Below, in pieces: positions 1 to 43,167 of a DNA stretch of 43,167 nucleotides. Under the pieces are notes generated by a model, which saw only the letters and a program-made list of their open reading frames with translations, had not been told where the DNA came from and did not search any database. The DNA is from Eubacterium sp. GTDB taxonomy: Bacteria; Bacillota; Clostridia; Lachnospirales; Lachnospiraceae. The first letter of the stretch is position 1. Each line of letters starts with the position of its first letter. The stretch lies in contig JAFRGW010000050.1 in the NCBI GenBank assembly GCA_017433615.1, positions 1 to 43,167 on the forward strand, written 5' to 3'. The translations under genes and the position numbers were made by a program.

Positions 1-1941
1 AAAAAGACCGCTGTAAAAAAGGCTGTCAATACAAATAAAGCGCCGCATTTTGGCGAAATTGACGAGAATCTTTTCGGCACAGCGACGCAACCTGAGATTT
101 TCAAAAAAATCCGTGCTCATCCGGACAAAAAGGATGGAAAGAGCGGCGTTTGGTTCACGGTCTGGGCACCAAATGCAATGGCCATTCAGGTTGTCGGTGA
201 TTTCAACGGGTGGGACGGCAAGAATGACGTCATGGAAAAAGTTTCCGATATGGGCGTCTATGAGAAATTCGTCCCGGGCGCAAAGGTCGGCGACTACTAC
301 AAATATAAGATTTTTACGGCTGACGAGCGCATCCTGATGAAGGCGGATCCGTATGCATTCTGGGCAGAGAAACGTCCGGGAACGGCTTCCCGCATCGCAG
401 ACATTGACCACTATAAATGGCACGATGCCACATGGATGAAGAAGCGCAAAGAATTTGATCCGAAGAAGTCTGCGCTGGCAATTTATGAGGTCCATCCGGG
501 TTCCTGGATGAAACATCCGGCTTCCGACGAAAATCCGGAGGGATTCTACACCTACCGCCAGTTTGCGGACCGCGCAGTGGAATACATCAAGGACATGGGA
601 TACACCCACGTTGAGCTGATGGGCATGGCAGAGCATCCGCTGGATGCGTCCTGGGGCTATCAGGTCACCGGTTATTATGCACCGACTTCCCGCTATGGCA
701 CGCCGGAAGATTTCCAGTACATGATTGATACCTTCCACAAAAACGGAATCGGCGTCATCCTCGACTGGGTGCCGGCGCATTTCCCGAAAGACGCCATGGG
801 TCTGGCGGAGTTCGACGGCGATGCGGTTTATGAGCATGCAGATCCGCGTCAGGGCGAGCATCCGGACTGGGGCACCAAGATCTTCAATTACGGCCGCCCG
901 CAGGTCAAGAACTTCCTGATCGGAAACGCACTCTACTGGGTTGAGCATTACCATGTCGACGGTCTGCGCGTGGACGCGGTTGCATCGATGCTGTATCTGG
1001 ACTACGGCCGCAAGGACGGCGAGTGGATCGCAAATAAGGACGGCGGCAACGAGAACTACGAGGCGGTCGAGTTCTTTAAGCACATCAATACACTGGTCTG
1101 CGGCAAGAATCCGGGCGTCATGATGATCGCCGAGGAATCGACCGCATGGCCGAAGGTTACCGGTGATGTCGAGAAAGAAAACGGTCTTGGATTTACCTAC
1201 AAGTGGAACATGGGCTGGATGCATGACTTCCTGGAATACATGAAGCTGGATCCGCTGTTCCGCAAGGGCGCGCATAATCTGATGACTTTTGCGATGACCT
1301 ACGTTAACAGCGAGAACTATATTCTCGTGCTGTCGCACGACGAGGTCGTTCATCTGAAGTGCTCGATGATCGAGAAGATGCCGGGTTACGAGGATGACAA
1401 GTTTGAAAACCTGAAGGCGGGATATTCCTTCATGTTCGGCCATCCGGGCAAGAAGCTCCTGTTCATGGGCCAGGATATCGGCCAGCACAGAGAGTGGAGT
1501 GAAGAGCGGGAGATTGACTGGTATCTGCTCGAGGATAAGCGCAACGAGCACCTGCAGGCATATGTCCGCGACCTGCTGACCATGTATCGCAAATATCCGG
1601 CGCTGTATGCAAATGACGGCAGACCGGAAGGATTCCAGTGGATCAATGCCGATGACGCTGACCGCAGTATCTTCAGCTTCATCCGGTGGGCGCCGGACGG
1701 AAAGAACAACCTGATTTTCGTCATCAATTTCACACCGATGGCCCGTCCGGATTACTGTGTCGGCGTGCCGAAGGCAGGCAGATATGATCTGATTCTGGAC
1801 AGCAAAGAGGTGAAATACGGCGGTGAGCACCAGGCACCGAAGCGCTACAAAGCGTGGGAGGGCGAGTGCGATAAGCAGCCGTATCATGTGGCATATGATC
1901 TGCCGGCTTACGGCGTCGCAGTCTTTAAATTTTCTGTTTAA
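1..1941 (+). CDS. glgB: 1,4-alpha-glucan branching enzyme, 5' end outside window
   Basis: Transfers alpha-1,4-glucan segments to make alpha-1,6 branches during cytoplasmic glycogen synthesis. The reading frame is open from base 1, so the start lies upstream; 646 residues are visible. The visible N-terminus is Lys/Thr/Ala-rich (KKTAVKKAVN), then a CBM48-like domain (VWFTVWAPNA, VGDFNGWD) and a GH13 barrel. The catalytic residues are recognisable: nucleophile Asp in DGLRVDAVAS (codon 973-975), acid/base Glu in IAEESTAWP (codon 1132-1134) and the third Asp in LSHDEVVH (codon 1339-1341). A C-terminal beta domain completes the protein. It is followed by a strong terminator and is not co-transcribed with anything in the window. 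The family assignment is secure. The Lys-rich leader is less usual and may be longer than what is seen. Confidence 0.96.
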   Translation, partial: KKTAVKKAVNTNKAPHFGEIDENLFGTATQPEIFKKIRAHPDKKDGKSGVWFTVWAPNAMAIQVVGDFNGWDGKNDVMEKVSDMGVYEKFVPGAKVGDYYKYKIFTADERILMKADPYAFWAEKRPGTASRIADIDHYKWHDATWMKKRKEFDPKKSALAIYEVHPGSWMKHPASDENPEGFYTYRQFADRAVEYIKDMGYTHVELMGMAEHPLDASWGYQVTGYYAPTSRYGTPEDFQYMIDTFHKNGIGVILDWVPAHFPKDAMGLAEFDGDAVYEHADPRQGEHPDWGTKIFNYGRPQVKNFLIGNALYWVEHYHVDGLRVDAVASMLYLDYGRKDGEWIANKDGGNENYEAVEFFKHINTLVCGKNPGVMMIAEESTAWPKVTGDVEKENGLGFTYKWNMGWMHDFLEYMKLDPLFRKGAHNLMTFAMTYVNSENYILVLSHDEVVHLKCSMIEKMPGYEDDKFENLKAGYSFMFGHPGKKLLFMGQDIGQHREWSEEREIDWYLLEDKRNEHLQAYVRDLLTMYRKYPALYANDGRPEGFQWINADDADRSIFSFIRWAPDGKNNLIFVINFTPMARPDYCVGVPKAGRYDLILDSKEVKYGGEHQAPKRYKAWEGECDKQPYHVAYDLPAYGVAVFKFSV

Positions 1942-1960
1942 TATCTGCTGTTAAGTTAAG

Positions 1961-1988
1961 TAAATCGCGATCTCTGACCGCGCGCGAA
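1961..1988 (-). repeat. Dispersed repeat, copy 1 (reverse orientation)
   Basis: Read on the minus strand this gives a CG-rich stretch followed by AGATCGCGATT. It matches the copy at 24145-24188 almost base for base over about 25 positions, and more weakly the copies at 15445-15486 and 29043-29057. It sits between the glgB stop codon and its terminator. Confidence 0.6.
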
Positions 1989-1994
1989 ATGAAC

Positions 1995-2034
1995 GGCAGC
2001 TCTTATTTCATAGTGAATAAGAGCTGCCGCTTTT
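1995..2034 (+). terminator. Rho-independent terminator after glgB
   Basis: A perfect 13-bp stem (GGCAGCTCTTATT at 1995-2007 with its complement at 2016-2028) has an 8-base loop and is followed by GCTTTT. It lies 54 bp past the glgB stop. It could also serve the convergent regulator gene at 2090, although the minus-strand side lacks a clean T-run. Confidence 0.85.
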
Positions 2035-2089
2035 GATATTTCAGGGTGAGAGACTGCCGATTATATAGAAGTGGACAGAATAACTGATC

Positions 2090-4381
2090 TCAATACCGGC
2101 TCCGTTTGGGCATTCCGTACATTGTAAAGACACGGACGGCTTCTTCCTGCGTATCTTCGAGTGCTTCCTGTGCAGAGATCCCTTCTGCTGCCATTTTGCG
2201 CAGCGGCATGCAGATCAGCTGTTCAAATTGATTCGGCGGAATTACCAGACGGTTCAGCAAAAGTGGCGGCGTCCGGTCCTGTGAAAACTGAATGCTTTTC
2301 TCGGTATAGTAAAGCCAGGGATACAGCCGCTGCAGCTCGTAATTGTGGAATGCCGTTGTAAGCTGCGGCGATCCACTGAAGATGGTGAACAGATATTTCG
2401 TATTCTGATCACAGATCCATTCCAGAAAGTCAAATGCTTCCTGCCGTGCTTCTGAAAACGGATTCAGTCCGAGACAGTAGCCTGCTGAGACCGTCTTCCG
2501 GCCCGGAATATGATAGTAGCCGATCTTTCTCTGAAACTCATGTTTTTCACTTCTGATAATCTGCGGTGTATATTCTGAAAATGCAATCAGCATTGCCGCT
2601 TTTCCATCCAGAAAATCCGTAACAGTCCGGTCGAGAGAAGAATCCAGTGAGATGTCATCCGTATACTGAAGCGTTTCATACAGCAGCTGGTAGGCATTCA
2701 GATTCGCATTTGACTGAAATGTGGGGCGGCTGTATGTATCCCAGAGTTTCCCGTTCAGTGCCCATAATCGCGGGAGTATTTCACAGCTCATGACTTCATC
2801 GGTGTCTCCTGCAAAAGTCGTGCCGTACGGTGTCGGAGAGGCGGCGTTATATTTTCTGGTAAAAAACCGCGCAATATGATTGAATTCCGTCCACGTCCGG
2901 GGCGGACGGAGCGGGAGATTATGCAGCCGCCGGTATGTTTCGGCGAGCGCGGGATCTTCAAACAGATCCTGCCGGTAGAAGAGCATCTGACTGCCGCCGG
3001 TACAGGGGATGCCATAGGTCCGGCGGTTTACAATGTAATTGCGCCGCAGTTCCGGAACATGGTTTGACAGGTCGATCTGCTTCTCATCCAGAAATTCCGT
3101 TAACTCTGCGAGATAATGGTTCTGGACCATATAGTTTACCCAGTGATTGTCATACATCATCAGGTCATATGGCGGGATTTTGTCATCATACATGTCACGG
3201 ATCACACCGAGCGCCTGATTCTGCGGGATCACTTCGTAATCCACCTGAATCCCGGACGCCTGTTCAAAATGTGGCAGCATCAGTTTCAGGGCATATTCAG
3301 AAGCGTCCTGAATCATCATGATTTTTAAATGCTTCCGGCCGGGGCCGGATTGTTTTGCGCCAGGTTGTGATAATGCTGCCGGCGGAACCGCATCTGCGTC
3401 AAACTGATCCTCTTCCAGCTCTATAAAAACAGGATCTGAAAAAGAGGGAGACTCGATCAGATCAAACATCCGCTCAGCAGAAACTTCGGCGAGGCGTGAC
3501 GCAGAGCGTGAGACAATCAGCGTATCTGCAGTTGTAAAGGAATGATCCCATCCTTCTTCCCCGATTTCAATCACCAGAATATCCTGAAAAGGTTGTAATC
3601 CGTTGTACTTTACAGCAAATGTAATCCCTTCTGCAATTTCATGACTGGTGCCGATGATTACCTGCGGCCGGTGGTTATAAAGAAATTCCATACAGGATTC
3701 CATGGCGCTTTCCTTGATCATGTCCACCGGTGTAACCGCATCTTCTGCGACAGGAAAGCCTGCCTGCGCAAATGCTTCCCGGAATCCATGTGCGTGGTCT
3801 GCCTCGGAAGAATACTTCAGCAGACCGCAGAATAATACAATATCCCGGTAACCTTTCTGCAGCAGATGTGATGTGACTTCGTATAATGTTTTGTAATTGT
3901 TGAAGCCGGTAAAATTAACCGTCACATTCGGAATGCGCCGTTCGACAAAGAGGATTGGGATCTGATAAGAGGAGGTGCCTTTCCAGAAATCAGATTCATT
4001 TTCGGACTGGCATGTCGTCAGGATGATTCCGTCAACGCCCTGGGACAGCATCCGGCTGATCATCTGCTGTTCTGTACTGATGATATTGTCGGTAAAAGCA
4101 ACCTGGATGCCATAGCCTTTCTGCTGTATGGAAGAAGAGAATGTATTAAACAAATCGGTGTGAAACTGGCTTTTGATATCGGTCAGAATCACGCCGATTG
4201 TTTTTGATGTTTTCCGCTTCAGGTCCCGCGCGCTGGCATTCGGGATATAGTTGAGTTCGCGCACAGCTTCCAGAACGCGTTCCCGTTTTTCAGCACTGAC
4301 AGCTTTTGTCTGGTTTAAAACATTGGATACAGTTGCGGGTGAAACGCCTGCATGCAGCGCAACGTCTTTGATAGAAGCCAT
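2090..4381 (-). CDS. LacI-family regulator fused to a solute-binding-protein-like domain
   Basis: A 763-residue cytoplasmic transcription factor, more than twice the usual LacI length. Residues 1-60 are a LacI helix-turn-helix and hinge (IKDVALHAGVSPATVSNVLN; NASARDLKRK). Residues 61-325 form the usual periplasmic-binding-protein-like sugar core (TIGVILTDIKSQF, GVDGIILTT). A Pro/Gly-rich linker (about 327-350) leads to residues 351-763, which resemble a family 1 (MalE-like) extracellular solute-binding protein (YDLMMYDNHWVNYM, TYGIPCTGGSQMLFYRQDLF, PRTWTEF) but have no signal peptide. The ribosome-binding site is AGAAAGGAAA before the ATG. It is divergent from the sugar-binding lipoprotein at 4666, and a LacI-type dyad lies between them, so it probably regulates that gene and itself. 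The ligand is unknown; two binding domains suggest it reads two sugars. Confidence 0.9.
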   Translation of the reverse strand: MASIKDVALHAGVSPATVSNVLNQTKAVSAEKRERVLEAVRELNYIPNASARDLKRKTSKTIGVILTDIKSQFHTDLFNTFSSSIQQKGYGIQVAFTDNIISTEQQMISRMLSQGVDGIILTTCQSENESDFWKGTSSYQIPILFVERRIPNVTVNFTGFNNYKTLYEVTSHLLQKGYRDIVLFCGLLKYSSEADHAHGFREAFAQAGFPVAEDAVTPVDMIKESAMESCMEFLYNHRPQVIIGTSHEIAEGITFAVKYNGLQPFQDILVIEIGEEGWDHSFTTADTLIVSRSASRLAEVSAERMFDLIESPSFSDPVFIELEEDQFDADAVPPAALSQPGAKQSGPGRKHLKIMMIQDASEYALKLMLPHFEQASGIQVDYEVIPQNQALGVIRDMYDDKIPPYDLMMYDNHWVNYMVQNHYLAELTEFLDEKQIDLSNHVPELRRNYIVNRRTYGIPCTGGSQMLFYRQDLFEDPALAETYRRLHNLPLRPPRTWTEFNHIARFFTRKYNAASPTPYGTTFAGDTDEVMSCEILPRLWALNGKLWDTYSRPTFQSNANLNAYQLLYETLQYTDDISLDSSLDRTVTDFLDGKAAMLIAFSEYTPQIIRSEKHEFQRKIGYYHIPGRKTVSAGYCLGLNPFSEARQEAFDFLEWICDQNTKYLFTIFSGSPQLTTAFHNYELQRLYPWLYYTEKSIQFSQDRTPPLLLNRLVIPPNQFEQLICMPLRKMAAEGISAQEALEDTQEEAVRVFTMYGMPKRSRY

Positions 4382-4519
4382 AGCATTTCCTTTCTGAAAT
4401 CAGTGTGAATGGGAAACAACTTTCAGCAGACTTATTTCCGGAAAGCATTCCCGCAGATGATTATATAAATCTATTATACAGGCTGCCGGAATGGCTGTAA
4501 ACACAATTGGTAAACGAAT

Positions 4520-4535
4520 GGTAAAACGATTTACC
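4520..4535. promoter_or_regulatory. Putative LacI-type operator
   Basis: GGTAAAACGATTTACC is a near-perfect dyad with the central CG typical of LacI-family operators. A partial copy (GGTAAACGAATGG) overlaps just upstream at 4509-4521. It lies between the divergent regulator (start 4381) and the binding-protein gene (start 4666), upstream of the likely promoter of the latter. Confidence 0.6.
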
Positions 4536-4554
4536 TTTTAATCCGGGATTTTTG

Positions 4555-4582
4555 TTTTTTTCGTAAATATGTGTGATATAGT
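4555..4582 (+). promoter_or_regulatory. Probable promoter of the sugar-binding lipoprotein gene
   Basis: A -10-like TATAGT (4577-4582) lies 16 bp after a weak T-rich -35 (4555-4560). This leaves an 83-base leader before the ATG at 4666. The -35 is poor, as expected for a regulated promoter next to an operator. Confidence 0.4.
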
Positions 4583-4665
4583 ACGAGCATAGACGAAAGC
4601 AACTGGTCGAACGAACAAAGGAAAACAACAAAGGAAAAGGGAACATTCTGAAAGGAGAAAGACAC

Positions 4666-5835
4666 ATGAAGAAGAGAATTCTGGGACTGGTACTTTGCGG
4701 TATTATGACAGCATCCCTGTTCGGATGCGGCGGCGCAGCTGACAGCGCTTCTTCCGCAGCATCCTCTGCAGCAGCATCATCCGCAGCAGTTTCTGAGGCA
4801 GCATCTGAAGCAGAAGCGGCATCCTCTGCAGCATCTGAGGCAGAGAGCACCGCAGCTTCCAGTGAAGACACAGCTGCAGCATCTGAGGCTTCCGCAGACG
4901 CATCCGCTGATGCCGGCGAGATGAAGGACTGGGAGCAGAAATATGTTGATGACGGATATATTCCAACAGGTGACGGCAAGTATACCTTCGCATTCATCGC
5001 GCAGGACTTCAAGGACACCTTCTCACAGGCAGTTACATCCGGTATTGAGGACTATGTAAAACAGGCATATCCGAATGTTGAGCTTCTCATCGGCGACGGG
5101 GAACAGGATGTCAACAGACAGGTACAGCTCGCAGAAAACTTTATTACACAGGGCGTTGATGTTCTGATGCTGTCATCTTCCGACTCAGACGGTTGCGTCG
5201 TAATCTGTGAGACAGCACGTCAGAACAATGTTCCGCTCGTCGTTGTTAACTCCGACGTTGCATGCCCGGAGGTTGACCACTTCTTTGCAGGATCCGACCA
5301 CTACTATTCCGGTCAGCTGCAGGCTGAATATCTGATTGACAACGTAGACGACAGCGAGACCCTGAACCTCTGCTACCTCGGCGGAACAAACGGATTTACA
5401 CACGCAAAACTGCGCCGTGAGGGCGTCTTCGAGACACTTGACAAAGCAGGATTTAACTACAATCTGCTCTCCGATCAGGAAGGAAAGTATCTCCGCGATA
5501 AGGCAATGGAAATCACAGAGGACTGGATCATTCAGTTTGGTGAGGACATTGATATCATCGTCGCTGCAAACGATGAGATGGCTATGGGCGCAATGCAGTC
5601 CCTGCAGGCAGCAGGCATCAACGATGTCATCATCTGCGGTATTGATGCAAACCAGGATGCACGTGAGGCTGTTAAGGACGGATCTCTTGCAATGACCGTA
5701 TTCCAGGATGCAGCCAGCCAGGGCAAATGGGGCGCGATCGAAGCATACACAGTCGCTGAAACCGGCAGAGCACCGGAATATCTCGATGTTCCGTACCTCC
5801 CGGTTTCTGCTGCAAACATCGACGAGTATCTTTGA
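4666..5835 (+). CDS. Sugar ABC transporter substrate-binding lipoprotein (RbsB-like)
   Basis: A 389-residue lipoprotein that should bind a sugar or polyol outside the membrane. A signal peptide ends in lipobox SLFGC (Cys21), followed by an Ala/Ser/Glu low-complexity linker to about residue 85. The rest is a type 1 periplasmic binding domain (YTFAFIAQDFKDTFSQAV, QGVDVLMLSSSDSDG, VPLVVVNSDV, IDIIVAANDEMAMGAM, VIICGIDANQDA), as in ribose or inositol binding proteins. The ribosome-binding site is AAAGGAG. No permease or ATPase gene lies beside it, and a terminator at 5886-5925 closes the transcript, so it is an orphan binding protein. Next to the LacI fusion and a dehydrogenase plus IolE-like pair, an inositol-like or unusual sugar substrate is plausible but not shown. 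Confidence 0.88.
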   Translation: MKKRILGLVLCGIMTASLFGCGGAADSASSAASSAAASSAAVSEAASEAEAASSAASEAESTAASSEDTAAASEASADASADAGEMKDWEQKYVDDGYIPTGDGKYTFAFIAQDFKDTFSQAVTSGIEDYVKQAYPNVELLIGDGEQDVNRQVQLAENFITQGVDVLMLSSSDSDGCVVICETARQNNVPLVVVNSDVACPEVDHFFAGSDHYYSGQLQAEYLIDNVDDSETLNLCYLGGTNGFTHAKLRREGVFETLDKAGFNYNLLSDQEGKYLRDKAMEITEDWIIQFGEDIDIIVAANDEMAMGAMQSLQAAGINDVIICGIDANQDAREAVKDGSLAMTVFQDAASQGKWGAIEAYTVAETGRAPEYLDVPYLPVSAANIDEYL

Positions 5836-5885
5836 TCAATAATAGAGCAGGGAATCCTGAAGGGTGACCAGTGATTCCTGAGCAG

Positions 5886-5925
5886 AAAAAAATCCCGCGG
5901 TGGTAAGACCACGGCGGGATTTTTG
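5886..5925 (+). terminator. Rho-independent terminator after the binding-protein gene
   Basis: The outer stem is AAAAATCCCGC with GCGGGATTTTT, the inner stem is GTGGT with ACCAC (5900-5904 and 5908-5912), and there is one G-G bulge. The T-run lies in the 3' arm. It separates the high-copy binding protein from the enzyme genes downstream and may allow partial read-through. Confidence 0.88.
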
Positions 5926-5969
5926 CAGGACAATAAAGATTTTTCAATCGTAGAAAGGAAGCAAACATC

Positions 5970-7145
5970 ATGATTAACGGATCAAAAGTACTGGATCATT
6001 CAATTCGCTGGGCAATGGTAGGCGGCGGCCTCGGCAGCCAGATCGGTTATATTCACCGTTCTTCTGCACAGAGAGACAATAACTTTAAGCTGGTCGCAGG
6101 CGCATTTGATATCAATCCGGAGCGCGGCATCGCATTCGGAAAAGACCTCGGCGTTGAACCGGATCGCTGCTATCCGGATTATCAGACCATGTTTGCTGAG
6201 GAAGCGAAACGCGAGGACGGTATCGAGGCAGTATCCATTGCAACACCGAACGGCACACATTACACCATCTGCAAAGCTGCGCTCGAAGCAGGTCTGCATG
6301 TTGTCTGTGAGAAACCGGTCTGCTTCACAACAGAAGAGGCAGAAGAGCTGGTTGCACTGGCAAAAGAGAAAAATCGTGTTGTCGGTGTTACCTATGGTTA
6401 TTCCGGCCATCAGATGATCCAGCAGGCACGCCAGATGATCAAAAACGGTGATCTCGGCGATATCCGTGTCATTAACATGAGCTTTGCATTTGGCGCATAC
6501 AATACAAAGATCGAAGAAGTCAATGCAGCTGCAAAATGGCGTTTTGATCCGGCAAAGGCAGGCATTTCTTTCGCGATGGCAGATGTCGGAACCCATCCGC
6601 TGTATCTGATCGAGGCAATGATTCCGGATCTGAAGATCAAAAACCTGATGTGCACAAAGCAGGCATTTGTAGAAGGACGCCAGCTGGAAGACAATGCATT
6701 TACGATTATGAACCTTGAGGGCGGTGCGAACGTACAGGAAGGCGCACAGGTATACTGCTGGTCCAGTTCCATTAACTGCGGCGCACGTCATTATCATAAG
6801 TTCCGTATCGTCGGTTCCAAAGCTTCTCTGGAATGGGATGACGAGCGTCCGAACCAGATGAGCTATGAAGTAGAGGGCGAGCCGGTCCGCACACTGGAGC
6901 GCGGCGCAGGCTACCTGTATCCGGAAGCACGTGTGGAAGACCGCATCGGCGGCGGACATGCTGAGGGACTGTTTGAGGCATGGAGCAACCTGTACCGCAG
7001 ATTCGCTGTTGCTATGGCAAACGCTGATTCCGGCGAATATGGTGATTTCTGGTATCCGGATGTAAACGCCGGCGCACAGGGTATCAAGTGGCTCGAGAAA
7101 TGCGTTGAATCCGCAGACAAGGGAAGTATCTGGGTAGATTTCTAA
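5970..7145 (+). CDS. Gfo/Idh/MocA-family NAD(P)-dependent oxidoreductase
   Basis: A 391-residue cytoplasmic dehydrogenase of the family that oxidises sugars, inositols and related polyols. The Rossmann motif GGGLGSQIG is at residues 18-26, the signature CEKP with catalytic Lys115 at 113-116, and the third motif (ADVGTHPLYLIE) supplies Asp205 and His209. The ribosome-binding site is AAAGGAAG, 10 bases before the ATG. It follows the sugar-binding protein after a terminator and precedes an IolE-like TIM-barrel gene. Dehydrogenase plus isomerase/dehydratase pairs of this kind act in sequence on a cyclitol or keto-sugar. The substrate cannot be read from sequence. Confidence 0.93.
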   Translation: MINGSKVLDHSIRWAMVGGGLGSQIGYIHRSSAQRDNNFKLVAGAFDINPERGIAFGKDLGVEPDRCYPDYQTMFAEEAKREDGIEAVSIATPNGTHYTICKAALEAGLHVVCEKPVCFTTEEAEELVALAKEKNRVVGVTYGYSGHQMIQQARQMIKNGDLGDIRVINMSFAFGAYNTKIEEVNAAAKWRFDPAKAGISFAMADVGTHPLYLIEAMIPDLKIKNLMCTKQAFVEGRQLEDNAFTIMNLEGGANVQEGAQVYCWSSSINCGARHYHKFRIVGSKASLEWDDERPNQMSYEVEGEPVRTLERGAGYLYPEARVEDRIGGGHAEGLFEAWSNLYRRFAVAMANADSGEYGDFWYPDVNAGAQGIKWLEKCVESADKGSIWVDF

Positions 7146-7183
7146 TCTATTCGGGAGTACAATAATAACAGGTATATCAGGAG

Positions 7184-7253
7184 AAGATCAGCAATTTCAT
7201 AAGCAGGTACTTTGAGACGGCCGGTTGAAAGGTTGCGGTGAATTGCTGATCTT
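7184..7253 (+). repeat. 13-bp inverted repeat in the intergenic leader
   Basis: AAGATCAGCAATT (7184-7196) is the exact reverse complement of 7241-7253, separated by 44 bases. It lies between the oxidoreductase stop and the TIM-barrel start, so the two arms can pair in the shared mRNA. No T-run follows, so it is more likely a stability or processing element than a terminator. Confidence 0.55.
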
Positions 7254-7278
7254 ATTGAAAAACGAGGAGGACAAACAA

Positions 7279-8214
7279 ATGCCGATGCAAATTTGCGGTG
7301 CTCCGGCAAGTTGGGGCGTAGATGACCCGAAAAACCCGTATCTTCCGCCGTGGCAGAAGGTTCTTTCCGAGGCACATCAGGCAGGTTATACTGCGATCGA
7401 ACTGGGACCGTACGGATATCTCCCATATGATGATGTGGATCTCATCAAAGAAGAACTGGAAAAGAATGATCTGGCAATTGTTGTCGGAACCATTTTCCAC
7501 GATCTTGTTGACCCGGCGAATCAGCCGTCCGTTCTGGAAGCAGTTGATAATATCTGTAAACTGATCACAGATCCGAGACTTCCGAAACTGCCGGTTCTGG
7601 AGGGACAGAAGTTCCCGACACCGTATCTGACTGTCATGGACTGGGGGCATGATGAACGTGATTACAATGCAGGTCATCCGGACCGCGCACCGCGCATGAA
7701 TGACGAGGAGTGGAAGCAGTTTATCGGACATGTCCGTGCTGTCTGCGACCGCGCGAACAGCTACGGTGTCCGCCCGCTGATCCATCCGCATTCCGGAACA
7801 TACATCGAGTATGCAGACGAGATCGAGCGTTTCGTACAGGATGTTCCGTATGATGTGGCAGGCCTTGTTCTGGATACCGGCCACCTGTACTACGGCGGTA
7901 TGGATCCGGTGACGTATCTGAAGAAATATGCAGATGTTCTGGACTACGTCCACTTTAAGGATGTCGACCAGAAAGTCTACGAACAGGTACTCGGCGAGCA
8001 CATCCGTTTCTTCGAAGGATGCGGCAAGGGAACCATGTGCCCGGTCGGTACCGGCGCGCTGGACTATCCGGCGATCAAGGAAGCGCTCGAGGAGATCGGC
8101 TACAGCGGCTACATCACCATCGAGCAGGAACGTGATCCGAGAAACCAGGAGACGTCGCTTCGGGATGTGAAGGCAAGCGTAGATTACCTCAAGAGTGTGG
8201 GGTATCAGATTTAA
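7279..8214 (+). CDS. Sugar phosphate isomerase/epimerase-like TIM-barrel protein (IolE-like)
   Basis: A 311-residue xylose-isomerase-like TIM-barrel enzyme, closest in look to inosose dehydratase IolE and sugar-phosphate epimerases. The N-terminus CGAPASWGVDDP matches the strand 1 pattern of IolE-like proteins. Likely metal-site strands are LIHPHSGTYIEY, LVLDTGHLYYGG, YVHFKDVD and ITIEQERD. The start chosen is the ATG at 7279 because GAGGAGG lies 8 bases upstream; a TTG at 7225 extends the frame but has no ribosome-binding site and would fall inside an inverted repeat. It probably works with the preceding Gfo/Idh/MocA enzyme on the same sugar or cyclitol. Dehydratase versus isomerase activity cannot be decided here. 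Confidence 0.87.
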   Translation: MPMQICGAPASWGVDDPKNPYLPPWQKVLSEAHQAGYTAIELGPYGYLPYDDVDLIKEELEKNDLAIVVGTIFHDLVDPANQPSVLEAVDNICKLITDPRLPKLPVLEGQKFPTPYLTVMDWGHDERDYNAGHPDRAPRMNDEEWKQFIGHVRAVCDRANSYGVRPLIHPHSGTYIEYADEIERFVQDVPYDVAGLVLDTGHLYYGGMDPVTYLKKYADVLDYVHFKDVDQKVYEQVLGEHIRFFEGCGKGTMCPVGTGALDYPAIKEALEEIGYSGYITIEQERDPRNQETSLRDVKASVDYLKSVGYQI

Positions 8215-8221
8215 ATGTGAC

Positions 8222-8285
8222 GGGGCTGTGTGTTGTCTGTCTACTCAGGTAGAATTCGTATCCAGACAACACACAGCCCCTTTTT
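8222..8285 (+). terminator. Terminator hairpin formed by repeat sequence
   Basis: An 18-bp perfect stem (8222-8239 with 8263-8280, beginning GGGGCTGTGTG) is followed by TTTTT. It starts 8 bases after the TIM-barrel stop codon. Its 3' arm is the first unit of the tandem repeat at 8253-8455, so the repeat appears to supply the terminator. Confidence 0.75.
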
Positions 8286-8455
8286 GTAGAGGGGAGAGGA
8301 GGAATTCGCAGAGGAGACAATATACCATCCCCTTTTGTAGAGGGGAGAGGGTGGAATTCGTATTCGGACAACACACAGCCCCTTTTTGTAGGGGGACGGA
8401 GGTGGAATTCGCAGAGGAGACAATATACTATCCCGGCATTCAGCAGAAAACGTAA
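8253..8455 (+). repeat. Tandem A-B-A'-B' repeat, about 51 bp per module
   Basis: Modules begin with AATTCG at 8253, 8303, 8355 and 8406 (spacing 50, 52, 51). A modules read GACAACACACAGCCCC then TTTTTGTAG; B modules read GCAGAGGAGACAATATAC then ATCC. A and A', and B and B', differ at only a few positions, so a roughly 102-bp pair was duplicated. The frames through it give low-complexity peptides and no gene. The rest of 8456-8558 holds short degenerate GTTGTA repeats and nothing else recognisable. Confidence 0.75.
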
Positions 8456-8558
8456 ATACAGCTTGCCATGAACTGTAAAAAGTTGTATAGAGTTGTATAA
8501 GGAATAAAAAGTTGTAAAAGGTTGTATGTTCTCCTAAATGGATGGAAGGATCACTGCG

Positions 8559-9548
8559 ATGGGAAATAATCAGAACGGGACGAAAACCAGGGAAATCCCG
8601 GTAAATCAGTTCAAAGGATTTCAAATCGGACAGATTGAGGATAAAGAGGCAGGTACGGGCTGTACGGTATTTGTTGCGAAAGACGGAATGTGTGCCGGAC
8701 TGGACGTCAGGGGCGGCGGTCCGGCATCCCGGGAGAGTCAGCTTCTGAATCCGCTGATGTCAGCGAAAGAGATCCATGCGATCGTTCTCGGCGGCGGCAG
8801 TGCCTTCGGACTGGAAGCGGCAAATGGTGTCATGGAATATCTGGAAGAAAATGATATCGGTTATGATGTGGGCGTGACAAAGGTTCCGCTTGTCGCACAG
8901 GCAGATATTTTTGATCTGACCGTGGCTGACGCCTCTGTCAGACCGGATGCGAAAATGGGATACGAGGCCGCAAAAACAGCACTGGAATCCCCGAATTACA
9001 GAGATGGAAATTATGGTGCGGGATGCGGTGCGACAGTAGGAAAGATTGCCGGCATGGATACCTGTATGAAGACGGGGATCGGCAGTTACTGTGTGCAGAC
9101 CGGAGATCTGCAGGTGGGCGCGGTGGTCGTTCTGAATGCGCTGGGTGATGTCTTTGACTGGAAGAGCGGAGAACAGATCGCGGGACTGCGCACGGAAGAC
9201 GGGAAAAAGCTGCGCAGCACCATGGACTATATGAAAGAAAACATGCAGGTGACAGAGAATAAATTCACCGGGAATACAACCATCGGCGTTGTTTTCACAA
9301 ACGCAGAATTTGACAAAACGCGTCTCTGCAAAATTGCCGGTATGGCACATGACGGACTGGCAAGATCCGTCAATCCGGTGCATACAAGTGCAGACGGCGA
9401 CAGTATCTACGCAGTATCAGCAGGAACCCTGCAGGCAGACCAGGATCTGGTAGGCGCAATGGCTGCAGAGGTATTCAGCGAAGCCATTATCCGTGCCGCG
9501 GAACATGCGGAAAGTGCATACGGATATCCGGCAGCTTCGGATTTATAA
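8559..9548 (+). CDS. P1/S58-family peptidase (DmpA/NylC-like Ntn hydrolase)
   Basis: A 329-residue member of the DmpA/NylC-like N-terminal-nucleophile family, which contains beta-peptidyl aminopeptidases and nylon-oligomer hydrolases. The precursor cleaves itself before the nucleophile; here the conserved GNTTIGVVFTNA has Asn239-Thr240 as the expected site. Other family signatures are TGCTVFVAKDG, GLDVRGGGPASRE and VLGGGSAFGLEAANGVM. The ATG at 8559 is preferred because GGAAGGA precedes it; the in-frame ATG at 8538 lacks a ribosome-binding site. It stands alone between the tandem repeat and the convergent traX-like gene, whose stop is one base away. The physiological substrate is unknown. Confidence 0.92.
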   Translation: MGNNQNGTKTREIPVNQFKGFQIGQIEDKEAGTGCTVFVAKDGMCAGLDVRGGGPASRESQLLNPLMSAKEIHAIVLGGGSAFGLEAANGVMEYLEENDIGYDVGVTKVPLVAQADIFDLTVADASVRPDAKMGYEAAKTALESPNYRDGNYGAGCGATVGKIAGMDTCMKTGIGSYCVQTGDLQVGAVVVLNALGDVFDWKSGEQIAGLRTEDGKKLRSTMDYMKENMQVTENKFTGNTTIGVVFTNAEFDKTRLCKIAGMAHDGLARSVNPVHTSADGDSIYAVSAGTLQADQDLVGAMAAEVFSEAIIRAAEHAESAYGYPAASDL

Positions 9549-9549
9549 A

Positions 9550-10422
9550 TTATCTGAAAAACAAATATTGCCAGATTGACTGAAGGAGCAGGAGGTGCAG
9601 CGGATAGAATAAGTAGAATGCGTACTGGCCGAAGCGGGAAATGTTGCCGCGCTGTCCGTTGTAAAGGGACAAGGGCAGTACCGACAGAAATGCACCTGCA
9701 TTGTGAAACTGGTAAATGTTCAGACAGAGGCACGCCGCTGCTGCGGTGGTGCCTCTCTTTGTTGGAGACAGGGGACGGTTCTCTGTCTCCTTTGAGAATC
9801 CTGTGAAGGGATCATTGTCTTCCTGCTCAAATGGAATTTGCGGAAGACAATGATCCTTCGCAGGATTGCCGGGATGCCGGGAGGAGACAGAGAACCGTCC
9901 CCTGTCTCCTTCGCATCCCAGATAGAATACCGTGAGCGCGGCGATTCCGTTTGCCTGATAGTCCGTGTGCAGCAGAAATGCGGCTGCGGCAAAAAGCAGT
10001 ATGGCTGCAATCTGCAGAAGACTGCTAAGCCGGTAATCGCGGTCCGGATTTGAACGGATCCATTCCAGAACAGAGAACATCAAAAGTCCGAGAGCAAGTG
10101 TGAAACAGGTGTTCTGCGCGGACCAGTCGCAAATATTATGAAAAATTGCGAGATCAAATGGGATTTCGGAAAGAAGTGCCAGAAGCAGCACGCGAAGGAT
10201 GTAGCGCGAGCGGCTGCGGGTATGGAAGAATCCTTCCGTCAGCAGCATACAGAAGATCGGAAAGGTAATCCGGCCGGTTAAGTCGCTGAGCAGGAAAAAG
10301 GAAGCGCCTTTCAATGAAAAGCACTTTGCGGTGTGATCTGCGAGCATGCAAATACACGCGATCCATTTCAGAGCGCGTCCGGTAAGCTGTATGGTATGGT
10401 TGTCTTTACTTTTGCTGATCAT
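9550..10422 (-). CDS. TraX-family membrane protein with an in-frame repeat insertion
   Basis: A 290-residue multi-pass membrane protein of the TraX family, named for F-pilin acetylation but widespread in Firmicutes with unknown roles. Family signatures are LKWIACICMLADHTAKCF, LTGRITFPIFCMLLTEGFF, RYILRVLLLALLSEIPFDL and the C-terminal FYLFYPLHLLLL. About 49 codons in the middle come from a palindromic repeat at 9764-9909, which is read through without a stop or frameshift, placing a charged Pro/Arg/Asp-rich loop between membrane helices. The usual family length is nearer 230-250. No clear ribosome-binding site precedes the ATG, although a TATAAT-like box sits just upstream. It may be functional with a longer loop, or be decaying. 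Confidence 0.82.
   Translation of the reverse strand: MISKSKDNHTIQLTGRALKWIACICMLADHTAKCFSLKGASFFLLSDLTGRITFPIFCMLLTEGFFHTRSRSRYILRVLLLALLSEIPFDLAIFHNICDWSAQNTCFTLALGLLMFSVLEWIRSNPDRDYRLSSLLQIAAILLFAAAAFLLHTDYQANGIAALTVFYLGCEGDRGRFSVSSRHPGNPAKDHCLPQIPFEQEDNDPFTGFSKETENRPLSPTKRGTTAAAACLCLNIYQFHNAGAFLSVLPLSLYNGQRGNISRFGQYAFYLFYPLHLLLLQSIWQYLFFR
9764..9909. mobile_element. REP-like palindromic element inside the traX-like gene
   Basis: Outer arms at 9764-9790 and 9883-9909 are perfect 27-bp inverted repeats, and each arm is itself an imperfect palindrome (GGAGACAG ... CTGTCTCC). Inner arms at 9797-9823 and 9842-9867 are also inverted repeats, with two differences. The whole 146 bp can fold as one cruciform. 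The GGGGACGGTTCTCTGTCTC motif is of a kind I associate with REP-like sequences of Clostridia. I see no transposase and no clear target duplication. Confidence 0.75.
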
Positions 10423-10458
10423 AAGATTATTATAAAGCAGAGAACGGGAGGATTCAAA

Positions 10459-11208
10459 ATGAATTACTATATTGCGAGCTGTGTGTTTACTTCGAAATAC
10501 CCTGAATTGAGTTTCCGGATCCAGGATTATATCAGAACGCGGTTTGGTGACGCAGCAGAGACTGGCGGTAATTCAGAAGGTGCGATGAAGATTGTGCGGT
10601 GCTGTGTTCCGAAGTACAAGATTCAGGAATTTGAGGACAGAATGCCGTCGGAGGATGCGCGTGAAAAATGGCGCATGCTTCCGGATTCCGGAATGTTCCG
10701 GCCGGGTGATCAGGTTTATTCCCTCTGTCATAACTGCAACAACATCATCGACGAGATGCATCCGGGGGTTTCTGTGTTTTCGCTCTGGGAGCTGATTGAC
10801 AGGGATGATTCTTTTCCGTTTCCGGACTATCAGGGGCAGGAAGTTTTTGTGCAGGACTGCTGGCGCTCCAGAGACCGTGCAGACGAACAGACAGCTGTCC
10901 GGAGCCTGCTGAAAAAGATGCATTTTACAATTCGTGAGACGGATGCAAACCACGGTGACACGGAGTTCTGCGGCAATTCCCTGTATCGTCCGCAGCCGCC
11001 GCGCAATCCGAAACTCGCGCCGAAGCACTATGTAGAGGGCGCGGCCGGGAAGTTTGTTCCGCACACAGAAGAGGAGCAGAAGCAGATCATGACGGAGTAT
11101 TGTGAGAAGTTCGGAACGGTTCCGGTCATATGTTACTGCCACTACTGTCTGGAAGGCCTGCTGCTCGGCGGAGCGGATGGAAAACATCTCGCGCAGCTTC
11201 TGTTCTGA
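10459..11208 (+). CDS. Cys-rich CCG-like (HdrB-like) protein, function unknown
   Basis: A 249-residue soluble protein that I do not recognise as a named family. The arrangement SLCHNCNNIIDEMHPGV, then VFVQDCWRSRDRADE, then EFCGNSLYRP recalls the Cys-rich CCG domain of heterodisulfide reductase HdrB and related iron-sulfur proteins, with C..C, D-C and C-G in the same order. A further Cys cluster is near the end (VICYCHYCLEG), and KIVRCC lies near residue 50. The start at 10459 has GGGAGG 6 bases upstream. An iron-sulfur or thiol-redox role is inferred only from this pattern. It precedes the YczE-like membrane gene by 49 bp and may be co-transcribed with it. Confidence 0.7.
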   Translation: MNYYIASCVFTSKYPELSFRIQDYIRTRFGDAAETGGNSEGAMKIVRCCVPKYKIQEFEDRMPSEDAREKWRMLPDSGMFRPGDQVYSLCHNCNNIIDEMHPGVSVFSLWELIDRDDSFPFPDYQGQEVFVQDCWRSRDRADEQTAVRSLLKKMHFTIRETDANHGDTEFCGNSLYRPQPPRNPKLAPKHYVEGAAGKFVPHTEEEQKQIMTEYCEKFGTVPVICYCHYCLEGLLLGGADGKHLAQLLF

Positions 11209-11257
11209 TGGACGAACAGGAAAGAATGAGAACGAAAGGGATCACGTTATACTTGAA

Positions 11258-11938
11258 ATGAAGACGGACATGAATGACAAAAACAAAGTGAATTTCAGGC
11301 GTATTCTCCTTTTTGCAGTCGGTGTATTTCTCGTCGGCAGCGGCGTCGGCATGATTACGAAAGCAGGCCTCGGGACGAGCGCAACAACGAGTTTTGCGTA
11401 TGTGCTGTCGTTTATATTTCCGCCGAGTCTCGGAACATTTGCATTTTCAGTGAACATCTGTATGGTGATTGCGCAGGCAGTGATTTTGTACCGGCACGGC
11501 CAATTGAGAACGGCCGGCAGCCGGATTCGGCTGATCCTGCAGATCCCGGCGGCATTCCTCTTCAGCTCTTCGATTGACGGTGTCCTGCGGGCATTGAAGT
11601 TTGTTCAGTTTCATGCTTACTGGCAGCAGATTGCATTTTTGCTTCTGGGATGCATTGTGTTCGGTGCCGGCGTCGCGATGGAGGTTACAGCAGATGTTAT
11701 TGTCCTGCCTGCTGAGGCAGTCATAAAAGTCATCAGTGAGACATATGGACATGATTTTGGCACGGTGAAAACGATATTTGACGTGACACTCTGCGGTCTT
11801 GCGATTCTAATATCGTATTTGTATTTCGGGCAGATCCGGGGCGTGCGGGAAGGTACCGTGATCACGGCACTGATCGCAGGATCGATCTCACGGTTTTTCC
11901 TGAGACTGCTGAAAAAAATTGCTGAAAAGAACGGCTGA
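11258..11938 (+). CDS. YczE/YitT-like integral membrane protein
   Basis: A 226-residue protein with about five membrane helices. The N-terminal stretch RILLFAVGVFLVGSGVGM, then ITKAGLGTSATTSFAYVLS, matches the conserved start of YczE/YyaS/YitT-type proteins, as does the later GCIVFGAGVAMEVTADVIVL and GHDFGTVKTIFDV. Function is unknown for the family. The start is uncertain: the ATG at 11258 begins the conserved part, but the best ribosome-binding site (AAAGGG at 11235-11240) is rather far upstream. A terminator follows at 11986. Confidence 0.78.
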   Translation: MKTDMNDKNKVNFRRILLFAVGVFLVGSGVGMITKAGLGTSATTSFAYVLSFIFPPSLGTFAFSVNICMVIAQAVILYRHGQLRTAGSRIRLILQIPAAFLFSSSIDGVLRALKFVQFHAYWQQIAFLLLGCIVFGAGVAMEVTADVIVLPAEAVIKVISETYGHDFGTVKTIFDVTLCGLAILISYLYFGQIRGVREGTVITALIAGSISRFFLRLLKKIAEKNG

Positions 11939-11985
11939 AAACCTGTTAAAAAGAACGGTTGTTATCAGAACGAATAAAATGAACG

Positions 11986-12037
11986 AAAGGAGTTGCCGCA
12001 TTATGCATTCAATTGCCTAATGCGACAACTCCTTTTT
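11986..12037. terminator. Bidirectional terminator
   Basis: The stem AAAGGAGTTG (11986-11995) pairs with CAACTCCTTT (12026-12035) and continues as CGCATTA with TAATGCG. Ts follow on the plus strand. On the minus strand A-rich flanks give a T-run, so it can also serve the convergent gldA gene. Confidence 0.75.
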
Positions 12038-12043
12038 GTGTAT

Positions 12044-12073
12044 CAACTCAGATGGGGAGTCCCATCTGAGTTG
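12044..12073. repeat. Perfect 13-bp inverted repeat
   Basis: CAACTCAGATGGG and its exact complement are separated by GAGT. It lies between the terminator and the 3' end of gldA and has no T-run. It may be a second transcript-end structure for gldA. Confidence 0.6.
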
Positions 12074-12131
12074 AATATCCGGGGACGGCCGATGGCACAG
12101 ACGTTTGTGCCCGAAATGCAGGAAGTATGGT

Positions 12132-13226
12132 TTACTCCAGCGCCGCGCGGCCGTATGCATCTGCAGCGAGCATTGCGTTGTAGACACTTTCCGGCGTCAC
12201 TTCAAACGGCATATTGTGCATCGTGTCGTTTTCCGCACATGCAGCTTCTGCAGCCGGCATCAGATGTTCTCTGGAGGTATCAGTGATGCCGAGTTCTTCG
12301 AAGGTGACCGGCAGACCGACAGCCGTCATCCAGTCGAGAATGTCGGAAATCTCTTCTTCTGAAACATTTTCCAATACCAGTTGTGTCAGCGTGCCGAAAT
12401 TAACTTTTTCACCGTGCTGCATGTGGTGGCACTCCGGAAGCACTGTCAGACCATCGTGAATTGCATGTGCACCTGCCAGACCGCCGGACTCAAATCCGAT
12501 GCCGGAGAGCAGTGTATTCGCCTCGATGATTTTTTCAACAGACGGTGTGCATGCGCCTGCTTCTACTGCGAGCTTTGCCTTGACGCCTTCGGCAATCAGC
12601 GTGTCATAGCAGAGTTTTGCAATTCCCTGTGCAGCAAGACCTGTTTTCCCGCCGGCACAGGATGTCGCGCCGGATGCAGCGCAGGCCCGCGCCTCGAAAT
12701 AAGTGGCCATGGCGTCGCCCATGCCGGAAACCGTCAGACGGACCGGACTCTTCGCAATGATCTCTGTATCCATCAGAACCAGATTCGGGTTGGCCGGCAT
12801 AAAGAAGTATTCTTCAAAGACACCGTCATCGGTATAAATAACAGAGAGCGCGGAACACGGTGCGTCAGTCGAGGCAATTGTCGGACATACGATAACAGGT
12901 GCGCCTGCATAATAAGCGACCGCCTTTGCCGTGTCAAAAATCTTGCCGCCGCCGACACCGATGATTACATCACATCCTTTTTCCTGAACAATCGCACCGA
13001 TGCGGTTGATTTCGTTTTTGGAGCATTCCCCGTTAAACATTTCAAATGTCACTTCCGCAGATGTTTCGCGGAAGCTATCTTCAATCTGTGCGCCCTGCCG
13101 GCTGTAACCACCCTTCGAGATCAGGCAGAGTGCTTTTTTGCCAAGCTTTTCAGCATAATTTCCCAGATTGTTCATCTCGCCTGCGCCCTGTATATAGCGT
13201 GACGGAGAAATAAAAATTGAAGACAT
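12132..13226 (-). CDS. gldA: Glycerol dehydrogenase
   Basis: A 364-residue zinc-dependent, NAD-linked dehydrogenase oxidising glycerol to dihydroxyacetone in the cytoplasm. The NAD-binding GVGGGKIFDTAKAVA and SALSVIYTDDG segments are typical. The three zinc ligands fall at Asp171 (SGMGDAMATYFEARAC), His254 (AGAHAIHDGL) and His271 (HGEKVNFG), the same numbers as in the Geobacillus enzyme. Full family length. The ribosome-binding site is AAGGAGGG. It is a single gene with its own promoter (13301-13329) and a shared terminator downstream. Confidence 0.97.
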   Translation of the reverse strand: MSSIFISPSRYIQGAGEMNNLGNYAEKLGKKALCLISKGGYSRQGAQIEDSFRETSAEVTFEMFNGECSKNEINRIGAIVQEKGCDVIIGVGGGKIFDTAKAVAYYAGAPVIVCPTIASTDAPCSALSVIYTDDGVFEEYFFMPANPNLVLMDTEIIAKSPVRLTVSGMGDAMATYFEARACAASGATSCAGGKTGLAAQGIAKLCYDTLIAEGVKAKLAVEAGACTPSVEKIIEANTLLSGIGFESGGLAGAHAIHDGLTVLPECHHMQHGEKVNFGTLTQLVLENVSEEEISDILDWMTAVGLPVTFEELGITDTSREHLMPAAEAACAENDTMHNMPFEVTPESVYNAMLAADAYGRAALE

Positions 13227-13300
13227 GTAAAAACCCTCCTTGCTAATTTTTGCGAAAACACTTCCAGATGCATTTACGTGGTTAGAAATTACTAAGTCCT

Positions 13301-13329
13301 ATTATATGCCTTCGGCGTCAGCGAAGCAA
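13301..13329 (-). promoter_or_regulatory. Promoter of gldA
   Basis: On the minus strand, -35 TTGCTT (13324-13329) and -10 TATAAT (13301-13306) are separated by 17 bp. The leader to the ATG is about 70 bases. Confidence 0.6.
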
Positions 13330-13457
13330 CCTTGCGAAACAGTCAGGATGTCTTCTGATGATTTACGTCGTCTGGATCGGCTTTCAGCTGGCGGTTCAGC
13401 ATTAGTTTTTCATCGTAAAAGAGCGTGCACCGCGAAACAAAGTTACATAAAAATCTG

Positions 13458-13486
13458 TTGACAGCGACATAATACGGTGTTAATAT
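13458..13486 (+). promoter_or_regulatory. Promoter of the Tad pilus operon with CGACAT half-sites
   Basis: TTGACA (13458-13463), a 17-bp spacer, then TAATAT (13481-13486). CGACATAAT occurs twice, at 13465-13473 in the spacer and at 13489-13497 just after the -10, and the inverted ATGTCG is at 13515-13520. This looks like a strong promoter with an operator array. The rest of 13227-13589 holds only this promoter and the gldA promoter. Confidence 0.7.
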
Positions 13487-13589
13487 ATCGACATAATCAG
13501 TGAACATAAAATAAATGTCGCGATGGAAGTAATTCATGTATCGAAGAGTATGAACAATATGCACAGGGGGAATTTATAAGGAGAAGGGA

Positions 13590-14210
13590 ATGGATATGAC
13601 ATTTGGAATGGTGATGCTTGGAACGCTGATTGCTGCCGGAGCAATGATACAGGATCTGAAATATAGAAAAATCACAAACAGATATCTGCTGGTGTGCCTG
13701 GCGGCGGTCATTTGTTTCAGAATCATAATGACTGCAAGAACTGTGCGGCTCACCCGGATGTGGCTGCCGGATGATCCGGTGATAGCAGAGATCTTACGAA
13801 AATCAGCAGGGATACAAATCCCGGCTGGCTGGAAAATTGTGCTTCTGGCGATCAGGGATGCTGTGTTCGGAGGGATTATTCCGGGTCTGCTGCTCGGATG
13901 GCTTTACTATTTCCGGATGATCGGCGGCGCTGATATTAAATTGCTGATGGTACTCGGGATTCTCACCGGCGCGCGGAACAGCTTTGCCTGTGTCTGGCGG
14001 ACAGCGCTGTTTGGTGCAGTCATTTCTGTCGGAATTATCGCGGCATACAGAAGCGGATCAGAGCGGCTTCAGTATCTGGGCGATTATGTCGGAAGATATT
14101 TGCGAACAGGCGGGCGGGAAGCATACAGAGAGACAGGGAGCTGGATCAGCGGAGCCAATCTTCATCTGAGTGTGCCGGTACTGATGGCAGTCCTGTCACT
14201 GGGAATATGA
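13590..14210 (+). CDS. Prepilin peptidase, A24 family (TadV/CpaA-like)
   Basis: A 206-residue membrane aspartyl protease that removes the leader of Flp-type prepilins. The two catalytic Asp motifs are visible: IQDLKYRKITN near residue 22 and the GGADIK box near residue 114, equivalent to the family GxGD. Hydrophobic segments surround both. First gene of the Tad operon, with AAGGAG upstream. A second, shorter A24 protein lies at 20531, so the two may split substrates between pilin and pseudopilins. Confidence 0.88.
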   Translation: MDMTFGMVMLGTLIAAGAMIQDLKYRKITNRYLLVCLAAVICFRIIMTARTVRLTRMWLPDDPVIAEILRKSAGIQIPAGWKIVLLAIRDAVFGGIIPGLLLGWLYYFRMIGGADIKLLMVLGILTGARNSFACVWRTALFGAVISVGIIAAYRSGSERLQYLGDYVGRYLRTGGREAYRETGSWISGANLHLSVPVLMAVLSLGI

Positions 14211-14351
14211 AATACGTGGATTCCGGAGGGGGGACCAGACCCTTTCGAACATGACGGTCCGGATTATGTGCCGGATGCCGCAGACAGGAATTCTTCCGCC
14301 GCTTCAGGCAGCGGCAGGTTTAAAGCAAAATAAGAGAGGAGAAACAGGAAA

Positions 14352-15365
14352 ATGCAGCGGGGAAATGGTATTTTTGCAATTTGTGATACGGAGACGGAAT
14401 ATGCATTCCGGTTTATGGAGTTTTTGAGTCACAGGAAGAACATCATGTTTGAAATCCGTGTTTTTACAACCGTGGAGAAGCTTCTGGATTTTACAAAGGA
14501 GAACAGAATCGAGATTCTTCTGATTTCCGAGCGGAGTATGCGGGATGAGGTGGCATGCCTGCCGGTCGGAAAACTGATTATTCTGACGGAGACAGGTAGA
14601 ACACCTGGATATCCGGATTGTCTGAATATTTACAAATATCAGTCATCCGATATCGTTGTGCGGGAAATCATGGAGAGCTACGGCCAGGATGCGAAAGCCG
14701 GGCAGCCGCTGTCGGTTCGCCGGCGGAATCTGCAGGTCTGCGGCGTGTACAGTCCTGTCCCCTGTCCGCAGAAAACGCTGCTGGCGCTTGCACTGGCCAT
14801 GGAACTGGCAAAATCCAGACGTGTGCTGTACCTGAATCTTGAATCATTTTCAGGATTTGAACAGTTTACCGGAGATAAATATGAAAGAAACCTGAGCGAC
14901 CTGATCTATCTCTTCCGGCAGTCGGGAAAAGGATTTCCGCATAAGCTCAACAGTATGATTTACTCCATCGGAAATGTGGATTATCTGCCGCCCATTCAGA
15001 CGCCCAGTGACTTTATGGAGATCACGGGAGAGGAGTGGATCCGTTTCTTTGAAGCGGTCGGAAGTGCAAGCAGTTATGACGCACTGGTTCTGGACATCGG
15101 GAATACGATCCCGGACGTCATGCTGCTGCTTGCATACTGCAGCCGCATCTATTTTCCGGTGGGCCAGGATGCATTTTCAGAGGCGCGGAGAAAAGAATTC
15201 GAGACGCTTCTGGATGGGAGTGATAACGGGATGATCAGGGAGAAGATGCAGACACTTTCCCCGCCGCAGATCGCCTGCAGAGAAACAGGAAGAAGAGCGA
15301 TTGAAAAACTGCCCTGGACGGAACTCGGCAAATATGCAGCGGCTGTCTGTGCAGCAGGTGCCTGA
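14352..15365 (+). CDS. TadZ/CpaE-like pilus-localisation ATPase, degenerate P-loop
   Basis: A 337-residue protein in the position of TadZ/CpaE. Residues about 1-105 look like a receiver-like domain (IEILLISERSM, LIILTETGR) without clear phosphorylation residues. The rest is a ParA/MinD-like domain (VCGVYSPVPCPQKTLLALALA, RRVLYLNLESFSGFE, YDALVLDIGNTIPDV). The Walker A motif keeps only the final Lys-Thr: the usual glycine-rich part is replaced by PVPCPQ. The ribosome-binding site is GAGGAG. It probably marks the pilus site and contacts CpaF, but ATP hydrolysis is doubtful. The 141 bp before it hold nothing I can identify. Confidence 0.8.
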   Translation: MQRGNGIFAICDTETEYAFRFMEFLSHRKNIMFEIRVFTTVEKLLDFTKENRIEILLISERSMRDEVACLPVGKLIILTETGRTPGYPDCLNIYKYQSSDIVVREIMESYGQDAKAGQPLSVRRRNLQVCGVYSPVPCPQKTLLALALAMELAKSRRVLYLNLESFSGFEQFTGDKYERNLSDLIYLFRQSGKGFPHKLNSMIYSIGNVDYLPPIQTPSDFMEITGEEWIRFFEAVGSASSYDALVLDIGNTIPDVMLLLAYCSRIYFPVGQDAFSEARRKEFETLLDGSDNGMIREKMQTLSPPQIACRETGRRAIEKLPWTELGKYAAAVCAAGA

Positions 15366-15444
15366 GAAAACAGAAGAGAACAGGAAAGGGGGCAGCTTCC
15401 CGGAGCGGTGACATCGCAGAGCTGTGCCAGGGAATACGCACAAG

Positions 15445-15486
15445 TGTGCTGCGCAGTCCGTGCGTGGTCGGAGATTGCGATTGAAA
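15445..15486 (+). repeat. Dispersed repeat, copy 2
   Basis: TGTGCTGCGCAG followed by a GC-rich stretch and AGATTGCGATTGAAA. It aligns over about 40 bases with the copy at 24145-24188. It is preceded by a small hairpin (CGCACA ... TGTGC) and lies in the 142-bp gap between the TadZ-like and cpaF genes. Confidence 0.6.
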
Positions 15487-15507
15487 ACCGGTGAAGCTGG
15501 GAAATAG

Positions 15508-16710
15508 ATGAAATATACAGAAGAACTCGAGCGCCGCATGCACGGGGAACTGATGGAGCGGCTTCAGCAGATGGAGGCATTGAATGACGATGAAATACTG
15601 GAATTAATCGACGAAATGCTGCTTGCGGAGACGGGAACGGTACGTATGCCGCTCATGACGCGGGAGCGGCTTCGCATGACCCTGTTCAATGCCGTGCGCC
15701 GTCTGGATGTCCTGCAGGAACTGGTGGACGATCCGTCTGTGACAGAAATCATGGTAAACGGATACCGGGAAATTTTTGTTGAGCGCGCAGGGAAGATCCG
15801 CCGTTGGGACAAATGCTTTTCATCAGAGGAGCGGCTGCAGGATGTCATTCAGCAGATCGCAGGACAGTGCAACCGGGTTGTCAATGAACAGAATCCTATT
15901 GTTGATGCCAGACTGCAGAACGGGTCACGTGTAAATGTAGTACTGCCGCCGGTTTCGCTTGGCGGGCCGATTCTGACAATCCGCCGCTTTTCTGATGAGC
16001 CCGTAACCATGGACATGCTGGTGAGATGGGGAAGCCTGACGCAGGAGGCAGCGCAGTTTCTCGGCAGACTGGTCGGTGCCGCCTACTCGATCCTGGTCGG
16101 CGGGGGAACATCTACCGGGAAGACAACGTTTCTGAACGCACTTTCCAATGCCATTCCAAAGGACGAGCGCGTGATCACGATCGAAGACAACGCAGAATTG
16201 CAGATACGCGGAATTGAGAATCTGGTCCGGCTGGAGGTGCGCAATGCCAATATTGAAGGAACCAATGAAATAACCATGCGGGATCTGATCAAGACGGCGC
16301 TGCGCATGCGGCCGACGAGGCTGATCATCGGAGAGACCCGCGGCGCGGAAGCGGGGGACTGGCTTACCTGCCTGAATACAGGGCATGACGGAAGCCTCGG
16401 AACTGCGCATGCGAACAGCGTCAGGGACATGATCGGGCGTCTGGAAATGATGGTACTCTCTGGTATCGAACTGCCGATTCCTGTAATTCGCAGACAGATC
16501 GCATCGGGAATTGAGATCATGGTGCACTTGACCAGAGACAGGAACGGGAAGCGTCAGGTCGATGAGATTGCTGAGGTGACCGGAATGTCAGGAGATGAAG
16601 TGCAGATTCACACGCTGTATAAGCGCACGGCAGCCGGAATTCTGGAAAAACGTGGCGAGCTGCAGAACAGAGAAAAGTGGGAGAAAGCATATGGGGAGGA
16701 AGAAGCATAA
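15508..16710 (+). CDS. cpaF: CpaF/TadA-type secretion ATPase
   Basis: A 400-residue hexameric motor ATPase for Flp pilus assembly, on the cytoplasmic face of the membrane. Domain features run in family order: the N-terminal DPSVTEIMVNGYREIFVERA, Walker A VGGGTSTGKTTFLNAL, ERVITIEDNAEL, the Walker B region TRLIIGETRGAEAGDW, and the His/Asp-box LNTGHDGSLGTAHANS. Full length for the family. The next gene (tadB) starts inside its last 20 bases, so translation is coupled. Confidence 0.96.
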   Translation: MKYTEELERRMHGELMERLQQMEALNDDEILELIDEMLLAETGTVRMPLMTRERLRMTLFNAVRRLDVLQELVDDPSVTEIMVNGYREIFVERAGKIRRWDKCFSSEERLQDVIQQIAGQCNRVVNEQNPIVDARLQNGSRVNVVLPPVSLGGPILTIRRFSDEPVTMDMLVRWGSLTQEAAQFLGRLVGAAYSILVGGGTSTGKTTFLNALSNAIPKDERVITIEDNAELQIRGIENLVRLEVRNANIEGTNEITMRDLIKTALRMRPTRLIIGETRGAEAGDWLTCLNTGHDGSLGTAHANSVRDMIGRLEMMVLSGIELPIPVIRRQIASGIEIMVHLTRDRNGKRQVDEIAEVTGMSGDEVQIHTLYKRTAAGILEKRGELQNREKWEKAYGEEEA

Positions 16711-17497
16711 CCGGGATGAAAGCAGAAAACAAATAATAACTTCCGTAAATGCTTTAAAAACAGATTACAGTACATACCAGTTCAATCTAAAAGAATGGAT
16801 CGTTACATTGGCAGCCGGGGCTGCGGCAGGTCTGGCAGTGGTCTGGATCTGTTACAGCAGCTGGTATGCGCTGCCGGTAATGATTCCCGTGATGCTGGTT
16901 GTGATCCGCATGCGCAGGCAGAATCTCTGTAAAGAGCGGATCAGGACACTGGAAGTGCATTTCAGAGAATTCCTGTCATCACTGTATTCCAATCTGGCTG
17001 CCGGTTATTCTCTGGAAAACAGTGTGCGCGCAGCAGAAACAGATCTGGCAAAACTGTTTGGTGCGGCGGATCCGCTCGTGCAGGAACTGAAACAGATCTG
17101 CAGAGAGATTTCGATACAGATCCCGGTGGAACGTCTGTTTTATGATTTCGGGATCAGAAGCTGCTCGGAGGACATTCGCAGCTTTGGGGAGGTGCTGATG
17201 ATTGTGAAGCGCACCGGCGGGAGTATGGACCGGGTATTGAAAACCTGCAGGCGTACGATCGGGGACCGGATCGATACCCGGCAGGAGATCGAGACCATTA
17301 TCGCAGCCAAGCGGTACGAACAGAGACTGATGTCCCTGATGCCGGCGGGTATTATCCTGTATCTGCGTCTGTCATTTGGCAGTTTTATGGACTGTCTTTA
17401 TGGGAATCTGACGGGCGTACTGATCATGACGGCGGCGCTGGCAGTGTATCTGGCGGCATTTTATCTGGGGACAAAAATGGTACAGATTGAGGTTTAG
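16691..17497 (+). CDS. tadB: TadB-like inner-membrane platform protein (T2SF domain)
   Basis: A 268-residue polytopic protein of the type II secretion F family, the membrane platform for the pilus motor. Two membrane helices lie near residues 38-75, then the T2SF cytoplasmic domain (HFREFLSSLYSNLAAGYSLE, VERLFYDFGIRS, FGEVLMIVKRTGG, RQEIETIIAAKRYEQRLMSL), and a final helix pair. The start is the ATG at 16691, overlapping the end of cpaF; the longer frame from 16595 is read-through of coding sequence. It works with TadC. Confidence 0.9.
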   Translation: MGRKKHNRDESRKQIITSVNALKTDYSTYQFNLKEWIVTLAAGAAAGLAVVWICYSSWYALPVMIPVMLVVIRMRRQNLCKERIRTLEVHFREFLSSLYSNLAAGYSLENSVRAAETDLAKLFGAADPLVQELKQICREISIQIPVERLFYDFGIRSCSEDIRSFGEVLMIVKRTGGSMDRVLKTCRRTIGDRIDTRQEIETIIAAKRYEQRLMSLMPAGIILYLRLSFGSFMDCLYGNLTGVLIMTAALAVYLAAFYLGTKMVQIEV

Positions 17498-17501
17498 AAA
17501 A

Positions 17502-18758
17502 ATGATTTTACTGACGTTAATCACAGCTGCTGTTTTGATCTTTTTGTACCGGCGGGAGCATCTGGAGCGCAGAATGCTGCTGATTCTGCTCGCACTGGAT
17601 CTTGCCGGGGGAGCCGTTTCCGTAAAGAATCTGGCAGAACACAGAAACAGCGGGCTCACGGAACTCCCGATGGAATCACTCGAAGCGGCCGGCAGTATTT
17701 CGCTGGATGTTGAGACGGATGCGGGGGAGCAGTACACCATTGCGGTAGAGGCGCCGGAACGAAGGATCCCGGATGAAAAAGTGCGGGAATATCTGCAGGC
17801 GGCGGCAGAGGAACTGGAGACACTGGTTCTGGGAAGAAATGAGACCTGTGATCATATCGCATACAATTTGAATCTGCCTGCTGAGGTCGGGGATGCACCA
17901 GTTCATGTGGAATGGTATTCGGATCAGCCGGAGGTAATCGGTTTTGACGGAGAGATTTGCCCGGGTGTACCTGCAGGCGGTACGGATGTGAACATTTCAG
18001 CGGAACTGTCCCTGCAGGACGAAACAGAGAACTGGCAGCGCAGGATCAAGGTGCTTCCGTCGAAGGAGGAGACACAGGTCCAGGCGGAAATTCTCTACGA
18101 GAGCAACGAGCTGAATCGGGATGCAGACGAGGAAGAGACCGTCTATCGGCTTCCGGCAGAGGCAGCCGGGCGAAAACTGAAATGGTCAGAGCCGGAATCC
18201 TCCGACGGAAATATTCTGTCTGTGCTGGCGCTCCTCGGCGGGCTTCTCGGCTTTCTGGCAGGCAGGGAGAAGGAAGAAAAGATCCGTGCTGCGCACCAGG
18301 AAGAGCTGTTGCAGGATTATCCGGAACTGCTCAGCAAAATCCAGCTTTATCTGAGTACGGGACTCGGGATGCGGACAATATTCGAGCGAATTACAGGCGA
18401 ATATCAGGCACGCAGGCAGAGCGGTTTTCCCGAGCGGGCAGCCTATGAAGCTGTGCGGCGGGCTGTCCACCAGATGAAGAGCGGTGTGACAGAACTGGAG
18501 GCGTATGACAATTTCGGAAAGGCCTGTGCGATACCCTGTTACAGAGCGCTCGCACTCCTGCTCTCACAGAATCTGAAGAAGGGCGGTGCAGGAATTATGC
18601 CGCAGCTGGAGCGCGAAGTACAGGAGTCATTTGAGACCCGGAAGCGGAGAGCGCGTGCGGAAGGGGAGAAAACAACTGTAAAGCTGCTGCTTCCCATGGC
18701 CATGATGCTGATGGTTGTAATGGCGCTGATCCTGATACCGGCATTTCTGAGTATCTGA
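17502..18758 (+). CDS. tadC: TadC-like T2SF protein with an extracytoplasmic Ig-like insert
   Basis: A 418-residue protein, much longer than a usual TadC (about 300). After two N-terminal helices comes a roughly 170-residue hydrophilic region before the next membrane helix (NILSVLALLGGLLGFLAG). Within it, CDHIAYNLNLPAEVG, then HVEWYSDQPEVIGFDGEI and INVNIS-type strands to RRIKVLPS, resemble the reduced bacterial Ig-like domains of Firmicutes surface proteins. The C-terminal part is a standard T2SF domain (ELLSKIQLYLSTGLGMRTIF, LALLLSQNLKKGG) with a last helix pair. The ATG at 17502 is chosen because GAGG lies 9 bases upstream; a TTG at 17487 is in frame. Confidence 0.85.
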   Translation: MILLTLITAAVLIFLYRREHLERRMLLILLALDLAGGAVSVKNLAEHRNSGLTELPMESLEAAGSISLDVETDAGEQYTIAVEAPERRIPDEKVREYLQAAAEELETLVLGRNETCDHIAYNLNLPAEVGDAPVHVEWYSDQPEVIGFDGEICPGVPAGGTDVNISAELSLQDETENWQRRIKVLPSKEETQVQAEILYESNELNRDADEEETVYRLPAEAAGRKLKWSEPESSDGNILSVLALLGGLLGFLAGREKEEKIRAAHQEELLQDYPELLSKIQLYLSTGLGMRTIFERITGEYQARRQSGFPERAAYEAVRRAVHQMKSGVTELEAYDNFGKACAIPCYRALALLLSQNLKKGGAGIMPQLEREVQESFETRKRRARAEGEKTTVKLLLPMAMMLMVVMALILIPAFLSI

Positions 18759-18786
18759 TAATCAAAACATTATAAGTGCTGAGCCG

Positions 18787-18838
18787 GCGCAGGTTTGTCT
18801 GCTGCCGGATGGATTACGAAAGGCACAGGTGCCTGCGC
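18787..18838 (+). other. Intra-operon RNA structure before the pilin gene
   Basis: GCGCAGG (18787-18793) pairs with CCTGCGC (18832-18838), enclosing a smaller GGCAC/GTGCC hairpin. There is no T-run. Placed 46 bases before the pilin start, it could stabilise a processed pilin mRNA. Confidence 0.4.
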
Positions 18839-18883
18839 ATCTGATGGTGTGATAAAGACAAAACGGGGAAGGAGGTGAAGCAG

Positions 18884-19051
18884 ATGCATGAACTTGAGAT
18901 TTTTCTGGAGGATGAAGAAGCGGTTGGTGTTGTGGAGATTATTCTGATTATCGTGGTCCTGATCGGTCTGGTCCTGATTTTCAAGGAACAGCTGACCACC
19001 CTTGTGAAGAATATTTTATCTAAGATTTCGAAGCAGGCAAATTCTGTCTGA
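18884..19051 (+). CDS. flp: Flp-type major pilin, 55 aa
   Basis: A small pilin that builds the Flp fibre. After a 13-residue acidic leader (MHELEIFLEDEEA) comes the hydrophobic core VGVVEIILIIVVLIGLVLIF, then a short amphipathic tail (KEQLTTLVKNILSKI). Glu18 falls at +5 if cleavage is after Ala13 (A|VGVVE), the spacing used by Flp pilins, though the usual residue before the cut is Gly. Firmicutes Flp pilins have the same EIVLII-type core. The start has a perfect AAGGAGGTGA, the strongest ribosome-binding site in the operon, which fits a major structural subunit. It has its own spacers on both sides. Confidence 0.9.
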   Translation: MHELEIFLEDEEAVGVVEIILIIVVLIGLVLIFKEQLTTLVKNILSKISKQANSV

Positions 19052-19098
19052 ATGGGAAGATATCGGGCAAATGACAGGAACGGGAGGAGACAGCACAG

Positions 19099-20520
19099 AT
19101 GAAAAAAGCAAGTATCACACTTTACCTGTGCCTGATTCTGAGTGTACTTCTCTCTCTGATCGCAGTTTCATTTTATTCAGCCCGGATTGCGGCAGGCAGA
19201 GCAATGCTTGCCTGTTCACTGGAAGAGGGAATGTTTTCGCTGTTTGGAGAATATGATAGTGAACTGTTTGAACGGTATGGGCTGATGTTTCTGGATGGCG
19301 GACGCGGGACATCGTCTCTGCGGCTGCATAAATTGACGGACAGGACGGAACAGTACGCCTCTTATATCGTAAATCCGGGCAGGGATACCGGCGGGAATGT
19401 GCCGGTGGCAATGACCGTGCCGGCTGCATCCATTACAGGGTATGTTCTGGCAACCGACGGCGGCGGCGAGGCATTCAGGCGGCAGGTGTGCACTGCGATG
19501 AAAGGACGGCTGGTGGGAAATGCCGCCAGGAATGCACTGCGCCTGTCTCAGGAGACACAGAATCTTGCAGAGACACAGCGCAGCGAAATGCAGGAAAACC
19601 TGAGTGATGATACTGTGACAGAGTCAGAGCAGGCGGCTGCGGATGCCATTGATCTGGGTCCGGACTATTCAGATCCGCGGGACAGTGTCGCAGCCGCAAG
19701 GCGCATGGGGATTATGAATCTGGTCATTCCTGCAGGCAGGACAGTATCCGCCGGGACGGTTAATCTGTCCGATTTGCCGTCCGGACGTTCGCTTCAGCGG
19801 GGAATCGGCGGGATCGCGGTGAGTAAGAAAGGACTGGCAGATCATGCACTTCTGATGGAATATGCAGTGGAGATGTTTCATTGCTTTACATCTGCAGATG
19901 AGACAGATCAGAGCGGTCTGCAGTATCAGCTTGAATATCTGCTCTGCGGGAAAGGATCGGATGCAGAGAATCTGAAAGGAACACTGAATCGCCTGATGCT
20001 GATGCGTGAGGCATCCAATCTTGCATTTCTTACGGCAAACCCCGGGAAGCGGTCGGAATCGCTTGCAGCTGCTACAACAGTGGCAGGGCTGCTTGGCGTA
20101 CCATATCTTGCACCGCTGATTGCGGTCGGAATCCGGGCTGCGTGGGCATATGCAGAAGGGGTATTAGATCTGCGGAGACTTCTGAACGGAGAAAAAGTAT
20201 CTCTGGTCAAGACGGAAGAGAACTGGCAGCTTTCGATCAGTCAGCTGCCGGTATTTCTGAACAGTTCCGAATCAGGCGGAGAGGAAGACAGCGATGGTCT
20301 TGACTATGAAGGCTATCTGCGGCTGCTGCTCATGATAAAGAGTGACACAGATCTGACAAAAGGCCTGATGGACCTCGTTGAGGATACTATGCGACATACA
20401 GAAGGGAAAAGCAGTTTTCGAATCGACAATTGCATTGATGCAATGTCCATGGAACTTGCAGTGACAGCAGAAGGAAGAGAACTCAAAACGTATGAGCAGT
20501 ATGGATATGGCATGAATTAG
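19099..20520 (+). CDS. DUF5702-like Tad-locus protein
   Basis: A 473-residue protein with one N-terminal hydrophobic segment (ITLYLCLILSVLLSLIAVSF) preceded by MKKA, like a TadG/TadE-type N-terminus, and a long extracytoplasmic part. The look (FSLFGEYDSELFERYGLMFLDG, HCFTSADETDQSGLQYQLEYLLCGKGS) matches what is annotated as DUF5702 in Clostridia Tad loci. It probably anchors the pilus or shapes its base, by analogy with TadG. The ribosome-binding site is GGAGGAG. The middle (about residues 140-190) is Gln/Glu-rich and may be coiled. Confidence 0.75.
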   Translation: MKKASITLYLCLILSVLLSLIAVSFYSARIAAGRAMLACSLEEGMFSLFGEYDSELFERYGLMFLDGGRGTSSLRLHKLTDRTEQYASYIVNPGRDTGGNVPVAMTVPAASITGYVLATDGGGEAFRRQVCTAMKGRLVGNAARNALRLSQETQNLAETQRSEMQENLSDDTVTESEQAAADAIDLGPDYSDPRDSVAAARRMGIMNLVIPAGRTVSAGTVNLSDLPSGRSLQRGIGGIAVSKKGLADHALLMEYAVEMFHCFTSADETDQSGLQYQLEYLLCGKGSDAENLKGTLNRLMLMREASNLAFLTANPGKRSESLAAATTVAGLLGVPYLAPLIAVGIRAAWAYAEGVLDLRRLLNGEKVSLVKTEENWQLSISQLPVFLNSSESGGEEDSDGLDYEGYLRLLLMIKSDTDLTKGLMDLVEDTMRHTEGKSSFRIDNCIDAMSMELAVTAEGRELKTYEQYGYGMN

Positions 20521-20530
20521 GAGTATCTAT

Positions 20531-20947
20531 ATGAAAACAGCTGACTGGACCGGACTGGTGATTCTCGGATGCAATGCGTTACAGGACATTAGAAAAAGGG
20601 AAATATTTCTCATCCCGACGCTGGCGGCTGCGGCAGCCGGAACTGTTTGGATGATTCAGTCCGGGCAGTTGAATGCCGGCGGGTTTTTGATGGCAGTGCT
20701 GCCGGGAATGCTGCTGATGCTGATGGCGCTTGCCACAGCAGGCGAGGTCGGGTTCGGTGATGGAATTGTCCTTCTGGCAGCCGGGATCTGGGGCGGGTTT
20801 CCGCAGATTTTGTATATCGCGGCCGGCGGGGTGTTTTTGTCGGCGGCTGTATCCGGTGTTTTGCTGATCAGCCGCAGCCGGGTCCGAAGCATCCCGATGG
20901 TTCCGTTTTTCCTGGCGGCAGCCGTTTTATATCTCAGTGGAAGATGA
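20531..20947 (+). CDS. Second, short prepilin peptidase (A24 family)
   Basis: A 138-residue polytopic protein. Catalytic Asp motifs are NALQDIRKREI (near residue 19) and VGFGDGIVLLAAG, matching the GxGD box of A24 peptidases. It lacks the N-terminal methylase domain, as is normal for Tad-type enzymes. The ribosome-binding site AGGAG overlaps the end of the previous gene by context. With the peptidase at 13590 this locus has two, one next to the pilin side and one next to the pseudopilin genes. Confidence 0.8.
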   Translation: MKTADWTGLVILGCNALQDIRKREIFLIPTLAAAAAGTVWMIQSGQLNAGGFLMAVLPGMLLMLMALATAGEVGFGDGIVLLAAGIWGGFPQILYIAAGGVFLSAAVSGVLLISRSRVRSIPMVPFFLAAAVLYLSGR

Positions 20948-21043
20948 TAGCTGCCTCTATGAGCAGCGAGCAGCAAAAAAGTCTCAGTGGCGGGACTTAA
21001 ATCAGACGGCGGCCAGCTATTTCTCCGCAAAGGCGGAAACTGG

Positions 21044-21511
21044 ATGAGGAATATGATGGAAAAACAACGAAAAAGACTGATATCCGGAGAATACCTGAAA
21101 CGTGCATCCATGACGGTAGAGAGTGCTGTAATTGTCCCGATGGCAGTTGTGCTGCTGGCACTGCTGATTGTTTTAACTTTTTATGTTCATAACCGGACGT
21201 GGTATATCTGCGCAGCCTGTGAGGCGGCGGTGCGCGGTAATATGCCGGTGGCGGAAGGCAGTCATGAGGCTGAGGATTCTGCCCGGAAGCTTGCACAGCA
21301 GCGGATTACGGATCAGGTTATGCCGGGAAGTGATCCGTCACTGGATATTTCAGTGGGGAAAAAGAGTACATCGGTACAATATGCCGGTCAGACATATGTC
21401 ATGTTCAGCCGGTATCTGACACCGTTCCGGGTGCAGCTGAAAGCAGATCAAGTGCGGCCTGAAACATTTGTAAGAACTTTATGGAGTGGAGGCGGCTATC
21501 ATGCAGATTGA
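21044..21511 (+). CDS. TadE-like pseudopilin 1
   Basis: A 155-residue protein with the TadE pattern: basic N-terminus, then RASMTVESAVIVPMAVVLLA with the conserved Glu of a prepilin-type segment and a single helix, then a short extracytoplasmic domain. The ATG at 21044 follows AAAGGCGG; an in-frame GTG at 20987 is less likely. Its end overlaps the start of the FHA gene by 11 bases. The same RASMTVE motif starts the second TadE-like protein at 23266. Confidence 0.8.
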   Translation: MRNMMEKQRKRLISGEYLKRASMTVESAVIVPMAVVLLALLIVLTFYVHNRTWYICAACEAAVRGNMPVAEGSHEAEDSARKLAQQRITDQVMPGSDPSLDISVGKKSTSVQYAGQTYVMFSRYLTPFRVQLKADQVRPETFVRTLWSGGGYHAD

Positions 21512-23081
21512 ATATCAACGGGATCTGAGAGATCATTATATGGTGTTACATGGTTCACAGCAGCTTCCCAGTGATTCTTATCAGATTCATATGATTCAGG
21601 AAAACGATCTGCGGGGGTTCATGGACTGTCATACAGAGCTGGTTGATGAGGAAATCCGTTATGCGTACCGGATCACTTCTATGCAGAGTCTGGAGGAAAT
21701 GGCAGCATTAAAACCGGTCGGATCAGCCGTGCTGAGGAATCTGTTTTGTGCAGTGGCTGATGCGCTGGAGGAACTGGAACGGTTTCTTCTGCCGCAGGAT
21801 GGTATGCTGCTCCGGCCGGAATTTATCTTTACAGATGCAATGCAGCAGGCGTTCCGCTTTTGTTATTTTCCGGAAAATACAGTTCCCGTGTCTGAAGGAA
21901 TGAAGGGACTGAGTGAGTTTTTACTGCCGCATCTGGATGAGAGAGACAGAAAAGGCGTGATGCTGGGATTTTCCTTCTACCAGATCTGTGCAGCAGGTGA
22001 GATGACGGAGACAAAACTGAAGGAACTGCTGTATTCAGAAATGGATGCTGCCAAAAGCGGCAGCACGGGAAAAACAGATCCAGGGAACAGCACCGGAGAA
22101 GCAGAGCAGCTGATGCCTGCTCCTGCAGCGCCTGCGCAGAGCGAGCTGACCGCTGAGGAACTGCGGGCGCGGATTCTGGATGATTTCTTTTCTGATGAGG
22201 AAGAGGCAGAAGCAGCACGAAAAGAACAGTCCCGCAGACGTCTGCTGTGGTTTTTGCTGATGACAGCCTGTGCCCTCGGAACAGCTGCGGTACTGGCTCT
22301 GAACGGATGGGTGCAGTCAGGACTGGGCGCAGGAGTCCTGATCGAAGCCGCAGCAATTTTGCTATGGCGGAAACGGGGCGCGCTGGCCATGTTCAGAAGC
22401 AGAATACGGCAAAGACGGAAAGATGGAAACACGGATGAACCGGACTGGTATCAGGAAGTAGATGCCGGCTGGCAGACGTATGAGGAACGCGCAGAAGAAC
22501 TGGAGCAGATGGAAACAGAGACAGCAACTGCGGTATCTGAGCCTGTCCCGCCGGTAGTACCCGGCAAAATAACCGGCAGATCTGCCAGCATATATGGTGT
22601 GCAGGCGTCCGCTTATCCGGCTCCGTCTTACAGCGGAATATCCGGCTCTGGTTATGAAGAGACCGTCTGGCTCGGAGAAAATGCTGCAATAGGTACACAA
22701 ATGAACGCCTGGCTGGAGCAATCGGATGATAACAGCAAGTCGGGTGATGCCGGCAGAGAAAACACAAACGGCAATGCAGCAGTTTTATCAGGATCCCGGA
22801 CCGGCGGAAGCAGGAACAGCCGGATTCCGCTGACAGAGAAAGAACACCTAATCGGGAAAAATACAGAAGTCTGTGATATTGTGGCTGCTTCGTCTGCTGT
22901 CAGCAGGATGCATGCGCGTTTGATCCGTCAGGAGCAGGGCTACACGGTCACAGATCTGCGGTCAAGAAACGGGACATTTCTGAATGGAAAAATGCTGGAG
23001 GCGGGAAGGGCTTATGAACTACAGAGCGGAGACAGCATCCGTTTTGCGGATCTGACATTTCAATACTGGTGTGTAACATAG
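21501..23081 (+). CDS. DUF6382-like protein with C-terminal FHA domain
   Basis: A 526-residue protein. The N-terminal 180 residues (YQRDLRDHYMVLHGS, SLEEMAALKPVGSAVLRNLF, LLPQDGMLLRPEFIF) match the DUF6382 type found in Clostridia Tad loci. A low-complexity linker and two membrane helices near 240-285 follow, then a variable region, then an FHA domain at the end (HLIGKNTEVCDIVAAS, VSRMHARLI, VTDLRSRNGTFLNG). FHA domains bind phospho-threonine, so pilus assembly may be under Ser/Thr kinase control; no kinase gene is in the window. The start at 21501 has GGAGGCGG before it. Confidence 0.85.
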   Translation: MQIEYQRDLRDHYMVLHGSQQLPSDSYQIHMIQENDLRGFMDCHTELVDEEIRYAYRITSMQSLEEMAALKPVGSAVLRNLFCAVADALEELERFLLPQDGMLLRPEFIFTDAMQQAFRFCYFPENTVPVSEGMKGLSEFLLPHLDERDRKGVMLGFSFYQICAAGEMTETKLKELLYSEMDAAKSGSTGKTDPGNSTGEAEQLMPAPAAPAQSELTAEELRARILDDFFSDEEEAEAARKEQSRRRLLWFLLMTACALGTAAVLALNGWVQSGLGAGVLIEAAAILLWRKRGALAMFRSRIRQRRKDGNTDEPDWYQEVDAGWQTYEERAEELEQMETETATAVSEPVPPVVPGKITGRSASIYGVQASAYPAPSYSGISGSGYEETVWLGENAAIGTQMNAWLEQSDDNSKSGDAGRENTNGNAAVLSGSRTGGSRNSRIPLTEKEHLIGKNTEVCDIVAASSAVSRMHARLIRQEQGYTVTDLRSRNGTFLNGKMLEAGRAYELQSGDSIRFADLTFQYWCVT

Positions 23082-23206
23082 AGAGGAAATTGTCCGGCTG
23101 ATCAGACGGATGAAGGAAAAGAATTCCGAAACGAATAAGAAGAACAAAGAACCAAGAGAAAAAGAAAACCGGAGGTGAATAAGGACAGCGCATCGAAAAC
23201 GATCGG

Positions 23207-23238
23207 CGGACGCCTGTACAGGTTCGTGCAGGCGTCCG
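23207..23238 (+). other. Perfect 10-bp hairpin before the second TadE-like gene
   Basis: CGGACGCCTG pairs exactly with CAGGCGTCCG across a 12-base loop. No T-run follows, and the ribosome-binding site of the next gene is about 15 bases on. The rest of 23082-23265 shows no gene. Confidence 0.5.
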
Positions 23239-23265
23239 GTTACAATAAAGGGAGAAATCAAAAGC

Positions 23266-24006
23266 ATGAGAAAAATGGATTTACGGCGCGCAAGTATGAC
23301 AGTTGAGGCGGCATTTTCGCTGCCGTTTTTCTTTTTGTGTATGGTGATGCTGATCTGTGCGCTTGATGTGTATGGCGTATATGCAAAAAAGACAATTGAA
23401 CTGCAGCAAACGGCAGAGAAAACAGCGGCAGCGGCAGGAAGCGGCATGTCAGCCTTTGGAATTCACACTGCCCCATCAGGAAGCGCTGCCGGAACGGGTT
23501 CTGCCGGCGGTAGAACGCTGGAGGATGGAATTATCGATATACCTGGTTCGGTACGATTCCGGGTTCCGGGATTTGCATTTGATGCGGCGACAATCAGGCT
23601 CAGATGCCGCGGACGTGTGCGGGCGTGGATCGGTTATTCGGGGGGAGATGAAACAGACGGGGCAGAGGATGAAGACAGGCTTGTATATGTCACGGATTAT
23701 GAGAGTGTTTATCATACTTCATCGGACTGTACACATCTTGATCTCTCCTGGGAGGCAGTGTCTGCGGCAGATGCAGCCCGCAGAAAGAATCTGTCCGGAA
23801 AACATTACCATGCCTGTGAAAAATGTATCGGCAGCGGCGGGGTTAATGGAGTTGTGTATATTTCGCCGCAGGGAGATAGTTATCACAACGCGGCGGGATG
23901 CAGCGGACTCACCAGGCATGTTCATCTGGTGAAGGAGTCAGAGGTTTCAGGGATTCATATCTGCAGCAGATGCGCGGCGAAGGAAAAAGAGAAAACAGCA
24001 GCATAG
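23266..24006 (+). CDS. TadE-like pseudopilin 2 with two Cys/His modules
   Basis: A 246-residue protein. The N-terminus RASMTVEAAFSLPFFFLCMV is a TadE-type segment with the conserved Glu. After a Gly/Ala-rich linker and a beta-rich middle come two tandem modules: VYHTSSDCTHLDL ... HACEKC, and SYHNAAGCSGLTRHVHL ... ICSRC. Each has Y-H-x(4)-C-x(2)-L followed by a C-x2-C about 30 residues on, a pattern seen at the ends of several exported Firmicutes proteins and suited to zinc binding. Such modules are not part of a normal TadE. It is the last gene of the pilus operon and may sit at the tip or base. Confidence 0.78.
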   Translation: MRKMDLRRASMTVEAAFSLPFFFLCMVMLICALDVYGVYAKKTIELQQTAEKTAAAAGSGMSAFGIHTAPSGSAAGTGSAGGRTLEDGIIDIPGSVRFRVPGFAFDAATIRLRCRGRVRAWIGYSGGDETDGAEDEDRLVYVTDYESVYHTSSDCTHLDLSWEAVSAADAARRKNLSGKHYHACEKCIGSGGVNGVVYISPQGDSYHNAAGCSGLTRHVHLVKESEVSGIHICSRCAAKEKEKTAA

Positions 24007-24144
24007 AGAGAAATTGGCTGTACATAAAGCAGCTGGCGGCAGCGTGAAGCAGGAGACAGAAGCCGGCGGTCATCCGGAATCTTGCAAGGTGCCTGTAATC
24101 CGTGGTATCATCAGGGAGGCAGTGCACGGAAGCAGACAGATACA

Positions 24145-24188
24145 TGTGCGCTGCGCAGCTCGCGCGCGATCAAAGATCGCGATTGAAA
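24145..24188 (+). repeat. Dispersed repeat, copy 3 (best copy)
   Basis: TGTGCGCTGCGCAG, then CTCGCGCGCG, then AGATCGCGATTGAAA. It shares about 25 bases with copy 1 and about 40 with copy 2. It ends 20 bases before the rhomboid start. The remainder of 24007-24208 is featureless. Confidence 0.65.
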
Positions 24189-24208
24189 GGGAAAGAAACA
24201 GGGAAGAA

Positions 24209-24868
24209 ATGTCTGAGACGCAGAACTGGCAGCCGGATCCGAATGATGATATTGTAGACCGGATCCTGAAGCGGAAAGATAAAAGCTATCTGAATTTCAT
24301 ACTGATTGCGGTGAACATCATCATGTTCTTTGTCGTGGAGGCAAACGGCGGCAGCAATGATCCTGACAACATGATCCGGTGGGGCGCTGCATACGCGCCG
24401 CTGATCCGGCAGGGTGAGTACTACCGGCTCTTTACTTCCATGTTTCTGCATTTTGGGTTTGAGCATCTGTTCAGCAATATGCTCCTCCTGTTTTTTATCG
24501 GCGATTACATGGAGCGGTACCTCGGCAAGCTGCTGTATCTGCTGCTGTATGTGGCCGGCGGCATCTACGCCGGATGGTTTTCACTCCGCCATGAACTGGC
24601 AGCCGGAGAAGCAGCTGTCTCGGCAGGCGCTTCAGGCGCGATTTTTGCGGTTGTGGGCGGACTGCTGATTCTTGTAATTGTACACCGCGGCAGGCTGGAA
24701 GACCTGACGCTGCGGCGGATGCTGCTCATGGCGGCATTTTCCCTGTGGGTCGGATTCCGGCAGGAAGGCGTGGATGGATACGCCCACCTTGGAGGATTTC
24801 TCGCAGGTGTTATTATTACACTGCTGTTTGTGCCGCTGATTCGTTTCAGAAACGGGCGCGGTGAATAG
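24209..24868 (+). CDS. Rhomboid-family intramembrane serine protease
   Basis: A 219-residue protein with six or so membrane helices. The catalytic Ser142 is in GASGAIFA and the catalytic His193 in YAHLGGFLAG; the conserved H-x3-N type motif is in HFGFEHLFSNM. The ATG at 24209 has CAGGGA upstream, and the frame continuing upstream to 24014 crosses repeat sequence. It follows the Tad operon but may have its own transcript. A role in releasing membrane-tethered surface proteins is possible but unproven. Confidence 0.9.
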   Translation: MSETQNWQPDPNDDIVDRILKRKDKSYLNFILIAVNIIMFFVVEANGGSNDPDNMIRWGAAYAPLIRQGEYYRLFTSMFLHFGFEHLFSNMLLLFFIGDYMERYLGKLLYLLLYVAGGIYAGWFSLRHELAAGEAAVSAGASGAIFAVVGGLLILVIVHRGRLEDLTLRRMLLMAAFSLWVGFRQEGVDGYAHLGGFLAGVIITLLFVPLIRFRNGRGE

Positions 24869-24994
24869 CAGATCTGTGAGATGACGGCGGGGTGTTTTAA
24901 CAAGATCGTTTTGGCAGGAGAATTCCGGTAAGTGAATTCCGGGCAGAGAGATCCAGATGCTGATGTAATGAAAGAGATGGAAGGAGAATAAAAG

Positions 24995-25405
24995 ATGAGT
25001 GACTGTATTTTCTGTAAAATCGCTGTCGGTGAGATTCCGTCCGCAACACTTTATGAGGATGCGGATTTCCGGGTGATCCTGGATCTGAATCCGGCTTCTT
25101 ACGGACATGCGCTGGTAATTCCCAAACAGCATTATGAGAATCTGATGACCATTCCGGAAGATCTGGCCGGAAAAGCAATGATTGTTGCAAAGAAAGTTGT
25201 AACAGTCCTGAAGGAAGTACTTCCGTGCGACGGATACAACATTGTCCAGAACAACGGACTTTGTGCCGGACAGACCGTTTTCCATTTTCACATTCATCTG
25301 ATCCCGAGAAGAGAGCATGACGGTGTAGGTGTTGAGTGGATTCACACAAGTCTGACGGATGAGATGCGGGATGAAATCTTGAAGAAGGTGGAAGGAAAAT
25401 TATGA
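24995..25405 (+). CDS. HIT-family nucleotide hydrolase/transferase
   Basis: A 136-residue Hint-type protein acting on nucleoside phosphoramidates or dinucleotides. The histidine triad is HFHIHLIP near residue 98. The N-terminus CIFCKIAVGEIPS is typical, with the C-x2-C that often binds zinc. The ribosome-binding site is AAGGAG. It overlaps the next gene by 4 bases (ATGA). Confidence 0.95.
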   Translation: MSDCIFCKIAVGEIPSATLYEDADFRVILDLNPASYGHALVIPKQHYENLMTIPEDLAGKAMIVAKKVVTVLKEVLPCDGYNIVQNNGLCAGQTVFHFHIHLIPRREHDGVGVEWIHTSLTDEMRDEILKKVEGKL

Positions 25406-25776
25406 GAATTGCAGCAGCATATGATAACGGTGATATCGCAAAGAAATTCGGTCATGCGAATGCATTTAAGGTGTATCAGGTCGATGATGCCGGAAAAATC
25501 CAGTGGGGCCGCGAGATCCGTGTGGCAAACATGGATGAAGAACACGAGGAGAAGGCAAACTTTCTGCGGGGTGCCGGTGTCAGCAAACTGATCTGCGGCG
25601 GCATCTGCAAAGCCGGCCAGAAGGCAGTCGCAAATGCGGGAATCGAACTGTACGGCGGCGTCGAGGGTAATGCCGACAAGGCGCTGGATGCACTGCTTGC
25701 CGGAACACTTGTCTATGAGACCGATCCGGACAAGCTGAAATGTGAAGATGAAAGTAAAGATGACGCCGAAGCATAG
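25402..25776 (+). CDS. Dinitrogenase iron-molybdenum cofactor-like protein
   Basis: A 124-residue protein of the NifX/NafY-like family (MRIAAAYDNGDIAKKFGHANAFKV, LICGGICKAGQKA, ELYGGVEGNADKALDALLAGTLVY). Stand-alone members are common in anaerobes without nitrogenase and are thought to handle iron-sulfur or metal clusters. No nif gene is nearby. It is translationally coupled to the HIT gene; the acidic tail is variable. Confidence 0.88.
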   Translation: MRIAAAYDNGDIAKKFGHANAFKVYQVDDAGKIQWGREIRVANMDEEHEEKANFLRGAGVSKLICGGICKAGQKAVANAGIELYGGVEGNADKALDALLAGTLVYETDPDKLKCEDESKDDAEA

Positions 25777-25847
25777 TCGCTGAATGCTTTCCGACGCCCA
25801 TGGCGGATGCTGCCGGAATAAACAGGCAGCCCGCGGGAGTGAAGGCA

Positions 25848-27209
25848 ATGAAACAGGTAGATTATAACAGTAATCAAATAACGAAAAATATATTGTGGAC
25901 TGCGCTGCCGATGCTGGTGGCGCAGTTATTTCAGCTGCTCTACAACATTGTGGACCGCATCTTTATCGCGCGGATTCCGGGTGTCGGGACGGCGGCACTG
26001 GGCGGTGTCGGATTGTGTTTTCCGGTTATTACGATGATTACGGCATTCACCAATCTGTACGGATCCGGCGGCATGCCGCTCTTTGCAATCCGGCGCGGCA
26101 TGGGTGAGGATGAAGAGGCCGGAAGGTTAATGGATACTTCTTTTTCACTCCTGTTATTTACAGCCGGTATTTTGATGATCATCGGCTGGATTTTCGGTGA
26201 GCCGATCCTCCGGCTGCTCGGCGCATCAGATGCCGCTCTGACCTACAGCCTTCCCTATCTTCGTATTTATCTGACCGGAACAGCATTTACCATGCTGGCA
26301 TCCGGGATGAACCCGTTTATTACAGCCCAGGGATTTCCGGGAATCGGTATGATGACGGTTGTGATCGGTGCGGTCGGCAACCTGATTCTGGATCCGCTGT
26401 TTATCTTTACGCTGGGACTTGGCATCCGCGGTGCGGCGATTGCGACTGTCATCGCGCAGGGCCTCTCGGCCGCATTTGTTCTGTGGTTTCTGTTCGGAAA
26501 GCGAATCGCGATCCGGGTACATTTATTCTCGCTGCATGCCTTCTTCCATAACTGGAAGCGCGCCTGGAATATCGTGAGCCTCGGACTCTCGTCCTTTGTC
26601 ATGATGTTTACCAACAGTCTGGTGCAGATCAGCTGCAATAATGTACTCGCAGCGACAGGCGGGGATGTTTATGTCTCAGTGATGGCAATTGTTTCGTCGA
26701 TCCGGCAGATGGTAGAACTTCCGGTTCTGGCCTTTGCAGAGGGTGCGACACCGACGATCAGTTACAATTACGGTGCGCGGCGTCCGCAGAATGTCAAAAA
26801 AGCCATGAAGGTCATGGCCGCCATGGGCGTGATTTACACACTTCTGGCCTGGGGCATCATCAGCTGGCAGACGCACGCATTTATCCGGATCTTCACTTCG
26901 GATCACACCATTCTGGAAGACACGGCGCGCGGCGTGCGCCTGTATTTCTTTGCCTTTCCGTTCATGACATTCCAGTACTGCGGGCAGACGACATTCAAGG
27001 CGCTCAACAAGAAAAAACGGGCGATTTTCTTCTCTTTGTTCCGGAAGGTCGTCATTGTTGTGCCGCTCACCTACATGCTTCCATATGTATTTCACATGGG
27101 AACAGACGGTGTCTTTCTGGCCGAGCCGGTGTCCAACGTGATCGGAGGAACGGCATGTTTCGTGACCATGCTGCTGACGATTCTGCCGGAACTGAAGCGG
27201 ATGGAATAA
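25848..27209 (+). CDS. MATE-family efflux transporter
   Basis: A 453-residue, 12-helix Na+ or H+ coupled multidrug exporter. The two halves are recognisable: ILWTALPMLVAQLFQLLYNI with DRIFIARIPGVGTAALGGV in the first, and SLGLSSFVMMFTNSLVQISC with ELPVLAFAEGATPTISYNYG in the second. The ATG at 25848 has GGGAG upstream; the longer frame from 25800 has none. Confidence 0.94.
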   Translation: MKQVDYNSNQITKNILWTALPMLVAQLFQLLYNIVDRIFIARIPGVGTAALGGVGLCFPVITMITAFTNLYGSGGMPLFAIRRGMGEDEEAGRLMDTSFSLLLFTAGILMIIGWIFGEPILRLLGASDAALTYSLPYLRIYLTGTAFTMLASGMNPFITAQGFPGIGMMTVVIGAVGNLILDPLFIFTLGLGIRGAAIATVIAQGLSAAFVLWFLFGKRIAIRVHLFSLHAFFHNWKRAWNIVSLGLSSFVMMFTNSLVQISCNNVLAATGGDVYVSVMAIVSSIRQMVELPVLAFAEGATPTISYNYGARRPQNVKKAMKVMAAMGVIYTLLAWGIISWQTHAFIRIFTSDHTILEDTARGVRLYFFAFPFMTFQYCGQTTFKALNKKKRAIFFSLFRKVVIVVPLTYMLPYVFHMGTDGVFLAEPVSNVIGGTACFVTMLLTILPELKRME

Positions 27210-27259
27210 TAAGAAATAGCTGACAAGCAAAAGTACAGGTAGAAGAAGTTTGTAGAGTA

Positions 27260-27268
27260 TGATATAAT
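27260..27268 (+). promoter_or_regulatory. Extended -10 promoter of the antitoxin gene
   Basis: TGATATAAT is an extended -10 (TGn-TATAAT), 27 bases before the ATG at 27296. No good -35 is seen. Confidence 0.5.
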
Positions 27269-27295
27269 TATGGAAACTGTGAGGAGGTGAAGATA

Positions 27296-27511
27296 ATGCC
27301 TATCGATCTTTTGGTAAAAGAGGCAGAAGGAATGTCTGATGATGCGATTATGGAAGTAGTCAGATTCATGAGATTTATTAAGATTGAAAATAATATATCG
27401 GGCAAATCAACATCTGTGAAAAGAAGAGGACTTGCAGGAAAGTATCGTGGTCAAGGATGGATGGCAGATGATTTCGATGCACCACTGGATGATTTCAGGG
27501 AGTATATGTGA
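27296..27511 (+). CDS. DUF2281-like antitoxin of a PIN toxin-antitoxin pair
   Basis: A 71-residue protein (MPIDLLVKEAEGMSDDAIME, FMRFIKIEN, RRGLAGKYRG, DDFDAPLDDFREYM). The C-terminal DDFDAPLDDF tail is characteristic of DUF2281-type antitoxins that sit upstream of PIN-domain toxins. The ATG at 27296 follows GGAGGTGA. It overlaps the toxin remnant by one base. Confidence 0.8.
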   Translation: MPIDLLVKEAEGMSDDAIMEVVRFMRFIKIENNISGKSTSVKRRGLAGKYRGQGWMADDFDAPLDDFREYM

Positions 27512-27597
27512 TGTATTTACTTGATACACATACGTTTTACTGGTATGTTACAGACGATCCGAAACTGCAGATGAAAATATTGCAAAATATGATATAA
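27511..27597 (+). pseudogene. Truncated PIN-domain toxin
   Basis: Twenty-eight codons begin MYLLDTHTFYWYVTDDPKL, the exact start of PIN toxins with the first catalytic Asp, and then end at a stop. Full-length toxins are about 120-140 residues, so at least 80% is missing. The toxin should be inactive, leaving an orphan antitoxin. Confidence 0.8.
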
Positions 27598-27624
27598 AGA
27601 CAATATGGAATAATACCTGAGAAT

Positions 27625-27655
27625 CCTCCAACATGCTTTGGGGGTTTCTTTTTTT
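27625..27655 (+). terminator. Terminator after the toxin-antitoxin remnant
   Basis: CCTCCAA (27625-27631) pairs with TTGGGGG (27638-27644) with one G-T pair, followed by TTTCTTTTTTT. Confidence 0.65.
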
Positions 27656-27710
27656 CAAAACTGATGCTTGTTTTGTCAAATGTTCTCTGGTAGAATGAGG
27701 CAGATATTTA

Positions 27711-27726
27711 GTTAGTTAATATAAAC
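27711..27726. promoter_or_regulatory. Shared dyad at the apbE promoter
   Basis: GTTAGTTAATATAAAC is identical over 16 bases to 29135-29150 before the Tp47-like gene. It contains the dyad TAGTT-N6-AAC(t)A and a TATAAA -10-like box (27720-27725). CTCTGGTAG also occurs near both copies (27685-27693 and 29154-29162). Confidence 0.6.
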
Positions 27727-27743
27727 AAAGGGTTTGGCGTACA

Positions 27744-28973
27744 ATGATTCAGGTTATTAAAAAAGGGATGATTGTTGGGATGGTAGCTGCCTCGGTAATT
27801 TTTACCGGATGTGGAAATGCGGCAGAACCGGCGGCAGGCAGCAGTGCGGCAGAAGCTAATGCAGACAGTGGTGCAGCAGAAATAAATACAGGCAGCAGTG
27901 CTGCTTCATCCGGTACAGCCTCGGCAGATGAAAATACAGAAGATACGGTAGAAACAAATTCAGATGCAGAGAATTACGAACTCCTCACCCGCGAAGTCTT
28001 TGCTATGGACACTTACATGACATTCAGCGCCTACGGAGAAGATGCAGAAGCGGCGCTTGACGAGGCGGAGGAGGAAATTCTCCGGCTGGACCAGCTGCTG
28101 GCAGCAGAGTCGGAAGACAGCGAGGTGGCGAAGCTCAATCAGAATGGCGGCGGACAGCTTTCGGATGACACAGCGTACCTGATTGAGCGGTCGATTGCCC
28201 TGAATCAGGAGACAGACGGTGCATTTGAGATCACAGTTTATCCGGTCAAGCAGGCGTGGGGCTTCACAGATGAAAATTACCGGATTCCTTCAGACGAAGA
28301 ACTGGCGGAACTTCTTCCGCTTGTCGGTTCGGAGCAATTAGAACTGGATGCTGAAAATAAAACAGTCGCCTATCAAAAAGACGGTATGAAAATTGATCTC
28401 GGCGGCATTACAAAAGGCTATGCTTCCAGCCGCCTGACAGATATTTTTATGAAGCACGATGTGCAGGGAATGATCAATCTCGGCGGAAACGTGCAGGTAT
28501 ACGGTCCGAAACCGGACGGATCCGACTGGCGTGTCGCGATCCAGGCGCCGGAGCGGACAGAGGAGAACACCCTGCCGTGGCTCTCACAGGCGGCATCCGG
28601 GAGTGCGTCACTTGCAGGCCTTGACTACATCGGTGTTTTGGAGACAAACAGCCAGGCGGTTATCACCTCCGGCGGGTACGAGCGTTATTTTGAAAAAGAC
28701 GGCGTCTATTATCATCACATCATTGATCCGAAGACGGGATATCCGTCCGATGCAGATCTCGTATCTGTCACCATTGTCAGTGAGGACGGTACACTTGCGG
28801 ACGGTCTCTCTACGTCCATGTTTGTATTAGGGCTGGACAAGGCGTCGGAAATCTGGCGTGCACACAGCGATGAATTTGATATGATCCTGATGGATACAGA
28901 CGGAAACCTTTATGTGACAGAGGGGATTAAAGATCAGTTTACCAGTGATCTGGAAATCCACTGGATCGAGTAA
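27744..28973 (+). CDS. apbE: FAD:protein FMN transferase (ApbE), lipoprotein
   Basis: A 409-residue enzyme that moves FMN from FAD onto Thr/Ser of exported proteins carrying the SGAT motif. A lipobox (IFTGC, Cys about 23) and Ala/Ser/Glu linker place it on the outer face of the membrane. ApbE signatures are EVFAMDTYMTFSAYG, GMKIDLGGITKGYASSRL, MINLGGNVQVYG, HHIIDPKTGYPSDADLVSVT and DGLSTSMFVLG with the Mg-binding Asp. It lies upstream of two FMN-binding-domain proteins with six target motifs, so it surely modifies them. Its promoter shares a dyad with the next gene. RBS AAAGGG. Confidence 0.95.
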   Translation: MIQVIKKGMIVGMVAASVIFTGCGNAAEPAAGSSAAEANADSGAAEINTGSSAASSGTASADENTEDTVETNSDAENYELLTREVFAMDTYMTFSAYGEDAEAALDEAEEEILRLDQLLAAESEDSEVAKLNQNGGGQLSDDTAYLIERSIALNQETDGAFEITVYPVKQAWGFTDENYRIPSDEELAELLPLVGSEQLELDAENKTVAYQKDGMKIDLGGITKGYASSRLTDIFMKHDVQGMINLGGNVQVYGPKPDGSDWRVAIQAPERTEENTLPWLSQAASGSASLAGLDYIGVLETNSQAVITSGGYERYFEKDGVYYHHIIDPKTGYPSDADLVSVTIVSEDGTLADGLSTSMFVLGLDKASEIWRAHSDEFDMILMDTDGNLYVTEGIKDQFTSDLEIHWIE

Positions 28974-28989
28974 TTTCAACGCAGAGGGG

Positions 28990-29057
28990 GGCGCAAGACG
29001 TCCAGTGGACGTCTTGTTCTGCGCCAACCGAAGCGGAGCGTAGACATCGCGATTGAA
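28990..29057 (+). repeat. Hairpin plus dispersed repeat, copy 4 (partial)
   Basis: A hairpin (GGCGC/GCGCC outer, AAGACGTCC/GGACGTCTT inner, 28990-29025) starts 16 bases after the apbE stop and may end its transcript, though no T-run follows. It is then followed by GACATCGCGATTGAA (29043-29057), the core of the dispersed repeat. Copy 2 also has a hairpin before the core. Confidence 0.5.
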
Positions 29058-29121
29058 CAGTTGTGAGCTGGAGCCCGAAAAAATGTACGTGAAAAAAGAT
29101 CACAAAAAATGCAAAAAAAAC

Positions 29122-29150
29122 TTGACTGAGAGGCGTTAGTTAATATAAAC
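29122..29150 (+). promoter_or_regulatory. Promoter and dyad before the Tp47-like gene
   Basis: TTGACT (29122-29127), 16 bp, then TATAAA (29144-29149). The 16-base GTTAGTTAATATAAAC at 29135-29150 overlaps the -10, and with the following TACC forms TAGTT-N6-AACTA. A related TTAGTCTTAACTA sits downstream at 29252-29264. This is a typical layout for repressor control. Confidence 0.65.
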
Positions 29151-29192
29151 TACCTCTGGTAGCAAAATAACTGCAGATAGCTATGCGAAATC

Positions 29193-29247
29193 AAGAAAGC
29201 AGATTCCGCGAAAGGAGACGAGGGCAACCTCGTCCTGCTTTTTCTTT
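29193..29247 (+). terminator. Leader terminator (possible attenuator)
   Basis: GACGAGG (29217-29223) pairs with CCTCGTC (29228-29234) around GCAA, and AAAGCAG upstream can pair with CTGCTTT, giving a stem ending in CTGCTTTTTCTTT. It lies between the promoter at 29122 and the gene start at 29413, so most transcripts could stop here unless relieved. I do not recognise a known riboswitch in 29150-29215. Downstream to 29412 there is a GTGA-N7-TCAC dyad (29286-29300) and nothing else. Confidence 0.6.
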
Positions 29248-29412
29248 AGAGTTAGTCTTAACTACCTGCGATTTTTTGCAAATTCGTGATTAATATTCAC
29301 AAAAAGAAGGAGAGATGAATCGCAAACGGCTGTGACAACAGAAGTGTAACCGATTCACGTATCCGACAAACTGAGAAACCTGTAAAGTATTTTTAAACGA
29401 GGAGAAGTGAGA

Positions 29413-32400
29413 ATGAAAAAAGGCACAGTAAGCAAGTTGCTCTCCATCACACTGGCCCTCTCAATGACGCTGGGCAGCGGATCCATGGCCGTATTTGCGG
29501 ACGATGATGCACCTGCAGCAGAGGAAATTGAGACAGCAGTCGTGGTTGAGGAAGAGGCGGATGCTGCAGAACCAGTTGCGACTGAAGAAGCAGAAACTGC
29601 AGAAGAAACGACCGAGGCAGATACAGTAGTCGAGACTGTTGTTCAGCCGGAGGCAGAAGCAGTTTCTGAAGAAGCAGCTCCGGTTGAAGAAATTGCTGTT
29701 GAGACAGCAGCTGCAGATGAGGCGACCGAGGTTGAGGTTGTCGCTGACGAAGAGACAGAGCAGGAAGAAGCTGCGCTTGCAGAGGAAGAAGTACGTTATG
29801 TAATGATGAATGTTCCTTATATGGAATTCTATCAGGCCTATGGTTTAACAGATCAGGCAGTCTGGGAAGTAGAGGATGGCATTGATGCAGTTTCTACTGC
29901 TACTGAGTCCAAGTTTACGCAGGCTGATGGCCTGGCGAAAGGCACCTATAATAATGGTAAGTACATAATGGGAGTGAAAATCCCGGTTGCAGTAGATGCC
30001 GAAGCATACAAAACGCTTGAAGGCGATAAGAAATACTCATTCACAGATCTTGATACGGTACCTGAAGTATACAGTACACTTTCAATCACAGATGGAAAAT
30101 ATTCGTTCAGCCAGTTTCAGGAAGCAACCATTGATAAGAGTTATTTGAAAGTGAAGGATCTCGACCTTAATGGTGGGTATGGAGATTACGAAGTGATGCT
30201 CGGAGGATTTAATACGTCAGCAAGTGACGGACATCCGAAAGGCATTCAGACAGGTGAAAATTCAGCAATAGAAAAATATACCATTTATGGAGCATATCTT
30301 ACCACTGCAGCAGGTGGCAAATATGGTATGACAACACTTGAAAACCTGTGGTTTGGAACAAGCCATCCGGAAATCGCTGTTGCATGGTCCGTTAAAGGAG
30401 GACAGGGTTTAAAACGCGGACATGGAAAGGGTGATGCGTTTTATCAATTTGATTTAAACGGGAAAACAATTACAGGTATGACTGTTATTACAAGCATTGG
30501 CGTAATAGACGTACCCTGTGAGAATGGCTCCATTGAGCTGCCAGCATATTATGCAGGTGATACCAGTTCTTTGACTTATTCGGCAACTGGCGGATCTAAG
30601 GAAGTTTCTATTTCTGGATTACCTTCAGACTTTGGGACGAATCCGACAGCTACGGTTTCTTACAAATCTAGAAAGACAAACGTATATCTTGCCAAAGATG
30701 CGCAGATTAGCGATGGGAAAGTAGTTCTGGATGAAGAAATTCAAGATGGCACAAGTTATACATTGATCATTAACGGAAATGGAAATGCAATTATTCGAGG
30801 ACTGGCAAGTTCTATATCTGAAGATCAAAAGACAGAACTTCTTGATTTGATTGAACAGGCAAAGGCTGCAACCGGATATGATACGAATCAAGATCTTCAG
30901 GAACATGTAAAAGAAGCAGAGGAGATGATTGAAAATCCGGCTGTTGAATCTACAGTTGCAGCATCTTTAATAGATGAACTGAAGGCGAAAATTAAGAAGA
31001 CTTATCCGATCCTTGTTATTTCAGAGGCTAAAATCAGAGGTCAGGTTCTTGATATTGAATTACAGGATGTTAAATTCAACGAACTTAAGAACGCTGTTTA
31101 TACACTAACATATGGAACAGGAAAGAGTACAAAGACTTTTGTAAGCGGAGCGCTTAGCAGCACATCCATTCAGCTCAGTGAGACACCGGAAGTCGGAACA
31201 ACGTATACACTGAAGATTACTAGTGATAACTATCAAGATGGTTCTGCAGAAGTCAAAGCAGAAGCAGTAACTGCGTTGAATTCTACTTCTGTCGGCGGAG
31301 TTATATATTTTTATGCTGATACTGAGAATGAAGCTGAGGATGCAACATATCAGGCATCAATCAAAAAAGGAAAAGGCGCATCAGCAACGACTACATTCTA
31401 TCACTATAAAAAGGGTGATTTGACATCGATTGATGGCAGTTCTATTTGTTATATCGTCGCAGCGGGTTCAACTGAACTTTCCGGCGAGCTTTATGGATAT
31501 GGCGAGGGAACAGAAACAACCTATAAAGAAGTCTATTCAAATCTTGGAATTGAGACAGATGCATCTTACGATGTTATTTCAAGCGCAACAAAATATACAA
31601 GCCATCATGCCGGCGACATCCCATCGCTTGTTTTGTTCGGAACCGATGCAAATGGTGACAAAGCAATCACAGGATTGAATCTTGGACGTGCACAGAAAAA
31701 AGTTGATGCGAAAGCATATGTTGAAGCAAGTATCCTTTCAGCAGCAGGTGTTGAATTAACTGGAGATCAGAAGGAGATTATTGAAGTACCTCTTAAAGTG
31801 AATCCGATGGAAGCGCCTGCAAAAGACATTAAGCCAGTGGCAGAAAAAGTAGAATATGCACTGAGCAAATATGGTGTAGGAGAATTCAAAATCACGCCTA
31901 AGGCTATTGAAGGATTTGTTCTTAAGGAGTACTGGAGTAATGTCTTTGCAGCAACCGTAAGTAATGGAACTGTAACAGTTGGAGCGGTTCACTGGGTTGA
32001 TCTGTATGGTGAAGCCGGTCATGACAACCTGGAACTTGAACTGAACAATGGCAAAGCATTGGCAACAAATGAACAGGAAGTCAACAGATATGCGGCATTC
32101 TTTGATGAATCCGGTTGCCTGAAGGCGGGCACATATACAATTACACTCTATGCAGAAGGATATGAGGACTTTAAGGTATCTGTTGAAGTCACGGCCGAAA
32201 AAGCGCAGGCATATGCTGCGAATGCATTGATTAAAGCTTTGAGTCAGAATGAATATAGTACAGCTGCAGAAGCACAGGCAGCAGTTGATGCGGCAAAGGC
32301 TGCATTCCAGAATCTGACAGTTGATCAGAAGGAACTACTGAAGGTCAAGGAAGATGACATTACGAAAGCCCAGGCTGCAGCAACTGCGCAGAAAGAAGCG

Positions 32401-32979
32401 GAAGACAAAGCAGCAGTTGAACAGGTAAAGACCCTGATTAATAAGGCAAATGAAAAATATGCTTCCTCTGACAAAGCGCAGGCTGCAGTCAATGCTGCAA
32501 AAGCTGCGTTCCAGAATCTGACTGAAGATCAGAAAGCTCTGCTTGGAAAAGAAGAAATTAAAGAACTGGAAAATGCTTTAAATAAAGCGCAGACCGCAGC
32601 AACTGCACAGAAAACAGCGGAAGTTAATGCAGCAAAGCAGAAAAATGAAAATAAAACAGACAACAAGAAGCAGACTGTCACAAAGCAGTCCCAGAGCCTG
32701 AAGAAGCTGACACCTGCCACCAAGAAGCTGAAAGCATCCAAACTGAAAAAGAAAAAACAGACTTTCAAGCTGAAAGCAAAGATCAACGGCAAAGGAAAAG
32801 TCACCTTCAAGAAAGTTTCCGGCAACAAGAAGATTACGATCAGCAAAGCCGGAAGAGTAACGGTGAAGAAGGGACTCAAGAAGGGGACCTATAAGGTCAA
32901 AGTCAAAGTGTCAATCGCAGCAACAGGAAATTATAAAGCAGCGAGCGCGACAAAGACCATTAAGATCAAAGTGAAATAA
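29413..32979 (+). CDS. Tp47-like large surface protein with Lys-rich Ig-like C-terminus
   Basis: A 1188-residue exported protein. A signal peptide (LLSITLALSMTLGSGSMAVFA) is followed by an acidic Ala/Glu-rich region to about 125. The next 600 or so residues resemble Treponema Tp47 (penicillin-binding Tp47 domains): YVMMNVPYMEFYQAYGL with GIDAVSTATESK, EAKIRGQVLDIELQDV with TPEVGTTYTLKI, and later HWVDLYGEAGHD with LKAGTYTITLYAEGYEDF, all with counterparts in Tp47. Two DAVSTATES/DVISSATKY motifs (Thr164, Thr726) look like FMN-attachment sites with Gly replaced. Two tandem helical repeats (AVDAAKAAFQNLT, about 935-1075) and a basic Ig-like domain end it, probably binding the cell wall. RBS GAGGAG. 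Its place between apbE and FMN proteins suggests a redox partner. Confidence 0.82.
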   Translation: MKKGTVSKLLSITLALSMTLGSGSMAVFADDDAPAAEEIETAVVVEEEADAAEPVATEEAETAEETTEADTVVETVVQPEAEAVSEEAAPVEEIAVETAAADEATEVEVVADEETEQEEAALAEEEVRYVMMNVPYMEFYQAYGLTDQAVWEVEDGIDAVSTATESKFTQADGLAKGTYNNGKYIMGVKIPVAVDAEAYKTLEGDKKYSFTDLDTVPEVYSTLSITDGKYSFSQFQEATIDKSYLKVKDLDLNGGYGDYEVMLGGFNTSASDGHPKGIQTGENSAIEKYTIYGAYLTTAAGGKYGMTTLENLWFGTSHPEIAVAWSVKGGQGLKRGHGKGDAFYQFDLNGKTITGMTVITSIGVIDVPCENGSIELPAYYAGDTSSLTYSATGGSKEVSISGLPSDFGTNPTATVSYKSRKTNVYLAKDAQISDGKVVLDEEIQDGTSYTLIINGNGNAIIRGLASSISEDQKTELLDLIEQAKAATGYDTNQDLQEHVKEAEEMIENPAVESTVAASLIDELKAKIKKTYPILVISEAKIRGQVLDIELQDVKFNELKNAVYTLTYGTGKSTKTFVSGALSSTSIQLSETPEVGTTYTLKITSDNYQDGSAEVKAEAVTALNSTSVGGVIYFYADTENEAEDATYQASIKKGKGASATTTFYHYKKGDLTSIDGSSICYIVAAGSTELSGELYGYGEGTETTYKEVYSNLGIETDASYDVISSATKYTSHHAGDIPSLVLFGTDANGDKAITGLNLGRAQKKVDAKAYVEASILSAAGVELTGDQKEIIEVPLKVNPMEAPAKDIKPVAEKVEYALSKYGVGEFKITPKAIEGFVLKEYWSNVFAATVSNGTVTVGAVHWVDLYGEAGHDNLELELNNGKALATNEQEVNRYAAFFDESGCLKAGTYTITLYAEGYEDFKVSVEVTAEKAQAYAANALIKALSQNEYSTAAEAQAAVDAAKAAFQNLTVDQKELLKVKEDDITKAQAAATAQKEAEDKAAVEQVKTLINKANEKYASSDKAQAAVNAAKAAFQNLTEDQKALLGKEEIKELENALNKAQTAATAQKTAEVNAAKQKNENKTDNKKQTVTKQSQSLKKLTPATKKLKASKLKKKKQTFKLKAKINGKGKVTFKKVSGNKKITISKAGRVTVKKGLKKGTYKVKVKVSIAATGNYKAASATKTIKIKVK

Positions 32980-33000
32980 TAAATGGAAGCATGATGTCAT

Positions 33001-33109
33001 GCATCCTGACAGGATGCTGACGCGGCGAAGCACGGGCACAGGAAACGGTGCCCGTGCCGCTTTGCGTCATGCCTGAAATGATATTTTTGCCTGAAAATGT
33101 CATTTCAGA
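33001..33109 (+). other. Three consecutive hairpins between surface-protein genes
   Basis: GCATCCTG/CAGGATGC (33001-33017), then TGACGC ... GCGTCA enclosing GCACGGGCAC/GTGCCCGTGC (33018-33069), then TGAAATGA-T-ATTTT with its complement (33074-33108). The middle one is very stable but has few Ts after it. They probably limit read-through from the Tp47-like gene or protect its 3' end. Confidence 0.55.
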
Positions 33110-33186
33110 CATGATGAAGCCTCAGGCAGATCTCGAAACTTGTACCTGATCGAAGATTGTAATTTATTACACAGGAGTATCCAGAC

Positions 33187-35781
33187 ATGAAATTAAACAC
33201 TTCTGACAAAACAACTGCATTCAGCAAGAAGAAGCTGTCCTTTATTTTGCCGGCCGTTCTGACGGGTCTGCTTGTGTTTGACATGATCCCGCAGACACAG
33301 GTGACACTGCAGGAAATCCCGGAGCGTCTTGCGCTGGTCGAGGAGGTGGCTGCGGATACCGGATCAGATACATCCGGCCAGTCTGAAGCGGGCGGCCTTA
33401 AGCGGGCAGAAAACGAAAAAGAGGATGGTGAGCAGGCTATTGGCGATTACGAGGATGGCGTTTATACCGGAACATCACAGGGCTACGGCGGACCGGTCAC
33501 TGTTGAAGTGACGGTAAAGGATGGTCAGATTACAGATGTAAAAATTGTCTCAGCAGCCGGCGAGACCGAGCCGTATTTTTCGCTTGCGAAAACGGTCATC
33601 GACCAGGTGATGCAGAAGCAGACATGGGAAGTGGACGTGGCTTCCGGCGCAACCTACAGCTCCCGCGGCATTCTCGGTGCGATCCAGAATGCGCTGACCG
33701 GTGAAACAGTAGAGAATGCTGCTGCGCCAAAAGTCGAACCGCAGGGAACAACACAGCAGGACGCGTATAAAGATCCTGACGCCTATAAGGACGGTACCTA
33801 CACCGGAACGGCACAGGGATTTGGCGGACCGATTACGGTGAAAGTTGTCGTTAAAAACGGAAAAATTGATTCTATATCAATTGAGAGTGCCGGCGGAGAA
33901 ACGGCTTCCTACCTGAACCGCGCAAAAGGCGTTATTTCCAGCATCCTGAAAAAAGGATCTCCGAATGTTGATACAGTCTCGGGTGCTACGTACAGCTCAA
34001 CGGGCATCATCAACGCGGTGAAGCGTGCATTGTCTAAAGCTTCCGCAGACGGAAGCAAAAAGAATACGAAGGAAAAGAAGCAAAAGAAATCTAAAAAAAC
34101 CGCGTCTACGAGTACGCCTGCAAAGCAGGATACTTACACAGAACCTGCCGCTTACAAAGACGGGACTTATTATGGTACGGCAGATGGATTTGGCGGAGAA
34201 ATCAAAGTGAAAGTCGTAATTTCAGGTGGAAAGCTGACTGGCATTACGATTGAAAATGCAGATGGTGAAACAGCCGAATATCTGACAAAGGCGAAAGCAG
34301 TGATCAATACAATGCTGCAAAAAGGCTCGCCTAATGTGGACAGTATTTCCGGAGCAACCTATAGCTCAACCGGAATTATCAATGCTGTGAAGCGTGCAAT
34401 GAGTCAGGCAGCGATGACAGGAGGCACGAATCAGAGTGCTGCGGTCACACAGGCCGCACCTGTTAATCCGACGGTTCCTTCTGATCCGTCTGTAATGCCG
34501 GCTGAAACGTTGAAAGACGGCGTCTATACCGGAACCGGAGAGGGATTTGGCGGAGATATTGTTGTACAGCTGACAGTGAGCGGAGGCCGTATGACAGATA
34601 TTCAGATCACTTCAGCAGAAGATGAGACACCAGCGTATTTCAACCGCGCAAAGGGACTTGTAGCGACGATCCTGAGCCGGCAGAGTACAGACGTGGATAT
34701 GGTGTCCGGTGCAACATATAGTTCCCGGGGTATCATTGAAGCAGTGAAGAAAGCGGCTGCACAGGCTTCCGGAACAGAAGAGAAACCAGATGATGGGTCC
34801 GAAAATCAGGGAAGCGGCGGTCATGAAGGCGGAGGTGCCAGCGGCGGTACAGGAGAATCGGGTAAGATCACGTACAAGGATGGTACATATACCGAAAGAG
34901 GCTGGTGCGTAGAAGAGTACAGGATGTTTGAATATGAAATCATAGTTCAGATCACAGTGAAAGACGGAATAATAAAAAGCTGCAATGTTGACATAGGAGA
35001 AGACAAAAGTGAAGATTGGGAGGAAAATGAGTATTTCATCGACCATGCGGTCAATGGTGCCAAAGGAATCCCGGCTCAGATTGTTTCAAAGCAAAGTGCA
35101 GATGTTGACGGTGTAAGTGGTGCTACATACACATCGAATACCATCAAAAACCTTGCTGCCGTTATTCTGAACAAGATCAAAGTTACCGCCGCAGAAGAAA
35201 CCAAAGAATCATCATCGGCTAAAAATGCCAAAGCAAAAGGATCTGACAAAGAATCTGCAGAACTGGCGGCAGATGCGCAGGATGATGTCAGCAAACCAGT
35301 TGAGGCTGGTGACGAAACAGCGCAGGCTGAGGACCCGGCTGCTGATCAGAGTGAGAGTGATTCTTCAGTGGATGGCAACACAGCTGATCAGAACAATGAA
35401 GCTGAGGAAACCACAGAAAAACAGAGCGTAGAAGATTCGGAAACTGAAAATTCAGAACAGTCTGATGAGAAGGCGTCCAGGGAAGAAGAGACGAAAGCAA
35501 AGGGCGAGACCGAAAAGAAGAAAGCCGAGGAAGAGGTAAAGAAAAAAGCTGAGGCCGAAGCAAAAAAGAAAGCTGAAGAAGAAGCCAAAAAGAAGGCTGA
35601 AGAAGCAAAGAAAAAAGCCGAGGAAGAAGCAAAGAAGAAAGCTGAGGAAGAGGCGAAAAAGAAAGCAGAGGCCGAGGCCAAAGCAAAAGCTGCAGAGGAA
35701 GAAGCCGTAGCCAAAGCCAAAGCTGCTGCGCAGGCGGCACAGGCTGAAAAAGCGGCTGCGGATGATGAAAAGGACACATAA
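33187..35781 (+). CDS. Five-FMN-binding-domain extracytoplasmic redox protein
   Basis: An 864-residue protein held by one N-terminal hydrophobic segment (LSFILPAVLTGLLVFDMI). Five FMN_bind domains follow, each DG(T/V)Y-x-GT...GFGG...DxxSGATYSS; the predicted flavinylated threonines are 156, 268, 391, 510 and 647. The fifth domain is divergent: it lacks GFGG and has an acidic insert with SGATYTS. Lys-rich or Gly-rich linkers join the domains. Residues about 650-770 are acidic and disordered, and about 770-864 are KKAEEEAKKK-type repeats likely to form a long single alpha helix. Flavin chains of this kind carry electrons outside the membrane; ApbE should load them. RBS AGGAG. No LPxTG or lipobox is seen. 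Confidence 0.92.
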   Translation: MKLNTSDKTTAFSKKKLSFILPAVLTGLLVFDMIPQTQVTLQEIPERLALVEEVAADTGSDTSGQSEAGGLKRAENEKEDGEQAIGDYEDGVYTGTSQGYGGPVTVEVTVKDGQITDVKIVSAAGETEPYFSLAKTVIDQVMQKQTWEVDVASGATYSSRGILGAIQNALTGETVENAAAPKVEPQGTTQQDAYKDPDAYKDGTYTGTAQGFGGPITVKVVVKNGKIDSISIESAGGETASYLNRAKGVISSILKKGSPNVDTVSGATYSSTGIINAVKRALSKASADGSKKNTKEKKQKKSKKTASTSTPAKQDTYTEPAAYKDGTYYGTADGFGGEIKVKVVISGGKLTGITIENADGETAEYLTKAKAVINTMLQKGSPNVDSISGATYSSTGIINAVKRAMSQAAMTGGTNQSAAVTQAAPVNPTVPSDPSVMPAETLKDGVYTGTGEGFGGDIVVQLTVSGGRMTDIQITSAEDETPAYFNRAKGLVATILSRQSTDVDMVSGATYSSRGIIEAVKKAAAQASGTEEKPDDGSENQGSGGHEGGGASGGTGESGKITYKDGTYTERGWCVEEYRMFEYEIIVQITVKDGIIKSCNVDIGEDKSEDWEENEYFIDHAVNGAKGIPAQIVSKQSADVDGVSGATYTSNTIKNLAAVILNKIKVTAAEETKESSSAKNAKAKGSDKESAELAADAQDDVSKPVEAGDETAQAEDPAADQSESDSSVDGNTADQNNEAEETTEKQSVEDSETENSEQSDEKASREEETKAKGETEKKKAEEEVKKKAEAEAKKKAEEEAKKKAEEAKKKAEEEAKKKAEEEAKKKAEAEAKAKAAEEEAVAKAKAAAQAAQAEKAAADDEKDT

Positions 35782-35787
35782 CAGAGA

Positions 35788-36297
35788 ATGAAGTACCAGA
35801 GTTTTATTACAAAGCTGCTGGCGCTGGCACTGATCTGCGGGATTCTGTATCACTACCAGAATATCGCGGCAGCCCGTGCGGCAGTTGTGGCTGAAAATGA
35901 AGCCGCGGTTGCGGAAGTTGAGGCCTATAACAGGGAGATTCAGGCGGAGAATCAGCGCCGGGAAGCAGCGGCGGCCGGAGGATCCGGAACAGCGGGATCA
36001 GAAACCGGTGCGGGAACAGCATCGATGTTTAAAGATGGAACCTATGAGGGCACCGGAACAGGCTACGGAGGTCCGATTACTGTTTCCGTTACGATTGAAA
36101 GTGATGTGATTACAGCGTTTGAGGTATTGTCCCATGACGGTGAAGACCCGGCGTATTATGCGCAGGCGGAAGCACTTACGGAGACCGTTCTGCAGCAGCA
36201 GAGCACAGATGTAGATACAATATCCGGTGCAACGTTCAGTTCCCGCGGGATTCTGGAAGCGTTGAATGACGCGGTAGATAAGGCGGTGAACGGATGA
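35788..36297 (+). CDS. Membrane-anchored single FMN-binding protein
   Basis: A 169-residue protein: an N-terminal helix (ITKLLALALICGILYHY), an Ala/Glu coiled segment (about 28-62), a Gly/Ser linker, and one FMN_bind domain (KDGTYEGTGTGYGGPITVSV, DVDTISGATFSSRG) with predicted flavinylated Thr149. It starts 6 bases after the five-domain gene and overlaps the polyferredoxin gene by 4 bases (ATGA), so the three are one translational unit. With the polyferredoxin it resembles NosR/CprC split into two chains, and it should relay electrons from the membrane to the larger flavin protein. Confidence 0.93.
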   Translation: MKYQSFITKLLALALICGILYHYQNIAAARAAVVAENEAAVAEVEAYNREIQAENQRREAAAAGGSGTAGSETGAGTASMFKDGTYEGTGTGYGGPITVSVTIESDVITAFEVLSHDGEDPAYYAQAEALTETVLQQQSTDVDTISGATFSSRGILEALNDAVDKAVNG

Positions 36298-37343
36298 CCA
36301 GAACAGAAATCGAAAATGCCGTGCGGGAGGCCGCAGAAAAAAACACGGCTGCGGCAAAACGGATGTCAGAACCAGAGAAGAACGTAAATGTACCAGCCGG
36401 AAACAAGTTTGAGCAGAGCGGGGCGGAATTAGAACAAAGCGTTACAGAGGCAGTGAAGAAAAAACTGACGCCGGCGCAGCAGAAGATCCGGCGCAGACGG
36501 CAGAATGCGCTTGTCCGAAACATTGTTCAGCTTTTCTTTTTCCTGATGATGCCGGGTGCATTTGTGGCAGGCTTTTCCGGGGTGAAGAGTATTTTCCAGA
36601 AAGTTGCAGCAGGAAGCGTGCTGGAACTGGACAGCTTCGTCAAAGCATTGATCGGACTATGCATTTTCACAATTGTTTTCGGGAGATTTTTCTGCGGATT
36701 TGCATGCGCTTTCGGGACATTCGGCGATTTTGTCTACTGGATTTCCGGCCTGATCCAGAAGAAACTGTTTCGAAGAAAGAAGCAGTTCAGTCTGCCGGAG
36801 AAGTTTTCTCCCTGGCTGCAGAAAGTCAAGTTTCTCATACTGGCGTTAATCGTTGTTGCATGTGCACTGGGCGCATACGACAGCTTTAATCAATATAACT
36901 GGAATCCCTGGTCGGTATTTTCTTTTATCACGGCACTGCGGTTTGAATTGAGCGGTTATACCATTGGTATTGTGATTCTCATCCTGATCATTGCAGGAAT
37001 GGCTGTAAAAGAACGCTTTTTCTGTCAGTTCCTGTGTCCGATGGGGGCAGTCTTTGCGATTATTCCGCAGCTTCCGTTCGCGTGGCTGCAGAGAGATGCG
37101 GAGAACTGCCTGAAAAACTGCCGCGCATGTCAGACGACGTGTCCGGTTGATATCAAACTGGAGACGGACGGATTCCGTAACGGTGAATGTATCGGGTGCG
37201 AAAAATGTGCCGGTATCTGTCCGAAAGGCAATCTGACGCGCTGGGACCGGATGCTTCTGAAAAATGAAATACTTCCGGTTATAATCCGGGCGGCAATTCT
37301 GTTCCTTCTGGGGGCTTATCTCGGGCTTTGCAGATTTTTGTAA
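36294..37343 (+). CDS. NapH/NosR-like membrane polyferredoxin
   Basis: A 349-residue protein. The first 70 residues are hydrophilic and cytoplasmic. About five helices follow, carrying the paired motifs FGRFFCGFACAFG and KERFFCQFLCPMGAVFAI (C-x3-C, as in NapH, NosR and CcoG). At the C-terminus are two ferredoxin-type clusters, NCLKNCRACQTTCPVDI and CIGCEKCAGICPKG, then a last helix. It should pass electrons from a cytoplasmic or quinol donor to the FMN proteins outside. In the first CxxxC box the usual Pro is Ala. The last gene of the flavin cluster. Confidence 0.92.
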   Translation: MTRTEIENAVREAAEKNTAAAKRMSEPEKNVNVPAGNKFEQSGAELEQSVTEAVKKKLTPAQQKIRRRRQNALVRNIVQLFFFLMMPGAFVAGFSGVKSIFQKVAAGSVLELDSFVKALIGLCIFTIVFGRFFCGFACAFGTFGDFVYWISGLIQKKLFRRKKQFSLPEKFSPWLQKVKFLILALIVVACALGAYDSFNQYNWNPWSVFSFITALRFELSGYTIGIVILILIIAGMAVKERFFCQFLCPMGAVFAIIPQLPFAWLQRDAENCLKNCRACQTTCPVDIKLETDGFRNGECIGCEKCAGICPKGNLTRWDRMLLKNEILPVIIRAAILFLLGAYLGLCRFL

Positions 37344-37406
37344 GTTCCTGCGATTCCGGGCCGGATTGATTTCTGAAGATTTATAGTAGAAAATCACCAT
37401 AAAGTA

Positions 37407-37415
37407 TGTTATATT
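37407..37415 (+). promoter_or_regulatory. Extended -10 promoter
   Basis: TGTTATATT (TGn plus TATATT) lies 33 bases before the ATG of the small membrane protein at 37449. No strong -35. Confidence 0.4.
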
Positions 37416-37448
37416 GTTAATATCTTTAGAAAGAGGCTGGTGCTTAAT

Positions 37449-37718
37449 ATGAAAGATAAGATGCAGGATAAGATCCAGGAACTGATCGACGTATTAAAGG
37501 AGCAGAAAGAGACAATGGAAAAGAATAAAACAGGAAATAAGTTACTGTGGATTCTCGCGATCATCGGCGCTGTCTGTGCAATCGCCGGCATTGCTTATGC
37601 GGTATATCGTTACATGACACCGGATTATCTCGAGGACTTTGATGACGATGATTTCGAAGATGACTTCGATGACTACTTCGAAGACGAGGATGCTGTTCCG
37701 GCAAAGGCAGCAGAATAA
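37449..37718 (+). CDS. Small single-pass membrane protein with acidic tail
   Basis: An 89-residue protein: an amphipathic charged N-terminus (KIQELIDVLKEQKETMEKNK), one helix (LLWILAIIGAVCAIAGIAYAV), then MTPDYLEDFDDDDFEDDF and more Asp/Glu. This layout recurs in Lachnospiraceae as a DUF-type protein; I do not know a function. A GTG at 37440 is an alternative start nearer the AGAGG. Its own promoter and terminator make it a single-gene transcript. Confidence 0.8.
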   Translation: MKDKMQDKIQELIDVLKEQKETMEKNKTGNKLLWILAIIGAVCAIAGIAYAVYRYMTPDYLEDFDDDDFEDDFDDYFEDEDAVPAKAAE

Positions 37719-37750
37719 TCGGAATTCACGGTTTTCCAGAATGAACATCG

Positions 37751-37785
37751 GGGCTTCGGCACACTGTGCCGGAGCCCTGTTTGAT
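37751..37785 (+). terminator. Terminator after the small membrane protein
   Basis: GGGCTTCGGCACA pairs with TGTGCCGGAGCCC (one G-T pair), with a 1-3 base loop, followed by TGTTTGATGTT. The T-run is weak. Confidence 0.65.
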
Positions 37786-37865
37786 GTTGTGGAAACGCAG
37801 GAAAGCTGCCGGTAATACTGATACAGAAAAGGAAGCACCCGCCTGAACGAACGGAGTACATGAAT

Positions 37866-39416
37866 ATGAAAAAAGGTGAAATTTACGAAGGAATCATTGC
37901 AAAGGTTTCTTTTCCCAATAAAGGAATGGTTGATGTAGACGGGCAGACTGTCATTGTCAAAAACGGTATGCCCGGACAGCGTGTCCGTTTCCGGATTAAC
38001 AAAAAACGCCGGGACCGGGTGGAAGGGCAGCTGCTGGAAGTGATGGAACATTCTCCGTTGGAGCAGATGGAGCCGCAGTGCGGCAATTTTCCGGCATGCG
38101 GCGGGTGCCTGTACCAGACGATGCCCTATGAAGCGCAGGAAACAATGAAAGAACAGCAGCTCAGAGAACTGCTGCTGCCGGTCGTTGCACGGGGGATGGC
38201 GGCACAGAAAAGTGCACGCTCAACGGTAGCAGCTGGCGGACAGAACACTCTGCAAGAAGAAAAACCGGTTATGGCGTGTGTGTACAGGGATGATCCGGAA
38301 AAAGCAGATCTCACAGGAGCGGAAAAAATCTTTGAGGGAATCCGCTCGACACCCGCCCAGTTCCGTTACCGCAATAAGATGGAATTTGCATTTGGCGATG
38401 CAGAAAAGGACGGTCCGCTTACGCTGGGTCTGCACCGGAAAAACAGCACGTACGATATTCTGACAGCATCTGACTGTGCACTGGTGCATACGGATTTCGG
38501 AAAGATTGTGAAGTGTGTACTGGAATTCTTCCAGGATCGAGGTCTGCCTTATTTCCATAAGATTACACATGAAGGATATCTCCGGCATCTTCTGGTGCGC
38601 CGTGCGGAAGTATCCGGAGATCTTCTGGTGGACCTGGTGACAACCAGTCAGATTCCGGAAACAGGTACATGCGACGGTTCAGATGTGACGGCGCAGCGGG
38701 AAACGGAAAGCATCTGGATGAGAGAATTTACAGAACTGCTTCTGAAGCTTCCGCTGGAGGGAAAGATCGTCGGAATTCTGCATACCGTCAATGACGCCAT
38801 TGCTGATATCATTCGCAATGATCACACAGAAATCCTGTATGGAACAGATTTCATTGAAGAGAAAATACTCGGGCTGCGGTTTAAGATCACGCCGTTTTCA
38901 TTTTTCCAGACCAATTCCCGCGGCGCAGAAATTCTGTACGAGACGGCGAGGGAATTTCTTGGCGGTGTTGAAAATCAGACCGTATTCGATCTGTACAGCG
39001 GCACCGGCACGATAGCGCAGATGCTTGCGCCTGTCGCAAAAAAGGTTGTCGGTGTGGAAATTGTGGAAGAGGCGGTGGAGGCAGCGCGTGAAAATGCAGC
39101 TCTGAATGGCCTGTCAAATTGTGAATTCATAGCAGGAGATGTGCTGAAAGTGCTGGATGATCTGCCTGATAAGCCGGATACAATTGTTCTGGATCCGCCG
39201 CGGGACGGGATTCATCCGAAAGCATTGCCGAAGATCATTGCATATGGTGTTGAGCGGATTGTATATATTTCCTGCAAACCGACCAGTCTTGCAAGAGATC
39301 TTGAAGTGCTGCAGGAAGGCGGCTATCGTGTGGAGCGTATGTGTGGGGTAGATATGTTCCCGAATACGCAGCATGTTGAGACGGTTTGTTTGATGTCAAG
39401 GGTTGAGAGAAAATAG
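37866..39416 (+). CDS. rlmD: 23S rRNA (uracil-C5)-methyltransferase, RumA/RlmD type
   Basis: A 516-residue SAM-dependent enzyme methylating a uracil in RNA. A TRAM domain lies at residues 1-60, then the 4Fe-4S cysteines 72, 78 and 81 (QCGNFPACGGC) with a fourth in ASDCALV. The SAM site is FDLYSGTGTIAQML, the DPPRDG motif is present, and the catalytic Cys is in YISCKPTSLARDL. About 50 extra residues (ARSTVAAGGQNTLQEE and following) interrupt the region after the cluster. RumA, RlmCD or TrmA-type specificity cannot be separated here. The ATG at 37866 has ACGGAG 9 bases upstream; ATG 37860 is too close. Confidence 0.93.
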   Translation: MKKGEIYEGIIAKVSFPNKGMVDVDGQTVIVKNGMPGQRVRFRINKKRRDRVEGQLLEVMEHSPLEQMEPQCGNFPACGGCLYQTMPYEAQETMKEQQLRELLLPVVARGMAAQKSARSTVAAGGQNTLQEEKPVMACVYRDDPEKADLTGAEKIFEGIRSTPAQFRYRNKMEFAFGDAEKDGPLTLGLHRKNSTYDILTASDCALVHTDFGKIVKCVLEFFQDRGLPYFHKITHEGYLRHLLVRRAEVSGDLLVDLVTTSQIPETGTCDGSDVTAQRETESIWMREFTELLLKLPLEGKIVGILHTVNDAIADIIRNDHTEILYGTDFIEEKILGLRFKITPFSFFQTNSRGAEILYETAREFLGGVENQTVFDLYSGTGTIAQMLAPVAKKVVGVEIVEEAVEAARENAALNGLSNCEFIAGDVLKVLDDLPDKPDTIVLDPPRDGIHPKALPKIIAYGVERIVYISCKPTSLARDLEVLQEGGYRVERMCGVDMFPNTQHVETVCLMSRVERK

Positions 39417-39544
39417 CCGCGAAAGCCCAGTAATACTGCGGTTTTCGGGGAATCGGGCAAATTTGGCATCGGGCAGGCAGGACGCTTCTCGGTAACTTAT
39501 CCAAGGGCAATCTGGCTCAAAAAGTGTGAGAGTTGAGTTGCCAC

Positions 39545-39612
39545 GTTAGATGTCACTATGTTGAGTAGCCGAGTTAGATGTCGGGGAGTTGTGGCTGTGA
39601 GATAGATGTCAG
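39545..39612 (+). repeat. Degenerate 28-bp tandem repeat
   Basis: G(T/A)TAGATGTC occurs at 39545, 39573 and 39601, exactly 28 bases apart, with weaker similarity between (GTTGAGTAGC, GTTGTGGCTG). It lies in the gap between rlmD and the arsenic operon. It may be the end of an insertion element, whose termini often carry short direct repeats. Confidence 0.55.
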
Positions 39613-39656
39613 AAAAAAAAGCTCCTCTTTACCGGCATGGCGATGGCAAAGAGGAG
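39613..39656 (-). terminator. Minus-strand terminator flanking the arsenic operon (left)
   Basis: CTCCTCTTT (39622-39630) pairs with AAAGAGGAG (39648-39656). On the minus strand it is followed by eight Ts (39613-39620). No minus-strand gene lies just right of it. Its 5' half differs at only 2 of 17 bases from the right-hand terminator at 42578. Confidence 0.65.
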
Positions 39657-39682
39657 TTTACGAAGAAAAATACATAGACATA

Positions 39683-39711
39683 TTGACAAGTGTGAATGCG
39701 TGTGGTATGAT
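39683..39711 (+). promoter_or_regulatory. Promoter of the arsenic operon
   Basis: TTGACA (39683-39688), a 17-bp spacer, TATGAT (39706-39711). The GTGTGAATGCGTGTGG spacer is a likely ArsR-binding region, as repressors of this type usually cover the -35/-10 interval. Confidence 0.75.
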
Positions 39712-39737
39712 ATGTACATCTCTCGGAGGTGGAAGTC

Positions 39738-40055
39738 ATGGGTTTCAGAGAAGACGTAAAAAGGATTAAAGCGCTCACGGATGAAAACCGCCTCGCCATC
39801 ATGCTTGCACTCCAGCATGGCGAAAAGTGCGGATGTGATCTGTTAGAAGAGTTGAAAATCACGCAGCCGACTCTGTCTCATCATATGAAGATACTCGCAG
39901 ACAGCGGCCTTGTTGATTATTACAAAGAAGGAAAATGGATGCACTATTCTATATCAGCAAAAGGCGTAAAAGAGTTTCGGGATATGATCAGCTCTTACGC
40001 CAGATGTGATTGTGAAATAGACGATAGCGTATCATGCGGGTGCGAAAGTAAGTAA
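39738..40055 (+). CDS. arsR: ArsR-family metalloregulatory repressor
   Basis: A 105-residue winged-helix repressor released by arsenite or a similar ion. The helix-turn-helix is LKITQPTLSHHMKILADSGL. A CxC pair sits in EKCGCDLLEEL, at the place of the classical ArsR alpha-3 CVCDL site, and extra cysteines (CDCEIDDSVSCGCESK) end the protein. ATG 39738 follows CGGAGGT. First gene of the operon; it should repress its own promoter. Confidence 0.92.
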   Translation: MGFREDVKRIKALTDENRLAIMLALQHGEKCGCDLLEELKITQPTLSHHMKILADSGLVDYYKEGKWMHYSISAKGVKEFRDMISSYARCDCEIDDSVSCGCESK

Positions 40056-40074
40056 TATCGCATATCGATAATAC

Positions 40075-40138
40075 ATAGGCAGTCCTACGGGATTGCCTAT
40101 ATAAAAGCCTATTACATTGATACATTTGAATGTATCAA
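40075..40138 (+). promoter_or_regulatory. Hairpin and palindrome between arsR and acr3
   Basis: ATAGGCA/TGCCTAT with TCC/GGA (40075-40100) is a hairpin. A perfect palindrome follows at 40117-40138: TTGATACATT, TG, and the complement AATGTATCAA. The latter could be a second regulator site or an mRNA structure that sets the ratio of ArsR to transporter. Confidence 0.5.
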
Positions 40139-40155
40139 ACTAACGGAGGTTCATT

Positions 40156-41193
40156 ATGCCAAAACAGGAAAAAGGAATCAATACATTTCAGCGGTATCTG
40201 TCTGTATGGGTGCTTCTGTGTATGGCAATAGGTGTTCTGATCGGACACTTTCTGCCGATGATACCAAACGCGCTGGATAAACTGCAGATTGCCGGTATTT
40301 CAATCCCCATCGCCATCCTCATTTGGGTGATGATCTATCCCATGATGATGAAGGTGGACTTCCAGAGCGTAAAACAAGTCGGAAAGAATCCGAAAGGATT
40401 GTTTATCACATGGATCACTAACTGGCTCATCAAGCCTTTTACGATGTACGGGATTGCATATCTGTTCCTCTTTGTTGTGTTTAAAGCCTTTATTGCGCCG
40501 GAGCTTGCAATAGAGTATCTTGCTGGAGCCGTTCTTCTTGGTGCAGCGCCATGCACAGCGATGGTCTTTGTATGGAGTACGCTGACAAAGGGAAATCCGG
40601 CTTACACCGTAGTACAAGTGGCGACGAACGATCTTATCATCCTTGTAGCGTTTGTGCCGATTGTAAAGTTCCTTCTTGGCGTTTCCAATGTATCGGTTCC
40701 CTACAGCACGCTTTTTGTGAGCATCTTCCTCTTTGTAGTCATCCCGCTTGTGGGCGGTATAGTAACAAGGCTTACAGTTATCAGAAATAAGGGAAAAGAA
40801 TACTTTGAAGAAACGTTCATCCATAAGTTTGATAATGCAACTACGGTCGGCCTGCTGCTCACACTGGTGATTATTTTCAGTTCGCAGGCAGAGGTGATTC
40901 TTTCGAATCCAATCCATATTGTGTTGATTGCGGTGCCGCTGATCATACAGACATTCCTGATCTTCTTTATCGCTTACGGGGCAAGCAAACTGTTCAAGCT
41001 GCCTCATGATATTGCGGCACCGGCTGGAATGATCGGAGCGTCAAACTTCTTTGAACTGGCAGTGGCAGTTGCGATTGCACTCTTTGGAACAACATCACCG
41101 GCTGCTCTTGCAACTACAGTAGGTGTGCTGACAGAAGTTCCGGTCATGCTGTTGCTTGTAAGGATCGCAAATAAGACGAAGGCGAGGTTTTAG
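40156..41193 (+). CDS. acr3: Arsenite efflux transporter, Acr3 family
   Basis: A 345-residue, ten-helix exporter of arsenite. Signatures are GILIGHF-like VLIGHFLPMIPNALD, the conserved Cys in LLGAAPCTAMVFVWSTLTKG, and APAGMIGASNFFELAVAVAIALFG. Full family length. The ribosome-binding site is CGGAGG. The permease gene follows by 2 bases. Confidence 0.95.
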   Translation: MPKQEKGINTFQRYLSVWVLLCMAIGVLIGHFLPMIPNALDKLQIAGISIPIAILIWVMIYPMMMKVDFQSVKQVGKNPKGLFITWITNWLIKPFTMYGIAYLFLFVVFKAFIAPELAIEYLAGAVLLGAAPCTAMVFVWSTLTKGNPAYTVVQVATNDLIILVAFVPIVKFLLGVSNVSVPYSTLFVSIFLFVVIPLVGGIVTRLTVIRNKGKEYFEETFIHKFDNATTVGLLLTLVIIFSSQAEVILSNPIHIVLIAVPLIIQTFLIFFIAYGASKLFKLPHDIAAPAGMIGASNFFELAVAVAIALFGTTSPAALATTVGVLTEVPVMLLLVRIANKTKARF

Positions 41194-41195
41194 AA

Positions 41196-42194
41196 ATGTG
41201 GACTTTTATACAGGATCAAATTCTCGGCATGAAATGGCTGAACGATCTGATAGGCAGCATACTTAGCCTGCTTGGGCTTGATACCGGCACAAAGATTGGA
41301 GCCAGCGTTCAATTTTTCATCTACGACACGATAAAGATTACTGTGCTGCTGTGTGTGCTTATATTCCTGATCTCTTATATCCAGAGTTTCTTCCCTCCGG
41401 AGCGGAGCAGAAAGATCATGGGAAGATTTCATGGAATAGGCGCAAATATCGTTGGAGCCCTTCTTGGTACGGTCACGCCGTTTTGCTCCTGCTCATCCAT
41501 TCCGATCTTCATGGGTTTTACAAGCGCCGGACTTCCGCTGGGTGTGACGTTCTCTTTCCTGATCTCATCACCGATGGTGGATCTGGGCAGCCTCGTTCTT
41601 CTCATGAGTATTTTTGGAGCGAAGATCGCCATCGTGTATGTGGTGATGGGGCTTGTGATTGCAGTGATTGGCGGTACACTGATTGAAAAACTGCATATGG
41701 AAGATCAGATCGCGGACTTTATCCGAAACAATAACAGCAGCGTGGATATCGAATCTCCGGATCTGACCGTGAAAGACCGACTGACCTACTCAAAGGATCA
41801 GGTACTGGACACATTAAAAAGGGTATTTCCATATATTCTGGTGGGTGTTGGCATCGGTGCGCTGATCCATAACTGGATTCCGGAGAGCTGGATACAGACA
41901 GTGCTTGGAAGCAAAAATCCATTCGGTGTAATTCTCGCAACACTGATCGGTGTTCCGATGTACGCGGATATCTTCGGGACGATTCCCGTGGCGGAGGCAC
42001 TCCTTTCAAAGGGAGCACTTCTGGGTACGATCTTGAGTTTTATGATGGCTGTCACCACGCTGAGTCTGCCATCCCTCATCATGCTGAAGAAGGCAATCAA
42101 GCCGAAGCTGATGGGAGCGTTTGTAGGCATCTGTACTGCCGGGATTATTATAGTCGGCTACGGCTTTAATATATTTCAAAATCTGCTTATTTGA
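41196..42194 (+). CDS. ArsP/DUF318-like permease
   Basis: A 332-residue polytopic permease (UPF0718/ArsP-type). The family motif TPFCSCSSIPIFMGFTSAGL with vicinal cysteines and SFLISSPMVDLGSL are present; the second half repeats the fold (GVPMYADIFGTIPVAEALL). Such permeases export organic arsenicals or other soft metals. It directly follows acr3, so methylated arsenicals are a sensible guess. Confidence 0.88.
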   Translation: MWTFIQDQILGMKWLNDLIGSILSLLGLDTGTKIGASVQFFIYDTIKITVLLCVLIFLISYIQSFFPPERSRKIMGRFHGIGANIVGALLGTVTPFCSCSSIPIFMGFTSAGLPLGVTFSFLISSPMVDLGSLVLLMSIFGAKIAIVYVVMGLVIAVIGGTLIEKLHMEDQIADFIRNNNSSVDIESPDLTVKDRLTYSKDQVLDTLKRVFPYILVGVGIGALIHNWIPESWIQTVLGSKNPFGVILATLIGVPMYADIFGTIPVAEALLSKGALLGTILSFMMAVTTLSLPSLIMLKKAIKPKLMGAFVGICTAGIIIVGYGFNIFQNLLI

Positions 42195-42208
42195 AGGAGG
42201 ATATGATC

Positions 42209-42559
42209 ATGGCACTGTTTGGTAAGAAAAAAGAAGAAGTAAAGGTGGAGCCCACCTGCTGCTGTGGAGGGTCGGAGGAAGTAAAAACTGAAGGTACTTC
42301 CTGCTGCGGAGAAAATGTCGATGGCGTCTGCTGCATCAAAGTGCTGGGTGCAGGCTGTAAGTCTTGTCATGAGCAATATGAGAATGCCAAGAAAGCTGTC
42401 GAGAATCTTGGACTGGATGTTGAGGTTGAGTACATCACCGATATGGAAAAAGTTATGAGCTATGGCGTTATGAGCATGCCTGCACTTCTTGTGAATGACA
42501 AGATCGTATCGGTTGGAAAGGTGCTAAAACCGAAAGAGGTTGAGAAGTTGTTGGCTTAA
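42209..42559 (+). CDS. Small thioredoxin-like redox protein with Cys-rich N-terminus
   Basis: A 116-residue protein. Residues about 38-116 are the small thioredoxin (redox-active disulfide protein 2) type: CCIKVLGAGCKSCHEQYENA with the CxxC, and YGVMSMPALLVNDKIV with the cis-Pro. The first 38 residues add CCCGG, SCCGE and VCC, giving vicinal cysteines fit to bind arsenite or another metal. ATG 42209 has AAGGAGG at the right distance. Probably reduces or delivers arsenic to the permeases. Confidence 0.88.
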   Translation: MALFGKKKEEVKVEPTCCCGGSEEVKTEGTSCCGENVDGVCCIKVLGAGCKSCHEQYENAKKAVENLGLDVEVEYITDMEKVMSYGVMSMPALLVNDKIVSVGKVLKPKEVEKLLA

Positions 42560-42575
42560 TTAGGCTGAAAAGACC

Positions 42576-42622
42576 AAGGCTCCTCACTACCGGCAAGTGC
42601 GTCGGTGGTGAGGAGCCTTTTT
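42576..42622 (+). terminator. Terminator of the arsenic operon (right)
   Basis: AAGGCTCCTCACTACCG pairs with CGGTGGTGAGGAGCCTT, followed by TTTTT. Its 5' half resembles the left terminator at 39621. The recombinase stop codon overlaps its last bases on the opposite strand. Confidence 0.9.
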
Positions 42623-43167
42623 ATGCTTCGATGTCAATTGTAATCCCGGACTTGAATTCCACAGTGAAGTGCTCGGTGAAGACGGTGATCTTCGCGATGA
42701 GCTTTCTGACCAGAGCTTTATCAAACTCTGTGATGTCGGTTTCCTGTCCGGCGATAAAGTCCTGCAGCTCCTTGATCCGGTTCATAGTTTCTTCCCGGTG
42801 GTGGCTGTCGACCTCGGACTGTTCCTTCTGGTCGCGGAGTCGGAAAATCTCGTCGGCGATGGCATCGTAGTCCTGTTTATTGTTCGCCTTCTTGATGAGC
42901 TCCTTTTGCAGTTCCTCAAGCCTCGCCTGTATGCCGTCCGGCGAGAGGGTATCAGCGTTGACCACGGCCTTGGCGATGTTTTGCTGTAAGGTTTTAAGAA
43001 ACACGTCTCTCTCGGTGAGAATCTGATTGATGGCCTTGACCGTAACCTCCTGCAGCAGGAGCTCGTTAACCGTCCGGTTGGTACAGTTCTTTTCGGCGGA
43101 GGTGGGCTCCAAGCGGCTGATGCAGCGCCAGACGACGGACTTGCAGCCGTGATTGTTCCAGTGGACG
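42621..43167 (-). CDS. Large serine recombinase, C-terminal part (start outside window)
   Basis: The frame is open to the right edge, giving 181 visible residues. The Cys/His region HWNNHGCKSVVWRCISRLEP, then NCTNRTVNELLLQEV, is the end of the zinc-ribbon domain of TnpX/phage-type recombinases. A long coiled coil follows (RLEELQKELIKKANNKQDYD, HREETMNRIKELQDFI), then the usual ending EFDKALVRKLIAKITVF, FTVEFKSGITIDI. The catalytic Ser domain is outside. It shows that a mobile element is here; the arsenic genes are probably its cargo. Confidence 0.88.
   Translation of the reverse strand, partial: VHWNNHGCKSVVWRCISRLEPTSAEKNCTNRTVNELLLQEVTVKAINQILTERDVFLKTLQQNIAKAVVNADTLSPDGIQARLEELQKELIKKANNKQDYDAIADEIFRLRDQKEQSEVDSHHREETMNRIKELQDFIAGQETDITEFDKALVRKLIAKITVFTEHFTVEFKSGITIDIEA

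Follow-up and report, generated by a model that had tools for sequence, protein, structure and literature searches.

The window, a stretch of 43,167 nucleotides from Eubacterium sp. (family Lachnospiraceae), carries five genes in a row on the plus strand: apbE, a gene for a Tp47-like surface protein, genes for proteins with five and with one FMN_bind domain, and a gene for a membrane polyferredoxin. Open reading frames and Pfam matches place all five where the original prediction had put them. The apbE gene (27744..28973) encodes an FAD:protein FMN transferase (Pfam ApbE, E=9.7e-82) with a hydrophobic N-terminus and a lipoprotein-like Cys23. The Tp47-like gene (29407..32979) encodes 1190 aa if read from the GTG at 29407, and the predicted 1188 aa if read from the ATG at 29413. 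The multi-FMN protein (33187..35781) has one N-terminal hydrophobic segment and five FMN_bind stretches (33481-33696, 33817-34035, 34186-34401, 34543-34758 and 34936-35160; Pfam E=1e-58), which makes it a multi-flavinylated protein in the sense of having more than one such domain. The single FMN_bind protein (35788..36297; Pfam FMN_bind, E=3.3e-18) has an N-terminus that looks hydrophobic by eye and falls under the cut-off of a simple transmembrane scan. Last in the row is the polyferredoxin (36294..37343; Pfam Fer4_5, E=5.1e-12, 46 bits against a 22-bit cut-off), with six hydrophobic segments and two four-Cys motifs at residues 272-283 and 299-309.

ApbE and FMN_bind genes adjoin the polyferredoxin gene, and a PF12801 membrane Fe-S protein within an apbE/FMN-binding cluster is the arrangement of NapH-like flavinylation systems. 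The polyferredoxin is NapH-like only: under the curated NCBIfam cut-offs it is not NapH, NosR or CcoG proper (NapH/MauN 75.3 of 213 bits, NapH 73.2 of 234, NosR 51.4 of 1000). The two FMN_bind proteins likewise miss the cut-offs for RnfG (31.2 and 36.6 of 102 bits) and NqrC (14.2 and 13.4 of 144 bits). PADLOC gave no match for the four cluster proteins queried (all except apbE), and Rfam at gathering score found no family within the window.

The ApbE substrate motif is given as D-x-x-[ST]-G-A-[ST] in PMC12052999. It occurs at six sites in the two SGAT proteins, and all six are the D-x-x-S-G-A-T motifs that had been claimed, five in the multi-FMN protein and one in the single-FMN protein. Their threonines are the predicted attachment sites of FMN.

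The tight junctions at the end of the row are as first described, with a gap of 6 bases past 35781 and a 4-base overlap at 36294-36297. The remaining two intergenic gaps are 433 and 207 bases long; with such spacing the row is probably divided into two or three transcription units, and a single operon is unlikely. An operator-like dyad lies upstream of apbE (27712..27729, plus strand, one mismatch to TTAGTTAATATAAACTAA). A second (29136-29153) lies over the second hexamer of a promoter-like TTGACT/TAAACT (29122..29153, plus strand), itself taken from a scan in which such sites were no commoner than in shuffles. Next comes a terminator-like hairpin (29217..29248, plus strand), which lies within the Tp47-like gene's leader and is kept in three genomes of the genus. 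No dyads were found in the window 5' of the FMN-FMN-polyferredoxin genes.

The Tp47 relation and the conserved neighbourhood

The Tp47-type domain of the surface protein, of the form called type I here, was located with homolog profiles at 29797..30771 (plus strand). The relation to Tp47 is real and becomes visible by profile comparison: hhalign of the window-type against the Pfam-type profile gave a probability of 97.4 (E=9e-12), and the Pfam-type profile matched T. pallidum Tp47 (1o75) with E=2e-28. Directly against 1o75 the window-type profile reached E=2.5e-4 with a poor alignment. Pfam at E<=1 gave no Tp47 match in the surface protein, and phmmer against PDB sequences did not see the relation. 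The gathering score of PBP-Tp47_a (PF14889), 25 bits, was reached neither by the window protein nor by any match in its own genome, and PF14889 was found in 0/398 across the phylum, a draw that cannot show absence. Judged from sequence, the window domain is a sister group of PF14889.

Within the domain lies a heptad, DAVSTAT (29884..29904, plus strand), and an incomplete second copy of the domain holds another, DVISSAT (31570..31590, plus strand). Both differ from the ApbE motif in the glycine, replaced by T in the first and by S in the second, and no known redox-centre motif was seen in the protein. The heptad is widely kept: it is present in 41/43 type I segments, takes the form D-x-V-[ST]-R-A-T in 47/47 segments of type II, and is retained by T. 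pallidum Tp47 as DAVSRAT. The type II domain also has conserved Asp/Glu/His residues. In G325 (L197) the site of a Pfam-positive FMN_bind domain reads DAVSTAT, identical to the window heptad. RnfD was considered as a further example of a glycine-replaced heptad and dropped, the RnfD of the same genome having DTVSGAT. The idea that the Tp47-type domain is itself an FMN_bind fold was rejected at the sequence level (hhalign probabilities of 0.9 to 6.5%, with only the heptad region aligned).

The protein ends in a basic domain of pI 11 (32659..32976, plus strand) that is common to other large proteins of the genus and may possibly serve in wall attachment. Many sequence matches of the Tp47-like protein cover this C-terminal domain only, without the Tp47-type domain.

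The original prediction had staked itself beforehand on a conserved gene neighbourhood in related genomes, and one is found. Of 299 family genomes, 32 have Tp47-type domains and 31 have the polyferredoxin. Both are present in 23 genomes, against 3.3 expected, and in 21 of these 23 they lie on one contig no more than 6 kb apart. A flavin-system gene adjoins the Tp47 gene in 30 of the 32 genomes. In 7 of these 30 a ferric-reductase-like membrane protein fused to FMN_bind replaces the polyferredoxin; two different membrane modules are paired with Tp47. The two genomes without adjoining flavin genes are G230, which has its polyferredoxin cluster elsewhere, and G163, where Tp47 was seen on two short contigs. 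The polyferredoxin occurs without Tp47 in 8 of its 31 genomes. Three of the eight were inspected (the others are G078, G109, G118, G137 and G279): G003 has a shortened ortholog missing the first Tp47 domain, and the stretches viewed in G086 and G099 contain flavin genes but no Tp47, L208 being a piece of just 9 kb at the start of a contig.

Operator-like sites common to feo genes

The dyad TTAGTTAATATAAAC had been described as shared within the cluster. It is indeed present at 27712 and 29136, and is not private to the cluster. The window holds four matches with at most three mismatches (two sites, both strands each) against 0.01 expected, and the only one-mismatch matches of the 18-mer in the whole genome are the two window sites. 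Genome-wide, with three mismatches allowed, the 18-mer shows no enrichment over the reversed-pattern control (2+4 vs 5+4). The pattern TTAGTTANNNTAAACTA with at most one mismatch gave five sites in the genome against none for its control: one at apbE, one at the Tp47 gene, two 5' of feoAB and one 5' of an ABC transporter.

The same dyad was recovered across the family. In an enumeration of dyads upstream of Tp47 genes that was not seeded with it, GTTAG-N6-CTAAC was the commonest, at 15/46 genes compared with 14/578 other ORFs. In 1.0 Mb of loci there are 45 dyad sites and none of the reversed pattern, and 32 of the 45 lie no more than 300 bp 5' of a cluster gene. Six of 11 family genomes have a site within 1.1 kb upstream of feoB, a limit set after the distances were seen, plus another at the Tp47 locus. 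Exact sites are absent near feoB in 5/11 genomes and at the cluster in 3/11, 4/11 show little or no excess over the reversed pattern (G029 3 vs 5, G186 4 vs 4, G210 4 vs 3, G259 4 vs 3), and no operator site was found in two genomes of the genus (G002, G004).

Gene order tells a similar story in two places. One locus (L204) reads apbE-Tp47-FMNx3-FMN-polyferredoxin-[boxes]-FeoA-FeoB, with an iron-dependent repressor gene about 0.6-2 kb past the feo genes, and in Blautia glucerasea (L125) FeoA and FeoB lie within the Tp47/flavin locus. The iron-dependent-repressor family is present in 5/5 genus genomes. The dyad's presence at feoAB and at a few further genes points to iron as the acceptor, and the shared control sequences suggest that the cluster helps the cell take up iron.

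A possible ferric reductase and its alternatives

For the proposed flavin electron chain with a Tp47-like partner, the conserved neighbourhood, the Tp47 relation and the expected parts are supported. Altogether the locus may be an extracytosolic flavin-based ferric reductase for iron assimilation, induced by iron starvation and feeding Fe(II) importers, a reading to which we give a probability of roughly 60%. ApbE would place FMN on the six SGAT threonines. The NapH/NosR-like polyferredoxin would take up electrons from the cytosol or membrane and carry them across the membrane to the flavin of the single-FMN protein, from which the multi-FMN protein would conduct them through the wall by way of its five FMNs. 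At the outer end, the Tp47-like surface protein would present or reduce Fe(III). A repressor, probably of DtxR type, would keep apbE and the Tp47-like gene off at sufficient iron; when iron is short these two genes and feoAB would come on together, and given this co-induction the Fe(II) made outside would enter through FeoB.

The Tp47-like protein might instead be a scaffold that anchors in the wall or binds peptidoglycan and so holds the flavin wire in place, having itself no redox or metal role. T. pallidum Tp47 has penicillin-binding activity, which fits such a scaffold, as does the basic C-terminal domain common to other large surface proteins. We consider it rather unlikely: the Tp47 gene is the one that most often bears the iron-type box (15/46 vs 7/37 apbE genes), in two-gene systems the partner of Tp47 is a small membrane FMN_bind protein, for which a wall-spanning wire is unnecessary, and some Tp47 proteins have an FMN_bind domain within the same chain. 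The native role of the syphilis antigen Tp47 is debated. Tp47-type domains could be a family of iron-handling redox partners of flavinylated chains, with their invariant heptad D-x-[VF]-[ST]-x-A-T an ApbE site in altered form or one no longer used; syphilis Tp47 would then descend from, or still be, a flavin-coupled extracytosolic redox protein. This is a speculative proposal, with the odds against it; its basis is the heptad counts given above, the DAVSRAT of T. pallidum and the DAVSTAT site in G325.

Unlikely, too, is that the chain supports respiration or fermentation by extracellular electron transfer to a diffusible or solid acceptor (a flavin, a quinone, humic matter, or Fe(III) as a sink), with metal regulation only adjusting it. 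In Faecalibacterium, a genus known for electron transfer by way of flavins, Tp47 is accompanied by FMN_bind genes (L113, L118, L119, L127). Such roles have been proposed for multi-flavinylated proteins and NapH-like modules in PMC8238504. Against this, the operator-like sites shared with feoAB and the linkage to feoAB and the repressor gene fit induction at low iron, a condition under which iron makes a poor sink. Quite improbable is a metal other than iron with a Mn- or Zn-responsive DtxR-family regulator: the box also lies at ZIP, HMA and ABC/FtsX genes, which are not iron-specific and make Mn or Zn possible, and DtxR-family proteins include Mn sensors, but among the other targets feoAB has the best support (in the genus itself and in 6/11 family genomes) and Fe is the redox-active one among Fe, Mn and Zn.

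Relation to known flavin systems

The Listeria-type gene set for flavin-based extracellular electron transfer comprises Ndh2, EetAB, FmnB and PplA; of this kind, apbE (FmnB family) and FMN_bind proteins are seen in the locus. Clusters like the one described here occur in gut genera such as Blautia, Coprococcus, Faecalibacterium, Anaerobutyricum and Collinsella. With flavin electron-transfer genes adjoining in nearly all Tp47-bearing genomes of the family, they offer a genome-context clue to the function of the Tp47 family. The iron reading, if true, would give a concrete function, iron assimilation, to widespread multi-flavin clusters whose role is generally unclear according to PMC8238504.

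The class of system is already known: it is that of the NapH-like flavinylation clusters and multi-flavinylated proteins described in PMC8238504. Like the NapH-like systems (Meheust et al. 2021, PMC8238504), the locus clusters apbE with an FMN-binding-domain protein and a PF12801 polyferredoxin, and, as in multi-flavinylated proteins (PMC8238504, PMC10339131), one exported chain carries FMN_bind domains repeatedly along its length. Such proteins often accompany large unannotated wall proteins (PMC8238504, PMC10339131). The partners given for NapH-like systems in PMC8238504 are nitrous oxide, organohalide, nitrite and ethanol enzymes; in the present cluster a Tp47-type protein takes that place. 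Unlike those systems as described there, this cluster has a control sequence in common with feo. A search of a limited set of papers and passages found no Tp47-type protein described in a flavinylation system. T. pallidum Tp47 (1o75) matches the type II profile, while the window protein belongs to the sister type I, has a longer chain and is encoded within a flavin cluster. Flavinylation has been linked to iron assimilation through P19, PepSY-like and MsrQ-like systems, the last with VIT1 (PMC8238504). As proposed for those, FMN-based outward electron transfer would here reduce iron for uptake; those systems have other membrane modules and importers (PMC8238504), and this one would combine a polyferredoxin and Feo with a Tp47-type protein.

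The flavin cluster and its surface protein

The five genes named in the original prediction were recovered as open reading frames in a row on the plus strand: apbE (27744-28973; Pfam ApbE, E=9.7e-82), a Tp47-like surface protein of 1190 aa (29407-32979; Tp47 relation by homolog profiles), a multi-FMN protein (33187-35781; five FMN_bind domains, E=1e-58), a single-FMN protein (35788-36297; one FMN_bind domain, E=3.3e-18) and a membrane polyferredoxin (36294-37343; Fer4_5, E=5e-12). The 6-base gap and 4-base overlap are where they were said to be, after two further gaps of 433 and 207 bases, and a motif check confirmed the six SGAT motifs. The polyferredoxin has two four-Cys motifs and six hydrophobic segments. 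A single hydrophobic segment is present in the multi-FMN protein, and the apbE product has a hydrophobic stretch followed by Cys23; no segment of the single-FMN protein passed the simple hydrophobicity cut-off of the scan. The polyferredoxin had been called NapH/NosR-like, and is NapH-like rather than NapH or NosR itself, since the NCBIfam scores of the cluster (NapH 75 and 73 bits, NosR 51, RnfG 31 to 37) are all far under cut-offs. Downstream, at 39729-42559, is an arsenic or metalloid cluster in which an ArsR-type regulator, an SBF-family transporter, an ArsP-like permease and a thioredoxin-like protein follow one another.

The Tp47 label holds at the superfamily level, while the window protein itself is under the Pfam cut-off: it had no Tp47 match from Pfam at E<=1, nor from phmmer against PDB sequences, and its homologs in other genomes matched PBP-Tp47_a weakly, under the cut-off (1e-3 and 3e-3). 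An iterated profile seeded with the window domain recruited canonical Tp47 members, and the Tp47-type domains fall in two groups. Type I, to which the window domain belongs, is represented by alignment A3 with 40 rows, and type II, the Pfam type, by A4 with 38. Two matches support the label at superfamily level, that of the type I profile to type II (hhalign probability 97.4%, E=9e-12) and that of type II to T. pallidum Tp47, PDB 1o75 (2e-28); 1o75 against type I gave 2.5e-4 with a poor alignment.

The basic C-terminal domain of the surface protein (pI 11, encoded at 32659-32976), which recurs at the end of other large open frames in the window's genome and in two genomes of its genus, G001 and G003, is a candidate surface-attachment domain. 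A Shr-like hemoglobin-interacting domain is over the cut-off in Tp47-type proteins of two loci (L042, L195), just under it in a third (L038) and under it in the window; this could be a weak pointer to heme iron. The leader of the Tp47-like gene (29155-29270) has a terminator-like hairpin and a downstream block, kept in three genus genomes; it is possibly an attenuator or RNA switch, with a fold z-score of -2.29 (8/200 shuffles as good) and no Rfam family.

Tp47 as a partner of flavin systems

The predicted conservation of the gene neighbourhood was borne out. G001 and G003 have the window's gene order, and co-occurrence was evaluated in 299 genomes of this bacterial family, calling the polyferredoxin at E<=1e-30 and Tp47 by the type I profile at E<=1e-10 or PF14889 over cut-off. 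Polyferredoxin was found in 31 genomes, Tp47 in 32 and both in 23, against 3.3 expected (Fisher p=1.2e-20, uncorrected for genome relatedness). In 21 of the 23 the two lie within 6 kb on one contig; they are split between two short contigs in G163 and lie at two separate places in G230. A flavin gene adjoins Tp47 in 30 of the 32 Tp47 genomes. PF14889 alone was over cut-off in 12/299 genomes, and flavin genes adjoin Tp47 in 10 of the 11 stretches fetched from these; the exception, G270, has a second Tp47-type gene within a full flavin cluster on a separate contig (L203).

A profile scan of named genomes with alignment A2 gave 54 loci, in Blautia, Coprococcus, Faecalibacterium, Anaerobutyricum, Collinsella, Eggerthella and others, a set which overlaps the family genomes (e.g. 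L092 is G031) and is not independent of them. At least one of apbE, FMN_bind and polyferredoxin is present in 49/54 and all three in 31/54; for the 41 stretches that span 17 kb or more the counts are 40 and 26. Five loci (L100, L103, L117, L132, L142) had none of the three inside the stretch examined.

Nine family genomes have Tp47 without polyferredoxin. In seven (G024, G100, G115, G180, G205, G212, G325) Tp47 directly adjoins a membrane protein with a C-terminal FMN_bind domain, so two different kinds of membrane electron-transfer module occur as partners of Tp47. The membrane parts of the seven are mutually related (E 1e-26 to 1e-40 against that of G024), and Pfam Ferric_reduct is over cut-off in G325, under it in G212 and not reported in five, which is moderate evidence that these proteins are ferric-reductase-like. 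In the other two genomes Tp47 is adjoined by multi-FMN genes (G081) or apbE (G236). Altogether, Tp47-type proteins are a regular partner of the flavin system in this bacterial family, and the finding holds up, is conserved and says more than was originally stated.

Flavin may also sit on the Tp47-type domains themselves, because a heptad like the ApbE motif, D-x-[VIF]-[ST]-x-A-[TS], is nearly invariant in them, an FMN_bind domain of G325 reads DAVSTAT (44 bits, cut-off 22), and about 50% flavinylation remains after Gly-to-Ala replacement in the seven-residue motif, which is sufficient for ApbE (passages of PMC12052999). The heptad occurs in 47/47 type II domains, all with R at the Gly position, and 41/43 type I domains, with S or T; 1o75 has DAVSRAT. 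The 181 FMN_bind-type domains from these loci have G (168), R (12) or S (1) at this position, with a pattern blind to T. The PMC12052999 passages on the motif do not mention S, T or R there, and sequence profile comparison found no fold relation between Tp47-type domains and FMN_bind. In five loci (L060, L061, L062, L064, L067) the last FMN_bind-type domain of the multi-FMN protein reads D-x-V-[ST]-R-A-T, not SGAT. The DAVSTAT domain (L197, 5681-7063) belongs to a two-gene Tp47 system, and the 16 kb stretch around it showed neither apbE nor a further FMN gene.

An operator-like dyad and iron

The dyad before the cluster genes, TTAGTTANNNTAAACTA, was searched at up to one mismatch in five genus genomes, each with a control count. 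The window's genome has 5 sites (control 0), G001 has 7 (2) and G003 has 4 (1), with none in G002 (2) or G004 (1). All five in the window's genome lie upstream of genes: apbE, the Tp47-like gene, feoA-feoA-feoB (two sites) and an ABC ATPase with an FtsX permease (one). In G001 and G003 the sites again precede Tp47 or apbE, feoAB and this ABC transporter; G003 also has an HMA-domain gene preceded by a site, and in G001 the location of one site is unclear. PF02742 iron-dependent-repressor genes are present in 5/5 genus genomes, and the promoter dyad is a candidate iron-type operator. At the window's Tp47 gene it overlaps the second hexamer of a promoter-like pair, a kind of pair equally common in shuffles. 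The ABC ATPase and FtsX-like permease genes (L189, 4013-7189 on contig C26 of the window's genome), with a dyad as at feoAB, have counterparts in G001, G003, L125 and L135. A second apbE copy in G001 (L190, contig C22) is at a contig end with operator-like dyads on both sides; G001 may be a strain mixture, because 7% contamination is listed.

Beyond the genus, GTTAG-N6-CTAAC topped an enumeration of all 5-mer dyads in the upstream regions of 46 type II Tp47 genes (15/46 vs 14/578 other ORFs), followed by TTAGC-N4-GCTAA (8/46 vs 0/578). The 54 named loci (1.0 Mb) hold 45 dyad sites, against 0 when the pattern is reversed; 32 sit no more than 300 bp upstream of a cluster gene, and an ABC/FtsX transporter and a ZIP transporter are among the other genes with sites. 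Eleven whole family genomes gave 71 sites vs 22 in the control; in G029, G186, G210 and G259 the excess is slight or absent. Sites no farther than 1.1 kb upstream of a feoB, a limit chosen once distances were known, are present in 6/11 genomes, sites in the Tp47 region in 8/11 and both in 6/11; the G270 site counted is at the isolated Tp47 gene, and another is at its flavin cluster. When up to two mismatches are allowed, L040, L061, L062, L063, L065 and L067 have the dyad 38 to 180 bp ahead of Tp47, with no excess in the AT-rich L042, L059 and L066.

In one family genome (L204, G324) the order apbE-Tp47-FMNx3-FMN-polyferredoxin runs directly into FeoA and FeoB, with boxes upstream of Tp47, feoA and feoB and an iron-dependent repressor gene 0.6 kb downstream of feoB. 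A Blautia glucerasea locus (L125) includes FeoA and FeoB, and in L202 (G258) the cluster is followed by an ABC transporter with FecCD permease. Such FeoB linkage is rare, since it was found in 1/54 named loci and 1/38 other loci scanned.

The purpose of the cluster is most likely iron assimilation. Electrons would pass from the NapH-like polyferredoxin through the single-FMN protein, the five-FMN protein and the Tp47-like surface protein to Fe(III), and the resulting Fe(II) would be imported via FeoB. DtxR-type proteins repress with Fe(II), and one may repress the cluster when iron is sufficient.

Comparison with known flavinylation systems

A Tp47 link with flavin, iron or Lachnospiraceae was not described among the matches listed from openly licensed PMC papers, nor was one in those listed for Faecalibacterium electron transfer, clostridial iron regulons, or flavinylation and iron. 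The word 'tp47' has zero occurrences in the text of PMC8238504, whose supplementary tables may list such clusters unnamed. The portions of PMC8238504 covered here describe 2465 NapH-like flavinylation clusters, as well as multi-flavinylated proteins that carry up to 13 sites. They also link iron assimilation to flavinylation, but through other modules than this cluster.
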